Part shown: positions 1 to 46,585 of the stretch, piece by piece | How positions within the stretch are numbered: position 1 is the first letter of the stretch | Layout of the letters: the number at the start of each line of letters is the position of its first letter | Origin: a virus | IMG/VR virus record: IMGVR_UViG_3300024505_000379 | Coordinates: 1-46,585 of that record | Length of the DNA stretch: 46,585 bases | Reading direction: 5' to 3' (one strand) | Notes under the pieces: generated by a model | Databases searched by the model: none | What the model was told of the DNA's origin: nothing | Seen by the model: the letters and a program-made list of their open reading frames with translations, nothing else | Position numbers and translations under genes: made by a program

Positions 1-335
1 GCCGCATGCAGCAGGCGAAGGTTCACGTTCTCGGGGCGCACGTTGCCAGCCTCGGGCGGCAGGCCGCTGTAGTTCTCGCGGTCATTGGCGATGGCCAGAT
101 GGTCGGACAGCTCATAGATCAGGCGACTGAAGCCAGCCAGGTTCTCAGACAGTGCCCGCACCTTCTCGGCATCGAAGTCCTTGCCGTAGAAGATGGTGCG
201 CTTGGCGATGTTCAAAATCTCGGCCGTGGTTTCGGCGGTGCTGAGCAGGATGTGCAGACCGACTTCGCCGAAGTTCAGTGTCTCCGGTTTGCTTTCGGTC
301 AGAAGGGCTCGCGCCTGGTATTCCTTGAAGTTCAT
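1..335 (-). CDS. MazG-like pyrophosphohydrolase, N-terminal part (cut by window edge)
   Basis: The reading frame starts at ATG 335 and runs off the left edge, giving 111 residues. It opens MNFKEYQARALL, typical of phage MazG-like nucleotide pyrophosphohydrolases. The stretch STAETTAEILNIAK with a following FYGKDFD resembles a degenerate copy of the MazG E-x-x-E helix. The visible end LRLLHAA looks like the beginning of a second, perhaps functional, MazG helix. MazG enzymes hydrolyse NTPs or dNTPs in the cytoplasm. The role fits the nearby thyX and RNR genes. The diagnostic second half is outside the window, so the family call is tentative. Confidence 0.45.
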   Translation of the reverse strand, partial: MNFKEYQARALLTESKPETLNFGEVGLHILLSTAETTAEILNIAKRTIFYGKDFDAEKVRALSENLAGFSRLIYELSDHLAIANDRENYSGLPPEAGNVRPENVNLRLLHA

Positions 336-344
336 TGTGTTCCT

Positions 345-359
345 AAGTGAGTGGTGACT
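345..359. promoter_or_regulatory. GTCA-N4-TGAC family site 1 (weak)
   Basis: AAGTGAGTGGTGACT has one mismatch in the left half (GTGA for GTCA). It lies in the gap between the end of the small membrane-protein gene at 387 and the start of the MazG-like gene at 335, which is where other members of the family sit. Confidence 0.4.
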
Positions 360-386
360 GATGCAGTGTATTGCACCGAAGCAGGG

Positions 387-569
387 TCAGAAGAAGAGAC
401 CCATGATCGACCCAAGCGGGGCGACGAAGATGCCGATGAGGCGCAGCACCATCTCGCCATTGATGGTGTCGAAGTTCATGTGGAAGACGGCAACGACGTT
501 CATGATCCAACCGACGATGCCGGTCAGAATCAGGCCGAGCCACAGCAGAGGGGCGATGAGAGAGGCCAT
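387..569 (-). CDS. small two-helix membrane protein
   Basis: This is a 60-residue protein starting at ATG 569 with an AAGGAG ribosome site just upstream. It is almost entirely hydrophobic. One segment covers about residues 2-28 (ASLIAPLLWLGLILTGIVGW and following) and a second covers about 40-60. A short polar stretch containing HMNFDTINGE separates them. It is probably an inner-membrane protein. The size would fit a holin-like or exclusion protein, but nothing in the sequence decides this, and a separate lysis cassette exists near 46 kb. It follows thyX by 9 bases, so the two are probably cotranscribed. Confidence 0.7.
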   Translation of the reverse strand: MASLIAPLLWLGLILTGIVGWIMNVVAVFHMNFDTINGEMVLRLIGIFVAPLGSIMGLFF

Positions 570-578
570 GAGAGCTCC

Positions 579-1412
579 TTATTGAACGGTGGATTCGACG
601 ATCTTTCGGTACTGAGTCCAGCCCCGGAAGTTGCCCGACCACAGGTCTTGTCCGTCTTTGCCCATCGGCGTGGCCTGGTGCTCGATCGGGGATGCATGAA
701 GCGGTACGCTCCCGACCAGCCGGTCGTACAGGGCGATGTCCTTTTCGATGCTCGGTGTCTGACCGTCATGTGTGAGGTAGGACACGCGAGCGCAGCGGGC
801 TGCTGAAATTTTAAGCAACAGCTCCACGTTGCCGAAGTTCTCCAGTCGCTCCTGACGGGTGACGTACGGTAGATGCCAGTCGTCCTCGCGCAGTGTGTTG
901 GGCTTGCTCTGCTCGAAGGCGTGACGCATCACGAGGGCCAGGGCGTGAATCTCCGGCTGAGCATCCGGATGGGCGCGCAGATCGAAGAAGTTCAGCCACT
1001 CGGTCGCCGTGACGATGACGTGCATGTACTGGAACGGCTCCAGCAGGCGGTTGGCCACCTGCTTGTGGACGCCCAGCGTGTTCATGATGTTGGCGCAGTC
1101 GGCAGCACGCTCGGCAGCCAGCTTCCACTGGCGAATCGCCTGAGCACGCTCGTCGCCCTGCAGCTCCTCGTTCGCCTGCATCCCTGGCTGGTTCTTGCCC
1201 CAGTGGATCGGCATGGCGGGATCGGTGCGAACCTGCTCGATGACCTTGGCCACCGGAATGGCGCGGCTCGAGCTGGCGTTGCGTGAAAAGACCCGATGGG
1301 TCATGAACTCGGCATGGATGAAGCGAGGGTACTGAAGCTGCAGGGTAGTCAGCCGTACGCCGTTGCTTTCAGCGACCGAGTCCTCGATGACTTTGGCAGT
1401 GATGATGGTCAT
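579..1412 (-). CDS. thyX: flavin-dependent thymidylate synthase
   Basis: The 277-residue protein should methylate dUMP to dTMP using FAD, NADPH and methylene-tetrahydrofolate. The ThyX signature region reads THRVFSRNASSSRAIP near residues 36-51. The usual RHR triad is THR here, a form I recall in phage ThyX proteins. The C-terminal half contains RCARVSYLTHDG and SPIEHQATP, also typical of the family. The chosen start ATG 1412 overlaps the stop of the small gene upstream (ACATGACC), which implies translational coupling. It belongs to the dNTP-supply set with the ribonucleotide reductase at 3903 and the guanylate kinase at 27614. Confidence 0.93.
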   Translation of the reverse strand: MTIITAKVIEDSVAESNGVRLTTLQLQYPRFIHAEFMTHRVFSRNASSSRAIPVAKVIEQVRTDPAMPIHWGKNQPGMQANEELQGDERAQAIRQWKLAAERAADCANIMNTLGVHKQVANRLLEPFQYMHVIVTATEWLNFFDLRAHPDAQPEIHALALVMRHAFEQSKPNTLREDDWHLPYVTRQERLENFGNVELLLKISAARCARVSYLTHDGQTPSIEKDIALYDRLVGSVPLHASPIEHQATPMGKDGQDLWSGNFRGWTQYRKIVESTVQ

Positions 1413-1540
1413 GTTCGTTTGGACTTGATCCAGTTGAGAAATTGGTGGAGCTTCCACCCCACCCAGACGCCGATGACGAGGGCCAGGCCCATCGCCACCA
1501 GCACATCGCCACGACCGGCGAAGATGCCGACCGTGCTCAT
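1409..1540 (-). CDS. 43-residue single-span membrane protein
   Basis: A short gene from ATG 1540 to TGA 1409 fits exactly between its neighbours, with ATGA overlaps at both ends. The product begins MSTVGIFAGRGDVLVAMG. It has one hydrophobic segment (about residues 13-29, ending IGVWVGW) and a basic tail ending NWIKSKRT, suggesting an N-out, C-in membrane anchor. No function is recognisable. The tight coupling to the lipoprotein gene upstream suggests that the two envelope proteins may work together. Confidence 0.7.
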   Translation of the reverse strand: MSTVGIFAGRGDVLVAMGLALVIGVWVGWKLHQFLNWIKSKRT

Positions 1541-1947
1541 TTCGCGATCTTGGGCAGGGGGTAAGGCACCTTGTTGGTGGGCTGGCAGTGCCCATCGTCA
1601 GATGCGAACGGCTTGCTCTTGAAGTCGGCGTCTTCCAGGCAGCCGGTATTGCCCGACACGGTGGAGCACTTGACCTTGATGAGCTTGGTCTTCTCGGGGT
1701 TCACGAACTCCATCGTTGCCCAGCCATCGCCCTGCGGGCACTTGTTTTCCTGGGTGCTGTCGCCGCGTCCGATGATGTCCCAGCCCTTGTACAGAACATT
1801 CTCCTGACGATAGCGCTGGGCGTTCCACATCGCGTTTTCGCGGGCGGTTCCCTTCGCTTCCTCGAGCGAGGCGAACGACACGTCCTGCTGCTGACATGCA
1901 GACAGGGTCAGAGCCGCCAGTGCGGCAAGAATTGCGGTCTTTTTCAT
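1537..1947 (-). CDS. phage-encoded lipoprotein
   Basis: The 136-residue product starts MKKTAILAALAALTLSAC, a clear lipoprotein signal peptide with lipobox LSAC at residues 15-18. Cys18 should be lipidated and the protein exported to the envelope. The mature part is polar and has four further cysteines (in NKCPQG, VKCSTV, TGCLED and DGHCQP), which could form two disulfides in the periplasm. An AAGGAG site precedes ATG 1947. Phage lipoproteins often alter host receptors or block superinfection, and this one could too, but its specific role is unknown. Confidence 0.8.
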   Translation of the reverse strand: MKKTAILAALAALTLSACQQQDVSFASLEEAKGTARENAMWNAQRYRQENVLYKGWDIIGRGDSTQENKCPQGDGWATMEFVNPEKTKLIKVKCSTVSGNTGCLEDADFKSKPFASDDGHCQPTNKVPYPLPKIAK

Positions 1948-1958
1948 GAGGGTTCTCC

Positions 1959-2444
1959 TTAGATTGCGCGATATGCGCGGGTGGTGGGACCGCCGGTCGG
2001 CTTCTCCGATGCCGGCGTAATCGGCTTGACTTTCGCCGCTTTCACTTTCTTCAGCCGTGTGCAGGTCATGAACATGGCTGTCGATTCGATCTTCTTGGCG
2101 TCGTTGGCCTTCTTCACAACGTCGAAGTACACGCAGCCATTGAGGAACGTCGTCTTGGTGGCAGCGATGCCGGTGTGGCCGCTGATAATGTCTTCCACCT
2201 CGTCACCGATCTGGATGTCGGTGCTTTGCGCGGGCGTCGCCTTGTCGCTGATGCCCTTGCCTTTGACCTTCAGCTGACTGCCGTCGATGCTGTACGGGTC
2301 GGGCATCGTCGAGGCGTCCTTTGCAACCTTGGGTTGCACGCCGTACTGCACGTTGCCGTTGAACATCTCCACGCGGGAGGTGACGGTGCCTTCGAGGCCG
2401 CTTGCCAGGTCGATGACCAGGGAGCCGATCTTGATTTCCGTCAT
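1959..2444 (-). CDS. hypothetical protein with duplicated GTVTS-type domain
   Basis: The protein starts at ATG 2444, overlapping the upstream stop by one base (TGATG). It contains two copies of a small beta-rich domain. Copy one (about residues 5-40) reads IGSLVIDLASGLEGTVTSR with FNGNVQYGVQP. Copy two (about 78-112) reads IGDEVEDIISGHTGIAATK with LNGCVYFDVV. I recall this domain as a common small phage protein, usually present once, with no known function. The C-terminal tail is basic (KKVKAAKVKP). It lies in a run of small genes downstream of regulatory site 2. Confidence 0.75.
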   Translation of the reverse strand: MTEIKIGSLVIDLASGLEGTVTSRVEMFNGNVQYGVQPKVAKDASTMPDPYSIDGSQLKVKGKGISDKATPAQSTDIQIGDEVEDIISGHTGIAATKTTFLNGCVYFDVVKKANDAKKIESTAMFMTCTRLKKVKAAKVKPITPASEKPTGGPTTRAYRAI

Positions 2445-2851
2445 CACATCACCCGATGCTTGTGGACGGTGAAGGCTTCCAGGAGGAAGTTCTTGACCGA
2501 CTTGAAACGCGGATTGGGGGCGCGCATCAGGATCGTGTGCCCTGCGGACATGTTGACTGCGGCGCGGGCACGGCCTTCGAGCTTGTCGAAGTCGTCTCCG
2601 GTGTGGCACAGCGCGGTCGAGACGGCGATCACGTTGCGGCGATCGACGCGGTAGGCGATCGTCATACGACCTTCCTTCGACGGCTTGTACGGATAGGGCT
2701 CGCTGTAGTCGAGCGGGTGAACATCGACAAAGTGAACGCCTTGCGCTTGAGCGGCCTTGACGATCACCTTCGCGGCTTCGCGACGGTTGGCGCGTTCTTT
2801 GGCGCGTTGCTGCGCCTCGATCGCTTGCGGGTGGGTGGTGCTGTCAGACAC
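2444..2851 (-). CDS. hypothetical protein, 135 residues
   Basis: The start is GTG 2851, chosen because AAGGAG lies about eight bases upstream and the frame is open from there. The N-terminal 35 residues are charged and probably helical (AIEAQQRAKERANRREAAK). The rest is mixed and contains HFVDVHPLDYSEPYPYKPS and a conserved-looking ALCHTGDDFDKLEGR. No family is recognised. It is the first gene after regulatory site 2 and its -10 box, and is coupled by TGATG to the next gene. Confidence 0.7.
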   Translation of the reverse strand: MSDSTTHPQAIEAQQRAKERANRREAAKVIVKAAQAQGVHFVDVHPLDYSEPYPYKPSKEGRMTIAYRVDRRNVIAVSTALCHTGDDFDKLEGRARAAVNMSAGHTILMRAPNPRFKSVKNFLLEAFTVHKHRVM

Positions 2852-2869
2852 GGGGGTTTCTCCTTGAAT

Positions 2870-2895
2870 AAGTCAGTCGTGACTCTTGCAGTATA
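2870..2895 (-). promoter_or_regulatory. promoter with GTCA-N4-TGAC site 2
   Basis: AAGTCAGTCGTGACT (2870-2884) contains a perfect core. On the minus strand a TATACT -10 box (2895-2890) precedes it by six bases, so the palindrome covers the expected transcription start. A CTGACC -35-like hexamer lies 16 bases further upstream. This promoter would serve the gene starting at 2851. Confidence 0.65.
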
Positions 2896-2929
2896 GCGAT
2901 GCAAGCGATGGGGTCAGCGGGAGATTCGC

Positions 2930-3017
2930 TGGCGGAAGCGGTGAGATTCGAACTCACGGACCCTTGCGGATCGACAGGGTTCAAGCCTGTTGTCATAGAC
3001 CACTCGACCACGCTTCC
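2930..3017 (-). tRNA. tRNA-Ser (UGA)
   Basis: An 88-nt cloverleaf on the minus strand. The acceptor arms are GGAAGCG and CGCTTCC, the discriminator is G, and CCA is encoded. The anticodon loop CTTGAAC reads UGA. It has the long variable arm expected of tRNA-Ser and a T-loop of TTCGAAT. Confidence 0.93.
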
Positions 3018-3022
3018 GAACC

Positions 3023-3098
<76 letters not shown>

Positions 3099-3105
3099 AT
3101 GAAAC

Positions 3106-3181
3106 TGGTGCCACCTGAAGGTTTCGAACCCTCGACCTTTCGCTTACAAGGCGACTGCTCTGCCAGCTGAGCTAAGGTGGC
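3106..3181 (-). tRNA. tRNA-Thr (UGU)
   Basis: A 76-nt cloverleaf with acceptor arms GCCACCT and AGGTGGC, discriminator A and encoded CCA. The anticodon loop CTTGTAA reads UGU. The outermost anticodon-stem pair is mismatched (G-A). Confidence 0.93.
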
Positions 3182-3182
3182 T

Positions 3183-3268
3183 TGGTGGATGCCCAGGGAC
3201 TCGAACCCCGTTGCCTTGCGGGCCACAGATTTACAGTCTGCTGCGTTCGCCAGTGACGCCCGACATCC
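3183..3268 (-). tRNA. tRNA-Tyr (GUA)
   Basis: An 86-nt tRNA with acceptor GGATGTC paired to GGCATCC. The anticodon loop CTGTAAA reads GUA, and it has a long variable arm as in bacterial tRNA-Tyr. CCA is encoded. Confidence 0.92.
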
Positions 3269-3597
3269 ATCGCACGTTCCTCAATTCGTCCCCGGTATTA
3301 CATGAAAGCGGCCCGAGTTTCGATGGCATTGAGGCTTGTTGCCAGGTGTGCTGGCCCGACCAAAGGTTGCCGCTGCAAGATTTTGATGGTCTGCCGGTGG
3401 CCCGTCTGCCGAAGTGCTCGTCAGAGGAGCAAATATGGGCGTCAGGGCTCTTAGGGCAGCCATCAGGGCTGAGTTCTGGTGGGTTGGCGTGTCGCTGCAT
3501 TAAGTCATACTCCGACTTTTTGCTCCTGGAGTGGAGCTACTTCATGCGTTTCCGATTAACTCGCTCTGCGCTTTCCTCTTTGAGAATCCAGCCCTGA
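3269..3597. other. 329-bp gap inside the tRNA array
   Basis: I see no tRNA and no convincing gene here. The overlapping open frames are mutually inconsistent, low in quality and lack family signatures. The 14-mer AGCCATCAGGGCTG at 3458-3471 recurs inverted at 3589-3602, running into the 3' end of tRNA-Asn. This suggests a rearranged remnant or an unrecognised structured RNA. Confidence 0.5.
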
Positions 3598-3672
3598 TGG
3601 CTCCAGGGGAAGGGATCGAACCTTCGACCAAAGGATTAACAGTCCTCTGCTCTACCGCTGAGCTACCCTGGA
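3598..3672 (-). tRNA. tRNA-Asn (GUU)
   Basis: A 75-nt cloverleaf with acceptor arms TCCAGGG and CCCTGGA, discriminator G and encoded CCA. The anticodon loop CTGTTAA reads GUU. Confidence 0.93.
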
Positions 3673-3675
3673 ACA

Positions 3676-3750
3676 TGGTTCCGACGAATGGGTTCGAACC
3701 ACTGACCTACCGCTTATCAAGCGGGCGCTCTACCACTGAGCTACGCCGGA
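3676..3750 (-). tRNA. tRNA-Ile (GAU)
   Basis: A 75-nt cloverleaf with acceptor TCCGGCG paired to CGTCGGA (one G-U). The anticodon loop TTGATAA reads GAU, the discriminator is A and CCA is encoded. Confidence 0.92.
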
Positions 3751-3754
3751 GTAT

Positions 3755-3831
3755 TGGTTGCGGGGGACAGGACTCGAACCTGCGACCTCCGGATTATGAG
3801 TCCGGCGCTCTACCAACTGAGCTACCCCGCT
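3755..3831 (-). tRNA. tRNA-Met (CAU)
   Basis: A 77-nt tRNA whose anticodon loop CTCATAA reads CAU. The acceptor region is irregular: the 5' side AGCGGGG faces a 3' side with one extra C and an unpaired position 1-72. It is called elongator Met from the D-arm, but tRNA-Ile2 (lysidine-modified CAU) is not excluded. It is the first tRNA of the array in the transcription direction. Confidence 0.8.
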
Positions 3832-3845
3832 GTCAATACGTGAAT

Positions 3846-3855
3846 CTTATATAAG
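3846..3855 (-). promoter_or_regulatory. possible -10 region for the tRNA array
   Basis: The palindromic CTTATATAAG lies just upstream of tRNA-Met on the minus strand and offers TATATA as a -10 box. A weak TGACTT hexamer sits 17 bases upstream, inside site 3. The match is modest. Confidence 0.4.
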
Positions 3856-3859
3856 AAAC

Positions 3860-3895
3860 GCAGGGAACGCAAGTCATTGCTGACTGATTCCCTGC
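3860..3895 (-). terminator. hairpin after the ribonucleotide reductase gene, enclosing site 3
   Basis: GCAGGGAA and TTCCCTGC form an 8-bp stem directly after the stop codon at 3903. On the minus strand GTTTCTTATA follows, a partly T-rich tail. The 20-nt loop holds AAGTCATTGCTGACT (3871-3885), a perfect GTCA-N4-TGAC core. The element may therefore combine termination with operator function. Confidence 0.6.
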
Positions 3896-3902
3896 AGGTT
3901 TC

Positions 3903-6287
3903 TTACATCGCCTTGCTGAAGTCCACCGGACAGGCGCCTGATGCACAGTCAACGTGAGCGAAGTCCACATCCTGCTTGACCTCTTCCGAGTCCTTGATCG
4001 CTGCCAGGATCGTTTCGAACTCGTGCTTGGTCACAGGCTGCTCCGGCTGGTACTCGTAGGCGGTTGTGTCCACCTGCGGCATCACCGAGCAGCAACGGAT
4101 CGTGGATTGGCCTTCCAGCAGCGTGCGCTTGAACTCCTCGAAGGACACCAGTTTCGGGTTGTACTTCAGGGTGTAGCTCACCTGATTGCCACGCTCCTCG
4201 AGCGGCGTCACGCCGTCTTCAGCCACGCCGCTGATCCAATACTTCTCCAGCAGGCGCAGGTACTGGTACTGCTCTTCCGGAGTCGCCTCGGCGGCCGTCA
4301 CCAGCTTGTCGCCCATGCCCAGCGTGCAGATGGTCGGCACGGTCGGGAAGCCGACGATTGTGGTGCCGCTGTAGGTCTTGAGCTTCTTCACCGGATAGCC
4401 CATTTCGCGGTACTGCTCGATCAGCGGATCGTCATTGCGGAACTGGACCCAGCGCAGGTACTCGCGCATCGAGGGCAAGTGAGCGCCTTCAGTCAGACCG
4501 AAGAGCTTGGAGGTGGTGCCCGCAGGCTTGATCGTGGTGTTCGTGTGCGGCACGTTCACGCCCAGGTGCGCCGAGTAGGTAGCAGCCTCTTCCTGCACGG
4601 CACGCTTGAAGCGCGACAGCGTCAGCCAGAAGTCCTTGCTCTTCTCCTCATCGACAATGTCTTTCCAGCCATAGCCGAAGCGAGCCCAGGCGTACTCGTG
4701 CAGGCCGGTGATGCCCACGCCGATGCGGTTCGTGCGCTTGACCTCCTTGTGGTACAGGGAGTCCATCAGGTTCGTGCGGATCAGCGCACGGGTGGCGGTG
4801 CGGAAGCTGTCTTCGGCATCATCGTCATTCTGAGCGTGGAACGGCACCACGTCGGCGATCACGCAGTAGCCACCGAGCGCACCCAGCACAATTTCGCCAC
4901 AGGGGTTTGTGATGGTCTTGTACTCGCAGTTCTGCCAGGCTTTCGCCAGGTCGGCGGTCAGGCCCAGCGTCTCGGCGTCGAGCTTGTAGCGGGCGGACTC
5001 GGCGAAGTTGCCGTCCAGCAGCGTCTCAATGCCGTCGTCGCTCCATGTCAGCTTCTCGACGTTGATGAGGCCAGGCTCGCCAGTACCGTCGTTGTACGAG
5101 GCGTCGCAGATGGCTTCGTAGACTGCCTTGGCATGTGCAGCCAGAGATTCTTTGCCACGCGGGCCAGGGCCGCTGTCCTTGACCAGCTCCCAGAACTCGT
5201 TGTCCACGGTCACGGAGTTGTTCGAGCTCCACAGGAAGCCACCGCGCTTGACCTGAATGAAGTCCAGCACGTTCTTGTCGCGCCAGGTCTTTGTGGCCAT
5301 GCGAGCCGCACGACGAGCGCCACCCACCAGCACACACTCGGCAACGTAGTGGTCGGCGTACATGGCGGCGCGCCAGGGCGACATGCCGGCGTCACGCAGC
5401 TTGGCCACATTGGCGATGGCCGTCATCATCGGACCAGGGCCGGATGCGGGGCGGTTCTGCATACCAGCGATCGGAGCGCCACGCGGACGCACGCTGGAAA
5501 AATCCAGCAGCAGCACGGTGTTGCGCTTGTCGCCACGCCATGCCATGTATTCCATCTTCTCGAGCGCCTTGGCCCAGCCCTCGCGGCTGTCAGGCACCTC
5601 GAACACTTCCATTTCGCGACCGGCGTACAGATGCTTGGCCGTACGCATGTCCAGAGCGTTGATTTCGCCCGTCTGCACGTCCTTGTGCATCATGTCGATG
5701 GTGCAGACCACGATGGGCAGGCTGTTCAGGTCGGCGCGGATCATTTCGTTGTCGTAGGAGCGACCGACACCGGAGCCGTTGAGCAGCAGATAGAAGGTGA
5801 GGAAGGTCGAGGCTGCGGTCGAGCAGTTCGTGAACACTTCCATGTTGCGAAGCGGCTGAGTCTCGTCGCCGTGCTGCAGGTGGCGACCCGACATGAGGAT
5901 CGACGCCTGGCGCAGATGGTGATGCATGGCGTTGAACTCGACTTCGCGCTCCGCAGCTTCGGGGTGCAGCAGCGCATTGCCGGTGGCGACACGAGCGGCC
6001 ACGTCTTCCCACTTCTCGACCTCGATGTGGCCCACGACGTTGAGCAGGCAGCGAACGATCAGGTCGTCGCCATACTCGACATGGTAGGACTCGATCACGA
6101 GGTTGTTGGACCGGCACCACTCATCGACCTCGTGGTCCAGCGCCATATCGTCGCGTCGAGGCAACTCGACGGTCTTGATGTAGGGCTCGACGGCGCGAGT
6201 GATCTTGCGGTTGATCGTACGATCCGCAACAGCATCGCCAATGCCTTTGGCGTATGAGCGTGCGGGGGTTTCGGACGAAGATTTCAT
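3903..6287 (-). CDS. nrdJ: adenosylcobalamin-dependent (class II) ribonucleotide reductase
   Basis: This 794-residue protein should reduce ribonucleotides to deoxyribonucleotides with a B12-generated thiyl radical. NPCGEI at residues 461-466 holds the catalytic Cys463 and Glu465. Cys155 in TNCSTA and Cys475 in GYCVIAD are candidates for the redox pair. The C-terminal CASGACP supplies Cys781 and Cys786, with the same five-residue step as the C-terminal pair of the Lactobacillus leichmannii monomeric enzyme. No ATP-cone or inteins are evident. The start ATG 6287 has AAGGAG nearby. A CobS/CobT-like pair occurs at 21-25 kb, which may be connected through cobalamin. Confidence 0.95.
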   Translation of the reverse strand: MKSSSETPARSYAKGIGDAVADRTINRKITRAVEPYIKTVELPRRDDMALDHEVDEWCRSNNLVIESYHVEYGDDLIVRCLLNVVGHIEVEKWEDVAARVATGNALLHPEAAEREVEFNAMHHHLRQASILMSGRHLQHGDETQPLRNMEVFTNCSTAASTFLTFYLLLNGSGVGRSYDNEMIRADLNSLPIVVCTIDMMHKDVQTGEINALDMRTAKHLYAGREMEVFEVPDSREGWAKALEKMEYMAWRGDKRNTVLLLDFSSVRPRGAPIAGMQNRPASGPGPMMTAIANVAKLRDAGMSPWRAAMYADHYVAECVLVGGARRAARMATKTWRDKNVLDFIQVKRGGFLWSSNNSVTVDNEFWELVKDSGPGPRGKESLAAHAKAVYEAICDASYNDGTGEPGLINVEKLTWSDDGIETLLDGNFAESARYKLDAETLGLTADLAKAWQNCEYKTITNPCGEIVLGALGGYCVIADVVPFHAQNDDDAEDSFRTATRALIRTNLMDSLYHKEVKRTNRIGVGITGLHEYAWARFGYGWKDIVDEEKSKDFWLTLSRFKRAVQEEAATYSAHLGVNVPHTNTTIKPAGTTSKLFGLTEGAHLPSMREYLRWVQFRNDDPLIEQYREMGYPVKKLKTYSGTTIVGFPTVPTICTLGMGDKLVTAAEATPEEQYQYLRLLEKYWISGVAEDGVTPLEERGNQVSYTLKYNPKLVSFEEFKRTLLEGQSTIRCCSVMPQVDTTAYEYQPEQPVTKHEFETILAAIKDSEEVKQDVDFAHVDCASGACPVDFSKAM

Positions 6288-6329
6288 AAGGCTCCTTGTT
6301 GATTGAATTTTGAGAAAAGGACGCGAAGT

Positions 6330-6348
6330 CTACCTCAGTTGTGACTTA
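6330..6348 (-). promoter_or_regulatory. promoter-like region with site 4, upstream of nrdJ
   Basis: CTCAGTTGTGACTTA (6334-6348) is a one-mismatch family member with the same 15 bases as site 24. On the minus strand it reads TAAGTCACAACTGAGG, immediately followed by TAGACT, a possible -10 box. About 40 bases separate it from the nrdJ start. Confidence 0.55.
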
Positions 6349-6364
6349 CGTTCCATATAAGAAC

Positions 6365-6967
6365 TCACCACGCTTCGCCGATGTCCGAAGTCGGCTTGTC
6401 GGGGTCAGTCCTTATATAAGGTGCAGGCTCCGGACTTGATACCGAAGTTCCTGGAATGTCGATGAAGGGCGCGTTGCCAGCCCATTCATTTGCAGCCACC
6501 AGTGCGGTATGACCCTTCAGAACGGCAGTCTTTCCGTTTGGGCAGACCTGCATGAAGCCGCTTTGCCGATCGGTTCGGCAACTGGCGGTCATCACATACT
6601 GGCGCTCGGCTCGATTGAAGTCGTCGCGTTCGGAAACTTCCATTCGCAGCTTGGGGCAGCTGTCGCAGTCGGGACACTCGCGCTTGATTTCGGCGCGCAA
6701 CTGTTCGCCATGCTTGATCGCCAGCTGCCGAGCGAGCCTTGCATCGCTGTCTTCGACCATCATCTCCGGCACAGTCCACGAGATACGCAGCTGGGCGCCA
6801 AAGACCGTCTTGCGATCCTCGAAGGTCTGGGGCTTGTACTGGACCGTAGGGCTGGACAACTCGTCATGAATGATGAACGTAGCCTCAAGCCCTGCGATCT
6901 TGCTGACTGCCTGGGCGACGATGCCCACATGGGCTGCTTTCACTGAATCGAAAACTTCTGATGCCAT
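6365..6967 (-). CDS. hypothetical Cys-rich protein, 200 residues
   Basis: The start is ATG 6967, with a modest GGAG nine bases upstream. The N-terminal two thirds look globular. The central ECPDCDSCPK gives a C-x2-C-x2-C cluster near residue 100, followed by further cysteines in TASCRTD and QVCPNG, so a zinc or iron-sulfur site is plausible. The C-terminal 40 residues are Pro-rich and end DIGEAW. No family is recognised. It lies between the resolvase gene and nrdJ, and may belong to the replication or repair operon. Confidence 0.7.
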   Translation of the reverse strand: MASEVFDSVKAAHVGIVAQAVSKIAGLEATFIIHDELSSPTVQYKPQTFEDRKTVFGAQLRISWTVPEMMVEDSDARLARQLAIKHGEQLRAEIKRECPDCDSCPKLRMEVSERDDFNRAERQYVMTASCRTDRQSGFMQVCPNGKTAVLKGHTALVAANEWAGNAPFIDIPGTSVSSPEPAPYIRTDPDKPTSDIGEAW

Positions 6968-6997
6968 AACTGCTGACTCCGTGACTGATACTCAGTA

Positions 6998-7012
6998 TTC
7001 ACGGGTGACTTA
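6998..7012. promoter_or_regulatory. GTCA-N4-TGAC family site 5
   Basis: TTCACGGGTGACTTA has one mismatch in the left half. It sits in the 50-bp gap after the resolvase stop at 7018. On the minus strand TAAGTCACCCGTGA is followed directly by ATACTG, a weak -10 candidate for the gene starting at 6967. Confidence 0.55.
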
Positions 7013-7017
7013 GGGTC

Positions 7018-7593
7018 TTACGCGGCGACTTTGATGCCCCGATAGATTGCCAGCGCTTGCTGGAGCTGGGTCGAATCCAGACCGGCGTTGATCGCGGCCA
7101 CCGCATCGGCCAGGTGCTCGTTCGCCTTGGTGGGGATCGACTTGCCCTTGAGGGTACGCATCCGCCAGGGCGCAGCTGGAAACCGCTTGATGGCCCACTC
7201 GATCATTTCGTCCTTGGTCGCGGACCGGATGCCGGTGGCCTTTTGCTTGACCTCGGCGGGGAAGACCTGAATCAGAGGGATCGGGCACGCCGCCAGGACG
7301 CCCGTCACCAGCCCCGAGTTGAAGTTGGCCGCCGCATAGCCTGCGGGGTTGCAGAACGGAATCTCGCTGATGGCGAACGATGCGTCTTCGCACGCCTCGA
7401 TCATGCCTTCCTTGACGATCTTGGCGCGGCGCAGGTCATCCGACTGCTTGATGACGCCCTTCTTCGACTCGCTTTCCGTCTCCACCAGGATCAGGTCATC
7501 GACCGTCCACTCCATTGTTGACACATCGAGCGTCGCCTTGGCGATGCCCCAGTTGGACATTGACGGGTCCATGCCCACGATCTTGATTTTCAT
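7018..7593 (-). CDS. ruvC: RuvC-like Holliday-junction resolvase
   Basis: The 191-residue protein has the RNase H-like fold of RuvC nucleases. GMDPSMSNWGIA at residues 7-18 holds the first catalytic Asp9. AISEIPF near residue 75 supplies the acidic residue on strand 4. EHLADAVAAI near residue 160 supplies the C-terminal Asp. Such phage enzymes cut branched DNA before packaging or during recombination. It starts at ATG 7593 with AAAGG upstream, ten bases after the neighbouring stop. The recombination genes (SbcCD, RecA) are close by. Confidence 0.88.
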   Translation of the reverse strand: MKIKIVGMDPSMSNWGIAKATLDVSTMEWTVDDLILVETESESKKGVIKQSDDLRRAKIVKEGMIEACEDASFAISEIPFCNPAGYAAANFNSGLVTGVLAACPIPLIQVFPAEVKQKATGIRSATKDEMIEWAIKRFPAAPWRMRTLKGKSIPTKANEHLADAVAAINAGLDSTQLQQALAIYRGIKVAA

Positions 7594-7602
7594 TGTTGCC
7601 TT

Positions 7603-8049
7603 TCACCACGAGCCGAAGCCCAAGTCCTTGTACGTCTCGAACCGATCTGCCAGCTTCTGCTCTTCGGCTTTCTTGGCCATCTCCACCTTGATCTCGGACT
7701 GCAGCCGATGCAGGTCGCCCACGTTCTCTCGAATGAAGTCCTTGAACCCATTCAGGTGAGCGAACGCCTGCTGCTCGTCCATTTCCATCTCCACGTAGTC
7801 AGCCACCATGACGGGCTTGAACACGAAGATGATCTTGCCGCGCTTGCCGACGTACGCCGACGTGGGCTGGAAGTCTTCCATGCCCACATGCGCTGCCTTG
7901 CTGTACGCTCCATTGCTCTTGCGTACCGTGAGCGAGGCGGGCGCGGAGAGCATGAACGTCTCCTGAGTGCGCTTCATCGCCTCGGACATTTTCTTGGCCA
8001 ACTCGTCCAGAGCCAGCTCCTCTTCGGTCTTCTTGACTTGTTCCACCAT
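7603..8049 (-). CDS. hypothetical protein ending in GFGSW
   Basis: The start ATG 8049 was chosen over the longer open frame because GGAGGAG lies seven bases upstream, and because the longer version would overlap the promoter region at 8075-8098. The 148-residue product is highly charged, with helical N- and C-terminal thirds (EEELALDELAKKMSEAMKR; EIKVEMAKKAEEQK). Its central part reads KIIFVFKPVMVADYVEMEM. The last residues are LGFGSW. Two unrelated proteins near 30.7 kb also end in GSW. No family is recognised. Confidence 0.7.
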   Translation of the reverse strand: MVEQVKKTEEELALDELAKKMSEAMKRTQETFMLSAPASLTVRKSNGAYSKAAHVGMEDFQPTSAYVGKRGKIIFVFKPVMVADYVEMEMDEQQAFAHLNGFKDFIRENVGDLHRLQSEIKVEMAKKAEEQKLADRFETYKDLGFGSW

Positions 8050-8074
8050 CCTGAACTCCTCCAGCCCGCGGTCT

Positions 8075-8099
8075 TTCAGGGCTGACTTATCTGTAGTAT
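8075..8099 (-). promoter_or_regulatory. promoter with site 6
   Basis: TTCAGGGCTGACTTA (8075-8089) is a one-mismatch family member. On the minus strand TATACT precedes it by seven bases, placing the palindrome over the start of transcription, as at site 2. It would drive the gene starting at 8049 and lies in the 120-bp gap after sbcC. Confidence 0.6.
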
Positions 8100-8170
8100 A
8101 GCCAGGGGTTCGCAACAGGTGCGCGAACTCCTGCGCGGCAGTGTTGCGATCGAACCTGACCGGCTCGTCC

Positions 8171-10117
8171 CTACTTGCAAGTAGCGCCGCTGACTTTTCC
8201 ATAGCCCTTCTCCTTCGTGACCGTGATGACCTCGTCGATCCAGTCCGACAGCGAGTTGTGGCTGATGACGATCACCGTGCCGCGCTCCTTCGCCTTGTCG
8301 TTCAGCACCGTCATCAGGCGCTCCAGACCCGATTCGTCCAGTGCGTGATCGACCTCGTCGGCGATGAAGATGTTGATGGGCTTGGTGGCGCGGGATGCGA
8401 CCATGTCCTGAAGCGCCATCGCACACGCCAGGCGAACCTTGCGCTTCTCGCCGCCTGACAGCCCTTCGAAGGACTCGGCACCCTTGTCGTTCGTGACCTC
8501 GATCTGGAACTTCTCCTTGACCTCGCCCTTCGCGTTCGTGGTCAGGGTGTTCCAGACGGCGTGGATGTTGTCGTCAGCCAGCGCCGACAGGTAGTGGCTC
8601 GTGCGGTCGTTCAGGTACGGCGTGACCGTATCCAGAATGTGCGCCCGTACACCCGCCGGCCCGTACACCGACACCGCATCCTGAAGAATCTCGACCCGAG
8701 CTTCCAGCTCACGCTTCTTCTCGTCAGTTGCCTTGATCTGGCCCTCGAGCTCCTTGAGCGTCTTCTCCATCAGCGCCACGCTCGCGGTATAAGGATTGTC
8801 ATTTTTCAACCAAACGCCGGCCGCCGTTTTGCACTTCTCGACCTCCACCTCGATCGCGGTCTTCTCCTTCTTCAGAACCTCGATCTTCGCCAGCTCGTCT
8901 TGCAGTTCGCGCTGTCGCGCAGCCAGTGCAGACACATCGGTCATCGAGTCTTTGTGGTCACTGGCGAGCTTCTGCGCTTCGTGCAGCGCTTCCTTCGCGC
9001 TCTTGTACTCGTTCGCGCACCGCTTGAGTTCTTCGGTGGCTTTCTCCAGGTCAGCTTCGCGCAGCTTCTTGACCGTCTCCAGGTCGTGTTCGCAATACGC
9101 CTTGCCGCATTCGCCGCAGGGCTGGCCCACCTTGTCGTTCAGTGTGCGGAGCGCCTCGACCGCATCGGTGTGAGCTTGCTTGGCTCGACGAGCGACTGAC
9201 TCGGCGGTGGCGAAGACCTTGTGTGCGTCCAGAATGGCCTTGTCCAGACGCGCCTGCTCGTCTCGTTCGCCCTTGAGCGAGGCGAAGGTCGTGCTGATCT
9301 TGAGCAATTCCTTGCCGCGATCCTTGAGCATTTCAGCGTCGATTTCGCCACCCAGCGCGATGATCTTCGCCTGCAGTGGAATGGTCTTGGCAAGCTCCGC
9401 CTTCGCGTTGGGCTTGCGCTGCGCCTCGAAGTCGGCGTGCTTGGTTGTCTCTTCCGACAGTCGTGTGACGGCGTGCGTGTGCTGCATCGCCTGCGTGGAC
9501 AGCTGAGCGTCGAGCGATGCCAGCTCCTTCTGTGCGGTGTTCAGCTTCTCGCGGGCGATCTGGTGGGCTCGAGCCAGCACCTCGGTGCCTGCAGCCTCCT
9601 CGATCATCAGCTTCAGCTGCTTGTCCGTCATCGCCGGCAGGTCAGGCATCTTCTCCTGACCGGCGTAGACCGCAGCCTGAAACACATCGAGCGAACAGCC
9701 GATCAGCGCGTTGATGACCTCCTGCGTCTCGCGCTCGGTGCCTTTGTGCAGGTCGATCGGAATGCAGGCGGGGTTGGGGTCTTTCTGTTGTACCAGCGTG
9801 GCGTTCTTGTGCGTCGAATCCTTGCGGTGACGAACGATTCGCCACTCGTTCGTGCCGTCCGACAGTCGGACCTCGACCCTGCAGTCCTTCTTGGCGGTCT
9901 TGTTGACGACTGCATCCGTGCTCACGCCTCGTGCGGTGACGCCATACAGGCCCCAGCAGATCGCATCCGCGATGGACGACTTGCCCGCACCGTTGCTGTC
10001 GGCACTGGTGTCGTCCTTGTTGTCGCCCTGAATAAGCAAGAGCCCACGATCGTCCAGCTCGATCTCGGCGTGCTGAAGCGTGAGGAAGTTGTCGATGATG
10101 ACGCGATTGATTTTCAT
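8171..10117 (-). CDS. sbcC: SbcC/Rad50-like (T4 gp46-like) ATPase subunit
   Basis: The 648-residue SMC-like protein should partner the nuclease encoded just upstream to process DNA ends. The Walker A region spans residues 31-48, with the insertion typical of phage versions and ending NGAGKSS. The two coiled-coil arms meet at a zinc hook with CGEC at residues 334-337. The ABC signature is LSGGEKRK, Walker B is IFIADEVD, the D-loop is LDESG, and the switch His is in VISHN. The start ATG 10117 has GGGAGG upstream and overlaps the sbcD stop by ATGA. The length is close to phage gp46 and shorter than bacterial SbcC. Confidence 0.92.
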   Translation of the reverse strand: MKINRVIIDNFLTLQHAEIELDDRGLLLIQGDNKDDTSADSNGAGKSSIADAICWGLYGVTARGVSTDAVVNKTAKKDCRVEVRLSDGTNEWRIVRHRKDSTHKNATLVQQKDPNPACIPIDLHKGTERETQEVINALIGCSLDVFQAAVYAGQEKMPDLPAMTDKQLKLMIEEAAGTEVLARAHQIAREKLNTAQKELASLDAQLSTQAMQHTHAVTRLSEETTKHADFEAQRKPNAKAELAKTIPLQAKIIALGGEIDAEMLKDRGKELLKISTTFASLKGERDEQARLDKAILDAHKVFATAESVARRAKQAHTDAVEALRTLNDKVGQPCGECGKAYCEHDLETVKKLREADLEKATEELKRCANEYKSAKEALHEAQKLASDHKDSMTDVSALAARQRELQDELAKIEVLKKEKTAIEVEVEKCKTAAGVWLKNDNPYTASVALMEKTLKELEGQIKATDEKKRELEARVEILQDAVSVYGPAGVRAHILDTVTPYLNDRTSHYLSALADDNIHAVWNTLTTNAKGEVKEKFQIEVTNDKGAESFEGLSGGEKRKVRLACAMALQDMVASRATKPINIFIADEVDHALDESGLERLMTVLNDKAKERGTVIVISHNSLSDWIDEVITVTKEKGYGKVSGATCK

Positions 10118-11181
10118 GCGGCCTCCCGAGCCTCTTTGAGAATCTCGTCGCACAGGACGGCGAGTTCAGTCTGACGCCCATAGCCGGCGCCCTTGATGTA
10201 GTCAGACACGCTGACCTCCAGCGATGCGCCCGCCTTCACGGTCGAGGCCGTTCGCGTCACGCCCGCTTTGGGCTGGCTCACGATCGTCACGCCTCGTGCG
10301 CCCTCCCCTTCGAGAAACTTGCGGAGGTTCTCAATCTCAGAGGGCTTGCTGCTGAAGATTTTGGCACGCACATAGTTGCCATCGACGATCAGTGGGATTT
10401 CTTCCGGCTTGGTCGTGCCGTCGATCTCCACGAAGCTCGGTGCATGACTTGCGTGCCAGGTGACTTCCGGCCCATTGACGACGAGAAAGCCTGCCTTGGT
10501 GCCAATGTCGCTCCAGGTCTGGTGCGTGAGCGCGCCGATGCTCCAGACGCCACCCATGCCGCCCGCGCCGTCGCGGAGCTTCTTGTGGTGGTGGTAGTGG
10601 CCCGCGAAGGTCTTGACGAACTTGAGCTTGGCCAGGTACTCGGCATCCAGCCCGTGATCGGGCAAGCCCTTGATGACACCGTCGATGCCGGCGTGGACGA
10701 TCAGGTCGCAGTTCGGTGCGTCCATTTCATCCTGCAGCGTCTCAAGTGCCTTCTTCAGATCGGCGACCTTGCCGATGTACGGGCACAGGGCCAGCCCCTG
10801 GTGGGGCAGAACGGTCGGCGTGTTGATGATCGTGCAGCCAACTTCTTTGAGCGCGGTGATCGCGCTCGACACATCGGACGCCTCGCGCCCTTCGAGGTCG
10901 TGGTTGCCTGCGTTGATGATGATCTTCATGCCCGCGTCCACGATCGTTTTGTAGGTGGCCAGTGTCGGGTTGAGCACCGACGGGGCCACAGAGCCTCGAA
11001 CGTGGAACAAGTCACCGGCGTGAACGAGCGTGTCGCCTCCGGCCTTGAACACCGCATCGGCCGCTCGGTGCGTCTCCAGAAGAATCCATTCGAGGCGCGA
11101 GTTGACGCCTGTGCTGGTGGTGTGCGAGAACGCCGTCCAGTTGTGGTGGTGCGTGTCGCTGATGATTCCGTAGGGTTTCAT
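10114..11181 (-). CDS. sbcD: SbcD/Mre11-like (T4 gp47-like) nuclease subunit
   Basis: The 355-residue metallophosphoesterase carries the standard motifs in order. They are SDTHHHNW near the N-terminus, HAGDLFH, NAGNHDLEG, and GHYHHHK near residue 190, which bind two metal ions. With the SbcC partner it should trim double-strand ends during phage recombination. Two ATGs are possible, 11187 and 11181. The second is chosen because it starts with the family-typical MKPYGIISDTH and has GGA five bases upstream. Both starts lie within or beside regulatory site 7, which also holds the stop codon of the preceding gene. Confidence 0.92.
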   Translation of the reverse strand: MKPYGIISDTHHHNWTAFSHTTSTGVNSRLEWILLETHRAADAVFKAGGDTLVHAGDLFHVRGSVAPSVLNPTLATYKTIVDAGMKIIINAGNHDLEGREASDVSSAITALKEVGCTIINTPTVLPHQGLALCPYIGKVADLKKALETLQDEMDAPNCDLIVHAGIDGVIKGLPDHGLDAEYLAKLKFVKTFAGHYHHHKKLRDGAGGMGGVWSIGALTHQTWSDIGTKAGFLVVNGPEVTWHASHAPSFVEIDGTTKPEEIPLIVDGNYVRAKIFSSKPSEIENLRKFLEGEGARGVTIVSQPKAGVTRTASTVKAGASLEVSVSDYIKGAGYGRQTELAVLCDEILKEAREAA

Positions 11182-11182
11182 A

Positions 11183-11197
11183 GTCATCCGTGACTTA
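11183..11197. promoter_or_regulatory. GTCA-N4-TGAC site 7 at a stop-start junction
   Basis: GTCATCCGTGACTTA is a perfect core and identical to site 27. On the minus strand it reads TAAGTCACGGATGAC. Its TAA is the stop of the hydrolase gene and its end runs into the sbcD start. Confidence 0.75.
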
Positions 11198-11602
11198 TCG
11201 TGTCCTGTAAAAAATGTGTGAGCCCATTTTCTTGGTGCGCTCGACACTCGAACGCCACGCGGGTGAGACGTACGTGGCGTGATAGAAGGTTGCCCCTCCG
11301 GTGAAGTCCATGTCCGGTCGCTTGAGCGCGGTCTTTGCAACGCGCTGAGCCAGCAGCCATGCGTACTCGTCCTTCGGGTAGCCCTGGCGCTTGAGCACCC
11401 ACTGGCCACCCTGCTTTGACAGCAGCTTGTTCGTCCATGAGAACTGATGCTTGGCCGTGACGATGCGGCAGACTTCGGACGAATCGCCCTTTGCGCGATT
11501 GAGCGTCACGTTGGCCACAGCGTACTGACCCGGAATCATTTCTCCACGAGCTTCGTGGTAAATGTTCAGAGCCAGGCAGATGATTGCGGTTTCTAAAATC
11601 AT
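11195..11602 (-). CDS. SleB-like cell-wall hydrolase
   Basis: The 135-residue protein matches the cell-wall hydrolase family of SleB and CwlJ (Hydrolase_2). ALNIYHEARGE near residues 11-21 holds the likely catalytic Glu, followed by AVANVTLNRAK, and ATFYHATYVSPAW near residues 104-116. These enzymes cut peptidoglycan glycan strands. There is no clear signal peptide, and the gene lies among recombination genes rather than in the lysis cassette near 46 kb. It could be a virion-associated or accessory lysin. No good ribosome site precedes ATG 11602, so the start is uncertain. Confidence 0.85.
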   Translation of the reverse strand: MILETAIICLALNIYHEARGEMIPGQYAVANVTLNRAKGDSSEVCRIVTAKHQFSWTNKLLSKQGGQWVLKRQGYPKDEYAWLLAQRVAKTALKRPDMDFTGGATFYHATYVSPAWRSSVERTKKMGSHIFYRTR

Positions 11603-11643
11603 GGTTTGATATTAAATCTTTCGGTCAGGGACTTCTACATTTT

Positions 11644-12006
11644 TCACCGGAGACGCATTGCAGCTTCGACATTGCCCAAGTTCATTGCAGGAATGACCTT
11701 GAAGCGATTCAGCGGAAGACACCGCTGAAGGATGTTGTCGGGGTTCGTGAACGAGTCCGGTCCGAAGAAGTCCTCGACGCTGGTGAGCCACACCAGCTTG
11801 CGCTTGCCTTGTCGTACCGCCACACCCGCTGCGCTGTAGCCCATCGCGATCGTGTCCTCGAGGGCGATCCGCTCGACGCACCATGCGTTCCTCTTCTTGT
11901 AGACGTGGCGCATCTGACGGTGAGCGAGGTACAAGCCGCGACCATCGTCCAGCTCGTACCATGCTCCGCTGTGCTTGAAGTTGACCTTATGTTCCTTGAA
12001 CTTCAT
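11644..12006 (-). CDS. hypothetical protein, 120 residues
   Basis: The start ATG 12006 overlaps the end of the upstream gene by 20 bases. The protein is basic and mixed. It contains YELDDGRGLYLAHRQMRH near residue 17, then GPDSFTNPDNILQR, and a C-terminal LPLNRFKVIPAMNLG. I do not recognise a family. Its tight packing with the PUA/ASCH-like gene and the recombination genes suggests a role in DNA or RNA transactions, but this is only context. Confidence 0.65.
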   Translation of the reverse strand: MKFKEHKVNFKHSGAWYELDDGRGLYLAHRQMRHVYKKRNAWCVERIALEDTIAMGYSAAGVAVRQGKRKLVWLTSVEDFFGPDSFTNPDNILQRCLPLNRFKVIPAMNLGNVEAAMRLR

Positions 12007-12352
12007 CCATGACCCTTCTCAGCTTCACGACCGTGGCGGTCTTGTGTGGCTGGACGATGTGCGGGCCGTAGATGCGTTGAAGCAGCTTGAACAGGCGCTC
12101 GGCGTGTTCGCCGTCTTCCTTGTCGAGCTCCGTATGGTTTTCGAACGCGAAGCAGGCGCACAAGGCGCTTACCGGACCGACTGATACATCGAGAACGGTG
12201 GCGCGTCCGAACACCACCTTCCTCTTTTCGTCCATCAGGAATACTTCTTCACCTTCCGCAAGAGTGGCGTAGCGCCGGCCCATGCGGAAGGTGTTGAAGA
12301 CTCCGTTGACGCCCACAATGGGCGGAATAAAGCCGATGACGACCTTTTCCAA
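11987..12352 (-). CDS. small protein, possibly ASCH/PUA-like, TTG start
   Basis: No ATG gives a sensible start. TTG 12352 lies seven to eight bases after AGGAGAG, giving 121 residues beginning MEKVVIGFIPP. The segment FRMGRRYATLAEGEEVFLMD followed by VVFGRATVLDVSVG resembles the core of ASCH domains, a PUA-like nucleic-acid-binding fold. That match is by eye only. The upstream TATACT at 12379-12384 and a small hairpin that includes the ribosome site suggest that it has its own promoter after recA. Confidence 0.6.
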   Translation of the reverse strand: MEKVVIGFIPPIVGVNGVFNTFRMGRRYATLAEGEEVFLMDEKRKVVFGRATVLDVSVGPVSALCACFAFENHTELDKEDGEHAERLFKLLQRIYGPHIVQPHKTATVVKLRRVMDEVQGT

Positions 12353-12361
12353 AGCGCTCTC

Positions 12362-12384
12362 TCCTGGGTTGGGAGCCCAGTATA
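12362..12384 (-). promoter_or_regulatory. TATACT -10 box and small hairpin before the TTG-start gene
   Basis: On the minus strand TATACT is followed by CTGGG and CCCAG arms, with the ribosome site AGGAG at the 3' base of the hairpin. The stem could partly mask translation start. The -35 region is weak. Confidence 0.45.
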
Positions 12385-12402
12385 GAAAGCGCCAGGTCGG
12401 GG

Positions 12403-13407
12403 TTACTTCGGCAACAGCGCCACGAGTTCGGCGAATGCGCCCTCGGTGCGAATCTTCTCGGCCAGTGCCTTGACAAAGTATTGCTTGCCGTCCGTCCAGG
12501 TCACTCGAGGCTTGGAGTACGTGACCAGCTTCTCGGCGATCAGGAACTCCAACAGCGACAGCACCGTGTCGAAGGTGGCCACGCCCGTGTCGTCGAAGAC
12601 CAGCCGCAGGCTCGTCTCCTGGAAGGGCTTGGTCATCTTGGACTTCACGCACTGGATGCTGATGTTCTGGCCAATGAAGGTCTTCTCGCCGTCCTGCTGC
12701 TCCATGATCTTCTGACGACCCAGAGCCAGTCGGGCGGTTGCATAGAACTCCATTGCCTTGCCGCCAGGAGTGGTTCGCGGATCGCCGTAGACGACGCCAG
12801 GTTTCAGGCGCATCTGGTTCAGGTACAGGAACGTCGCGTTGAACTCCTCGCAGTGCTGCGCCATCGCCTTGAGCGTGGTCGAAGTCACGCGAGCCAGTGC
12901 CGTTGTGTCGTTCATCGTGTACTGGTCAATCTCCTTCTCAGCTTGCGACTGAGGCAGAGCGGCGGCGATCGAGTCGAAGACGAACAGGATCGGCGCATCG
13001 GCAGCGATGGCCTTGCTCTCACGAATGATCTTGCAGGCCTTGGCGGCAACGACGTTGCCCTCCTCCCAGGTCTTCGGCTTGGCGTAAATCCAGTACGGAC
13101 GCTCAGACTTCAAGCCGAAGCTCTCGGCCAGGCCCACGTCGAACGAACGCTCCCAGTCGATGAAGCCTGCGACACCGCCCATGCGCTGCGCCTCGACCAT
13201 CCACTTCGTTGCGAGTGCGGTCTTGCCGGTGGAGGACTCACCGAACATCTCCACCATGCGACCAAACGGCAGGCCGCCGTCATAGCGACCCGACATGATC
13301 TTGTTGAGCGGGGGAAAGCCGGTGTCGATGAAGCGGGTGACTTGCTGATTGCCAGCGTTGGCACCGAGCTCCTTCTCCAGTGATGAAATCAGGTCTGCTA
13401 CGGACAT
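12403..13407 (-). CDS. recA: RecA/UvsX-like recombinase
   Basis: The 334-residue protein should coat single-stranded DNA and drive strand exchange. Walker A is GESSTGKT at residues 56-63. FVFDSIAAALP is the Walker B region. NQMRLKPGVVYGDPRTTPGG matches the RecA loop-2 region (NQIR...GVMFGDPETTPGG), followed by FYATARL. It starts at ATG 13407 with GAGG upstream, two bases after the exonuclease stop. It shares an operon with SSB, the 5'-3' exonuclease and a UvsY-like candidate, a T4-like recombination set. Confidence 0.92.
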   Translation of the reverse strand: MSVADLISSLEKELGANAGNQQVTRFIDTGFPPLNKIMSGRYDGGLPFGRMVEMFGESSTGKTALATKWMVEAQRMGGVAGFIDWERSFDVGLAESFGLKSERPYWIYAKPKTWEEGNVVAAKACKIIRESKAIAADAPILFVFDSIAAALPQSQAEKEIDQYTMNDTTALARVTSTTLKAMAQHCEEFNATFLYLNQMRLKPGVVYGDPRTTPGGKAMEFYATARLALGRQKIMEQQDGEKTFIGQNISIQCVKSKMTKPFQETSLRLVFDDTGVATFDTVLSLLEFLIAEKLVTYSKPRVTWTDGKQYFVKALAEKIRTEGAFAELVALLPK

Positions 13408-13409
13408 AG

Positions 13410-14309
13410 TTAAGCCTCGAATGGTTTGATGAAGTGTTCGACGTTTTTGGTGATGCTGCCGAACGCCAGCTCCGCGCACAGGTCGTGGAAGCGGGCAACG
13501 TCCAGGGCACCCTTGCGAAGCTCGACCGCCTCGGGCTTGGGCTTCTGGACGCGAAGCAGCTGCATCATGGAAAAGTTGCGGGCGAAGAGCTTGCGACCCT
13601 CGCCTTCGTAGAGACTGACCAGCGCCTTCTTGGTGGGCTTGTACGAACCGTCCTCGCATGCCTTCCAGAAGTTCTTGACGCTTCCGAAGGTGGCCAAGAG
13701 GTCGATCGCGCCCTTCTCGCCGATGCCGCCCACGCCGCTGATGCAGTCGGACGAGTCACCCTGCAGGCACTTGCCCTCGAGAAACGCCAGTGGTGTCTTG
13801 TAGGCCGTCTTGTCGAAGAAGTTGGCCATCGTCACGATCTTGGCGTCGTCGCGCATGTCACGCCACGTCACGCCAGGCCGGACCAGCTGCAGCCAGTCGC
13901 GGTCGCCGGAGATCAGGACAATCTCGTTGCCAGGCTTCGCGGTGAGCTCCGTCACCATGTAGCCGGCCATGTCGTCCGCTTCGTGCGTTGTGACGCGCAT
14001 CTGGCGCACGCCGAGCGATTCGACAATGTCCTTGATGTACGGCCCCTGCTTCTGATACGCCTCCTTGATCGCGACTTTCTTGGGGTCGTTGTCGCGATTG
14101 GACTTGTAGTCGGGGTTGAGTTTGAAGCGCCAGTCGGCATGCCCGTCCCACAGCACGATTGGCGTGAAGTCGGGGTATGTCACGCGCAGTTCGCGCATGG
14201 TCTTGGTAAAGCCGAAAACCGCCTGCGTCTCCATGCCGCCTGCGTTGAGCTTGGTTGCGTAGTGGCAGGCATACCCGACACTGTTGCCGTCGATCAGAAG
14301 GTATTTCAT
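13410..14309 (-). CDS. 5'-3' exonuclease / flap endonuclease (T5 D15, T4 RNase H type)
   Basis: The 299-residue protein should remove RNA primers and 5' flaps. FEN motifs occur in order. They are LLIDGNS at residues 4-10, LWDGHADWRFKLNPDYKSNR near 53, EADDMAGY near 110, SGDRDWLQL near 134, and QGDSSDCISGVGGIGEKGA (helix-hairpin-helix) near 183. All acidic metal ligands appear present. The gene lies directly after a strong 36-bp inverted repeat that separates it from ssb. ATG 14309 has no strong ribosome site; GGGAA in the hairpin arm is the nearest candidate. Confidence 0.92.
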   Translation of the reverse strand: MKYLLIDGNSVGYACHYATKLNAGGMETQAVFGFTKTMRELRVTYPDFTPIVLWDGHADWRFKLNPDYKSNRDNDPKKVAIKEAYQKQGPYIKDIVESLGVRQMRVTTHEADDMAGYMVTELTAKPGNEIVLISGDRDWLQLVRPGVTWRDMRDDAKIVTMANFFDKTAYKTPLAFLEGKCLQGDSSDCISGVGGIGEKGAIDLLATFGSVKNFWKACEDGSYKPTKKALVSLYEGEGRKLFARNFSMMQLLRVQKPKPEAVELRKGALDVARFHDLCAELAFGSITKNVEHFIKPFEA

Positions 14310-14319
14310 AGGGAAAGCG

Positions 14320-14355
14320 TTCCCAATCTGGGTACGAACGTACCCAGATTGAGAA
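14320..14355. repeat. 36-bp near-perfect inverted repeat between ssb and the exonuclease gene
   Basis: Two 17-base arms pair at 16 of 17 positions around a 2-bp centre (TTCCCAATCTGGGTACG and its complement). No T-run follows on either side, so it is not a standard terminator. In RNA it would form a very stable hairpin ending about ten bases before the exonuclease start. An RNase III site, an attenuator, an mRNA stabiliser or a protein operator are all possible. Confidence 0.85.
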
Positions 14356-14360
14356 CATTC

Positions 14361-14375
14361 CTCACTGGTGAGTTA
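14361..14375. promoter_or_regulatory. site 8, symmetric variant CTCA-N4-TGAG
   Basis: CTCACTGGTGAGTTA departs from the family at both half-sites in a compensating way (CTCA with TGAG), so the palindrome is preserved. On the minus strand its TAA is the stop codon of the ssb gene. Confidence 0.55.
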
Positions 14376-15167
14376 GGTCAGATCGCCGAGCAGATCGTCC
14401 AGCTCGTCGGTCATCGCCGGAGCGGGCTTGCGGGCGGCTGCAGGGGCCGGTGCATCCTCGACCAGCTCGTCGTGAGCCAGAGCCGGACGCGAGGTGGTGG
14501 GACGATCCGAGCCCAGGATGCCAGCGACGTTGTTGATCGCCGACAGCGCCTTGCGCTTTTGCTCTTCGCTTTCCATCTGAACGTACTCGTCCAGGTTGTG
14601 CAGCTTGGTGAGCGAGTCCTTCGGCACCGCGACTTTCTTGGGCGACACTTGAACGCTGTACTTGGTGTTCAGGCCCTTGCCTTCGCGGTTGATCGTGATG
14701 ATCTGGGCACCTTCGGGATCGAAGATGGACGCAGCCCACTCTTCGACGGCATCGACCAGACCGCCGAACACGGTGGTGCGAACTTCCAGAATCTGAGGGG
14801 TCTTGGGGTCTTCGCTGTCCAGCGCCAGCACGTTCATCAGGTACGAGCGACCCGCCTTCGCCTGCTTGAGCAGTTCGATGGTTTCGTCGTCGGAGGCAGC
14901 GTGTTGAGCGCGGTTCAGACCGTCACAGATCGGGCAGGGCTTGCCGTAGATCGCTTCGTTGCAGGGGTAGACGGCCTGGATTTCACCAGCAGCGTTCTTG
15001 ATGTAGTGCTGGCCGAACTCGTGATACCAGACATGCTCTTCGCCTTTGCGCCAGCCAGGGAGCAGCACGTAGCGGTTGGCACCGGGTTGCGGCTTGATCG
15101 TCTTGTCTTTCGACTTCAGAGCAGCCTTTTTCTGTTTCATCAGTTCGAGGAGTTTTGCGGTATCCAT
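14373..15167 (-). CDS. ssb: gp32-like single-stranded DNA-binding protein
   Basis: The 264-residue protein resembles T4-type gp32. A basic N-terminal region carries KQKKAALKSKDKTIKP. The core holds a zinc-like motif with HEFGQHYIKN and AVYPCNEAIYGKPCPICDG near residues 50-82, an OB-like region with YLMNVLALDSED, and an acidic C-tail ending DELDDLLGDLT that would recruit partners. It should cover single strands during replication and recombination. It has its own strong promoter at 15233-15254 and is followed by a large hairpin, suggesting separate control from the downstream exonuclease and recA. Confidence 0.88.
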   Translation of the reverse strand: MDTAKLLELMKQKKAALKSKDKTIKPQPGANRYVLLPGWRKGEEHVWYHEFGQHYIKNAAGEIQAVYPCNEAIYGKPCPICDGLNRAQHAASDDETIELLKQAKAGRSYLMNVLALDSEDPKTPQILEVRTTVFGGLVDAVEEWAASIFDPEGAQIITINREGKGLNTKYSVQVSPKKVAVPKDSLTKLHNLDEYVQMESEEQKRKALSAINNVAGILGSDRPTTSRPALAHDELVEDAPAPAAARKPAPAMTDELDDLLGDLT

Positions 15168-15232
15168 TTTCAGTTGGTTCCTATGAGAGTTGAAGGTTGG
15201 TGCCGATCACGGGTTTGTGCATCGACACCTGC

Positions 15233-15254
15233 ATTATAGCTCACCGCTGACTTC
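15233..15254 (-). promoter_or_regulatory. ssb promoter with site 9
   Basis: On the minus strand AAGTCAGCGGTGAGC is followed directly by the perfect -10 box TATAAT (15238-15233). The palindrome therefore sits in the spacer between -10 and -35, where a bound protein should block or replace RNA polymerase contacts. About 65 bases of leader follow before the ssb start. Confidence 0.75.
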
Positions 15255-15278
15255 GCCATCTGCGGCAAACCACAATCT

Positions 15279-16166
15279 TTATTGGACGCCCCGCCCGTTC
15301 TTGAAAGCGTCCTTCGCACGGGCCGCCAGGGAGTCGCGCTCGTTCTGTTCGGCCAGGATTCGAACCCCGCCCTTGAACTCCTCGCGACGATCGGCACCCA
15401 GCTGGATCATCATGTCGCGGCGATCGGCCAGACTGATGACGAGCGACTTGTTGATGGAGGCGATCGTCTCGGCTTCCACCAGCGTGTTCTTGGCCTTCGC
15501 CCAGCGCGGATCGAGCTTGACGGCGTTCTCGACCATCTTCTCGGTCACTTTCTCGCCACCTGCGGCAAGCGCCTTGCGGTGCTCGTCGTAGAGCTTGGCC
15601 TCCAGCACATCGAAGCGCACCTTCAGACGGGCGTGCTGAGCTTCAGCCTGAGCCGCCTGCGAACCGTAGTACGCACGAAGACCCGCCTGCTCCATCATTG
15701 CCTGATCCAGTGTGGCTTCGGTGAGCTTGGTGTCGCGGTTGAACTGGTTCACATCCACGTAGAAGTTGAGCTTCGCCGCATTGCCGGTGGTAGGCACGTC
15801 TGCGGGCGGGTCCAGGTCAGGTTCTGGAGCCGGCTTGATCGCTTCGATCTCGGCAGCGACGGCGTCGATTGCGGCTGCGGTGAGCTCCTGGGCCTCTTTC
15901 ACGTCAGCGACCGCAGCAGCCACTTCTTTGGCCTTCTTGACCAGCGCTGGCTCGGGTGTCGGTTCTTTGACAGGTACGGGCTCGGGCTCAGGCTCGGGTT
16001 CCGGCTCGGGTGTGGGCTCCACAATGGGAGGTGGTGCGACGGGCTTGGGTGCGGGTGCAGGCACGGGACCGCCGCCTGGTCTCGCCATCTTGGTCTGCTC
16101 GGCTTCGAGCTCCTCCAGCAGCGCGGTGATTTCCGCATCGTCGAATGCAATTTCGGGATTGGCCAT
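15279..16166 (-). CDS. candidate UvsY-like recombination mediator with Pro-Glu linker
   Basis: The start ATG 16166 has GGAG nearby, giving 295 residues. The N-terminus (1-30) is acidic. Residues 30-75 are a low-complexity Pro-Glu-Pro stretch, and 75-115 are Ala-rich and helical. The C-terminal 170 residues look globular and helical. They carry LNFYVDVNQFNRDTKLTEA, RAYYGSQAAQAEAQHARLK and DVLEAKLYDEHRKA, a pattern like T4 UvsY and similar proteins encoded next to phage SSB and RecA genes. It would help load recombinase onto SSB-coated DNA. The assignment rests on context and pattern, not on a firm motif. Confidence 0.55.
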   Translation of the reverse strand: MANPEIAFDDAEITALLEELEAEQTKMARPGGGPVPAPAPKPVAPPPIVEPTPEPEPEPEPEPVPVKEPTPEPALVKKAKEVAAAVADVKEAQELTAAAIDAVAAEIEAIKPAPEPDLDPPADVPTTGNAAKLNFYVDVNQFNRDTKLTEATLDQAMMEQAGLRAYYGSQAAQAEAQHARLKVRFDVLEAKLYDEHRKALAAGGEKVTEKMVENAVKLDPRWAKAKNTLVEAETIASINKSLVISLADRRDMMIQLGADRREEFKGGVRILAEQNERDSLAARAKDAFKNGRGVQ

Positions 16167-16228
16167 GTGATTCTCCAGTGTGTCGATAGGTTGACGGTTT
16201 GATGTTAGCGTCAAGTCTTAGGGTTTTG

Positions 16229-16245
16229 AAGTCATTTATGACTTA
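16229..16245. promoter_or_regulatory. GTCA-N4-TGAC site 10
   Basis: GAAGTCATTTATGACTT is a perfect 16-base palindrome plus one flanking base, in the 83-bp gap between the polymerase stop (16250) and the gene starting at 16166. Confidence 0.7.
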
Positions 16246-16249
16246 TACG

Positions 16250-19200
16250 TCAGGACAGAATGTCGGCAACTTGTGCAAACACTGCGTCCAGAACTTCTTG
16301 CTTGTCGGGGTCGAACCCGATCTGTTGCGCGTTGATGCCGCAGACGATGGTGGCGTCCAGAGTCGGATCGTAGATCGCCTTACCGACCATCTCCGACGCA
16401 CCGCCCTTCAACCCAGGCACGAACCGCTTGATAGTCGCCGAGCCGAGCGCGACGATGACGGCGGGCTTGATGAGCTCCAGCTCGCGGTCGAGGAACTTGC
16501 TGCAGCCGTTGATCTGAGCGTTCGAGAGGAACTTGTCGCTCTTCTTGGCCTTCACCAGTGTCGTGTAGTAGCCGTCGGCGACCGACAGCCCTGCCTTGAG
16601 AATCGACTCCTTGACGTAGAGAGCCGCATCGCCCTCCAGCAGCTTGTCTTTCTTCTCCTCTTGCCAGGTCGGGCAGTCGGACACGACCATGAACTTGACG
16701 GTGGACTTGGCGCGAACGGTCGGGTGCGGGCTTTCTTTCAGGTCGCAGCCATCGCACTTCTTGTAGTCCTGAATCAGATGAATCACCTTCGCCCGAAGGA
16801 ACTTGTCCGCGAGGTCGGTGGTTCTGTCGGCCTTGACGGCGTCGATGACGAGCCCAGGCATCAGCTCCATCTGATCCTTGCGGCGGCTGAAGTGCTTGGC
16901 AGACGGTGCGGACGGGTCGATGAGCGCGAACGCACCAACCTTCTCCAGATTCTCGACGACCCGAGCATTCACCTTCGAGCCAGGTTGACTTGCGGCCATC
17001 ATGAACTCCTCCTTGGTGGAGAAGTGACCCTTGACAGCGGCGGTGTCGTCCTCGCCCCAAACCTCCTCGGTCGTGCCATCGCGCTTCTTCTTGATCTTGA
17101 TGACCTTCCAGCCACGGTTGCGCTCACGCAGCTCCACGATCCGCTGGGCGGTGTTCTCGGAGATGCCCTTGACCGACGAGAAGGGCGCCAGGATCGTCTT
17201 GTCGTTCGGAATGGTGTAGCGATGCGTGGACGTGTTGATGTCAGGCGGGAAGACCTCGATGCCGGCCTCTCGCGCATCCTTGACCAGACCGGGGAGCTTC
17301 TCCTCATCCACGATCGACATGCAGGCGGCGAAGTATTCGGCGGGGTAATGCACTCGCAGCCACATCGTCCAGTAGCTGATGATGGAGTATTCGACGGCGT
17401 GCGAACGGTTGAAACCGTAGCCCGCGAATGCCTCGATCTTGTCGAAGATTGCTCCTGCGGTGCGGTCATCCAGTGAAGACGTGGCTTTGCAGCCCTCGAC
17501 CCACTTCTCGCGCATCTCCGCCATCTTGTCTTTGTCTTTCTTGCCCATCGCTTTTCGCAGATGGTCGGCTTCCGCTCTGGTGAAGCCCGCCAGATCGACG
17601 GCGACTTGCATGACCTGTTCCTGATAGACGATCACGCCGAAGGTTGCCTCGAGGGCCGCCTTCATGTTCGGGTGGTCGTAGCTCGGCTCTCTGATGCCTT
17701 GCTTGATGGCCACGTAGTCATCGAGCAGGCCCGAGTCCATCGGACCCGGTCGGTACAGGGCGGTTGCGGCAGTAATGTCCTCGAAGGTCAACTGCCCGCC
17801 CACCGCCAGGTCACGAAGGAGCTTTCGCATCCCTGGCGACTCGAACTGGAAGACGCCGGTTGTCTCGCCCTTACCGAAGGCGTCCATGACCTTGCTCTCC
17901 TCGAAGGGCAGCTTCAGGTAATCGACCTCGGTGCCATGCCTGTCCTTGATGTAGCCCTTCGCAATCTCCAGCACATCGAGCGTGGACAGGCCCAGAATAT
18001 CCATCTTGACCAGGCCCCAGTCTTCGACGATCCGCTTGTCCCAGTTGACGACCGGCGCATCCGACCGCGTCTCGATCACGGCGCGGTTGACCAGCGGCTC
18101 GCCAGCAACGACAACACCGGCTGCGTGACGCCCGAAGGCACGCATCGCACCTTCGAGATTCAGGGCGTGCTTCCAGATTTCAGCGTGCTCGTCCTTGAAC
18201 TTGTCGATCTCGGGCACCGCCTTCGCTGCTTCGGTCAACGTGAACGACTGACCATGCTCTTTAGGCACGAGCTTGGTAGCGGTCAGTTCAATGCCATTGA
18301 GACCGTACATGCGACCAGTGTCACGAAGCGCACTGGCGCTCGCAAGCGTCGAATAATTGCTGATGCCTGCGACACGGTCAGCACCGTACTTGGCGGTCAG
18401 GTACTCGATCACCAGATGACGCTTGGACGACATGAAGTCCAGGTCAGCGTCAGGCAAGTCGAGACGTTCGGGGTTGATGAAACGCTCGAAGAGGAGGTTG
18501 AACCGAATCGGGTCCACGTCCGTGATGCCGATCAGGTACGCAACGAGCGAGCCGCCGACAGAACCGCGACCGGGGCCAACGATGATGCCGTTGTTCTTCG
18601 CCCAGACGACGAGGTCTTCCACCAGAAGGAAGTAGCCCGCGAAGCCCATCTTCTTGAGAACGGCCATTTCATACGCAAGGCGGTCCTGGTAGACCTTCAT
18701 TTCGGCCGGTGTGGGCCTGTGCCCAAGCACCTCGTCGGAGAAGCGACGCCTCCAGCCCTCGACGCACTTCTTACCCAGGGCCACGAACTCGTTGTCGGCC
18801 ATCTTGGGCAGCGACACCGGCTGCTTCTTCCATTCGTAGGTGCATCGTCCGACCAACTGGTCGATGTTGGCCAGGCCCTCGACCCACAGCTGCGGTGACG
18901 CCACGCCATTGTAGGTGTTGACCCGCCCTGCCGCCTTCTTGACCCGCTCGACAAGGTGAGTGGGCTCGTGAATGAAGAAGTCCTTCACGTACTGCACGGA
19001 CCGATACGCCACGTCCATCTTGGTGTTCGTGGTGATGCACTTGAGCACCTCCAGCGAATCTGCTGCGTCCGCGTTGCGGTAGAAGGTCGGATACGTGACC
19101 AGGGGTGGCATCGCCAGGTGACGAGCCGCCTCCAGCGCCTTGCTGTTCAGCGTGTCGAAGAGCGGCGTGTTGATCGGCGTGAGCTCCGAGTAGACGCCTT

Positions 19201-19702
19201 TGACGCCGAAGCGGTCCTGCAGCGCCTTGATGATTTCGTCGTGGTTCGGCAGGTGGTACAGGTTGAACAGGTCGCCAGTCGAGACGACCACATCCTCGAG
19301 CTCCAGCACTTCCTTGAGCCCTACCCTGGCGTGGTAGTAGAAGTAGTCCTCGCTGTACGCTTTGGACAGCAGTTTGAGCAGCGAAGTGATGCCTTTGTCA
19401 GCCGTGACATACACCTTCAGCATGAACATGGGGTTCGGCTTTTCGCGCTCGCCCGATGCCTTGCTCGGCTTGCGGTAGGTCGGGTCTTCGACGACACGGA
19501 TTCGGCAACCGATCACGGGCTTGATGCCCGCCTTCTTCGCTCGATTGATGAAGTCCACCATGCCGTGCAGCGACATGGTATCCATCAAGGTGACGGACTC
19601 GTAGCCCTTCTCCTTCGCATCAGCCACCAGATGCTCGATCTGGAGCATCGACTCGCTGATGGAGAAATCTGACCTCGCGGCCAGCATGTGATTCAAATTC
19701 AT
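16250..19702 (-). CDS. dnaE: DNA polymerase III alpha-like replicase fused to a uracil-DNA-glycosylase-like domain
   Basis: The 1150-residue C-family polymerase has a degenerate PHP domain (residues 1-250). The metal-binding HxHxH of active PHP domains is absent (NHMLAARSDFS). The core carries GPGRGSVGGSLVAYL near 376 and PDADLDF at 417-423, with catalytic Asp419 and Asp421. Asp568 sits in KMDILGL. A helix-hairpin-helix region around GYGFNRSHAVEYS follows. From residue 983 (bases 16756-16250) the chain matches the UDG superfamily, with CDGCDL, SILKAGL, NGCSKFLDRELELIKPAV and VALGSATIKRF. This replaces the OB and tau-binding parts of host DnaE. No proofreading subunit is seen in the window. 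Confidence 0.93.
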   Translation of the reverse strand: MNLNHMLAARSDFSISESMLQIEHLVADAKEKGYESVTLMDTMSLHGMVDFINRAKKAGIKPVIGCRIRVVEDPTYRKPSKASGEREKPNPMFMLKVYVTADKGITSLLKLLSKAYSEDYFYYHARVGLKEVLELEDVVVSTGDLFNLYHLPNHDEIIKALQDRFGVKGVYSELTPINTPLFDTLNSKALEAARHLAMPPLVTYPTFYRNADAADSLEVLKCITTNTKMDVAYRSVQYVKDFFIHEPTHLVERVKKAAGRVNTYNGVASPQLWVEGLANIDQLVGRCTYEWKKQPVSLPKMADNEFVALGKKCVEGWRRRFSDEVLGHRPTPAEMKVYQDRLAYEMAVLKKMGFAGYFLLVEDLVVWAKNNGIIVGPGRGSVGGSLVAYLIGITDVDPIRFNLLFERFINPERLDLPDADLDFMSSKRHLVIEYLTAKYGADRVAGISNYSTLASASALRDTGRMYGLNGIELTATKLVPKEHGQSFTLTEAAKAVPEIDKFKDEHAEIWKHALNLEGAMRAFGRHAAGVVVAGEPLVNRAVIETRSDAPVVNWDKRIVEDWGLVKMDILGLSTLDVLEIAKGYIKDRHGTEVDYLKLPFEESKVMDAFGKGETTGVFQFESPGMRKLLRDLAVGGQLTFEDITAATALYRPGPMDSGLLDDYVAIKQGIREPSYDHPNMKAALEATFGVIVYQEQVMQVAVDLAGFTRAEADHLRKAMGKKDKDKMAEMREKWVEGCKATSSLDDRTAGAIFDKIEAFAGYGFNRSHAVEYSIISYWTMWLRVHYPAEYFAACMSIVDEEKLPGLVKDAREAGIEVFPPDINTSTHRYTIPNDKTILAPFSSVKGISENTAQRIVELRERNRGWKVIKIKKKRDGTTEEVWGEDDTAAVKGHFSTKEEFMMAASQPGSKVNARVVENLEKVGAFALIDPSAPSAKHFSRRKDQMELMPGLVIDAVKADRTTDLADKFLRAKVIHLIQDYKKCDGCDLKESPHPTVRAKSTVKFMVVSDCPTWQEEKKDKLLEGDAALYVKESILKAGLSVADGYYTTLVKAKKSDKFLSNAQINGCSKFLDRELELIKPAVIVALGSATIKRFVPGLKGGASEMVGKAIYDPTLDATIVCGINAQQIGFDPDKQEVLDAVFAQVADILS

Positions 19703-19971
19703 TCATTCTCCTGTTCTGGAACGTAACGCTCCCAGATAACAATCCACTGCAAACCCTTGCCCACATTGACGTTGGTCGTAAACGGAATAATGACCGATGA
19801 ACTCAGGCCGCTGGGTCCGTAGATCGAGCTGGCGCGATCGTTGATCGAGTGACTGTGGCTTTCGCTCGTCGTCACACACTTGATGTCCCGAAGCCTGAAC
19901 CCAGAAACAGGCGGCGTCAGAATTTCAGGTGGCGACGGTCCGTAGTGCGTCTGTGTGCGGTACTCATACAT
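19699..19971 (-). CDS. hypothetical protein, 90 residues
   Basis: The start ATG 19971 overlaps the previous stop by eight bases, and the stop overlaps the polymerase start. Overlap at both ends argues for a real gene. The product begins MYEYRTQTHYGPSPPEI and contains SGFRLRDIKCVTTSESHSH. It ends with a beta-like stretch (SSVIIPFTTNVNVGKGLQWIV) followed by WERYVPEQENE. Nothing identifies a function. It is translated just before the polymerase and could be an accessory factor. Confidence 0.65.
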   Translation of the reverse strand: MYEYRTQTHYGPSPPEILTPPVSGFRLRDIKCVTTSESHSHSINDRASSIYGPSGLSSSVIIPFTTNVNVGKGLQWIVIWERYVPEQENE

Positions 19972-20671
19972 TATCGCGCACCAGACTAGGGTGCAGCGAA
20001 ACCCCTTCGGCTGTTTCGATGGCAATGTCGAATGCCACCAGTGCAGGCAAGATGATGTTGACGTGAGAGGCGGCGGTGCGCTCATCCCAGGGCTCCTTAG
20101 AGCCGAGGTTGGCCATGAACGCTTTCTTCAGCGTCTGCTTTGTGAGCGTGCCTTTGAGCAACAGGTCACACGTCACCGACTCGAAGTTTTGGCGAGCTTG
20201 TGAAGCGAACGGGTTGGTGCCGGCAGCAAGGTCTGTCTTCATCTTCTCGACCATGCCGTGCTTGCACCACTTGGTTGCCAACTCACGCGGCTTCTTGCTG
20301 AGAATGCCGTCAACGATCGCCTTGTGATGCTCGGGCACCGCATGCTCGGCTCGAGGCTCGCGCTCGACCTTGCGCTCGACCTTCTCCTGCGGCTTCTTGA
20401 TCGAAGGCAAAAACTTCGACATGTCGATCTTTGGCGGGTCATCTTGAGGCTTGGCTCGCTCGATCGTCACCGACTTGGCCATTCTGTGCTTGGCCAGAAT
20501 GTCCTCGATGTTGATCTTGTCGCGCAGTGCCTGCAGCGTCTGCATACAGGCGACCGAACATGCGTCGAACGCCGGACACGCCTGGCAAACCTGCGAGTCG
20601 TGGCTGAACACGCTCGGCGCGGCGTAGCACCCTGGGGCGGATGCGTTGATGTGGGTGTCAGTGGATTCCAT
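19964..20671 (-). CDS. Cys-rich protein with WhiB-like metal motif
   Basis: The 235-residue protein starts at ATG 20671 with AGGAG six bases upstream. Near the N-terminus Cys15, Cys29, Cys32 and Cys38 follow C-x13-C-x2-C-x5-C, with Cys42 in addition. This is very close to the C-x14-22-C-x2-C-x5-C iron-sulfur motif of actinobacterial WhiB proteins. QVCQACPAFDAC also resembles the WhiB core. Residues 85-115 are basic and acidic and probably unstructured. The C-terminal half is helical. The upstream gene is a sigma factor, and WhiB proteins bind sigma, so a transcription role is a reasonable inference. Convergent Cys spacing is the alternative. Confidence 0.6.
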   Translation of the reverse strand: MESTDTHINASAPGCYAAPSVFSHDSQVCQACPAFDACSVACMQTLQALRDKINIEDILAKHRMAKSVTIERAKPQDDPPKIDMSKFLPSIKKPQEKVERKVEREPRAEHAVPEHHKAIVDGILSKKPRELATKWCKHGMVEKMKTDLAAGTNPFASQARQNFESVTCDLLLKGTLTKQTLKKAFMANLGSKEPWDERTAASHVNIILPALVAFDIAIETAEGVSLHPSLVRDNV

Positions 20672-20672
20672 G

Positions 20673-21323
20673 TCAGGCTCCTACGAACTGCTTCAAATCC
20701 GAATACTTGAGCTTGTCGATCTCCTTCAGCGCGGTGTTGATTTCGTACTGACTGGCGTCCGAAATCATTCGCACGAAGTTGGCGACGTAGCGCGGCGAAA
20801 GCTGGACCATGTTGCGCGTGTTGTAGCCGAGTGACCGACCGAACTCGGCGTTGATGCGTGCCTTCTCAATCTCACTGACCACCTCCTTTGGAGGGCTGAT
20901 GGTCCAGGTGAGAATGAGCGACGCCAGTGGCGACAGCGACTTGGCGATGTGCTCGATCATCTGGCCGACTGCGTAGTGCCCTTCGGGCGTGTCGTAGTCC
21001 TGCCAGAGCACTTCCTCGAGGTTGTAGTCATCCTCGCCGGCGCTGTTCATGTCGTCGATGGACGTGTATCGCATCCGGTCGTCGATCAGAGCCTGAGCCC
21101 AGCTGTTGAGCCGGTTGTACGCAGCCATGAAGTAGTACGTGGAGAACTTGAATCCTCTGGACTCATCGAACCCGTCGCATGCCTTCAGAAAGACCACGCT
21201 CATCTCCTGAAACACGTCCTCATAGTCGATGGTCACACGCGCCGCGAGGAGCCGGGTGTAGCCCTTCCTCGAGACGCTGTGGACCAACCCGACATTGGCC
21301 TTGTAGAAATCGGCCTTGTTCAT
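20673..21323 (-). CDS. phage sigma factor, sigma-70 region 2 type
   Basis: The 216-residue protein (from ATG 21323) has sigma region 2. DYEDVFQEMSVVFLKACDGFD near residues 33-53 matches region 2.1-2.2, and GFKFSTYYFMAAYNRLNSWA matches region 2.3-2.4. An acidic linker (SIDDMNSAGEDDYNLEEVL) follows, then a helical C-terminus where region 4 should be, though no classic region 4 helix-turn-helix is clear. It should direct RNA polymerase to phage promoters. An alternative start at 21359 has GAGG upstream and would overlap the ATPase gene by 32 bases. Confidence 0.82.
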   Translation of the reverse strand: MNKADFYKANVGLVHSVSRKGYTRLLAARVTIDYEDVFQEMSVVFLKACDGFDESRGFKFSTYYFMAAYNRLNSWAQALIDDRMRYTSIDDMNSAGEDDYNLEEVLWQDYDTPEGHYAVGQMIEHIAKSLSPLASLILTWTISPPKEVVSEIEKARINAEFGRSLGYNTRNMVQLSPRYVANFVRMISDASQYEINTALKEIDKLKYSDLKQFVGA

Positions 21324-21327
21324 TCGA

Positions 21328-22518
21328 TCAGGCGCCGAAGATGCGTTGAGCCAGGCCATCGACGACCTCGCGATCGACTTTGGACAGCTTGTTGGTGAAC
21401 GCCAGCGTGACGCCCTTGCGGAACGAGGCGCGCATCAGACCGATTCGTGCGGCGTAGATCAACGTACGCGGCGAAATCACATCGCTGATCTTGGCGCCGT
21501 CATACGCATCACGCACCAGCGTGGCGAACTCGACCAGCTTGTCGGCGTCCTCCTTGTTCAGACCCACTTGGTTCTGAAGAATCTGGCTCTCGGCGGTCTT
21601 CTTCATGTACTTCTTGTGGATGACCATGCCGAAGCGGTCGTAGTTGGCGGAGTTCTGCAGGTTGGTGCCCTGGTACAGACCCGTCTCGTCGCCCGAGCCG
21701 TTGGTGTTGCCGGTCGCGCAGAAGCGGAAGTTCGGGTGCGGCTTGATGATGCGGTTCTCGGCGTCAGCCTCCTTAATCATCAGTGACTTACCCTCGAGGA
21801 CAGCCTGATAGACCGACAGCACGGACGGCAGCGCGAAGTCGTATTCGTCGGCGACGTACATCCAGCCGTTTTGCATCGCCATCGGCAGCGGTCCGAGTTC
21901 GAAGACGGTCTGACCGCCCTTGACCGTCCACTGACCGACGATGTGCGACTCTTCCGTGTTGACCGTGTGCTGGACGCGAATCATCGGGCGGTTGGTCCGT
22001 GCGGCGATCTGCTCGAAGAGCTCCGTCTTGCCGGCACCCTTGTGGCCCCAGACGTAGCACGGAATCTTCATTTCGATGGCCAGGACCACGTCCTTGAGTT
22101 CGTCAATGTCGTAGACATAGTTGTCCGAAATGGCGGGCACATAGTCGCTCCACTCGTGGTTGGCGACAGTGCTGATCGGGATCGGTTCGCCACGCGAGTT
22201 GAGCGCGGCCTTGACGCGACCCAGGTTGAACAGCTCGTTGAACGCCTTCTTGATGACGCCGCCCTTCGGGATCAGGGCAGACGCGGCAGCAGCTTCCGGC
22301 TCGGTGGCCATTGCGACCTTGGTTTCCTCGCCAGTTGCGGCGCGCTCAGCTTGCTTTTCGGCGAGCTTGCGCTTGGCGAGCTCCGACAGCAGCGGTGCGT
22401 GAGGGTACTTCTCGGCATACGCCTCGATGGTCAGTTCGGGGTGGGCGTCACGCAGGTGCAGCTGGATGGCGTGAACCTGAGCTCCACAAATGGAGCAGGT
22501 GATTTTGGCGTCAGACAT
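21328..22518 (-). CDS. CobS/MoxR-like AAA+ ATPase with N-terminal zinc finger
   Basis: The 396-residue protein begins with a C2H2-like finger (CSICGAQVHAIQLHLRDAH, residues 8-26). A linker and an AAA+ module follow. Walker A is GHKGAGKTEL near residue 166, Walker B is MYVADEYDFA, a sensor region is CATGNTNG, and a sensor-2 region is SPRTLIYAARIG. This architecture matches proteins annotated as CobS (cobaltochelatase subunit) in many phages. With the VWA partner upstream it probably forms a MoxR-VWA remodelling machine. Whether it truly acts on cobalt insertion is unproven. It starts at ATG 22518 with AGGAG. Confidence 0.85.
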   Translation of the reverse strand: MSDAKITCSICGAQVHAIQLHLRDAHPELTIEAYAEKYPHAPLLSELAKRKLAEKQAERAATGEETKVAMATEPEAAAASALIPKGGVIKKAFNELFNLGRVKAALNSRGEPIPISTVANHEWSDYVPAISDNYVYDIDELKDVVLAIEMKIPCYVWGHKGAGKTELFEQIAARTNRPMIRVQHTVNTEESHIVGQWTVKGGQTVFELGPLPMAMQNGWMYVADEYDFALPSVLSVYQAVLEGKSLMIKEADAENRIIKPHPNFRFCATGNTNGSGDETGLYQGTNLQNSANYDRFGMVIHKKYMKKTAESQILQNQVGLNKEDADKLVEFATLVRDAYDGAKISDVISPRTLIYAARIGLMRASFRKGVTLAFTNKLSKVDREVVDGLAQRIFGA

Positions 22519-22575
22519 GAGACTCTCCTAGAGGGTGTTGAAAATCAACGGGTTACAAAAATTTGCGATGTTTGT

Positions 22576-22619
22576 ATGGTAAGCACTGCGGGGCGGAGAG
22601 GCAAGTCACGGGTGACTTG
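22576..22619 (-). promoter_or_regulatory. promoter with site 11 (18-bp perfect palindrome)
   Basis: CAAGTCACGGGTGACTTG (22602-22619) is a perfect palindrome apart from its 4-base centre. On the minus strand its end overlaps a TTGCCT -35 box, which is 17 bases from TACCAT (22581-22576). Transcription would read into the AAA+ ATPase gene. Confidence 0.7.
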
Positions 22620-22636
22620 GCCTCTCGATCTGCCCA

Positions 22637-24760
22637 TCAAGTCATCAGCAGGTGGCGCAGTTCTTTGATGACGGCTGCCGGCAAGTCCTCGACCGAGTTG
22701 AGGATGAGGTACTTCGGATAGAAGCGCTCCACCGCATTCGACTCGATGCCGATACCGACGACCTTGATGCCGCTGTTGGACACATCCTTGACCACGCGGG
22801 TCAAGTGCTGCTCCAGGTCGCCACGCGAGCCTGCAGCGGCGGGGTAGCCGTCAGACAGCACGATCATGATCTTGCCAGCCTCCTTGCGAGCCAGCAGACG
22901 ACGAGCGGCAATCTCGACAGACTCGCCATCGACGTTGCTCCGCAGAATGCGCGTGTTGGGCAGCCAGGCGAAGCGGTCACGCACGGTGGCGCACATCTTC
23001 TCCTCGTAGCCCTTGAGGATCGGCATGTACAGACCCTCGACGCGAGAAAAGCGCACGCCATGTTTGGCCTGCTGATCGCGCAGGTCATTGACCGCCGATG
23101 CGCCGAGCTCCTTCGTGGTGAAGCAGATAACCTCATTCTTGATGTTGAGGCGATCCAGAACCGACGACAGCGCATACGCAGCCTGACTGGCGGTATGAAT
23201 CTTCGAGCCGCCCATCGAGCCGGAGGCATCGACGACCAGTTCGACGGCTACGTCCTTGCTGCGTGACTCGTGCTTGCGGCTGAAGACCCGATCGTCATTC
23301 AGCGCCAGGCGCGACAGGTTGGCGGAATGCAGTCGGCCAGAGCGATGGCCGTGTGAACGAGTCGCCAGCGACCGAGCAGCAACGGCACGCTCCAGGTCTT
23401 TCTGCAGCGGCGCGACCATGTGATCGACCTTCTCCATCAGCTTCTTGCTCATCGACGCCTCGAAGCCCGAGCCGATCGGCAGCTTCTCGATCAGGTCGTG
23501 GTCCTTCGTAAACGGCATGTAGTCAGCGTTCATCGCGGACTTGAGCGTACTGTCCGTGATGAGGCGCGACATGGTTTCGTCGAAGTCGTTCTTGTCGTCC
23601 TTGTTCAGAGGCGCCCAGATCGGCTCGTCGTTGTTGATTTCGCTCTCTTCCTCGCCGGAGATGGGGCCGGTTTCAGGCTCTTCGTCAGTGCCTTCGGCGT
23701 CGCCCGTGTACTCGTCTTCTTCCGTCTCGGGCTCGGCGTCCTTCACGTCACCCTCCTCGTCATCGTCTTCGGGTTCGGGCTCGCCGGAGGTGTCATCCTC
23801 GTCTTCGGATTTTTCCTCGTCCTTGTCGTCTTTCTCGCCCTCGTCATCCTTGCCGTCAGACCCTTTGGCGTCGTCGTCTTTTTCGTCCTCGTCGCCCTTC
23901 TCAGGCTTGCTCTCGGACTTCTTCGACTCGCCCTTCTCCTCGTCGTCGCTCTCGCCGCTGCCGGACGGTTCTTCCTTGTCCTCCGACTTCTCGGGCTTGT
24001 CAGACTTTCCGGCCTTGCCCTTCGACTTGCCCTTCTTACCCTTGCCGGTGCTGCCTTCACCGTCACCCTCGCCCTCTTCAGACGAGTCCTTGCCCTTCTT
24101 CTTGCCCGAGCCTTTGTTGCCTTCAGTCAGGCGCTTGACGATTTCTTCGGCAAGGGTCATGCAGTCGGCGGTCGATGTAGCGCCCTCGATCTGCGGCTGC
24201 AGGTCTTTGATGCGCTCGAGGATGGGCTCGACCTTGGTCCAGTGGTCTTTCATGAACTCCTTGAAGACCTGCTGGCCCGACAGTGCTCGAATCATCGGCA
24301 CCATCAGCGTGTTCATCACGCCTTGAGCATCGCCCGCTGCAGCTTTTTCCTTCATGCGCGGAACGACAAACTTGTCCAGGTAGAACTTGCCAGTCACCGA
24401 CAGGTTGTACGCCGAGCCCTGAAAGCGTTTTGCCATTTCACGTTCGATGCGGGGGTCTTCCAGCGCATTGAGCATGAAACCAACTTGATCGCCTTTAGCA
24501 TTCGCTTTGGCCATCAGCGGGAACTCGGTGAACAGGATGTGTGCAACCTCGTGGTCGAGAAAGCCTTGAATGGCCTGGCACAGCTCCTCGGTTGCGTTGT
24601 CGGGCAGGTACGGCAGATTGACGAGTACCGGCTGGCCCGTGTGGTCAGCTTTGACGTAGGCGTTGACGCCCTGCTGAGTGACCTTGATGCCCTTGCCAGA
24701 CAGCATCTGGGTGATCTTCACGACTGACTCGCGAAGGATGAAGACACGATCGTTTTTCAC
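22637..24760 (-). CDS. CobT-like VWA-domain protein with HEXXH motif and acidic linker
   Basis: The 707-residue protein starts at GTG 24760 with AAGGAG five bases upstream. Residues 70-74 read HEVAH, the pattern of zinc metalloproteases. Residues 210-390 are a very acidic, Ser/Lys/Glu/Asp-rich low-complexity linker. The C-terminus is a von Willebrand A domain with the MIDAS motif VVDASGSMGG near residue 515 and VLSDGYPAA later. This is the CobT-like partner of the AAA+ protein downstream. It could assemble metal-cofactor enzymes or remodel proteins. A link with the B12-dependent reductase at 3.9 kb is attractive but inferred. Confidence 0.85.
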   Translation of the reverse strand: MKNDRVFILRESVVKITQMLSGKGIKVTQQGVNAYVKADHTGQPVLVNLPYLPDNATEELCQAIQGFLDHEVAHILFTEFPLMAKANAKGDQVGFMLNALEDPRIEREMAKRFQGSAYNLSVTGKFYLDKFVVPRMKEKAAAGDAQGVMNTLMVPMIRALSGQQVFKEFMKDHWTKVEPILERIKDLQPQIEGATSTADCMTLAEEIVKRLTEGNKGSGKKKGKDSSEEGEGDGEGSTGKGKKGKSKGKAGKSDKPEKSEDKEEPSGSGESDDEEKGESKKSESKPEKGDEDEKDDDAKGSDGKDDEGEKDDKDEEKSEDEDDTSGEPEPEDDDEEGDVKDAEPETEEDEYTGDAEGTDEEPETGPISGEEESEINNDEPIWAPLNKDDKNDFDETMSRLITDSTLKSAMNADYMPFTKDHDLIEKLPIGSGFEASMSKKLMEKVDHMVAPLQKDLERAVAARSLATRSHGHRSGRLHSANLSRLALNDDRVFSRKHESRSKDVAVELVVDASGSMGGSKIHTASQAAYALSSVLDRLNIKNEVICFTTKELGASAVNDLRDQQAKHGVRFSRVEGLYMPILKGYEEKMCATVRDRFAWLPNTRILRSNVDGESVEIAARRLLARKEAGKIMIVLSDGYPAAAGSRGDLEQHLTRVVKDVSNSGIKVVGIGIESNAVERFYPKYLILNSVEDLPAAVIKELRHLLMT

Positions 24761-24773
24761 TGACTCTCCTTAT

Positions 24774-24785
24774 GTCATGAGTGAC
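24774..24785. promoter_or_regulatory. GTCA-N4-TGAC site 12
   Basis: GTCATGAGTGAC is a perfect core, only 14 bases upstream of the GTG start of the VWA gene and just before its AAGGAG. It lies near the transcript start or in the leader. Confidence 0.65.
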
Positions 24786-24846
24786 TGATAATGCATTGTC
24801 ATCGACCGAAGTAGGGAGAGCAATGCTTTGCGTAGGGAACTTGAAT

Positions 24847-24864
24847 GGGCGCCCGAAGGCGCCC
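24847..24864 (-). terminator. strong hairpin after the 64-residue gene
   Basis: GGGCGCC and GGCGCCC pair around a TTCG loop on the minus strand, just past the stop at 24872. The following sequence is not T-rich, so it may terminate poorly. The core GGCGCCTTCGGGCGCC is the same as in the plus-strand terminator at 25694. Confidence 0.55.
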
Positions 24865-24871
24865 AGGTCGG

Positions 24872-25066
24872 TCAGAGCGACAGCCGAGCGGCACGTCCGC
24901 TCATCGTACTGACCAGACACATCGGCCCACGGTAGACGTGTACGCCAATGTGCAGTAGAGTGGTGCCGAGGTCCAAGACCTGCCTGACCTCCAGGTGCTC
25001 CAGCGTGTCCGCGAGCTCCTGCACCGAAATCTCATCAACTTCTGGAAATAGACTCCAGCTCGACAT
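24872..25066 (-). CDS. hypothetical protein, 64 residues
   Basis: The gene runs from ATG 25066, with AAGGAC upstream, to a stop just before a strong hairpin. It is the only gene in its transcription unit. The product is acidic at the N-terminus (FPEVDEISVQELADTLEHLE) and hydrophobic later (LLHIGVHVYRG). Its promoter region holds site 13 and lies back to back with that of the XRE regulator. This placement beside the regulator suggests a lysogeny or control function, but no family is seen. Confidence 0.6.
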   Translation of the reverse strand: MSSWSLFPEVDEISVQELADTLEHLEVRQVLDLGTTLLHIGVHVYRGPMCLVSTMSGRAARLSL

Positions 25067-25092
25067 ATATGTCCTTGTCTTGTTTCTATTGG

Positions 25093-25113
25093 TTGATTTT
25101 AGTCACTCGTGAA
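25093..25113 (-). promoter_or_regulatory. promoter with site 13 in the divergent gap
   Basis: On the plus strand AGTCACTCGTGA matches the family with one mismatch. On the minus strand TTCACGAGTGAC is directly followed by TAAAAT, a good -10 box for the 64-residue gene. The site lies about 120 bases upstream of the divergent XRE regulator. Confidence 0.6.
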
Positions 25114-25167
25114 GCGGAACCTTTGGGCGTTTCACCTCCATTTGTTGTTTCCCGGTAGGGCAATCAG

Positions 25168-25207
25168 TCAGCACGTACTGTTCTAATTTGTATACTCAGT
25201 TCGTACT
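25168..25207 (+). promoter_or_regulatory. promoter of the XRE-type regulator
   Basis: TATACT at 25191-25196 is a good -10 box; the -35 (TCAGCA, 17 bases upstream) is poor. Direct repeats CGTACT at 25174-25179 and 25202-25207 bracket the -10 box and could be separate operator half-sites. Confidence 0.5.
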
Positions 25208-25231
25208 TAACCTCAACTCATAGGAACTGTC

Positions 25232-25675
25232 ATGGTTACGAAGGCTGTCCGAGTGACGCCCGCGAATGCCAACAAACCCCGCAACGTCGCCGAATACATC
25301 AGCTGGCAGATTCAGCTTTGCGGAAAACCACAAACGGAAATTGCTCAACAGGCTGGTTTTGACAAGCCAAATGTCATCACCATGATTAAGCAGGGGAAGA
25401 CGAAAGTTCCTCTCAACAAGATTGGCAGCATGGCCAAGGCGCTGGAGATTGACCCCGTCTTCTTCATGCGGATTTGCCTGAACGAGTACCTTCCCGATCT
25501 GGCAGAGACGATCGAGAAGATCACGAATCAGCCGATCATCACCAACAACGAGTTGGAGTTCATCAACGTCATCCGATCCAGCAAGGTGGTCAACCCGAAG
25601 CTGCGGAACGACGCCGAGAAGAAGAAGCTGCGCGAGTTCGTGGACACGCTCAAAGCCGATAACGAAACGAACTGA
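25232..25675 (+). CDS. XRE-family helix-turn-helix regulator, candidate lysogeny repressor
   Basis: This is one of only two plus-strand genes. The 147-residue protein has an XRE/lambda-repressor-like HTH around residues 25-75: ISWQIQLCGKPQTEIAQQAG, then FDKPNVITMIKQGKTKVPL and MAKALEIDP. The C-terminal half is helical and charged, with no LexA-like protease motif visible. ATG 25232 has AGGAA six bases upstream, and a strong terminator follows. Its opposite orientation, solitary unit and closeness to the integrase are typical of a phage repressor. A family palindrome lies in its upstream gap. Binding to those sites is a prediction. Confidence 0.85.
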   Translation: MVTKAVRVTPANANKPRNVAEYISWQIQLCGKPQTEIAQQAGFDKPNVITMIKQGKTKVPLNKIGSMAKALEIDPVFFMRICLNEYLPDLAETIEKITNQPIITNNELEFINVIRSSKVVNPKLRNDAEKKKLREFVDTLKADNETN

Positions 25676-25693
25676 CACCGTTTTCTCCACATG

Positions 25694-25716
25694 AGGCGCC
25701 TTCGGGCGCCTTTTTT
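25694..25716 (+). terminator. intrinsic terminator of the regulator gene
   Basis: AGGCGCC and GGCGCCT pair around a TTCG loop and are followed by six T residues, 18 bases after the stop codon. Confidence 0.92.
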
Positions 25717-25866
25717 GTGCAGCGCAATTACACCGCCAAGCTCTGCCGTAGACAACGCACCGCGACCCACCGCCGACGAGCGGTCGCTTTCGTGCCTTTC
25801 TAGAAACACTACCCTGGGTGAACACCCCGTTTTGTTGGTAAATCTGCCGCACAAGCCAGCGGACTC
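25717..25866. other. gap between regulator terminator and alpA promoter
   Basis: I see no gene here. A minus-strand frame opening MCGRF has no family support. A weak hairpin (GGGT-GAAC-ACCC followed by GTTTT) occurs near 25815-25836. Confidence 0.5.
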
Positions 25867-25918
25867 TTGTGTTCTTCCTGCCGTTCATCCTACTATGGCA
25901 CACCTCACTACTGACTTA
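25867..25918 (+). promoter_or_regulatory. alpA promoter with site 14
   Basis: TTGTGT (25867-25872) and TACTAT (25891-25896) are spaced 18 bases. CTCACTACTGACTTA (25904-25918), a one-mismatch family site, follows over the expected transcription start, so a bound repressor would block this promoter. Confidence 0.6.
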
Positions 25919-25932
25919 CTGCTCCTTCAAAA

Positions 25933-26139
25933 ATGGAACGCCTGATTGCACTTGAGGATGTCGAAGCCCAAGTCAGCCTGAAGAAATCGACCCTGTACGG
26001 ATTGATCGCCGTAGGTCAATTCCCTGCGCCGATCAAGGTTGGGCGAGCAAGTCGCTGGCTGTCGAGCGAGATTCAGTCGTGGATCGACGAGCGCGCCAGG
26101 CAAAGAAGTAGTCCCACGGCTGCTGTAAGTCAGTCCTGA
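25933..26139 (+). CDS. AlpA-like regulator / excisionase
   Basis: The 68-residue protein has the winged-HTH fold of AlpA proteins. RLIALEDVEAQVSLKKSTLY at residues 3-22 is the helix-turn-helix, FPAPIKVGRASRWLSSEI follows at residues 30-47, and IDERARQR is near the end. AlpA-type proteins control integrase expression or act as excisionases in P4-like elements. The gene points toward the integrase gene and overlaps its 3' end by 107 bases, so the two are convergent. No good ribosome site precedes ATG 25933. Site 14 in its promoter suggests that it is silent when the putative repressor is bound. Confidence 0.85.
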   Translation: MERLIALEDVEAQVSLKKSTLYGLIAVGQFPAPIKVGRASRWLSSEIQSWIDERARQRSSPTAAVSQS

Positions 26140-27322
26140 GTGCGTCGAGATAGTCTGCCCACGCCTGCATCATGGCGATGCGGCTGTCGAGGTACTCGGC
26201 ACGGTTGTAGGCGCGGTCCGTCTTGTCGTCTATGTCATGCGCCAGTTGCTTCTTCGTCACCTTCGACTCGAAGCCACCTTCCTCGAGCAGCGTTCTGGCC
26301 GAGGCTCGAAAGCCATGACAGGTCTGCTTGCCCTTGAAGCCGATGCGCTCCAGGTTGTCGTTGAGAGTGTTCTCGGACAGCGGCATGCCCTTCTTGGCGC
26401 CAGGAAAGACAAGCCCCTGGTGGCCCGTGACGGTCTTCCAGTTCCGCAGCAGCGTGACCGCCTGCGCGGACAGTGGCACAAGGTACTCACGACCCTTCTT
26501 CATCAGGTAGTGCGGCACCTCCCACATGGCGCCATCAAGATCGAAGTGCTCCCATCGAGCGGTTCTGAGGTTTTGGGGCCGTACCCAAACCATCGTCTGA
26601 AGACGTAGCGCCATCACGGCGATCGAGCCAGGCTCCCGATCGAGCCGCAGCAGCAGCTCCCTGAACTCGGCTGGCCTGGTGATGGCCGCATGGTGGCGCT
26701 CGACGTGCGCCTTGAACTCGCGGCGCCTGACATTGCCGGCCGGACTTGCCTTGACGTACCGCTGATCGACGGCGAATTGCAGGGCGCGAACAAGGATGTC
26801 CCGAACGCGGGTCAGCATGTAGTGCGCGCCTCGAGCCTCAACTTTCTGAAGAACGGATCGAATGTCATCCTCGGTGAGCTCCGTGATGCGCTTGGCGCCA
26901 CACTCGGCAAGGATGTTGGCTTTGGCCGCCTGGTCGTAGTCGGAGTAGTGCCGCGAGCTCCAGCTGTGCTTGTGGTGCTCGAGCCATTCGGAGATGACTT
27001 CCGCGACTGTCTTGGCGGCCTTGGTTTCCTGGCGCTCTCGTCGGCGCTCCTCCACCGGATCACGACCAAGCTGCACGAGCGTCCTGGCGGCTTCAGCCAG
27101 AGTTCGTGCCGTACTCAGCTTTACGGTGGGGTACGTGCCCATCGAGTAGGTCTTGCGGACGCCCTTGAGGGTGTAGTCCAGCTGCCAGGACATGCCGCCT
27201 GATCCGCGCACGACGAGAAACAACCCCTCGCCATCCGAAATCTTGGTGATTGACTTGTCGCTGGCCTGTGCTTCCTTGATGCGCTTCTCCAGCTCCTTCT
27301 GGGACAGTTCGTGCAGGGCCAT
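26033..27322 (-). CDS. int: P4-type tyrosine-recombinase integrase
   Basis: The 429-residue protein has the N-terminal arm-binding domain of P4 integrases (LTKISDGEGLFLVV-like region, WQLDYTLKGVRKTYSMGTYP), a core-binding region and an intact catalytic domain. The catalytic set is Arg248 (VWVRPQNLR), Lys near 276, His336 and Arg339 (CHGFRAS), His362 (QLAHD) and the nucleophile Tyr372 (DRAYNRAEYL). The motif MMQAWADYLD is typical of the family. It should insert the phage at the tRNA-Ser-like core found 216 bases upstream of its start. The C-terminal 33 residues extend past the usual end and overlap alpA on the other strand. Confidence 0.95.
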   Translation of the reverse strand: MALHELSQKELEKRIKEAQASDKSITKISDGEGLFLVVRGSGGMSWQLDYTLKGVRKTYSMGTYPTVKLSTARTLAEAARTLVQLGRDPVEERRRERQETKAAKTVAEVISEWLEHHKHSWSSRHYSDYDQAAKANILAECGAKRITELTEDDIRSVLQKVEARGAHYMLTRVRDILVRALQFAVDQRYVKASPAGNVRRREFKAHVERHHAAITRPAEFRELLLRLDREPGSIAVMALRLQTMVWVRPQNLRTARWEHFDLDGAMWEVPHYLMKKGREYLVPLSAQAVTLLRNWKTVTGHQGLVFPGAKKGMPLSENTLNDNLERIGFKGKQTCHGFRASARTLLEEGGFESKVTKKQLAHDIDDKTDRAYNRAEYLDSRIAMMQAWADYLDALRTDLQQPWDYFFAWRARRSTTESRSTASDLLAQP

Positions 27323-27413
27323 GTGGTAACGAGCCGTGGTTACTTGGACGTGCTGCGCGGTAACGGCAGCGTCAGCAGATGCAGTTTCGGGACGTTACCA
27401 CAGGGTTTACCGC
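27322..27413. repeat. GGTAAC repeats between int and the attP core
   Basis: GGTAACG occurs at 27325 and 27359 and inverted at 27393. GTGGTTAC is near 27336 and TTTACCGCG near 27405. TGTGGTAACG (27322-27331) pairs with CGTTACCACA (27393-27402), and CGCGGTAA pairs with TTACCGCG. This looks like a cluster of arm-type integrase sites or AlpA-binding sites. It also covers the likely int promoter. Confidence 0.6.
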
Positions 27414-27460
27414 GCCGATCGCTGGAAGTCGGCGCACCTCGGCGGACGAGGCTGGAAAAG

Positions 27461-27496
27461 AAAAAGGCCCAAGTCGTTGATTACTGGGGCCTTTTT
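27461..27496. terminator. bidirectional intrinsic terminator
   Basis: AAAAAGGCCC and GGGCCTTTTT form a 10-bp A/T-flanked stem around a 16-base loop. It would stop transcription in both directions, separating the integrase region from the guanylate kinase operon. Confidence 0.85.
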
Positions 27497-27537
27497 GCGA
27501 TCCGCTGGACGCTGGTGGAGGTCTGCGGAGGTCTTGC

Positions 27538-27562
27538 TGGCGGAGAGGGTGGGATTCGAACC
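27538..27562 (-). other. putative attP core: 3' end of a tRNA-Ser gene
   Basis: On the minus strand the 25 bases from the T-loop (GGTTCGAATCC) through acceptor CCTCTCC, discriminator G and CCA match a bacterial tRNA-Ser 3' end. Bases further 5' do not fold as a tRNA: three T-stem positions mismatch. So this is an identity block, not a tRNA gene. It lies next to int, as expected of attP. Confidence 0.75.
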
Positions 27563-27613
27563 GCTAGTATTGATGCGGGTTTCGGGGCAGTTTCCTGCCC
27601 GCTACCACGTTCA

Positions 27614-28255
27614 TTACCGCAGCAGAAACTTGCTTGGATCGTAGGCTTGTTGAGCCAGGTCTTCGACCACTGCGTCGATGTTGGACTCGTTGAAGTTGGT
27701 CAGCCAGGTGTCGCACACCGGCCCGACATCCTCTGCCCAATGACACTCGTCCTTGAGCATCACGCCCAGGCGCTTGCTGTAGGTTTCGATGACGTTCTTG
27801 GCCGCCTCGCCGCCCTTGCCGATGGCCAGGGAGAAGTCGCCCAGCATGCGCTCCAGGAATCGACGGGCGATCACCTCGCCAGGGTTGTCGATGAAGACCG
27901 AGTGCAGGTTCCACGAGTGCAGGTGGCAATACTCGCGAATCTGCAGCAGGCCTTCCGGCTCGACGATCACCACGATGGGCTTGTCTTCGGCCGCGACCCG
28001 CTCGATCTCCTGAGCCGAGACGCCGTAGAAGTTGTTGTTGAAGTGGACCGTCTCCACGAAAAAGCCGGTGTCGCGCAGCCGCTTGAACTCCGACTTGTCG
28101 ATGAAGTGGTACGCCTTGCCATTTTCCTCGCCAGCTCGAGGCTCGCGGGTGGTATGGGAGATCACCTGCACGAAGCCCTCTTCCTTCAGGCGCTTCTCCA
28201 GCGTTGTCTTGCCGGCGCATGACGGGCCGGTGAGCGATACGATGAACGGGGTCAT
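27614..28255 (-). CDS. gmk: guanylate kinase-like protein
   Basis: The 213-residue protein should phosphorylate GMP or dGMP with ATP. The P-loop GPSCAGKT is at residues 10-17. VISHTTREPRAGEENGKAYHF, with its spacing and two arginines, matches the GMP-binding region of guanylate kinases. The lid region contains IARRFLERMLGD. It overlaps the preceding gene by ATGA and ends 52 bases from the attP-like core. The C-terminal 50 residues (WAEDVGPVCDTWLTNFNES) differ from bacterial Gmk, so deoxynucleotide specificity may differ. Confidence 0.88.
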   Translation of the reverse strand: MTPFIVSLTGPSCAGKTTLEKRLKEEGFVQVISHTTREPRAGEENGKAYHFIDKSEFKRLRDTGFFVETVHFNNNFYGVSAQEIERVAAEDKPIVVIVEPEGLLQIREYCHLHSWNLHSVFIDNPGEVIARRFLERMLGDFSLAIGKGGEAAKNVIETYSKRLGVMLKDECHWAEDVGPVCDTWLTNFNESNIDAVVEDLAQQAYDPSKFLLR

Positions 28256-28428
28256 TCCTTGTTCTCCAGTTTTTTGGTCAGCACTTGCAGAAGGTCCGTC
28301 ATCGCAAAGAGCGGAACCTCCTGGCCATTGCGGTCGATCATTCGAACCAAGCCACCGATCGGAGCCGGAGAAACTTCCGTCGTCCAGGGAAAGGTGGCTT
28401 GCAACTCCTTGAATTGTTGTTCAGTCAT
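28252..28428 (-). CDS. hypothetical protein, 58 residues
   Basis: The gene fills the space between the ligase and guanylate kinase genes exactly. Its ATG 28428 lies inside site 15, three bases after the ligase stop, and its TGA overlaps the next ATG. The product starts MTEQQFKELQATFPW and contains VRMIDRNGQEVPLFAMTDLL, likely a small beta-hairpin plus helix. It ends TKKLENKE. No family is recognised, but the packing supports it as real. Confidence 0.7.
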   Translation of the reverse strand: MTEQQFKELQATFPWTTEVSPAPIGGLVRMIDRNGQEVPLFAMTDLLQVLTKKLENKE

Positions 28429-28434
28429 GACTTA
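28420..28434. promoter_or_regulatory. site 15 spanning ligase stop and next start
   Basis: TTCAGTCATGACTTA is a one-mismatch member. On the minus strand it reads TAAGTCATGACTGAA: TAA is the ligase stop and ATG is the start of the 58-residue gene. Confidence 0.65.
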
Positions 28435-29742
28435 TGCTTTGTCGTCACGGAAGCGCTTGAAGCGCGGGTGGCGCAGCGACCCATCGGGCGTGACCTCGTG
28501 GTACTCCACTTCGATCATGCGTCCGACAATCAGGTCGGGGTCTTCGTTGCGGAGCTCGTCCGACAGACCCGAGCCCACGTTCACAGGTACGCCCTTGTGG
28601 TCCACGATCAGCGCGCCGATCATGCCCTCGTACTTGCCCGTGCCCTGCTCCCAGCCGGTCACGAACAGGTCCAGCGTCTCTTCGGCCTTGATCTTCATCC
28701 AGGCGTGGTTGCGCTTGCGCCAATACTTCGCTTGCGGCTCCTTGATGATGAGCCCTTCGAGTCCGGAGGCACGGACCGACTGGTACAGGTTGTGAATCTC
28801 ATCCACGCTGGAGACGAGGTAGCGAGGCAGCAGCTTGAGCGGCCCGCCGCTCACGGTCTTGAACAGGTCTTCCAGAACCTGACGACGAACGGCGTAGGCG
28901 GTTGCACTGCCCTCCTTCGTGTCTTTGTGGAAGAGCGACTGCGGCAGCACGTCGAAGACGTTGAACACGGCGTCGGTGGCCTGTTCGTCCTTCTTGCGAG
29001 CCACCGAGACGGTGTTGTTGAACGAGCCGCTGGTAATCTCGCCGTCGAAGACCAAGTGGAAGGAGTCGCACCCGAGAAGACTGCCGAAATACTCGGCGTC
29101 ACCATCATCGTTGCCTGTCTCGTTTCGAATGTCGGCTCGGAAGTTGTCCACCAGATTGAGCAGTGGGTCTTTCAGGTGGTCGAAGGTCGTGAACTCCTTG
29201 CCAGAGCGACTGAAGAACTTGACCGCCAGCTCGCTGATGTCCACAAACGCCAGAACGCGCACGCCGTCGAGCTTGGGCTCGGCAACAACCGGCCAGCCCT
29301 TGACGCGAGACGCCTCGAAGGGATGGGCCAGCATGCAGTCGAAGGTCGGAATCAAGCCAGGGATGGCTTTGTTGACGGTCGATTCGCTGAAGCCAGCGCG
29401 AAGGTCTTTGCTGACGATGCGCCACAGCAGTTCGGCCGACTTGGCGGTCAGACGCGACATTTCGGAGACGAGCGTGTCGCGTGCCAGGTTGCCGGTCAGA
29501 TTGCGGGTCCGCAGGTTTTCCAGCAGGTGCCAGGTGTCGCTGTTGAACGTGCCATTGCCGCCCGAACGATGCGTATCCGGACGTTTGGCGATGCCGTAGG
29601 TCTTGAAGGGGTTGAGCGCCGCTTCCAGAACGTCCTGGAAGCCCTCCAGCTCCGCAGAAGCCCGAATCATGTCTTCCTTTGCGGTCTTGCTGGAGGTCGC
29701 TGCAATCGCCTCAATTTTCTCGAGGATCAGATCGGAACTCAC
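28432..29742 (-). CDS. ATP-dependent DNA ligase
   Basis: The 436-residue protein seals nicks using ATP. The adenylation motif EPKLDGVR puts the nucleophile at Lys157. Downstream nucleotidyltransferase motifs include FSRSGKEF (motif III region), VFDGEI (motif IV), EGLIIKEPQAKY (motif IV-V region) and WMKIKAEET (motif V). An N-terminal helical domain (1-140) and a C-terminal OB domain flank the core. The start is GTG 29742, overlapping the upstream stop as GTGA. It belongs to the replication cluster and should join Okazaki fragments. Confidence 0.93.
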   Translation of the reverse strand: MSSDLILEKIEAIAATSSKTAKEDMIRASAELEGFQDVLEAALNPFKTYGIAKRPDTHRSGGNGTFNSDTWHLLENLRTRNLTGNLARDTLVSEMSRLTAKSAELLWRIVSKDLRAGFSESTVNKAIPGLIPTFDCMLAHPFEASRVKGWPVVAEPKLDGVRVLAFVDISELAVKFFSRSGKEFTTFDHLKDPLLNLVDNFRADIRNETGNDDGDAEYFGSLLGCDSFHLVFDGEITSGSFNNTVSVARKKDEQATDAVFNVFDVLPQSLFHKDTKEGSATAYAVRRQVLEDLFKTVSGGPLKLLPRYLVSSVDEIHNLYQSVRASGLEGLIIKEPQAKYWRKRNHAWMKIKAEETLDLFVTGWEQGTGKYEGMIGALIVDHKGVPVNVGSGLSDELRNEDPDLIVGRMIEVEYHEVTPDGSLRHPRFKRFRDDKA

Positions 29743-30038
29743 GCTTCGCCTTCCTTGATCTTCTTGACCATGCGCTCGTACGATTCAATGGCAAAGTCCC
29801 CCATCGAGTCGATGGCCTCTTTTGCCGTGCGAAGCACCAGTTCGCGAGGCAGGTCCGATGCTGCGATCAGAGCGGCGACGAAGGTGACGTACGAGGCGCA
29901 CAAAGCGCTGGCCAGGGCAGGTGGGGCAATGCCGGCCTCGTTCAGCGAACGCTGGGTTTCGACCAACGCCTGCATGGCCTTGTCGAAGTGCTCGTCCAGC
30001 TGCTTCTTGGTTTCAGGCGTGATTTGTTCGTCATTCAT
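29739..30038 (-). CDS. hypothetical helical protein, 99 residues
   Basis: ATG 30038 lies within site 16, three bases after the upstream stop, and the TGA overlaps the ligase GTG. The product is mostly alpha-helical and begins MNDEQITPETKKQLDEHF. It has a hydrophobic middle (PPALASALCASYVTFVAALI) that is probably a buried helix pair rather than a membrane segment, and a charged C-terminus (YERMVKKIKEGEA). No function is recognisable. Cotranslation with ligase suggests a replication-linked role. Confidence 0.7.
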   Translation of the reverse strand: MNDEQITPETKKQLDEHFDKAMQALVETQRSLNEAGIAPPALASALCASYVTFVAALIAASDLPRELVLRTAKEAIDSMGDFAIESYERMVKKIKEGEA

Positions 30039-30044
30039 GACTTA
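30030..30044. promoter_or_regulatory. site 16 spanning a stop-start junction
   Basis: GTCATTCATGACTTA has a perfect core. On the minus strand TAA ends the Cys-rich gene at 30042, and ATG of the next gene lies in the N4 region, so both signals are inside one palindrome. Confidence 0.7.
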
Positions 30045-30644
30045 GGCTCCGTTTGTTGAAGATGTGCCCGCATGCATCCGTGCAATGTCCAGCAAGGACA
30101 CAGGCTTCGTCGAAGGTTGCGGCGCACTGACCTTCGGCTCGGGGTTGGGTTGGTCGCTCGCCTCTTTGATGGCGGCGTTGATCGCTGCGGCATACCCGTC
30201 GGTGGGCATGTCCATGAGACGGTCGTCGGATTTGACAGCAGGTTTGGGTTCGGGCTTCTTGACTGCCGGTGCTGTGACGGTCGGAGCCGCCTTTGTGGGC
30301 CGGAAGCTGGTCGTAACCTGACCGAACTGCTTGTCCATTTCCTCGCGCAGCAGTGCCCGATCGACGTAGTACAGCGCCTTGCCGGCCGTCTGTTCCTCGG
30401 TTTGCATGCTGATTGCGGGGCATGACTTGCCGCTGATTGCCTTCTCGCACTCGGGATACGAGGACAGGGCCTTGTCGCGCTCGTACGCCTTGAGCTTGTT
30501 CAGGCAGACGCAGTAGCCTGGGGTGTAGCCCACAGCCTTGCAGCCCTTGACGGTGAATGTGTTGGTGCCCGCCGCCGACTGCTCGGGCGGGTAGATCGAC
30601 TGTCGGTCGCGAACGGCCTGTTCGATACTGTCAAAAATCGACAT
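30042..30644 (-). CDS. hypothetical Cys-rich protein, 200 residues
   Basis: ATG 30644 has AAGGAG upstream. The N-terminal half contains a cysteine cluster around residues 35-80: KGCKAVGYTPGYCVCLN, then YPECEK and GKSCPA. It could bind zinc or an iron-sulfur cluster. Residues 110-200 are Pro/Ala/Lys-rich and probably disordered (PTVTAPAVKKPEPKPAVK). It is one of three Cys-cluster proteins in the window, the others being at 6365 and 19964. No family is recognised. It lies between the GSW-ending protein and the ligase operon. Confidence 0.65.
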   Translation of the reverse strand: MSIFDSIEQAVRDRQSIYPPEQSAAGTNTFTVKGCKAVGYTPGYCVCLNKLKAYERDKALSSYPECEKAISGKSCPAISMQTEEQTAGKALYYVDRALLREEMDKQFGQVTTSFRPTKAAPTVTAPAVKKPEPKPAVKSDDRLMDMPTDGYAAAINAAIKEASDQPNPEPKVSAPQPSTKPVSLLDIARMHAGTSSTNGA

Positions 30645-30653
30645 GGATACTCC

Positions 30654-30881
30654 TTACCAAGAGCCCCACAGGGGGCGAATCGCCGAAGCTCGTTTCTGAT
30701 CCAGAATCTGCTTCAGCACTGACTGAAGTTTATAGCGCGAGTGCAGGGTTTGAAAGCGGTCATCGACGATCGCCTGCAAGGTTCCCTGAACTTGCCCGAT
30801 CATGTGCATGCGGATGGTTTCTTGCATCTGGGGCGGCAGTCGGTCGAACACCTCCTTGTAGTCGCTCACCAGCTTCCCCAC
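30654..30881 (-). CDS. small protein ending in LWGSW
   Basis: The 75-residue frame starts at GTG 30881 and overlaps the WGR gene by 16 bases. It is helical (PPQMQETIRMHMIGQVQG; LQSVLKQILDQK) and ends IRPLWGSW. The last four residues are the same as those of the WGR-domain protein translated just before it and nearly the same as those of the protein at 7603. A shared C-terminal tag is the most interesting property. No family is recognised, and the start is uncertain because no strong ribosome site is visible. Confidence 0.6.
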   Translation of the reverse strand: MGKLVSDYKEVFDRLPPQMQETIRMHMIGQVQGTLQAIVDDRFQTLHSRYKLQSVLKQILDQKRASAIRPLWGSW

Positions 30882-31342
30882 GTCTCGCCGCGATCGGGTT
30901 CGGGCTGCGGCTCCTCGACGACAACCTCGTCATCATCATCGTCGTCCGGATTTGCAGCACCCAAGCTCAGTCCGAGCACTTCCCTGATTCGCGTACCGTT
31001 CGGGCCGTAGTGCATCGACAGAGTGTTGCCAAAGTCTGTCTCGCTTGCGAAAGACAAGCCGCCTCGAGTGTGCAAAGCGCCTGCCGCATCGGGCTTGGTG
31101 GCGCTGTAGCCCCTGCCCTGCTTCTCGCGAATGACCTTATCCGCCGCTACGTCGAGTCGCTGTGCCGTCGAGAACTCCTCGACCTTGATTTCTCCACCGC
31201 GTACTCTGGCCGCAGCTTTACCCCATCGCTTGACGAGGATGAATTTTCTGGCGTCGGCGTTGTACAGCTGGACAACTTCGTAGAACTTTGTCCCGCCTTC
31301 GTGCATCAAAAATGTGGCGCTATGTGTAAGTGATGTGGTCAT
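30866..31342 (-). CDS. WGR-domain protein with acidic tail
   Basis: The 158-residue protein carries a WGR domain at about residues 18-85. FYEVVQLYNADARKFILVKR is followed by WGKAAARVRGGEIKVEEF and then KVIREKQGRGYS, matching the WGR pattern of PARP and MolR-type proteins. WGR domains recognise DNA ends or nicks. The C-terminus is acidic (six Asp in a row, then EEPQPEPD) and ends ETWGSW. ATG 31342 has GGAA five bases upstream and a good sigma-70 promoter at 31374. Closeness to the ligase gene suggests a repair or nick-handling role. Confidence 0.8.
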   Translation of the reverse strand: MTTSLTHSATFLMHEGGTKFYEVVQLYNADARKFILVKRWGKAAARVRGGEIKVEEFSTAQRLDVAADKVIREKQGRGYSATKPDAAGALHTRGGLSFASETDFGNTLSMHYGPNGTRIREVLGLSLGAANPDDDDDDEVVVEEPQPEPDRGETWGSW

Positions 31343-31373
31343 AAACTTCCATTGACAAATCGTCGTTGAGTGA

Positions 31374-31402
31374 ATTGTAGAAACCGAGTTGCGGGGTCAC
31401 AA
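31374..31402 (-). promoter_or_regulatory. sigma-70-like promoter of the WGR gene
   Basis: On the minus strand TTGTGA and TACAAT are spaced exactly 17 bases, about 30 bases upstream of the WGR start. No family palindrome is present here, unlike most other unit starts. Confidence 0.65.
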
Positions 31403-31412
31403 CACGGCGAAG

Positions 31413-32498
31413 TCATCGACCCATACAGAGCAGCTTGATCTTCGCGGCCGTGGTAGGTGACAGCACCTCCGCCTTCCAGAACGCCTGGCGCACGACCTCT
31501 GGCGCGACCTCGTTCGGGTCTTTGTCTTTCGGCAGGAATGCGATACGGGCCACAAGACCTGCGCCGCGCACCATGAGCGCCGCCTTCACGGCATCCTGGG
31601 TCGCTTTCTTCTCGCCGTCCCACATGAATGTCACTTCGCGCAGGCCATGCTCCTTGAGCTTGATGAGCTTGGAGAGCTGGCTGTTCTCGGAGCCTTCCGA
31701 CAGGTGCTTGCCGAAGCTGCCAACCGGCACAACGTCTCGAAGCGCCGAATCTCCGTCGAGGGCGATCTTGAGCGCCATTACGTCGAACGCGCCCTCCCCT
31801 ACGACGATGCGCTTGGCGCCGATCGCGTTCTGCCCGTTGTACAGATACGAGCCTGTCGATGCGAAGCCAGGTGGGAAGAGGTACTTTTTGTCAGCCGTAC
31901 CTGTGATGTCCCGACCCTGGAACGACACGAACGTGCCGTCGATGTCGTAGATCGGAATGAGGATGCGGTCCGCGTAGCTCTGACGCATCTTGCGGCCGTA
32001 GTCGTCCAGGTACTCGAAGACGCCGCGCTTGGAGAAGCGCAGACGGAAGTACCGAGCAATCTCGCCAGTGATGCCGCGATTCTCCAGGTACTTCAGATTC
32101 TTCTCGCCAATGGGCAGCTCGTAGCTCTCAGGTAGATGGAGCTCCGCGTCATGCTGGACGGCCGCCGTATGCCGAATCCGAGGCTGCCAGCCCTGTTCGG
32201 CCGCAACCTCCTTGACATGCTCGATCACTTGCCTGGTGGTCGCCGTACCCAGGTGGGCCTGGATAAACTTCCACTTGTTGAACTTGACCTCGCAATCGCC
32301 GGAGAAGCAGTTGCCCAGCCCTGTCTCGGCGTTCAGGTAGACCTTCCAGTTCGAACCGCCGCAGCAGGGGCACTCCTTGATGTTCAGCTGCGTGCCACGT
32401 GAGCCTCGAGTCACCTTGTACTTGACGCCCTCACGATCGAGCCATGACTCCATGTCGATCGTTTCGAGCGCTTCCTGGAGTTCTTCATTGCGACTCAT
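31413..32498 (-). CDS. dnaG: DnaG-type primase
   Basis: The 361-residue protein should make RNA primers with the helicase encoded upstream. A zinc-binding domain holds CPCCGG and, later, NCFSGDC (about residues 43-70). The Toprim core has VVGEGAFDVMALKIA, with the catalytic Glu, and TFMWDGEKKATQDA for the DxD-like motif. LPKDKDPNEV is the usual distal motif. The start ATG 32498 has GGGAGG six bases upstream and lies inside the end of the small zinc-ribbon gene. It lacks the large C-terminal helicase-binding domain of host DnaG. Confidence 0.92.
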   Translation of the reverse strand: MSRNEELQEALETIDMESWLDREGVKYKVTRGSRGTQLNIKECPCCGGSNWKVYLNAETGLGNCFSGDCEVKFNKWKFIQAHLGTATTRQVIEHVKEVAAEQGWQPRIRHTAAVQHDAELHLPESYELPIGEKNLKYLENRGITGEIARYFRLRFSKRGVFEYLDDYGRKMRQSYADRILIPIYDIDGTFVSFQGRDITGTADKKYLFPPGFASTGSYLYNGQNAIGAKRIVVGEGAFDVMALKIALDGDSALRDVVPVGSFGKHLSEGSENSQLSKLIKLKEHGLREVTFMWDGEKKATQDAVKAALMVRGAGLVARIAFLPKDKDPNEVAPEVVRQAFWKAEVLSPTTAAKIKLLCMGR

Positions 32499-32643
32499 CG
32501 ACAGCCTCCCTGTCGGTGTCGGTGCTGCCGCACTGAGAACATTCCAGCGCTTCGGCACCGAGGGGCCAAACCGCAACCCACTTGTGGCCGCAGTTCAGAC
32601 ACTCGGCGTGGCCGTGCATGTATGGAGCGATCGACTCATCCAT
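32485..32643 (-). CDS. 52-residue zinc-ribbon protein
   Basis: This short gene is wedged between helicase and primase with TGATG and 14-base overlaps. The product begins MDESIAPYMHGHAECLNCGH and then has ECSQCGS, giving two CxxC knuckles of a zinc ribbon. The rest is acidic. It is likely a small adaptor or DNA/RNA-binding protein working with the replisome. The function is inferred only from position. Confidence 0.75.
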   Translation of the reverse strand: MDESIAPYMHGHAECLNCGHKWVAVWPLGAEALECSQCGSTDTDREAVDESQ

Positions 32644-34073
32644 CACTCTCTCCGAATGATGGATTCGATGAACTTCATCTTCGCAATGTCCTGCTTGATG
32701 AACAGCGTGAAGCCCGACTCCTGGTTGCGGCTGGCCGCGAAGTACAGACGAGCCTCGCCCTTCGATCGCTCCTCGTCGGTGATGTTGATGGAGATCATCA
32801 GATCGACCGTCCGCACCTTGTTGAAGTCTTCGGCGACGTGTTCAGCCTTCGCGACGGTGGCCTTGTAGCCCTCGCGGTTGGTCTGCGTGGCCGTCAGCAT
32901 CGCAACGTCCTTCTGCTGTGCGATGGCCCGCAGGTCCACGTACACGGACTTGCTGTTCTCGATCACATCGTTGTAGCGGAAGTTCGGAGCCATGATGTCC
33001 GCGTAGTCCACGACGACCAGATCGAACTTCAGACCTTTGGCCTCGTAGCGATCCAGTAGCGCCCGCAGCTGGTTCGGCGTGAACGTACCGGACGGGAACT
33101 CGTGAATCTTGAACGCACCGCTGCTGGCCTCCATCGCGCTGACCTTGGACTCAACATCACGAATGTGCTTGCCGAGCTCCTTCATCATCGTGTCGCTGAT
33201 GGATGCGTCGAGACGATCGGAGATGATCTTCGCGCTCACTTCGAGGGTGATGTAGAGTACGTTGAACTTGGCCAGCGCCGCAGCTTTCGCAAAGCCGATC
33301 AGCGCGGTGGTCTTGCCCGCTTTCGCACCGCCCATGATGGTTGCGAGCTCCTTGCGGCCCCATCCCCGGTGGTAGAGGATTTCGTCGAGCTTCAGATGCC
33401 CAGTCGTGATGCCTCGAGGCGGCCTGGTGCCTGACGCATCATCCAGTCGCTCGGAGGTGCGAAGACTGATGTTGGAGAAGTAGTCGTATGCGCCGCCGTC
33501 TTCGTTGATGCCGACCTCGACCGCCTCCTTGATGTACTTCTCAACCTTGTCGAACTCGCCGCGCTCGACGAGCTCCACCGATTTGAGAATGGCGGCAGTG
33601 GTGGCCTGGTGCCGTGCGAACTCGACGATCCGCTCCTCGACATACTCGCGCCCAGTCACATCGTCGTGCAGGTACACCCGCTTGAACGCCTCCTGCACCA
33701 GAGGGATTGCGTCCTTCTTGATGATGTTCGCGGCGCGGGACTTCTTGACAATGTCGGCCATGACGACCTTGTCGGGCAGTCCCCGATTGCGCTGGTAGTA
33801 GCTCATGGCCAGCTTGACCAGAATCGCTACGCCAGCGTCCTCGAAGTATTGCGGCTTGACGAGGTGGCCGACCCGATTCGCGAAGTCGATGCTTCGGCAG
33901 GCCAGCGTAGCGACTCGAGTCTGGAAGTCGCTATCGAAGTCGAACTTGCCCGTGCTGTCTTCCAGCACGGTTTCGCTCGGTGTTGCAGGGGGTGTTGGTG
34001 TCGTTTCGGCCTCAAAAGCGCGGCCGATCATTTCAGCGGTAGACGACTCCGCAATACTGGTGGCGTCCGTCAT
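32643..34073 (-). CDS. dnaB: DnaB-type replicative helicase
   Basis: The 476-residue RecA-fold helicase should unwind DNA at the phage fork. An N-terminal extension (1-45) is Thr/Pro/Ser-rich. A DnaB N-domain-like helical part follows, then GITTGHLKLDEIL and Walker A GGAKAGKT at 248-255. DLVVVDYADIM is Walker B, and LTATQTNREG resembles motif H3. ATG 34073 has no strong ribosome site nearby; the upstream stop is only four bases away, which suggests reinitiation. The primase, zinc ribbon and Hfq-like genes flank it. Confidence 0.92.
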   Translation of the reverse strand: MTDATSIAESSTAEMIGRAFEAETTPTPPATPSETVLEDSTGKFDFDSDFQTRVATLACRSIDFANRVGHLVKPQYFEDAGVAILVKLAMSYYQRNRGLPDKVVMADIVKKSRAANIIKKDAIPLVQEAFKRVYLHDDVTGREYVEERIVEFARHQATTAAILKSVELVERGEFDKVEKYIKEAVEVGINEDGGAYDYFSNISLRTSERLDDASGTRPPRGITTGHLKLDEILYHRGWGRKELATIMGGAKAGKTTALIGFAKAAALAKFNVLYITLEVSAKIISDRLDASISDTMMKELGKHIRDVESKVSAMEASSGAFKIHEFPSGTFTPNQLRALLDRYEAKGLKFDLVVVDYADIMAPNFRYNDVIENSKSVYVDLRAIAQQKDVAMLTATQTNREGYKATVAKAEHVAEDFNKVRTVDLMISINITDEERSKGEARLYFAASRNQESGFTLFIKQDIAKMKFIESIIRRE

Positions 34074-34076
34074 ACA

Positions 34077-34364
34077 TCAGGCTGCCTTGTTCGGTTGGTC
34101 TGCGGGGTCGGTCCAGAAGCACTCGAAGGCGTGCTTGAAGTAGACGTAGGTCTGGTAGCTGCCATCGGGTCTGTCCACCTTCACCGACACGGTGAACTTG
34201 TCGGCGGTCTTCACGGTGCCCTTGATGACAGAGCCGTCGGCGACCATCTTGAAGCTGACGACGGCCTGGGCTGTCTCCAGGGCTTTCAAGAACGCTTCGT
34301 GGCCGGATGGTCCCGCTTTGGGCTTCTTGAATCGCTTCTGGGGTTGGTTGATAAATTCGGACAT
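34077..34364 (-). CDS. Hfq-like (Sm-fold) RNA-binding protein
   Basis: The 95-residue protein (ATG 34364, GGAG upstream) aligns by eye with bacterial Hfq. HEAFLKALETAQAVVSFKMV corresponds to the N-terminal helix and first strand ([20 protein letters not shown]). GSVIKGTVKTADKFTVSVKV matches the Sm1 motif, and YFKHAFECFW matches the Sm2 motif YKHAISTV, keeping the Lys-His of the proximal RNA site. The N-terminus is basic. It should form rings binding U-rich RNA and could steer host or phage small RNAs. It is transcribed from its own strong promoter at 34398. Confidence 0.72.
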   Translation of the reverse strand: MSEFINQPQKRFKKPKAGPSGHEAFLKALETAQAVVSFKMVADGSVIKGTVKTADKFTVSVKVDRPDGSYQTYVYFKHAFECFWTDPADQPNKAA

Positions 34365-34397
34365 ATGTTCTCCGTTGTTGATTGCTGATACCGTTCG

Positions 34398-34419
34398 ATT
34401 ATAGGTCAGGGCTGACTTA
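34398..34419 (-). promoter_or_regulatory. promoter with site 19, also a stop codon
   Basis: On the minus strand TAAGTCAGCCCTGACC is followed directly by TATAAT (34403-34398). The core is perfect. Its TAA is the stop codon of the upstream gene at 34417. The arrangement is the same as at the ssb promoter, and it drives the Hfq-like gene. Confidence 0.78.
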
Positions 34420-35157
34420 CCTTTGAACCGCTTCTGCGATTGCCTGGTCAAGCACCCGCTGCTCGAATGCCTGGATTGCCGCCTCGATGCGAAGTGAACC
34501 TTCCACATAGAGCGCGGCATGAAGTGCGTACTGTGGATGCCGCCTGGTCTTGATCTGCTCGACGAGCCAACGTTCCCAGTCGAGCTGGTCGATGTGCCCG
34601 ATGAAGTTGACCGCCTTGTAGCGCGTGTCTCGCGTCCACTGAATCTTGGCCGCGCACTCGTCTTCCCAGGCGAGCATCACATCGGTGATGAGGTCGGCGT
34701 TGGCGCCGATGTGGGCAGGGCGCGGAGGTTGCCGGTATCCGTTGGAGATGTACCAGTCCATCGCATGCCGCAGAAAGAAGTCGTAGCGCATGCCCAGACC
34801 GTCGATCAGCTGCCGTAGCCTCCAGAACGACTTGCGCTCGTGAGCCTGCATGCAGTCCATGCCCTTGAACGCCCGCATGTAGCGCCCGCTGCGGTCCTTC
34901 ATGACGACCATGCAGTCCTGGTATGCGCGGTTGAATTCGTGAGCCAGCAAGTACGTGGCTTTGGTGGGGTGCATCCGACGATAGTCGAACCACTTCGAGC
35001 GCATCAGAGCTGCCTCTTTTTTGAGCAAGCCGTCGTCGATGTGCTGCAGAGCAAGGAGTTCCGCGTGCAGGAAGTCCAGGTCGTGCCCGTAGAAGTAGCC
35101 GAACCAGTCGGAGTAGCGGGGAATGTCGGGAACCGACGCCTTGAATGTTTCAGTCAT
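34417..35157 (-). CDS. hypothetical protein, 246 residues
   Basis: The start ATG 35157 lies inside site 20 and would give a nearly leaderless mRNA from the TATACT box upstream. A longer frame exists but its extension crosses the promoter. The protein is rich in aromatic and helical segments, with RYSDWFGYFYGHDLDFLHAEL near residue 14, RSKWFDYRRMHPTKATYLLAHEF near 53 and RHAMDWYISNGYRQPP near 125. I do not recognise it. Its place upstream of the Hfq-like and helicase genes would fit a helicase-loading or replication accessory role, which is unproven. Confidence 0.7.
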   Translation of the reverse strand: MTETFKASVPDIPRYSDWFGYFYGHDLDFLHAELLALQHIDDGLLKKEAALMRSKWFDYRRMHPTKATYLLAHEFNRAYQDCMVVMKDRSGRYMRAFKGMDCMQAHERKSFWRLRQLIDGLGMRYDFFLRHAMDWYISNGYRQPPRPAHIGANADLITDVMLAWEDECAAKIQWTRDTRYKAVNFIGHIDQLDWERWLVEQIKTRRHPQYALHAALYVEGSLRIEAAIQAFEQRVLDQAIAEAVQR

Positions 35158-35176
35158 AACTGACCGAAGTATAAGA
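35153..35176 (-). promoter_or_regulatory. promoter with site 20 containing the start codon
   Basis: GTCATAACTGAC is a perfect core. On the minus strand TATACT lies three bases upstream of it, and the ATG of the 246-residue gene is within it, so the transcript would be nearly leaderless. Confidence 0.65.
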
Positions 35177-35218
35177 AGATATATAGAAAGCCCGCGAGTT
35201 TCCCGCAGGCTTCCCGCA

Positions 35219-35995
35219 TCAACCGATTCGTGGAGGGTCGATCGTCGGCTCGTCGTACGCCTTGACGATCTCACCCACCAGACCGGAGCGAACCACGTCG
35301 TCCTTCGTGAAGCGAACGTGCTTGACGCTCGGAATGAACGACAGTCGGTTGACTGCGTCCTCGAGTCCCGATTTCCCGCTGATGTCCTTCTGACTCATGT
35401 CGCCGTTGACGACGACCTTGCAGTTCTGGCCAATGCGGGTGAGAAACATCTTCATCTGCATCGGGGAGGTGTTCTGCCCTTCGTCGAGGATCACGTAGGC
35501 GTTCTTGAACGTACGCCCGCGCATGTAGGCAAGCGGTGCTGCTTCGATTCGGCCTGTCTTGATGAGGTACTCCACGAAGCTCTTGCCCAGGCGTTCGTTC
35601 AGCACGTCGCGGAAGGGCTGCAGGAACGGGTCAAACTTGTCTTCAAGCTCGCCAGGCAGGAAGCCCAGGGACTCACCTGCTTCGACTGCAGGACGGGTGA
35701 TGATGATCTTGTCGATGACGCCCTGGTCGAGAGCCTGGGCAGCGAGTGCGCCGCACAGCCAGGTCTTGCCGGTGCCGGCGGGGCCGGTGGCAAACACCAG
35801 CTCGAAGTTCTTGATGGCGCCGATGTAGCGCTTCTGGGATTCTGTCTTCGCCTCGATGGGTGAACGATCGACCTTCTCCGCTCGGCGGTTGAAGAACTCG
35901 AAGCTCTCCTGTGATTCGGCGCCGATTGGCCCCTGACTCTTGTTCGTGCGCCGTGGGGCGCGTTTGGAAGTGGCTGGGGCTTTTGCTTTTGCCAT
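35219..35995 (-). CDS. phoH: PhoH-like ATPase
   Basis: The 258-residue protein matches phage PhoH-like P-loop ATPases. Residues 1-25 are basic (KAKAPATSKRAPRRTNKS). Walker A GPAGTGKT is at 71-78, IITRPAVEAGESLGFLPG follows, and Walker B is YVILDEGQN. The family-typical VVNGDMSQKD and SGLEDAVNRL come later. PhoH proteins are thought to be RNA helicase or nuclease-linked ATPases; their phage role is unsettled. ATG 35995 is preferred over GTG 36025 because the latter sits on the presumed -10 box. The promoter with site 21 lies just upstream. Confidence 0.9.
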   Translation of the reverse strand: MAKAKAPATSKRAPRRTNKSQGPIGAESQESFEFFNRRAEKVDRSPIEAKTESQKRYIGAIKNFELVFATGPAGTGKTWLCGALAAQALDQGVIDKIIITRPAVEAGESLGFLPGELEDKFDPFLQPFRDVLNERLGKSFVEYLIKTGRIEAAPLAYMRGRTFKNAYVILDEGQNTSPMQMKMFLTRIGQNCKVVVNGDMSQKDISGKSGLEDAVNRLSFIPSVKHVRFTKDDVVRSGLVGEIVKAYDEPTIDPPRIG

Positions 35996-36025
35996 CGAGT
36001 GCTGCCTTTCAAGTGATGCAGCCAC

Positions 36026-36050
36026 AACTATACCTCAGTCAGTCGTGACT
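36026..36050 (-). promoter_or_regulatory. promoter with site 21 upstream of phoH
   Basis: GTCAGTCGTGACT (36038-36050) has a perfect core, identical to that of site 2. On the minus strand it is followed by GAGG and TATAGT, a likely -10 box. The same TGAGG-TA arrangement occurs at site 4 before nrdJ. Confidence 0.65.
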
Positions 36051-36062
36051 GCCCATATAAGG

Positions 36063-37388
36063 TCAGCGAATTCTTGGTGGGATCGCTGCATCGACCTCGT
36101 GCGGCTCACGGTGATACCACTTGCCGCCCGCCACTGCGAAGTCGGTGACGGAGATGTAGTCGAACGCAGTGGAGCGCGTGTGCGTGTCTACGTTGATGAG
36201 CGCGAAGCCGTTGTGCCAACGCTCGCCTTCGCAGTATGAAGCCGACCGCCTGTGACCTGCGCCGAGTTGGTGCCACTCGTATGCGCCGTAGACGGGATTG
36301 AACTCGCTCCACACCTGATGCCGATGGTGGTGCCCGTTAATGCCAGGCAAGCCCATCGAGCGAGCGTGCGGGAAGTGATGGCACAGCACCGTGTCGAAGT
36401 AGACCTTGTAGTTGCTGGCAAGCTCCTTCTCGAAGTCGCGCTTAGTAAATGCAGCCAGGTCAGCTTTGGCGATGTAGTTGATCTCGAACTGCTCAAGGCC
36501 CAAGAGCTTTGCGACCGTGAAGCCATGCAGGTCTGAGAGCACTGCGCGCAGCGCCGGCGTGGCATCCGCCAGCTGACGCAGCAGTCGCGCCTCATGGTTG
36601 CCTTCGATGAAGTCGATCTGGGCATCGGGGCACACGTCACGCAGCGGCGCAAGGATGTGCTCATGCGCGAACTTGATGCGACCCACCACATCCCACTCAC
36701 GCGGATCGACGCCGTACTTGCCGAACTCGGGCAGGTCAAATATGTCGCCGGCCAGGACGATCACGTCAGGCTGGACACGCTCGGCGGTGTCGATCAGCAC
36801 TCGCAGGTAGAACGGGTCGATCTCGATGTCGTGGAGGTCCGAGCAGGCCAGGATCGTCTTGAAGCGGTTCTGGTTGTCGCGGATGTACTTGTCCGCCCAG
36901 TCGGCTCGTTCGATGTTCATGGCGCGGTAGTGATCCACCGACGCATGCTTGGCGATTGCACGCTCGTGGGCGTGCTGCTGACGGGAGAGCTTGATGCCGG
37001 CCTGGCGCTTGAACTCTTCGAAGGTGCCGAAGTAGCGGTTCCAGGTGGACTCGGAGATGGCGCTGTGGTTGCGGAAGTAGTTGCGGGTGACGACCTTCTC
37101 GGGGTCGATCTCGGCAATGCGTCGCAGTTCCGCGACACACTCTTCCGGACCCCAGTGCTCCATGAATTTGGAGCTGTCCTCGCTCATTGGGACATCGCCC
37201 GTTGGGGCGCGGTTCACGAGCTTGGGGCCGGCGGGGTTGTTCTTGAAGGTTGATCGAATGAAGCCCGCCTTGTTGCGGACCGTCTTGATTGAGATGCCCA
37301 GAACCTTGGCCACGTCGGCGATGGTTGGGTATTTGTCCAGGTCGTTGTAGACCTCGATGAACTGGTCAATATCGCTTGTTGCGGACAT
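36063..37388 (-). CDS. calcineurin-like phosphoesterase with N-terminal HTH region
   Basis: The 441-residue protein starts at ATG 37388 with AAGGAG eight bases upstream. The N-terminal third holds an HTH-like segment (TIADVAKVLGISIKTVRNKA, residues 22-41) and a second possible DNA-binding module (SESTWNRYFGTFEEFKRQAG, near 130). The C-terminal part is a metallophosphoesterase with CSDLHDIE, LAGDIFDLPEF, IEGNHEARL, CHHFPHARS and GHHHRHQ, which bind two metals. Fusion of a DNA-binding region to this nuclease or phosphatase fold suggests action on DNA. It is distinct from the SbcD protein at 10-11 kb. Confidence 0.85.
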   Translation of the reverse strand: MSATSDIDQFIEVYNDLDKYPTIADVAKVLGISIKTVRNKAGFIRSTFKNNPAGPKLVNRAPTGDVPMSEDSSKFMEHWGPEECVAELRRIAEIDPEKVVTRNYFRNHSAISESTWNRYFGTFEEFKRQAGIKLSRQQHAHERAIAKHASVDHYRAMNIERADWADKYIRDNQNRFKTILACSDLHDIEIDPFYLRVLIDTAERVQPDVIVLAGDIFDLPEFGKYGVDPREWDVVGRIKFAHEHILAPLRDVCPDAQIDFIEGNHEARLLRQLADATPALRAVLSDLHGFTVAKLLGLEQFEINYIAKADLAAFTKRDFEKELASNYKVYFDTVLCHHFPHARSMGLPGINGHHHRHQVWSEFNPVYGAYEWHQLGAGHRRSASYCEGERWHNGFALINVDTHTRSTAFDYISVTDFAVAGGKWYHREPHEVDAAIPPRIR

Positions 37389-37452
37389 GCGCCCTACTCC
37401 TTGAGGGCTGCCGCCCTTGAACATGGGCGACTGGGTCGCCCGACACTGCGAC

Positions 37453-37776
37453 TCAGCTTTGTGCTGCTGCAACGATTTTGATGAAGTGCCACAAGCCGTA
37501 GAGCACTCCCGCCCCGATCATGGCCCAGGCCACCTGGATGGCCTTGATCGTGACCTTGATCGTTGTCTGCTGTTTGACCTGCTCCATCTCGAGTGCCGAC
37601 AGGCGCTCGCTCTGCTTCTCGATCTTCTCGAGGGTGCGGAGCATGGTGTTGTGCATCGCCTGATGCCGCTCTTCGAGGATCGCGATCTTGCTGATGGCGT
37701 CCGCCATCTTCGACATGCTTGACTTCATGTCTGCCAGATCGCTTTGAATGACACTGAGAGTAGTAGAGTCCGACAT
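37453..37776 (-). CDS. coiled-coil membrane-anchored protein
   Basis: The 107-residue protein (ATG 37776) has a long coiled coil (residues 5-70: IQSDLADMKSSMSKMADAIS, KIAILEERHQ, LEKIEKQSERLSALE). One membrane segment follows near residues 83-104 (AWAMIGAGVLYGLWHFIKIV). This resembles XhlA-type holin-associated proteins, which work with holins and lysins. A longer version starting at 37833, inside site 22, is possible, but a TAGAAT -10-like box near 37815 would then lie inside the gene. It lies at the left end of the structural and lysis region. Confidence 0.65.
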   Translation of the reverse strand: MSDSTTLSVIQSDLADMKSSMSKMADAISKIAILEERHQAMHNTMLRTLEKIEKQSERLSALEMEQVKQQTTIKVTIKAIQVAWAMIGAGVLYGLWHFIKIVAAAQS

Positions 37777-37828
37777 TTGAATTGCTTTCAAGGGCGATTT
37801 TGGATGCCGGATTCTACCAAACTTTTCA

Positions 37829-37840
37829 GTCATTCGTGAC
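37829..37840. promoter_or_regulatory. GTCA-N4-TGAC site 22
   Basis: GTCATTCGTGAC is a perfect core upstream of the coiled-coil membrane gene. An in-frame ATG lies within it on the minus strand, and a TAGAAT -10-like sequence follows about ten bases later. Confidence 0.6.
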
Positions 37841-37884
37841 GTATCGGCGTCACCGGGCTTTTGCCTCAAAACCTTATATAAGGT

Positions 37885-38127
37885 TTACTCGGCAGAATCC
37901 AGGCCAGGCTTTACGTCTTCAGCCTTCGCTTCTTTTGCGAAAGGTTTCTCGACCAAGCCTTGTGCGGCAGCCTGCTGGGCTTGCACTTGCTGGATTATCT
38001 GCATTTCCACCTTGTTCATGGTGGCGCGAGTCATCTTCGAGGGCAGCTCGTTCATGCCGGACATGATCGCCTGGATGTCGTCGCCGTTCAGATCGGTGAG
38101 TTGGAACATTTGCGGTTGCTGTTGCAT
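37885..38127 (-). CDS. hypothetical protein, 80 residues
   Basis: ATG 38127 has GGAGAA upstream and is the first gene after site 23. The product begins MQQQPQMFQLTDLNGDDIQA and is helical, with the Gln-rich stretch MQIIQQVQAQQAAAQ near residue 42. The charged C-terminus is LVEKPFAKEAKAEDVKPGLD. No membrane segment is present. It lies between tail-fibre genes and the coiled-coil membrane protein and may be a tail or chaperone accessory. No family is recognised. Confidence 0.65.
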   Translation of the reverse strand: MQQQPQMFQLTDLNGDDIQAIMSGMNELPSKMTRATMNKVEMQIIQQVQAQQAAAQGLVEKPFAKEAKAEDVKPGLDSAE

Positions 38128-38150
38128 AGGGGTTTCTCCGTTGAAATCAC

Positions 38151-38175
38151 GTCAGTCGTGACTTTGCCATTGTAG
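38151..38175 (-). promoter_or_regulatory. promoter with site 23
   Basis: GTCAGTCGTGACTTT has a perfect core. On the minus strand TACAAT followed by GGCAA precedes it, the same layout as site 2 (TATACT-GCAAG). The palindrome covers the likely transcript start for the 80-residue gene. Confidence 0.65.
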
Positions 38176-38177
38176 CG

Positions 38178-38540
38178 TCAGTTTGCAGGGGTTTCGGGCG
38201 CCTTCGCGGGAGCCCAAGGCAATGCGGCCTCGACGACGGGGCCGGCCTTGGCGTCAATCTGCTTCTGAATCTGCTCGTTGACGTGCTTCTCGTAGTCTCC
38301 GACAACGACCGCCTGAATCCATCCGAGAACGACTGCTTCCGTCAGCTCTTCAAATGGCGTGAAGTTCTCGGTCGTCTCCAGACCCTTTGTCGAGAACGGC
38401 GTTGCGCCACTGAATTCGCCGACGTTGCCGTTGTCATCTGTACCGATCTTCTTCCAGTACGTCTGAACAACGGCGTCCTTGAACTCGCCTTCGTCGCGCT
38501 TCTTGAGTGCTGTGACTTCCCATGTGTAAGTGATGCTCAT
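38178..38540 (-). CDS. tail-associated hypothetical protein, 120 residues
   Basis: ATG 38540 overlaps the tail-fibre stop by ATGA. The product starts MSITYTWEVTALKKRDEGEF and continues VVQTYWKKIGTDDNGNVGEF. It has FTPFEELTEAVVLGWIQAVV and VNEQIQKQID in its second half. I recall similar small proteins encoded beside tail fibres in T4-like cyanophages and other myoviruses, where they have no proven role. Coupled translation suggests it acts with the fibre, possibly in assembly. The C-terminus is Pro/Ala-rich. Confidence 0.75.
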   Translation of the reverse strand: MSITYTWEVTALKKRDEGEFKDAVVQTYWKKIGTDDNGNVGEFSGATPFSTKGLETTENFTPFEELTEAVVLGWIQAVVVGDYEKHVNEQIQKQIDAKAGPVVEAALPWAPAKAPETPAN

Positions 38541-41500
38541 TTCAAATCTCCAACCAGTTTCTCGATGATGGACTCGAGGCGAGCAATGCGGTCCTCGTGG
38601 GACTTGAGTTGCTTCGCCTGAGACAGAATCGTCTTGTCCTGCTCTTTGACGGCCTCGATCAAAACCGAAGTCAGCTTAGAGTAGTCCACAGACTTGAGGG
38701 TTACGCTGGTGTCGCCATCGGCGACATTGCGCGTTGATGTCAGAACCAGCTCGGGCAAGACCTTCTCGACTTCCTGGGCGATGACGCCGTAGGAATGCTC
38801 GCCGCTTTCGATCCAGTCGAACGTGACGCCACGCAGGCGCTTGACGATCGAAAGCGCCTTCTTGATCGTCTTGACGTTCGTCTTGAGGCTGCTGTCCGAG
38901 TTGGCGGTGATGTTGCCGCTGGCTGTGACGTTGCCGTTGTAGTCGCACCAGAAGCGCTCGTAGCCGTCGCCGCGACGCAGGATCAGCAGGTTTCCGCCGC
39001 CAGCGTTCTGAATGTACAGATGACTGGAGTGCCACTGAATCTTGTTGTACTCGCCTGTCCAACTACCGTGGTCCGAGTACAGCATGTACCCAGGCTGGAT
39101 GTAGTGGTTGTTCGAGTGGACGGCGTTCAGACGGCTTGTACTATTCGGGTCGCAGTAGTAGCTGCTGTCATTGGAATCGTAGAAGATGGTGCCGTAGATT
39201 TGGCCACCATCGCCGAAATACTTGCTGTTCTGCCAGGCGTTTTCGACGAAGATTCGGCGCCACGCATTCCATGTTCCGGCATCACCGTTTCGAGAGCGAA
39301 ACGCCAGATTCTCGCTGTTTCCGTAGCTGGCGTTGATCTGCATGTCATATCCGCCGCCAGTGCCGGTGCGGATAATTGGACCCGTGAACGGAGCGTTGTT
39401 GGAGTAGGTGAACCCTGCCGAGTTTGTCGGCATGTCGTTGGCATTCAAGGTGAAGCCAGCGTAGTACATCAGGTCACTGTTGCCGGCCCGTGGCGCGCTG
39501 GAGGTGTGCCAGTACACAGCGCCATCGCTGTAGCGCTGCAAGTCTCCATCAACCGAGACGCTTTTGCCAAAGTAGAAGCGCGGACGGTCGGTTTGGAAAT
39601 GGCACCAGCTGGTGTTCATCGGCGCCAGGTCCAGGTAGCCCGATGGTGTTTGAAGCCTGTGCGCTGCGTTTGTGTTGGGGTTCCAGAAGTACCCCGTATC
39701 TCCGCTGTCGTAGAAAATTGGCGAACGAACAGAGCCAATACTGGTCATGTTGAACGAGTGATCGAGTCTCCATCCGTTTGTGCCGTTATGGAATCCGATG
39801 TCGTTGTTGGCCTCGTTACCAAAGTAGCCAAAAGCCCATGCGCCCGTGAAGTTGCTGGTGCTTCGCGTCCAACGAATGCCGCCCCACGTGCTCTGACTCG
39901 GCATCAAGAATGCGATGCCTTCGCCATAACTTTCTGACTTGGGATTGATCCACAAGTTGCCGTTGAGGTAGGCGGCGCGAGTTCCGTTTCCAGCTGGGTC
40001 TACGTAATACGTAGTGTCGTCGCTGTCGTAAAAAATTGGAGCGCGGTGCGAGTAGTTCGACCATGCTGTCCCACCATCGTCCCAGCGCAGCGCCCAGCTA
40101 GACATCACATCGGTGCTTCCGCGACCGAGACGCCAATCATTCGTGCCGTAGTTTCCGATCAACCCCCAGTACGTGCCGGCGTTGTTGAATGCAACGTAGG
40201 CATTACTGTTGGCATAGCCGCCCATGATTACGCGACTATTGAACCGCGTTTCACCACTTACAATTCCACCGCTTAACGGCAGGGCGTAGCTGCTGTAATT
40301 GCCTGCGTGGAGCAGTTTGTACCCAGTGCCTCCGTTGTACCGATAGTTCAGCCCATCTCCACCATCCCATAGGCGGTGAACTTCCGTACCCGCGTAGTTC
40401 GCCCACACCAGATCACCAAGATCGTTAGCGGCCGTTGCGCGGATTGTCAGATCGCCGCCTCCGTAGCCAACTTGAAGCCCGCCATTCAGCGTCCCGCCGC
40501 CAGTGGATAGTGGTGTAAAGCCCAGCGCACTCGTCACATCACCGGACGACAGAGTGACCACGCCGGCTCGGCCGTTGAAGCTCGAGACGCCGGCTGCCGA
40601 CAGGTTCAAGCCAATGGTCACATCGACTTCTTCGCCAGCTGCATCGTCTGCGATGTTTAGCGTGACGTTGGAGCCCGCGATGAAGTTGATTCGGCGACGA
40701 GTGCCGACCAGGGTGCCGTTATTCTCGACGCCGATTCGGGCGTTGCCATCTTGCGTGATGTAGCCACTCGGGTTGGTCGAGTTGTAGGGCGTGAAGCCCA
40801 GAGCATTCGTTACTTGGCCGCTGGTGATCGAAGACACGGTCGCGGCGTTGCCGGTGATGTTGATACCCCACGTACCCGAGGCGCCACCGCCTGTCAGTGT
40901 CGGTGAGTAGCTGTTGTAGTTGGAGCTGTCGAGAGCGGTGCCATTGAAGTTGCGATAGATTTTTCGCCACGCTGTCCATGCTCCGCCGTTGGACATGCGC
41001 TGATAGAAGAAGTTGTCGCTTGTTGCGTGCGGCCAGTACGTCTGCTGAATGCGCGACTCGCCGCCAATTTCCGACACGAGCACTTCACAGATGCCGTATG
41101 CATAGTCGGCAGGAGGCGGGTTGGTATCACCCGACCATGTGCTGTGTTGAATCTTGTAGACGCCATGACTGGTCATGGTGTTCCAGTCGCCGGCCGTGAA
41201 AGTCGCACGAGCAGACTGGTGGTAGCGGCTGTTGTCGAGTCCGCCAAGTTGAGCGGCGCTGCCGCTGATGCCGATAGCCCAGGTGCCGGACGCTCCACCA
41301 CCTGTCAGCGTAGGGCTGTAGCTGTTGTAGTTGCCGCTGTGCAGAACGATGTTGCCGGTGTTGTAGATGTCGTTGGTTGTTCCAACGCGCAGTTCGCCGT
41401 TTTGTGCCCCGATGCCGAGGTAGGTCGTCGATGCGGTGTTGGAGAACCGCATGTTCGCGTTCGCGTTCGAGCCGGTGCGAATGACTTCCAGTGGTGTGGC

Positions 41501-42124
41501 GTTTGTGCCGCTCAGCGACAAGACGCCGGAGACGGTTCCGCCTGCGAGCGGCAGGTAGCTTGTGGCGTTGCTGAGGGGTGTGTAGCCGAGCGCCGTCGTA
41601 ACGTCCGATGAAGCGAGTGCGGCGCCAGTCGTCACGCGCCCCTTGGCATCGACTGTCACCTTCGTGTAGGTGCCCGCTGTCACACCGCTGTTGGCGAGCG
41701 TCAGAGCGGTGTTTGCGCCCGTTGTACCGCTGCCAGTCACGTCGCCCGTGAAGGTGAGCGCACCCGAGATCGAGGCGCTGCTCACGGAGGTCACGCGACC
41801 TTTGGCATCGACGGTGATGACGGGAACGGCGGTCGAAGAGCCGTAGGAGCCGGCGGTGACGCCGGAGTTTGCGAGAGTGGCGACGCCTGTGACGTTGCCC
41901 GAGCCATCGAACGCGCCGCTGGTCCAGGTCACATCGCCGGTCATGGCGATGGTGCGACCCGTCTGCAGCCTGGCAGCGTTGATCGTGATGACGGTGCCGA
42001 GCGCGTTCTTGGTGTAGATCAGCGCGTCCGCGAGGTTGACGGCAAGTTCACCAACCTGAAGGTCCGTTGCCAGGGGAACCCGTGCGGCGATGGACGAACG
42101 CTTCGGGATGATGGTGTTTGCCAT
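38537..42124 (-). CDS. tail fibre with pyocin-knob-like region and endosialidase-type chaperone
   Basis: The 1195-residue protein is probably the receptor-binding fibre. The N-terminus (MANTIIPKRSSIAARVPLA) resembles that of the neighbouring structural protein and may attach to it. The shaft contains many Gly/Ser/Thr repeats (YNSYSPTLTGGGASGTW occurs twice). It has a knob-like stretch (HGVYKIQHSTW, QQTYWPHATSDNFFYQRMS, AWTAWRKI) and several FYDSxDTxYYxDP repeats. The C-terminal 110 residues are an intramolecular chaperone of the endosialidase/S74 type (SDSSLKTNVKTIKKALSIV, TFDWIESGEHSYGVIAQEV) that trimerises and then cleaves itself off. Confidence 0.93.
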   Translation of the reverse strand: MANTIIPKRSSIAARVPLATDLQVGELAVNLADALIYTKNALGTVITINAARLQTGRTIAMTGDVTWTSGAFDGSGNVTGVATLANSGVTAGSYGSSTAVPVITVDAKGRVTSVSSASISGALTFTGDVTGSGTTGANTALTLANSGVTAGTYTKVTVDAKGRVTTGAALASSDVTTALGYTPLSNATSYLPLAGGTVSGVLSLSGTNATPLEVIRTGSNANANMRFSNTASTTYLGIGAQNGELRVGTTNDIYNTGNIVLHSGNYNSYSPTLTGGGASGTWAIGISGSAAQLGGLDNSRYHQSARATFTAGDWNTMTSHGVYKIQHSTWSGDTNPPPADYAYGICEVLVSEIGGESRIQQTYWPHATSDNFFYQRMSNGGAWTAWRKIYRNFNGTALDSSNYNSYSPTLTGGGASGTWGINITGNAATVSSITSGQVTNALGFTPYNSTNPSGYITQDGNARIGVENNGTLVGTRRRINFIAGSNVTLNIADDAAGEEVDVTIGLNLSAAGVSSFNGRAGVVTLSSGDVTSALGFTPLSTGGGTLNGGLQVGYGGGDLTIRATAANDLGDLVWANYAGTEVHRLWDGGDGLNYRYNGGTGYKLLHAGNYSSYALPLSGGIVSGETRFNSRVIMGGYANSNAYVAFNNAGTYWGLIGNYGTNDWRLGRGSTDVMSSWALRWDDGGTAWSNYSHRAPIFYDSDDTTYYVDPAGNGTRAAYLNGNLWINPKSESYGEGIAFLMPSQSTWGGIRWTRSTSNFTGAWAFGYFGNEANNDIGFHNGTNGWRLDHSFNMTSIGSVRSPIFYDSGDTGYFWNPNTNAAHRLQTPSGYLDLAPMNTSWCHFQTDRPRFYFGKSVSVDGDLQRYSDGAVYWHTSSAPRAGNSDLMYYAGFTLNANDMPTNSAGFTYSNNAPFTGPIIRTGTGGGYDMQINASYGNSENLAFRSRNGDAGTWNAWRRIFVENAWQNSKYFGDGGQIYGTIFYDSNDSSYYCDPNSTSRLNAVHSNNHYIQPGYMLYSDHGSWTGEYNKIQWHSSHLYIQNAGGGNLLILRRGDGYERFWCDYNGNVTASGNITANSDSSLKTNVKTIKKALSIVKRLRGVTFDWIESGEHSYGVIAQEVEKVLPELVLTSTRNVADGDTSVTLKSVDYSKLTSVLIEAVKEQDKTILSQAKQLKSHEDRIARLESIIEKLVGDLK

Positions 42125-42143
42125 AGGTATGTACCTCGCGAAA

Positions 42144-42161
42144 AGCCCCTATCTAGGGGCT
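42144..42161 (-). terminator. intrinsic terminator between the two fibre genes
   Basis: AGCCCCTA and TAGGGGCT form an 8-bp stem with a 2-base centre, followed on the minus strand by TTTTCG. It lies 20 bases before the tail-fibre start, so it may attenuate rather than fully stop transcription. Confidence 0.75.
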
Positions 42162-42163
42162 GT

Positions 42164-42178
42164 CTCAGTTGTGACTTA
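42164..42178. promoter_or_regulatory. site 24, containing a stop codon
   Basis: CTCAGTTGTGACTTA is identical over 15 bases to site 4. On the minus strand its TAA is the stop of the structural gene at 42176, and the terminator hairpin follows immediately. Confidence 0.65.
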
Positions 42179-43930
42179 GTATGTGCCGCAGTCGATGGTC
42201 ACTCCATCGAAGGTGGACAGGTTCGTGATCGAGCCGCCCGTGATGGCCACTGCAGAGTTGTTCTGAGTGGCCATCGTGCCCAGAGCCAGCGTCGAGCGCA
42301 TCGTCGCAGCGTCGCCATCGTCGAGCAGCGAGCGAGCGAACGAAGTGATCGTTGCCAGTGCGGCCGTGTTGCTGCCGGTGAAGTACGGCAGACGATCGGC
42401 CACAGGGGTCAAGCCGCCGATGGAGAAGAGCGAGGCGCTCAGGTTTATCGTCGGATCGCCGGCAACGCCGTCACCGTTGGTGATCGACACGCCTGCCGTA
42501 CCTGCGGCGATCGAGCGAGCCGCCACGGCGCCAGCGCTCGTGCGAACGAAGATGCCGTTGACCGACAGGTTGTGCAGCGCGAGGGCCTGGCCAGCCAGAC
42601 TCACGGCGTCAGCGGCGACAGAGATGCCGGTGCCGGCGCCGATGTCGAGCTGGTTGCCGGTCTTGGTCATACCGGCGCCAGCGATCACTTGGCCTGCGCC
42701 GTTGAACTGCTGGAAGGTGACGGCCGTGGTGCCCAGGGTGCCGCCGGTTTCGACGGTACACACGAAGCCCATGTCGGCGTTGGTAGTGCCCTCTTCCACG
42801 AAGAGGTAGGCGCCAGGCAGCTCGTCCCAGGCGTTCGCATCGGCTGCGCGAACCCAGGTGCCGACCTGCACCACGTAAATGCCGTTCTCGGCGGCGATGT
42901 TCTGATCCTTGACCAGCACACGGTTGCCGACAGACAGCGCCACGCCGTCAACGGTCATCGTGCCGAGCATCGAGGCGATGTGAGCGGTTGTTGCGGCGCG
43001 AACGGACTGCTTGGGGTCCAGACCCTGCACCGTCATGTCCACGTAGTTCTTCGTGGCGGCGTCTTGCGGGCTGACCGGATCAGCGAGGTTCGTCAGGCGC
43101 TGCGAGTTGAATGCGACAGCGGTCGTCGGCGCACCCATCTGGTCCAGACGGTTCGTGCGGACTTGGGTGTCGAAGTCGCTGATCTTCGAGGCCAGAATCG
43201 TCGGAATGTCGGCTGCGAGCAGCGGGCCACCCGAGACGACGCGACCCTTGGAGTCGGTCGTGACCTTGGTGTAGGTGCCGGCAGTGCCGATCGAGGCCAG
43301 GGTCAGCGTGTTGGTGACGTTGGTTGCGCCGTCGAACGTGACACTCCAGGTGGCGTCGCCCGTGACCGCGATCGTGCGGCCAGTTTGCAGGGCCGATGCA
43401 GTTGAGGCGTTACCGACCAGAGCGGCGGTGATGCTGTTGGCGGCAAAGTTGCCTGACGCATCGCGTGCGACGACCTTGTTGGCCGTTGCAGCTGCGGTTG
43501 CATCGACTGCCCAGGTAACAGCGGCGCCACCATTGAACGCCGTACCGATCAGGTACGAGCCGGCCGACAGTGTATTCGGCGTGTTGGCCGTAATCGTGAT
43601 GTTGCCGGAACCGTCGAACGAGATGCCGTTGATGGTGCGTGCCGTCTGCAGCTTGGTGGCCGTGCCGGCATTGCCACTCACGGAGCCTTGAATCAGGCTT
43701 GTGAAGGTCTTGCTGCCGTTGATCGTCTGGTCGCCAACTAGGCCCATGAAGGCGCCCGCGCCTGCGATTGGGACCACGGCAGTTGCGGTGCCTTCAGCCC
43801 CACCCGTGCCGAAGCCGTAGTAGAGCGTGTTGTCCTGTTCGTTGAACGCCAGTTCCGCGTTCAGCAGTGTGGCCGGTGCGCCGGCTGCACCACCCGCTGC
43901 GCGGCGCTTAATACGTACTGTGTTTGCCAT
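42176..43930 (-). CDS. tail fibre/spike structural protein
   Basis: The 584-residue protein is rich in Gly, Ala, Thr and Ser with beta-repeat character. It shares the N-terminal style MANTVRIKRRAAGGAAGAP with the following fibre. Typical fibre segments include VGDQTINGSKTFTSLIQGSV, GNAGTATKLQTARTI and RAATTAHIASMLGTMTVDGV. The line VLVKDQNIAAENGIYVVQVG belongs to a widespread tail-fibre module. It is likely the proximal fibre or baseplate-linked part. ATG 43930 is well placed after the endonuclease gene. Confidence 0.88.
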   Translation of the reverse strand: MANTVRIKRRAAGGAAGAPATLLNAELAFNEQDNTLYYGFGTGGAEGTATAVVPIAGAGAFMGLVGDQTINGSKTFTSLIQGSVSGNAGTATKLQTARTINGISFDGSGNITITANTPNTLSAGSYLIGTAFNGGAAVTWAVDATAAATANKVVARDASGNFAANSITAALVGNASTASALQTGRTIAVTGDATWSVTFDGATNVTNTLTLASIGTAGTYTKVTTDSKGRVVSGGPLLAADIPTILASKISDFDTQVRTNRLDQMGAPTTAVAFNSQRLTNLADPVSPQDAATKNYVDMTVQGLDPKQSVRAATTAHIASMLGTMTVDGVALSVGNRVLVKDQNIAAENGIYVVQVGTWVRAADANAWDELPGAYLFVEEGTTNADMGFVCTVETGGTLGTTAVTFQQFNGAGQVIAGAGMTKTGNQLDIGAGTGISVAADAVSLAGQALALHNLSVNGIFVRTSAGAVAARSIAAGTAGVSITNGDGVAGDPTINLSASLFSIGGLTPVADRLPYFTGSNTAALATITSFARSLLDDGDAATMRSTLALGTMATQNNSAVAITGGSITNLSTFDGVTIDCGTY

Positions 43931-43944
43931 TTCTTACTCCTGAC

Positions 43945-44376
43945 TCAAGTCCAAGATTTTCCGCGCAAGATGGAACTAACCATCGACTGCGAAACGCCGA
44001 ACATCGCAGCGAGCGACGCTTGGCTAATGCCTTTTTCTCCTCGAATTTGCTTGAGTTCTTGGACTTTTTCTTCCGAGAGTTTCACGCAGCTCCTGTTTCT
44101 GGACTGAACCACAGCGGTAGCCCAGCGGCAATTTCCAGGTTGGTAGTTGCCACTTCCGTCAATTCGATCAATGGACTCGCCAGCTTTTGGCAGGCCCATG
44201 TCTTCCACAAATGTTTCAAAGCTGTCCCAAGTGGCACACACACTCACGGACGCATAGTTCGCCTCGCCCTTATCAACCCTTGGAGAGCGGGTGCGGCGAC
44301 GCATATCTACCCAGGCCTCATAGGCTTTGGCCATTTCGGGGCCGTGGGTCTCTAGTAGGCGGCTCTTCTTGTTCAT
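43945..44376 (-). CDS. HNH-type endonuclease-like protein with C-terminal HTH
   Basis: The 143-residue protein starts at ATG 44376, overlapping the previous stop by one base. The core SIDRIDGSGNYQPGNCRWAT is the hallmark of small phage homing-type endonucleases of the HNH/AP2-linked group. The C-terminus is an HTH (ISQASLAAMFGVSQSMVSSI) that would help target DNA. Such genes insert between structural genes and spread by cutting related genomes. It separates the collagen-like gene from the fibre gene. Whether it is active is unknown. Confidence 0.8.
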   Translation of the reverse strand: MNKKSRLLETHGPEMAKAYEAWVDMRRRTRSPRVDKGEANYASVSVCATWDSFETFVEDMGLPKAGESIDRIDGSGNYQPGNCRWATAVVQSRNRSCVKLSEEKVQELKQIRGEKGISQASLAAMFGVSQSMVSSILRGKSWT

Positions 44377-44642
44377 CAAAAATTTCCGCCGTCCGTCAGG
44401 CTCGGTGCTCGAATGTTGATGATCTTGTTGCCACCGACTGCCAGGACATCGCCTGGCTGCAAATCAGTGAACAGCACCTCGATACCGCCAACGGTATTCG
44501 GGCCAGGATCACCACGGTCGCCCTTATCTCCCTTTGGACCAGGAGGCCCCATCACGCCTTCGGAGACGATCTCCGCAGGCTGCTCCTCAACGACTACGAC
44601 AGTCGTCTCTTCCGGCGTCTGGATGATTTCTACATCAGCCAT
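44376..44642 (-). CDS. collagen-like repeat tail protein, 88 residues
   Basis: The product has an acidic N-terminus (VEIIQTPEETTVVVVEEQPA) and then a short collagen-like run (GPPGPKGDKGDRGDPGP, residues 32-48), expected to trimerise. A beta-rich end follows, finishing LTDGGNF, a common C-terminus of short phage fibre proteins. It is coupled by TAATG to the upstream gene. It is likely a small fibre or connector. Although the endonuclease gene follows directly, the usual ending suggests that it is not truncated. Confidence 0.82.
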   Translation of the reverse strand: MADVEIIQTPEETTVVVVEEQPAEIVSEGVMGPPGPKGDKGDRGDPGPNTVGGIEVLFTDLQPGDVLAVGGNKIINIRAPSLTDGGNF

Positions 44643-44983
44643 TACCGAGTGACCTCTGGCGAGACGCTGACCTTGCCTTCAATCAGGCGAGTCACGCGGC
44701 CGCTCGTGTCTGTGAGCTCCAGGTCGTAGACGCCGGCCTTCATTGCCGAGGTCTCTTCCGGAGTCAGTTGAATTTGAATGATGCCGCCCGTAGCCAGCGT
44801 GATGCGGTTGTTGGCGGTGGACAGCTCGAGGATGACTTCTGCGCTGGTGACAGTCGGGCGAACCTGCATCCGAGCGGTATAGCCCGTCAGGGAAACGGGG
44901 CGCTTGTTCTTGTCGCGCCAGGTCAGGCGCTTTGTGAACGTGGTGCCCTGTTCGATTGTCAGATTCAGCTTGGCAGCAGGCAT
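44642..44983 (-). CDS. small virion protein, BppU-like
   Basis: The 113-residue protein begins MPAAKLNLTIEQGTTFTKRL and continues with VSLTGYTARMQVRPTV and LATGGIIQIQLTPEETSAM. This resembles small beta-sandwich proteins found upstream of tail-fibre genes in many phages, similar to the N-terminal domain of baseplate upper protein BppU. It probably attaches fibres to the baseplate. It is the first gene after a near-consensus promoter, and GAGGAC lies before ATG 44983. Confidence 0.75.
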   Translation of the reverse strand: MPAAKLNLTIEQGTTFTKRLTWRDKNKRPVSLTGYTARMQVRPTVTSAEVILELSTANNRITLATGGIIQIQLTPEETSAMKAGVYDLELTDTSGRVTRLIEGKVSVSPEVTR

Positions 44984-45004
44984 GTTGTCCTCGGAGTTCG
45001 GCCG

Positions 45005-45049
45005 ATTCTATGGGTGAAACGGCCTTGATGTCAAGTCAGCCGTGACTTA
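45005..45049 (-). promoter_or_regulatory. near-consensus promoter with site 26
   Basis: On the minus strand TTGACA (45034-45029) and TAGAAT (45010-45005) are 18 bases apart. TAAGTCACGGCTGACTT overlaps the upstream edge of the -35 box. Its TAA is the stop of the spanin gene. It drives the tail-protein operon. Confidence 0.78.
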
Positions 45050-45535
45050 TTGTACTGCCTTTTGGACACTGCCGATGTAGTCGTGAAGTCCATTCACTTG
45101 CTCTCGGAGCTGGTCAGCTTCTTTTGCCACGCCTCGATATTCATCCGCGCACGCTCCAAGTAACTCTCTTGCGGTGCGGGCTTCGCCAGCGTAGGCGGCA
45201 GCGGTGGAATCTTCGGGGGCTGGACGGGCATTGAGTCGGGCGATTTGGTCGCGCAACCCACCATTGACAGCGTCCACGCGAGCAACCCGATCAGATAGAA
45301 CTTTCCGTTTACTTTCTTCATTTCGAACGATCCTTGCGATTTGATCCTGCATGTTCTGCTCGACCTTGCGAGCCAGCTGTTCGGCCTGCAGGGTTGATTC
45401 GGCCACCTGCTGCTTGTACTGGGCGAAGTCACGCTCGACGCCAGCCTTGCCGACGTAGAGCCAGCCACTTAGCGCCAGCAAGGCGCCGACAACTACCAGC
45501 GCAACCCAGTCCTTGATCGACAACACGGGCATCAT
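45047..45535 (-). CDS. Rz: Rz-like inner-membrane spanin
   Basis: The 162-residue protein has one N-terminal membrane segment (WVALVVVGALLALSGWLYVG, residues 9-28) and a long periplasmic coiled coil (AQYKQQVAESTLQAEQLARK and onwards), the plan of i-spanins. It follows the lysozyme gene, and a second lipoprotein frame (Rz1) is nested within it. With Rz1 it should fuse inner and outer membranes as the last lysis step. ATG 45535 overlaps the lysozyme stop. Confidence 0.88.
   Translation of the reverse strand: MMPVLSIKDWVALVVVGALLALSGWLYVGKAGVERDFAQYKQQVAESTLQAEQLARKVEQNMQDQIARIVRNEESKRKVLSDRVARVDAVNGGLRDQIARLNARPAPEDSTAAAYAGEARTARELLGACADEYRGVAKEADQLREQVNGLHDYIGSVQKAVQ
45094..45321 (-). CDS. 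Rz1: Rz1-like outer-membrane spanin lipoprotein, nested in Rz
   Basis: This gene lies entirely within Rz in another frame. The 75-residue product begins MKKVNGKFYLIGLLAWTLSM and has lipobox MVGC, giving a lipidated Cys at residue 22. A Pro-rich stretch (PVQPPKIPPLPPTLAKPAP) follows, typical of Rz1, then a helical tail. The embedded arrangement is known from lambda. It indicates a Gram-negative host. Confidence 0.87.
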   Translation of the reverse strand: MKKVNGKFYLIGLLAWTLSMVGCATKSPDSMPVQPPKIPPLPPTLAKPAPQESYLERARMNIEAWQKKLTSSESK

Positions 45536-46029
45536 TCGGCTTCTCCTGTGCAGATTCGGTACTCAGCCTGGCGCCGGTTGGTCAAGCCCTTGACCGTCAC
45601 ACCTTTGACCTTGTCCCACTTCAGGAGCTCCTTGCAGGCGCCTTCGTAGTCGAGTGCGTTCAGCTTCTTGGCCAGAGTCGATTTGCAGAACGCCGTTTCG
45701 CCCACGTTGTAGGTGAAGCTGACGTACGCCTGGAACTCGTAGGGATGCATCGGGACGGGCGCACAACGCTTGACGGCCTGTTCGAACTTCGTCGCATCGC
45801 GCAGAAGGTCAACCAAGGCTCGAGTGGGCGTGGTCTTCTCGCCCATCTTCACCGCGCTGCCGTCGGGCTTGCGAGTCGTACCGTAACCGTAGGTCGGCAC
45901 ATCACCCGGTACGGGAATGATGGCGTCGTCGGTGTAGCCCTCGTGAAGCGCGATGCCCACAAGCGTCGAAGCCGCAAGCACGAGGCTGGCGGCTGCAACA
46001 CGGGTTCGGTTTGGATTTCGATCAATCAT
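45532..46029 (-). CDS. lysozyme, GH24 type with SAR-like N-terminus
   Basis: The 165-residue endolysin resembles R21-type lysozymes. A weakly hydrophobic N-terminal segment rich in Ala, Ser, Leu and Val (VAAASLVLAASTLVGIAL, residues 11-28) suits a signal-anchor-release domain. HEGYTDDAIIPVPGDVPTYG follows, with catalytic Glu30, Asp43 and a downstream Thr in YGYGTT. SFTYNVGETAFCKSTLAKKL and WDKVKGVTVKGLTNRRQAE are typical C-terminal motifs. It should cut peptidoglycan after release from the membrane. Overlap with the holin gene supports a lysis operon. Confidence 0.9.
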   Translation of the reverse strand: MIDRNPNRTRVAAASLVLAASTLVGIALHEGYTDDAIIPVPGDVPTYGYGTTRKPDGSAVKMGEKTTPTRALVDLLRDATKFEQAVKRCAPVPMHPYEFQAYVSFTYNVGETAFCKSTLAKKLNALDYEGACKELLKWDKVKGVTVKGLTNRRQAEYRICTGEAE

Positions 46030-46249
46030 TCTTGTCGTCCTGTTGAGCGAGAAGCCGAGTGACGAACGCCAGGCCGACCACCGTCGAGATGACGGTTGAG
46101 GCCAACCACCGAGGCCAGGGAACGATGTCCATGACGATCGGCAGAATGGCCTCGAGACCCGACAGCAGGCCGGCCAGCAACATCAGCCGGATGCTCCAGG
46201 CTCGGCGCAGCACTCGCTTCCAATCTGGAAGAAGGTGCGGTTTACGCAT
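46022..46249 (-). CDS. holin
   Basis: The 75-residue protein has a basic N-terminus (MRKPHLLPDWKRVLRRAWSI) and two predicted membrane segments (about 21-42, LMLLAGLLSGLEAILPIVMD, and 48-67, LASTVISTVVGLAF), with a short acidic tail. DWKRVLRRAWSIRL is typical of a class of small phage holins. It lies directly before the lysozyme gene and overlaps it by eight bases. It should permeabilise or depolarise the inner membrane and so activate a SAR endolysin. The weak ribosome site is within site 27. Confidence 0.87.
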   Translation of the reverse strand: MRKPHLLPDWKRVLRRAWSIRLMLLAGLLSGLEAILPIVMDIVPWPRWLASTVISTVVGLAFVTRLLAQQDDKND

Positions 46250-46251
46250 GT

Positions 46252-46266
46252 GTCATCCGTGACTTA
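46252..46266. promoter_or_regulatory. site 27 at the junction upstream of the holin gene
   Basis: GTCATCCGTGACTTA is identical to site 7. On the minus strand TAA ends the 100-residue gene and GGATGACAC leads to the holin ATG, so the only ribosome-site candidate (GGA) is within the palindrome. Confidence 0.7.
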
Positions 46267-46566
46267 GGCCATTGGGCGACCGAGCATCGACAGCGCCTTC
46301 TGGGTCATCGGACTGTCCATGTCGGTGACGACGGACCAGTCCTGCGGAATGCTCAGGTCTTCCGGCACCATCGCGCACACGAGGTCTTCGCCGATCACCT
46401 TGTAGAAGAAGTGATTGACGTTGACGATCGTCGAGCCGTCTGCGTCCGTCTGGTGAAACGGAACATCCTTCAGCCGCTCGTGGAAGTCGTGCTTTGCCCA
46501 GTAGGGCATGTTGGAGCCCAGCTCGGGGGCTTCCTGGTTTTGGGTCTGTGTTTCAGGGGTGTCCAT
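46264..46566 (-). CDS. hypothetical protein, 100 residues
   Basis: ATG 46566 has AAGGAG upstream. The protein begins MDTPETQTQNQEAPELGSN, which is acidic and probably disordered. YWAKHDFHERLKDVPFHQTD and VVTDMDSPMTQKALSMLGRP follow. Its TAA stop is the first base triplet of site 27, and it precedes the lysis cassette. No family is recognised. It may be the end of a structural operon that continues beyond the window. Confidence 0.65.
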   Translation of the reverse strand: MDTPETQTQNQEAPELGSNMPYWAKHDFHERLKDVPFHQTDADGSTIVNVNHFFYKVIGEDLVCAMVPEDLSIPQDWSVVTDMDSPMTQKALSMLGRPMA

Positions 46567-46585
46567 GTTGACTCCTTATTGGGCC

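Follow-up and report, generated by a model that had tools for sequence, protein, structure and literature searches.

A degenerate family 4 uracil-DNA glycosylase fold at the C-terminus of a phage DnaE-type replicase

Fusion of a uracil-DNA glycosylase (UDG) domain to a replicative polymerase of the C family has been reported previously. Timinskas et al. (2014, NAR 42:1393; PMC3919608) described DnaEX proteins in which an archaeal-type UDG domain (PF03167) replaces the OB and CTD domains, and in their account certain strains of Y. pestis and S. enterica carry DnaE-UDG as an extra polymerase; hence the fusion architecture itself is not new. We infer that these published Yersinia and Salmonella cases are SSU5-type elements. 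The gene examined here, located in a 46,585-nucleotide stretch of viral DNA (IMG/VR record IMGVR_UViG_3300024505_000379; hereafter the window), has the same architecture as DnaEX, whereas the loss of active-site and Fe-S residues, the phage-wide spread of the fusion and the clade with an intact UDG domain are not discussed in that account of DnaEX (PMC3919608). UDG domains also occur in family A polymerases, such as gp205 of Pseudomonas phage PaBG, in which the domain is N-terminal (PMC7412058). In the family A UDG polymerases of Lysinibacillus LysYB1, Pseudomonas STP12 and Yersinia P744, the Glu of UDG motif 1 is also replaced by Asp, as in the window; however, these proteins retain both the HP motif and their Fe-S cysteines, and their UDG domain is N-terminal rather than C-terminal. 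In Yersinia phage P744, the UDG-polymerase gene has as neighbors the genes for dUTPase and thymidylate synthase and one carrying the annotation pyrimidine hmase synthase. A weak match to the window UDG domain, in both sequence and fold, was also observed for PDB entry 9qhs (2026; phiLo family A polymerase, modified template), which may hint structurally at the function of such domains. Stand-alone family 4 UDGs (UDG4; TM0511, 1vk2/1l9g; T. thermophilus, 1ui0; S. tokodaii, 4zbx) share the fold, the CxxC and the motif order with the window domain, which, unlike them, is fused to DnaE and lacks the catalytic Glu and His, the two residues (Phe and Asn) that contact uracil, and one of the Fe-S cysteines. 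In vaccinia virus, the UDG D4 is part of the polymerase processivity factor and has a replication role independent of glycosylase activity, which makes it a functional precedent, but it differs from the window domain in being a family 1 UDG, a separate subunit and catalytically competent.

The window dnaE (Table 1) is preceded by an AGGAG ribosome-binding site ahead of its ATG and ends with a stop codon at 16250-16252. Its product contains the features that define a C-family polymerase (DnaE), namely the Pol3 core, fingers, PHP domain, helix-hairpin-helix (HhH) region and catalytic Asp triad, and the triad (D418/D420/D568) is invariant in a 62-row alignment. By contrast, the metal ligands of the PHP domain are gone in the window family, as the preliminary description of this DNA had stated: aligned ligand columns show ARSDF where HLHxE or HLHxQ is expected and DTMS in place of D/NHG. 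The full-length model (pLDDT 90) matched the DnaE structures 2hpi and 2hnh in Foldseek, and its tail part matched UDG4. Both this model and Pfam indicate that OB is missing and that PF03167 occupies the C-terminus, which agrees with the earlier proposal that a UDG-like domain stands in the place of the OB and tau-binding regions. Judged from its sequence, the window gene encodes the replicative C-family polymerase of the phage itself, in which the polymerase is intact and the PHP and UDG parts are degenerate.

Table 1. Coordinates of the window dnaE, its domains and motifs, and related genes on other contigs
Feature	Residues	Position	Strand	Remark
dnaE-type phage replicase ORF	1150 aa	16250-19702	(-)	single intact ORF; phrog_405
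PHP domain	1-285	18848-19702	(-)	Pfam PHP PF02811; metal ligands lost
Polymerase core and fingers	286-745	17468-18847	(-)	Pfam PF07733, PF17657; catalytic residues intact
Helix-hairpin-helix region	~814-925	16928-17263	(-)	Pfam HHH_6 (PF14579) at 814-866
QMELM	944-948	16859-16873	(-)	candidate beta-clamp-binding motif
UDG4-fold domain (predicted)	961-1150	16253-16822	(-)	catalytically degenerate; stands in for OB and CTD
CDGC	983-986	16745-16756	(-)	first two Fe-S Cys (983, 986) kept
Altered motif 1, VSDCPTWQEE	1007-1016	16655-16684	(-)	GEGPG in UDG4; Glu to Asp1009
Altered motif 2, CGINAQQ		16322-16342	(-)	HPxx in UDG4; His to Asn1124
NGCSKFLDRELELIKPAV	1065-1082			in dnaE product
VALGSATIKRF	1084-1094			in dnaE product
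Intact-UDG dnaE genes		L093:1143-4403, L243:4995-8417, L244:4998-8360, L246:4905-9536
Family A-type polymerases with N-terminal UDG4-like domain		L048:4007-6682, L050:2974-5580, L049:3850-6415

Several lines of evidence assign the C-terminal part of the window protein to UDG4. The Pfam UDG model PF03167 matched it with an E-value of 5e-6, exceeding the curated cut-off, and a phmmer search with the single window sequence retrieved TM0511 (1vk2, E 1.8e-9). When a 58-row family profile was used, the solved S. tokodaii UDG4 (4zbx) was matched with an E-value of 2e-29, followed by other UDG4s and UdgX, whereas the family 5 UDG 2d3y was much weaker in the same search (E 1.8e-4). In the AlphaFold2 model of the domain (pLDDT 93.8, pTM 0.90), the top six Foldseek matches were all UDG4 (1l9g, E 2e-13, TM 0.78/0.82). 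The domain begins about 20 residues before Cys983, since a helix (967-981) precedes the CxxC in both the full-length and the domain models. Profiles and models together identify the last ~190 residues of the window DnaE as a predicted family 4 UDG fold, with similarity well beyond chance. The preliminary description had recognized a UDG-like region of family 4/5 at residues 983-1150 (16253-16756 on the minus strand) fused to DnaE and had suggested structure prediction as a check on it; the fusion, the quoted motifs and the fold were all recovered and no unrelated fold appeared, but family 5 is a worse match than family 4.

To survey the functional residues, 166 distinct DnaE-fused domains were aligned with UDG4 and UdgX controls. 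The window domain departs from UDG4 at motif 1 (SDCPT instead of the Glu-containing GEGPG), at motif 2 (NAQQ instead of HPxx) and in its Fe-S set, in which Cys983, Cys986 and Cys1067 (the fourth ligand) are present and the third position is Ala1052. The active-site alteration and the incomplete Fe-S set had both been noted before, although the fourth Cys, then considered unclear, is present and it is the third that is missing. The motif-1 Glu is replaced by Asp in 160 of the 166 domains (GEGPG to xDxPx), a true Glu being found within this alignment only in L093 and L097. In the window family, the PFVG Phe and the TNxVKC Asn have mostly given way to other residues. Three rows each keep the third Fe-S Cys (L089, L093 and L097) and the motif-2 His (L073, L093 and L097), the latter being Asn, Ser, Ala or similar elsewhere, so that L073 (His) and L089 (third Cys) are the sole exceptions outside the intact-UDG clade. 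The first, second and fourth cysteines are kept in the window, nickie and Acinetobacter types and none in the SSU5 and Rhizobium types; L248 and L089 keep four Cys and have lost the catalytic residues. Such stepwise loss of Fe-S ligands is the pattern expected if the fold was kept for something other than catalysis. Because of these residue losses, uracil excision by a window-type domain appears very unlikely. However, some UDG families function without the family 4 Glu, so that these losses do not prove the domain inactive.

The degenerate domain nevertheless remains conserved at the level of the PHP domain and open despite its residue losses. Mean pairwise identity was 0.40 for the UDG domain versus 0.37 for PHP overall, and 0.71 versus 0.59 in the close clade, and D1009, T1047, K1051, K1054, E1074, P1080, G1087 and G1107 are invariant in the UDG domain family. 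A changed activity or ligand could explain why the old pocket has invariant residues at Asp1009 and Lys1051. The mean net charge is -2.4 in the degenerate family and 0 in the window; such a neutral to slightly acidic domain argues against strong non-specific DNA binding but not against docking, and a protein or structural contact is therefore favored over a strong grip on DNA.

A wider search of IMG/VR reached a separate clade of metagenomic phage DnaEs with an intact-looking C-terminal UDG4 in L093, L243, L244 and L246, as well as L251, which has GEIPS. The intact clade keeps GE(A/G)PG, FVG or FIG, the Asn, four Cys, and HPSAVL or HPAAVL; the UDG domain of L093 matched PF03167 with an E-value of 7.6e-30 and 4zbx with 5e-26. 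The PHP ligands HLHxH and D/NHG are kept in L093, L243 and L244, the three members aligned. As far as the literature surveyed shows, such a degenerate-to-intact UDG4 series appears undescribed, and we found no cultured phage of the intact-UDG clade. In L248 and L251, an OB-like stretch was recognized by eye ahead of the UDG domain, an indication that one DnaE can contain both UDG and OB. By eye, the DNA beside dnaE in L093 resembles genes for a DnaN clamp and a DnaX-type ATPase, and the 84-kb L243 and 83-kb L244 contigs contain a PF00929 exonuclease and weak DnaN matches. Inspection by eye also revealed an intein-like insert in the UDG domain of L246 (~8040-9210), at which the +1 residue is the third Fe-S Cys; another intein-like insert is located in the polymerase core of L251. 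In L249 (4982-8564), another member of the intact clade, the DnaE stops before the UDG domain, a ThyX-like ORF was seen by eye at ~9102, and no UDG was found elsewhere on the L249 stretch.

The fused frame is open in phages and phage-plasmids of Rhizobium, Pseudomonas, Stenotrophomonas, Salmonella, E. coli and Klebsiella, and also in Acinetobacter plasmids and dozens of IMG/VR contigs. The DnaE of Salmonella phage SSU5 is an end-to-end homologue of the window gene with the same architecture (36.6% identity). Two interrupted copies were observed. In an Acinetobacter plasmid (L045:3314-5151), a NUMOD4-type gene adjoins the split in dnaE, which leaves the C-terminal part with an annotation of its own as a uracil-DNA glycosylase family protein; the gene of Klebsiella phage p4727 is broken by a 710-base gap (L005:5364-6074); no Rfam match to intron families was found in these two copies. 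A single origin of all UDG-DnaE fusions was considered. In a quick tree of 47 rows, the UDG-bearing DnaEs grouped together, although the group also took in three rows lacking UDG (SH-aLRT 93). In a careful 34-row tree, a single exclusive group of UDG-bearing DnaEs was rejected by the AU test (p 0.007), and L089 moved to the bacterial-type side, with long branches in play.

We also examined possible replisome partners. Besides dnaE, the replication and repair genes of the window include those for a gp32-like SSB, 5'-3' exonuclease, UvsX/RecA, SbcCD-like proteins, DNA ligase, primase and DnaB-like helicase, and further genes encode a class II-type RNR, integrase and CobS/CobT-like proteins. An ORF at 36063-37472 combines a calcineurin-like phosphoesterase with a weak match to an HNH-associated repeat and is possibly a fused or interrupted gene. 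No PF00929 exonuclease was found in the 46.6-kb window record, consistent with the earlier statement that no proofreading exonuclease is visible. However, this means little because the window is a fragment of a genome type of ~105-120 kb, in which all 20 near-complete relatives carry a PF00929 (DnaQ-family) exonuclease gene separate from dnaE; hence a lack of proofreading was rejected for the genome type. The one such exonuclease tested, from an Acinetobacter relative, had E. coli epsilon (1j53, E 2.5e-15) as its best match. Neither a DnaN clamp nor a second UDG was found in the same 20 near-complete relatives. Since just 5 of the 21 relatives or fragments examined yielded a dUTPase gene, and these are scattered over types, the uracil-related context is not consistent. 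The candidate clamp motif QMELM sits between the HhH region and the UDG domain, presumably in the place of the clamp-binding motif QADMF of E. coli alpha, and is conserved as Q-x-x-L-[MLI] (Q944 and L947 each in 156 of the 161 relatives with residues there). In the full-length model it partly coincides with a helix end, whereas clamp motifs are usually extended, a point against this assignment.

Considering these observations, we think it probable that the inactivated UDG4 fold has been kept as a non-catalytic structural or docking module replacing OB and CTD. As such, it would provide a contact surface for the template strand or for other components of the phage replisome. Because the relatives encode no DnaN, we propose that the candidate QMELM may hold the polymerase on the beta clamp of the host, and proofreading would be supplied by the separate phage epsilon-like exonuclease, presumably paired with the alpha-like polymerase. 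The decay of residues and the lack of any positive sign of a partner would also fit a purely structural remnant, tolerated as a C-terminal cap after the loss of OB and CTD; we regard this as unlikely, if not negligibly so, considering that the domain is kept clade-wide, has its own invariant residues and is more conserved than PHP in the close clade. An artefact, whether by frameshift, gene joining, assembly error or chance similarity, has practically no probability. The frameshifted copy L097 belongs to a different contig and nothing of the kind was seen in the window. The joining of two genes by a frameshift, a concern raised in the preliminary description, was ruled out because phages, phage-plasmids and over 30 independent contigs have the fusion in a single open frame, and chance similarity was excluded by the profile match (E 2e-29) and the fold match.

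The preliminary description had suggested that the domain may sense uracil. As a read-ahead sensor, it would bind template uracil or a non-standard base without cutting and stall or regulate synthesis, much as archaeal PolB does with its N-terminal pocket. The UDG fold does adjoin the polymerase, its old pocket keeps the invariant D1009 and K1051, and 9qhs, a phage family A phiLo polymerase solved "with modified template", has a UDG-like N-terminal region, although it is a weak relative. However, the Phe of PFVG, the Asn of TNxVKC and the His of HPxx, with which UDG4 contacts uracil, are all replaced, and the scattered dUTPase genes supply no consistent context for such a role; uracil sensing is thus unsupported and this reading improbable. 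Similarly speculative, and to be given little chance, is a broader scheme in which phage C-family replicases carry an intact UDG4 in some lineages, for uracil excision by the same chain, and elsewhere, including the window, a template-reading pseudoglycosylase for a non-standard base or phage mark. An active, replication-coupled glycosylase with non-standard catalytic residues could be suggested by the full UDG4 motif set of the related clade (L093, L243, L244 and L246) and by the variation of catalytic residues between UDG families, but it is highly improbable for the window family, which lacks both catalytic motifs, the uracil-contacting residues and the third Fe-S Cys, the SSU5 and Rhizobium types being devoid of all the cysteines.

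These phage replicases, with a repair-enzyme fold in that place, show that the OB/tau-binding end of DnaE is replaceable. The intact-to-degenerate UDG4 series would allow a test of whether the glycosylase first served repair at the fork and later became a scaffold. As SSU5-type members reside on common phage-plasmids of Klebsiella, E. coli and Salmonella, a tractable system therefore exists.
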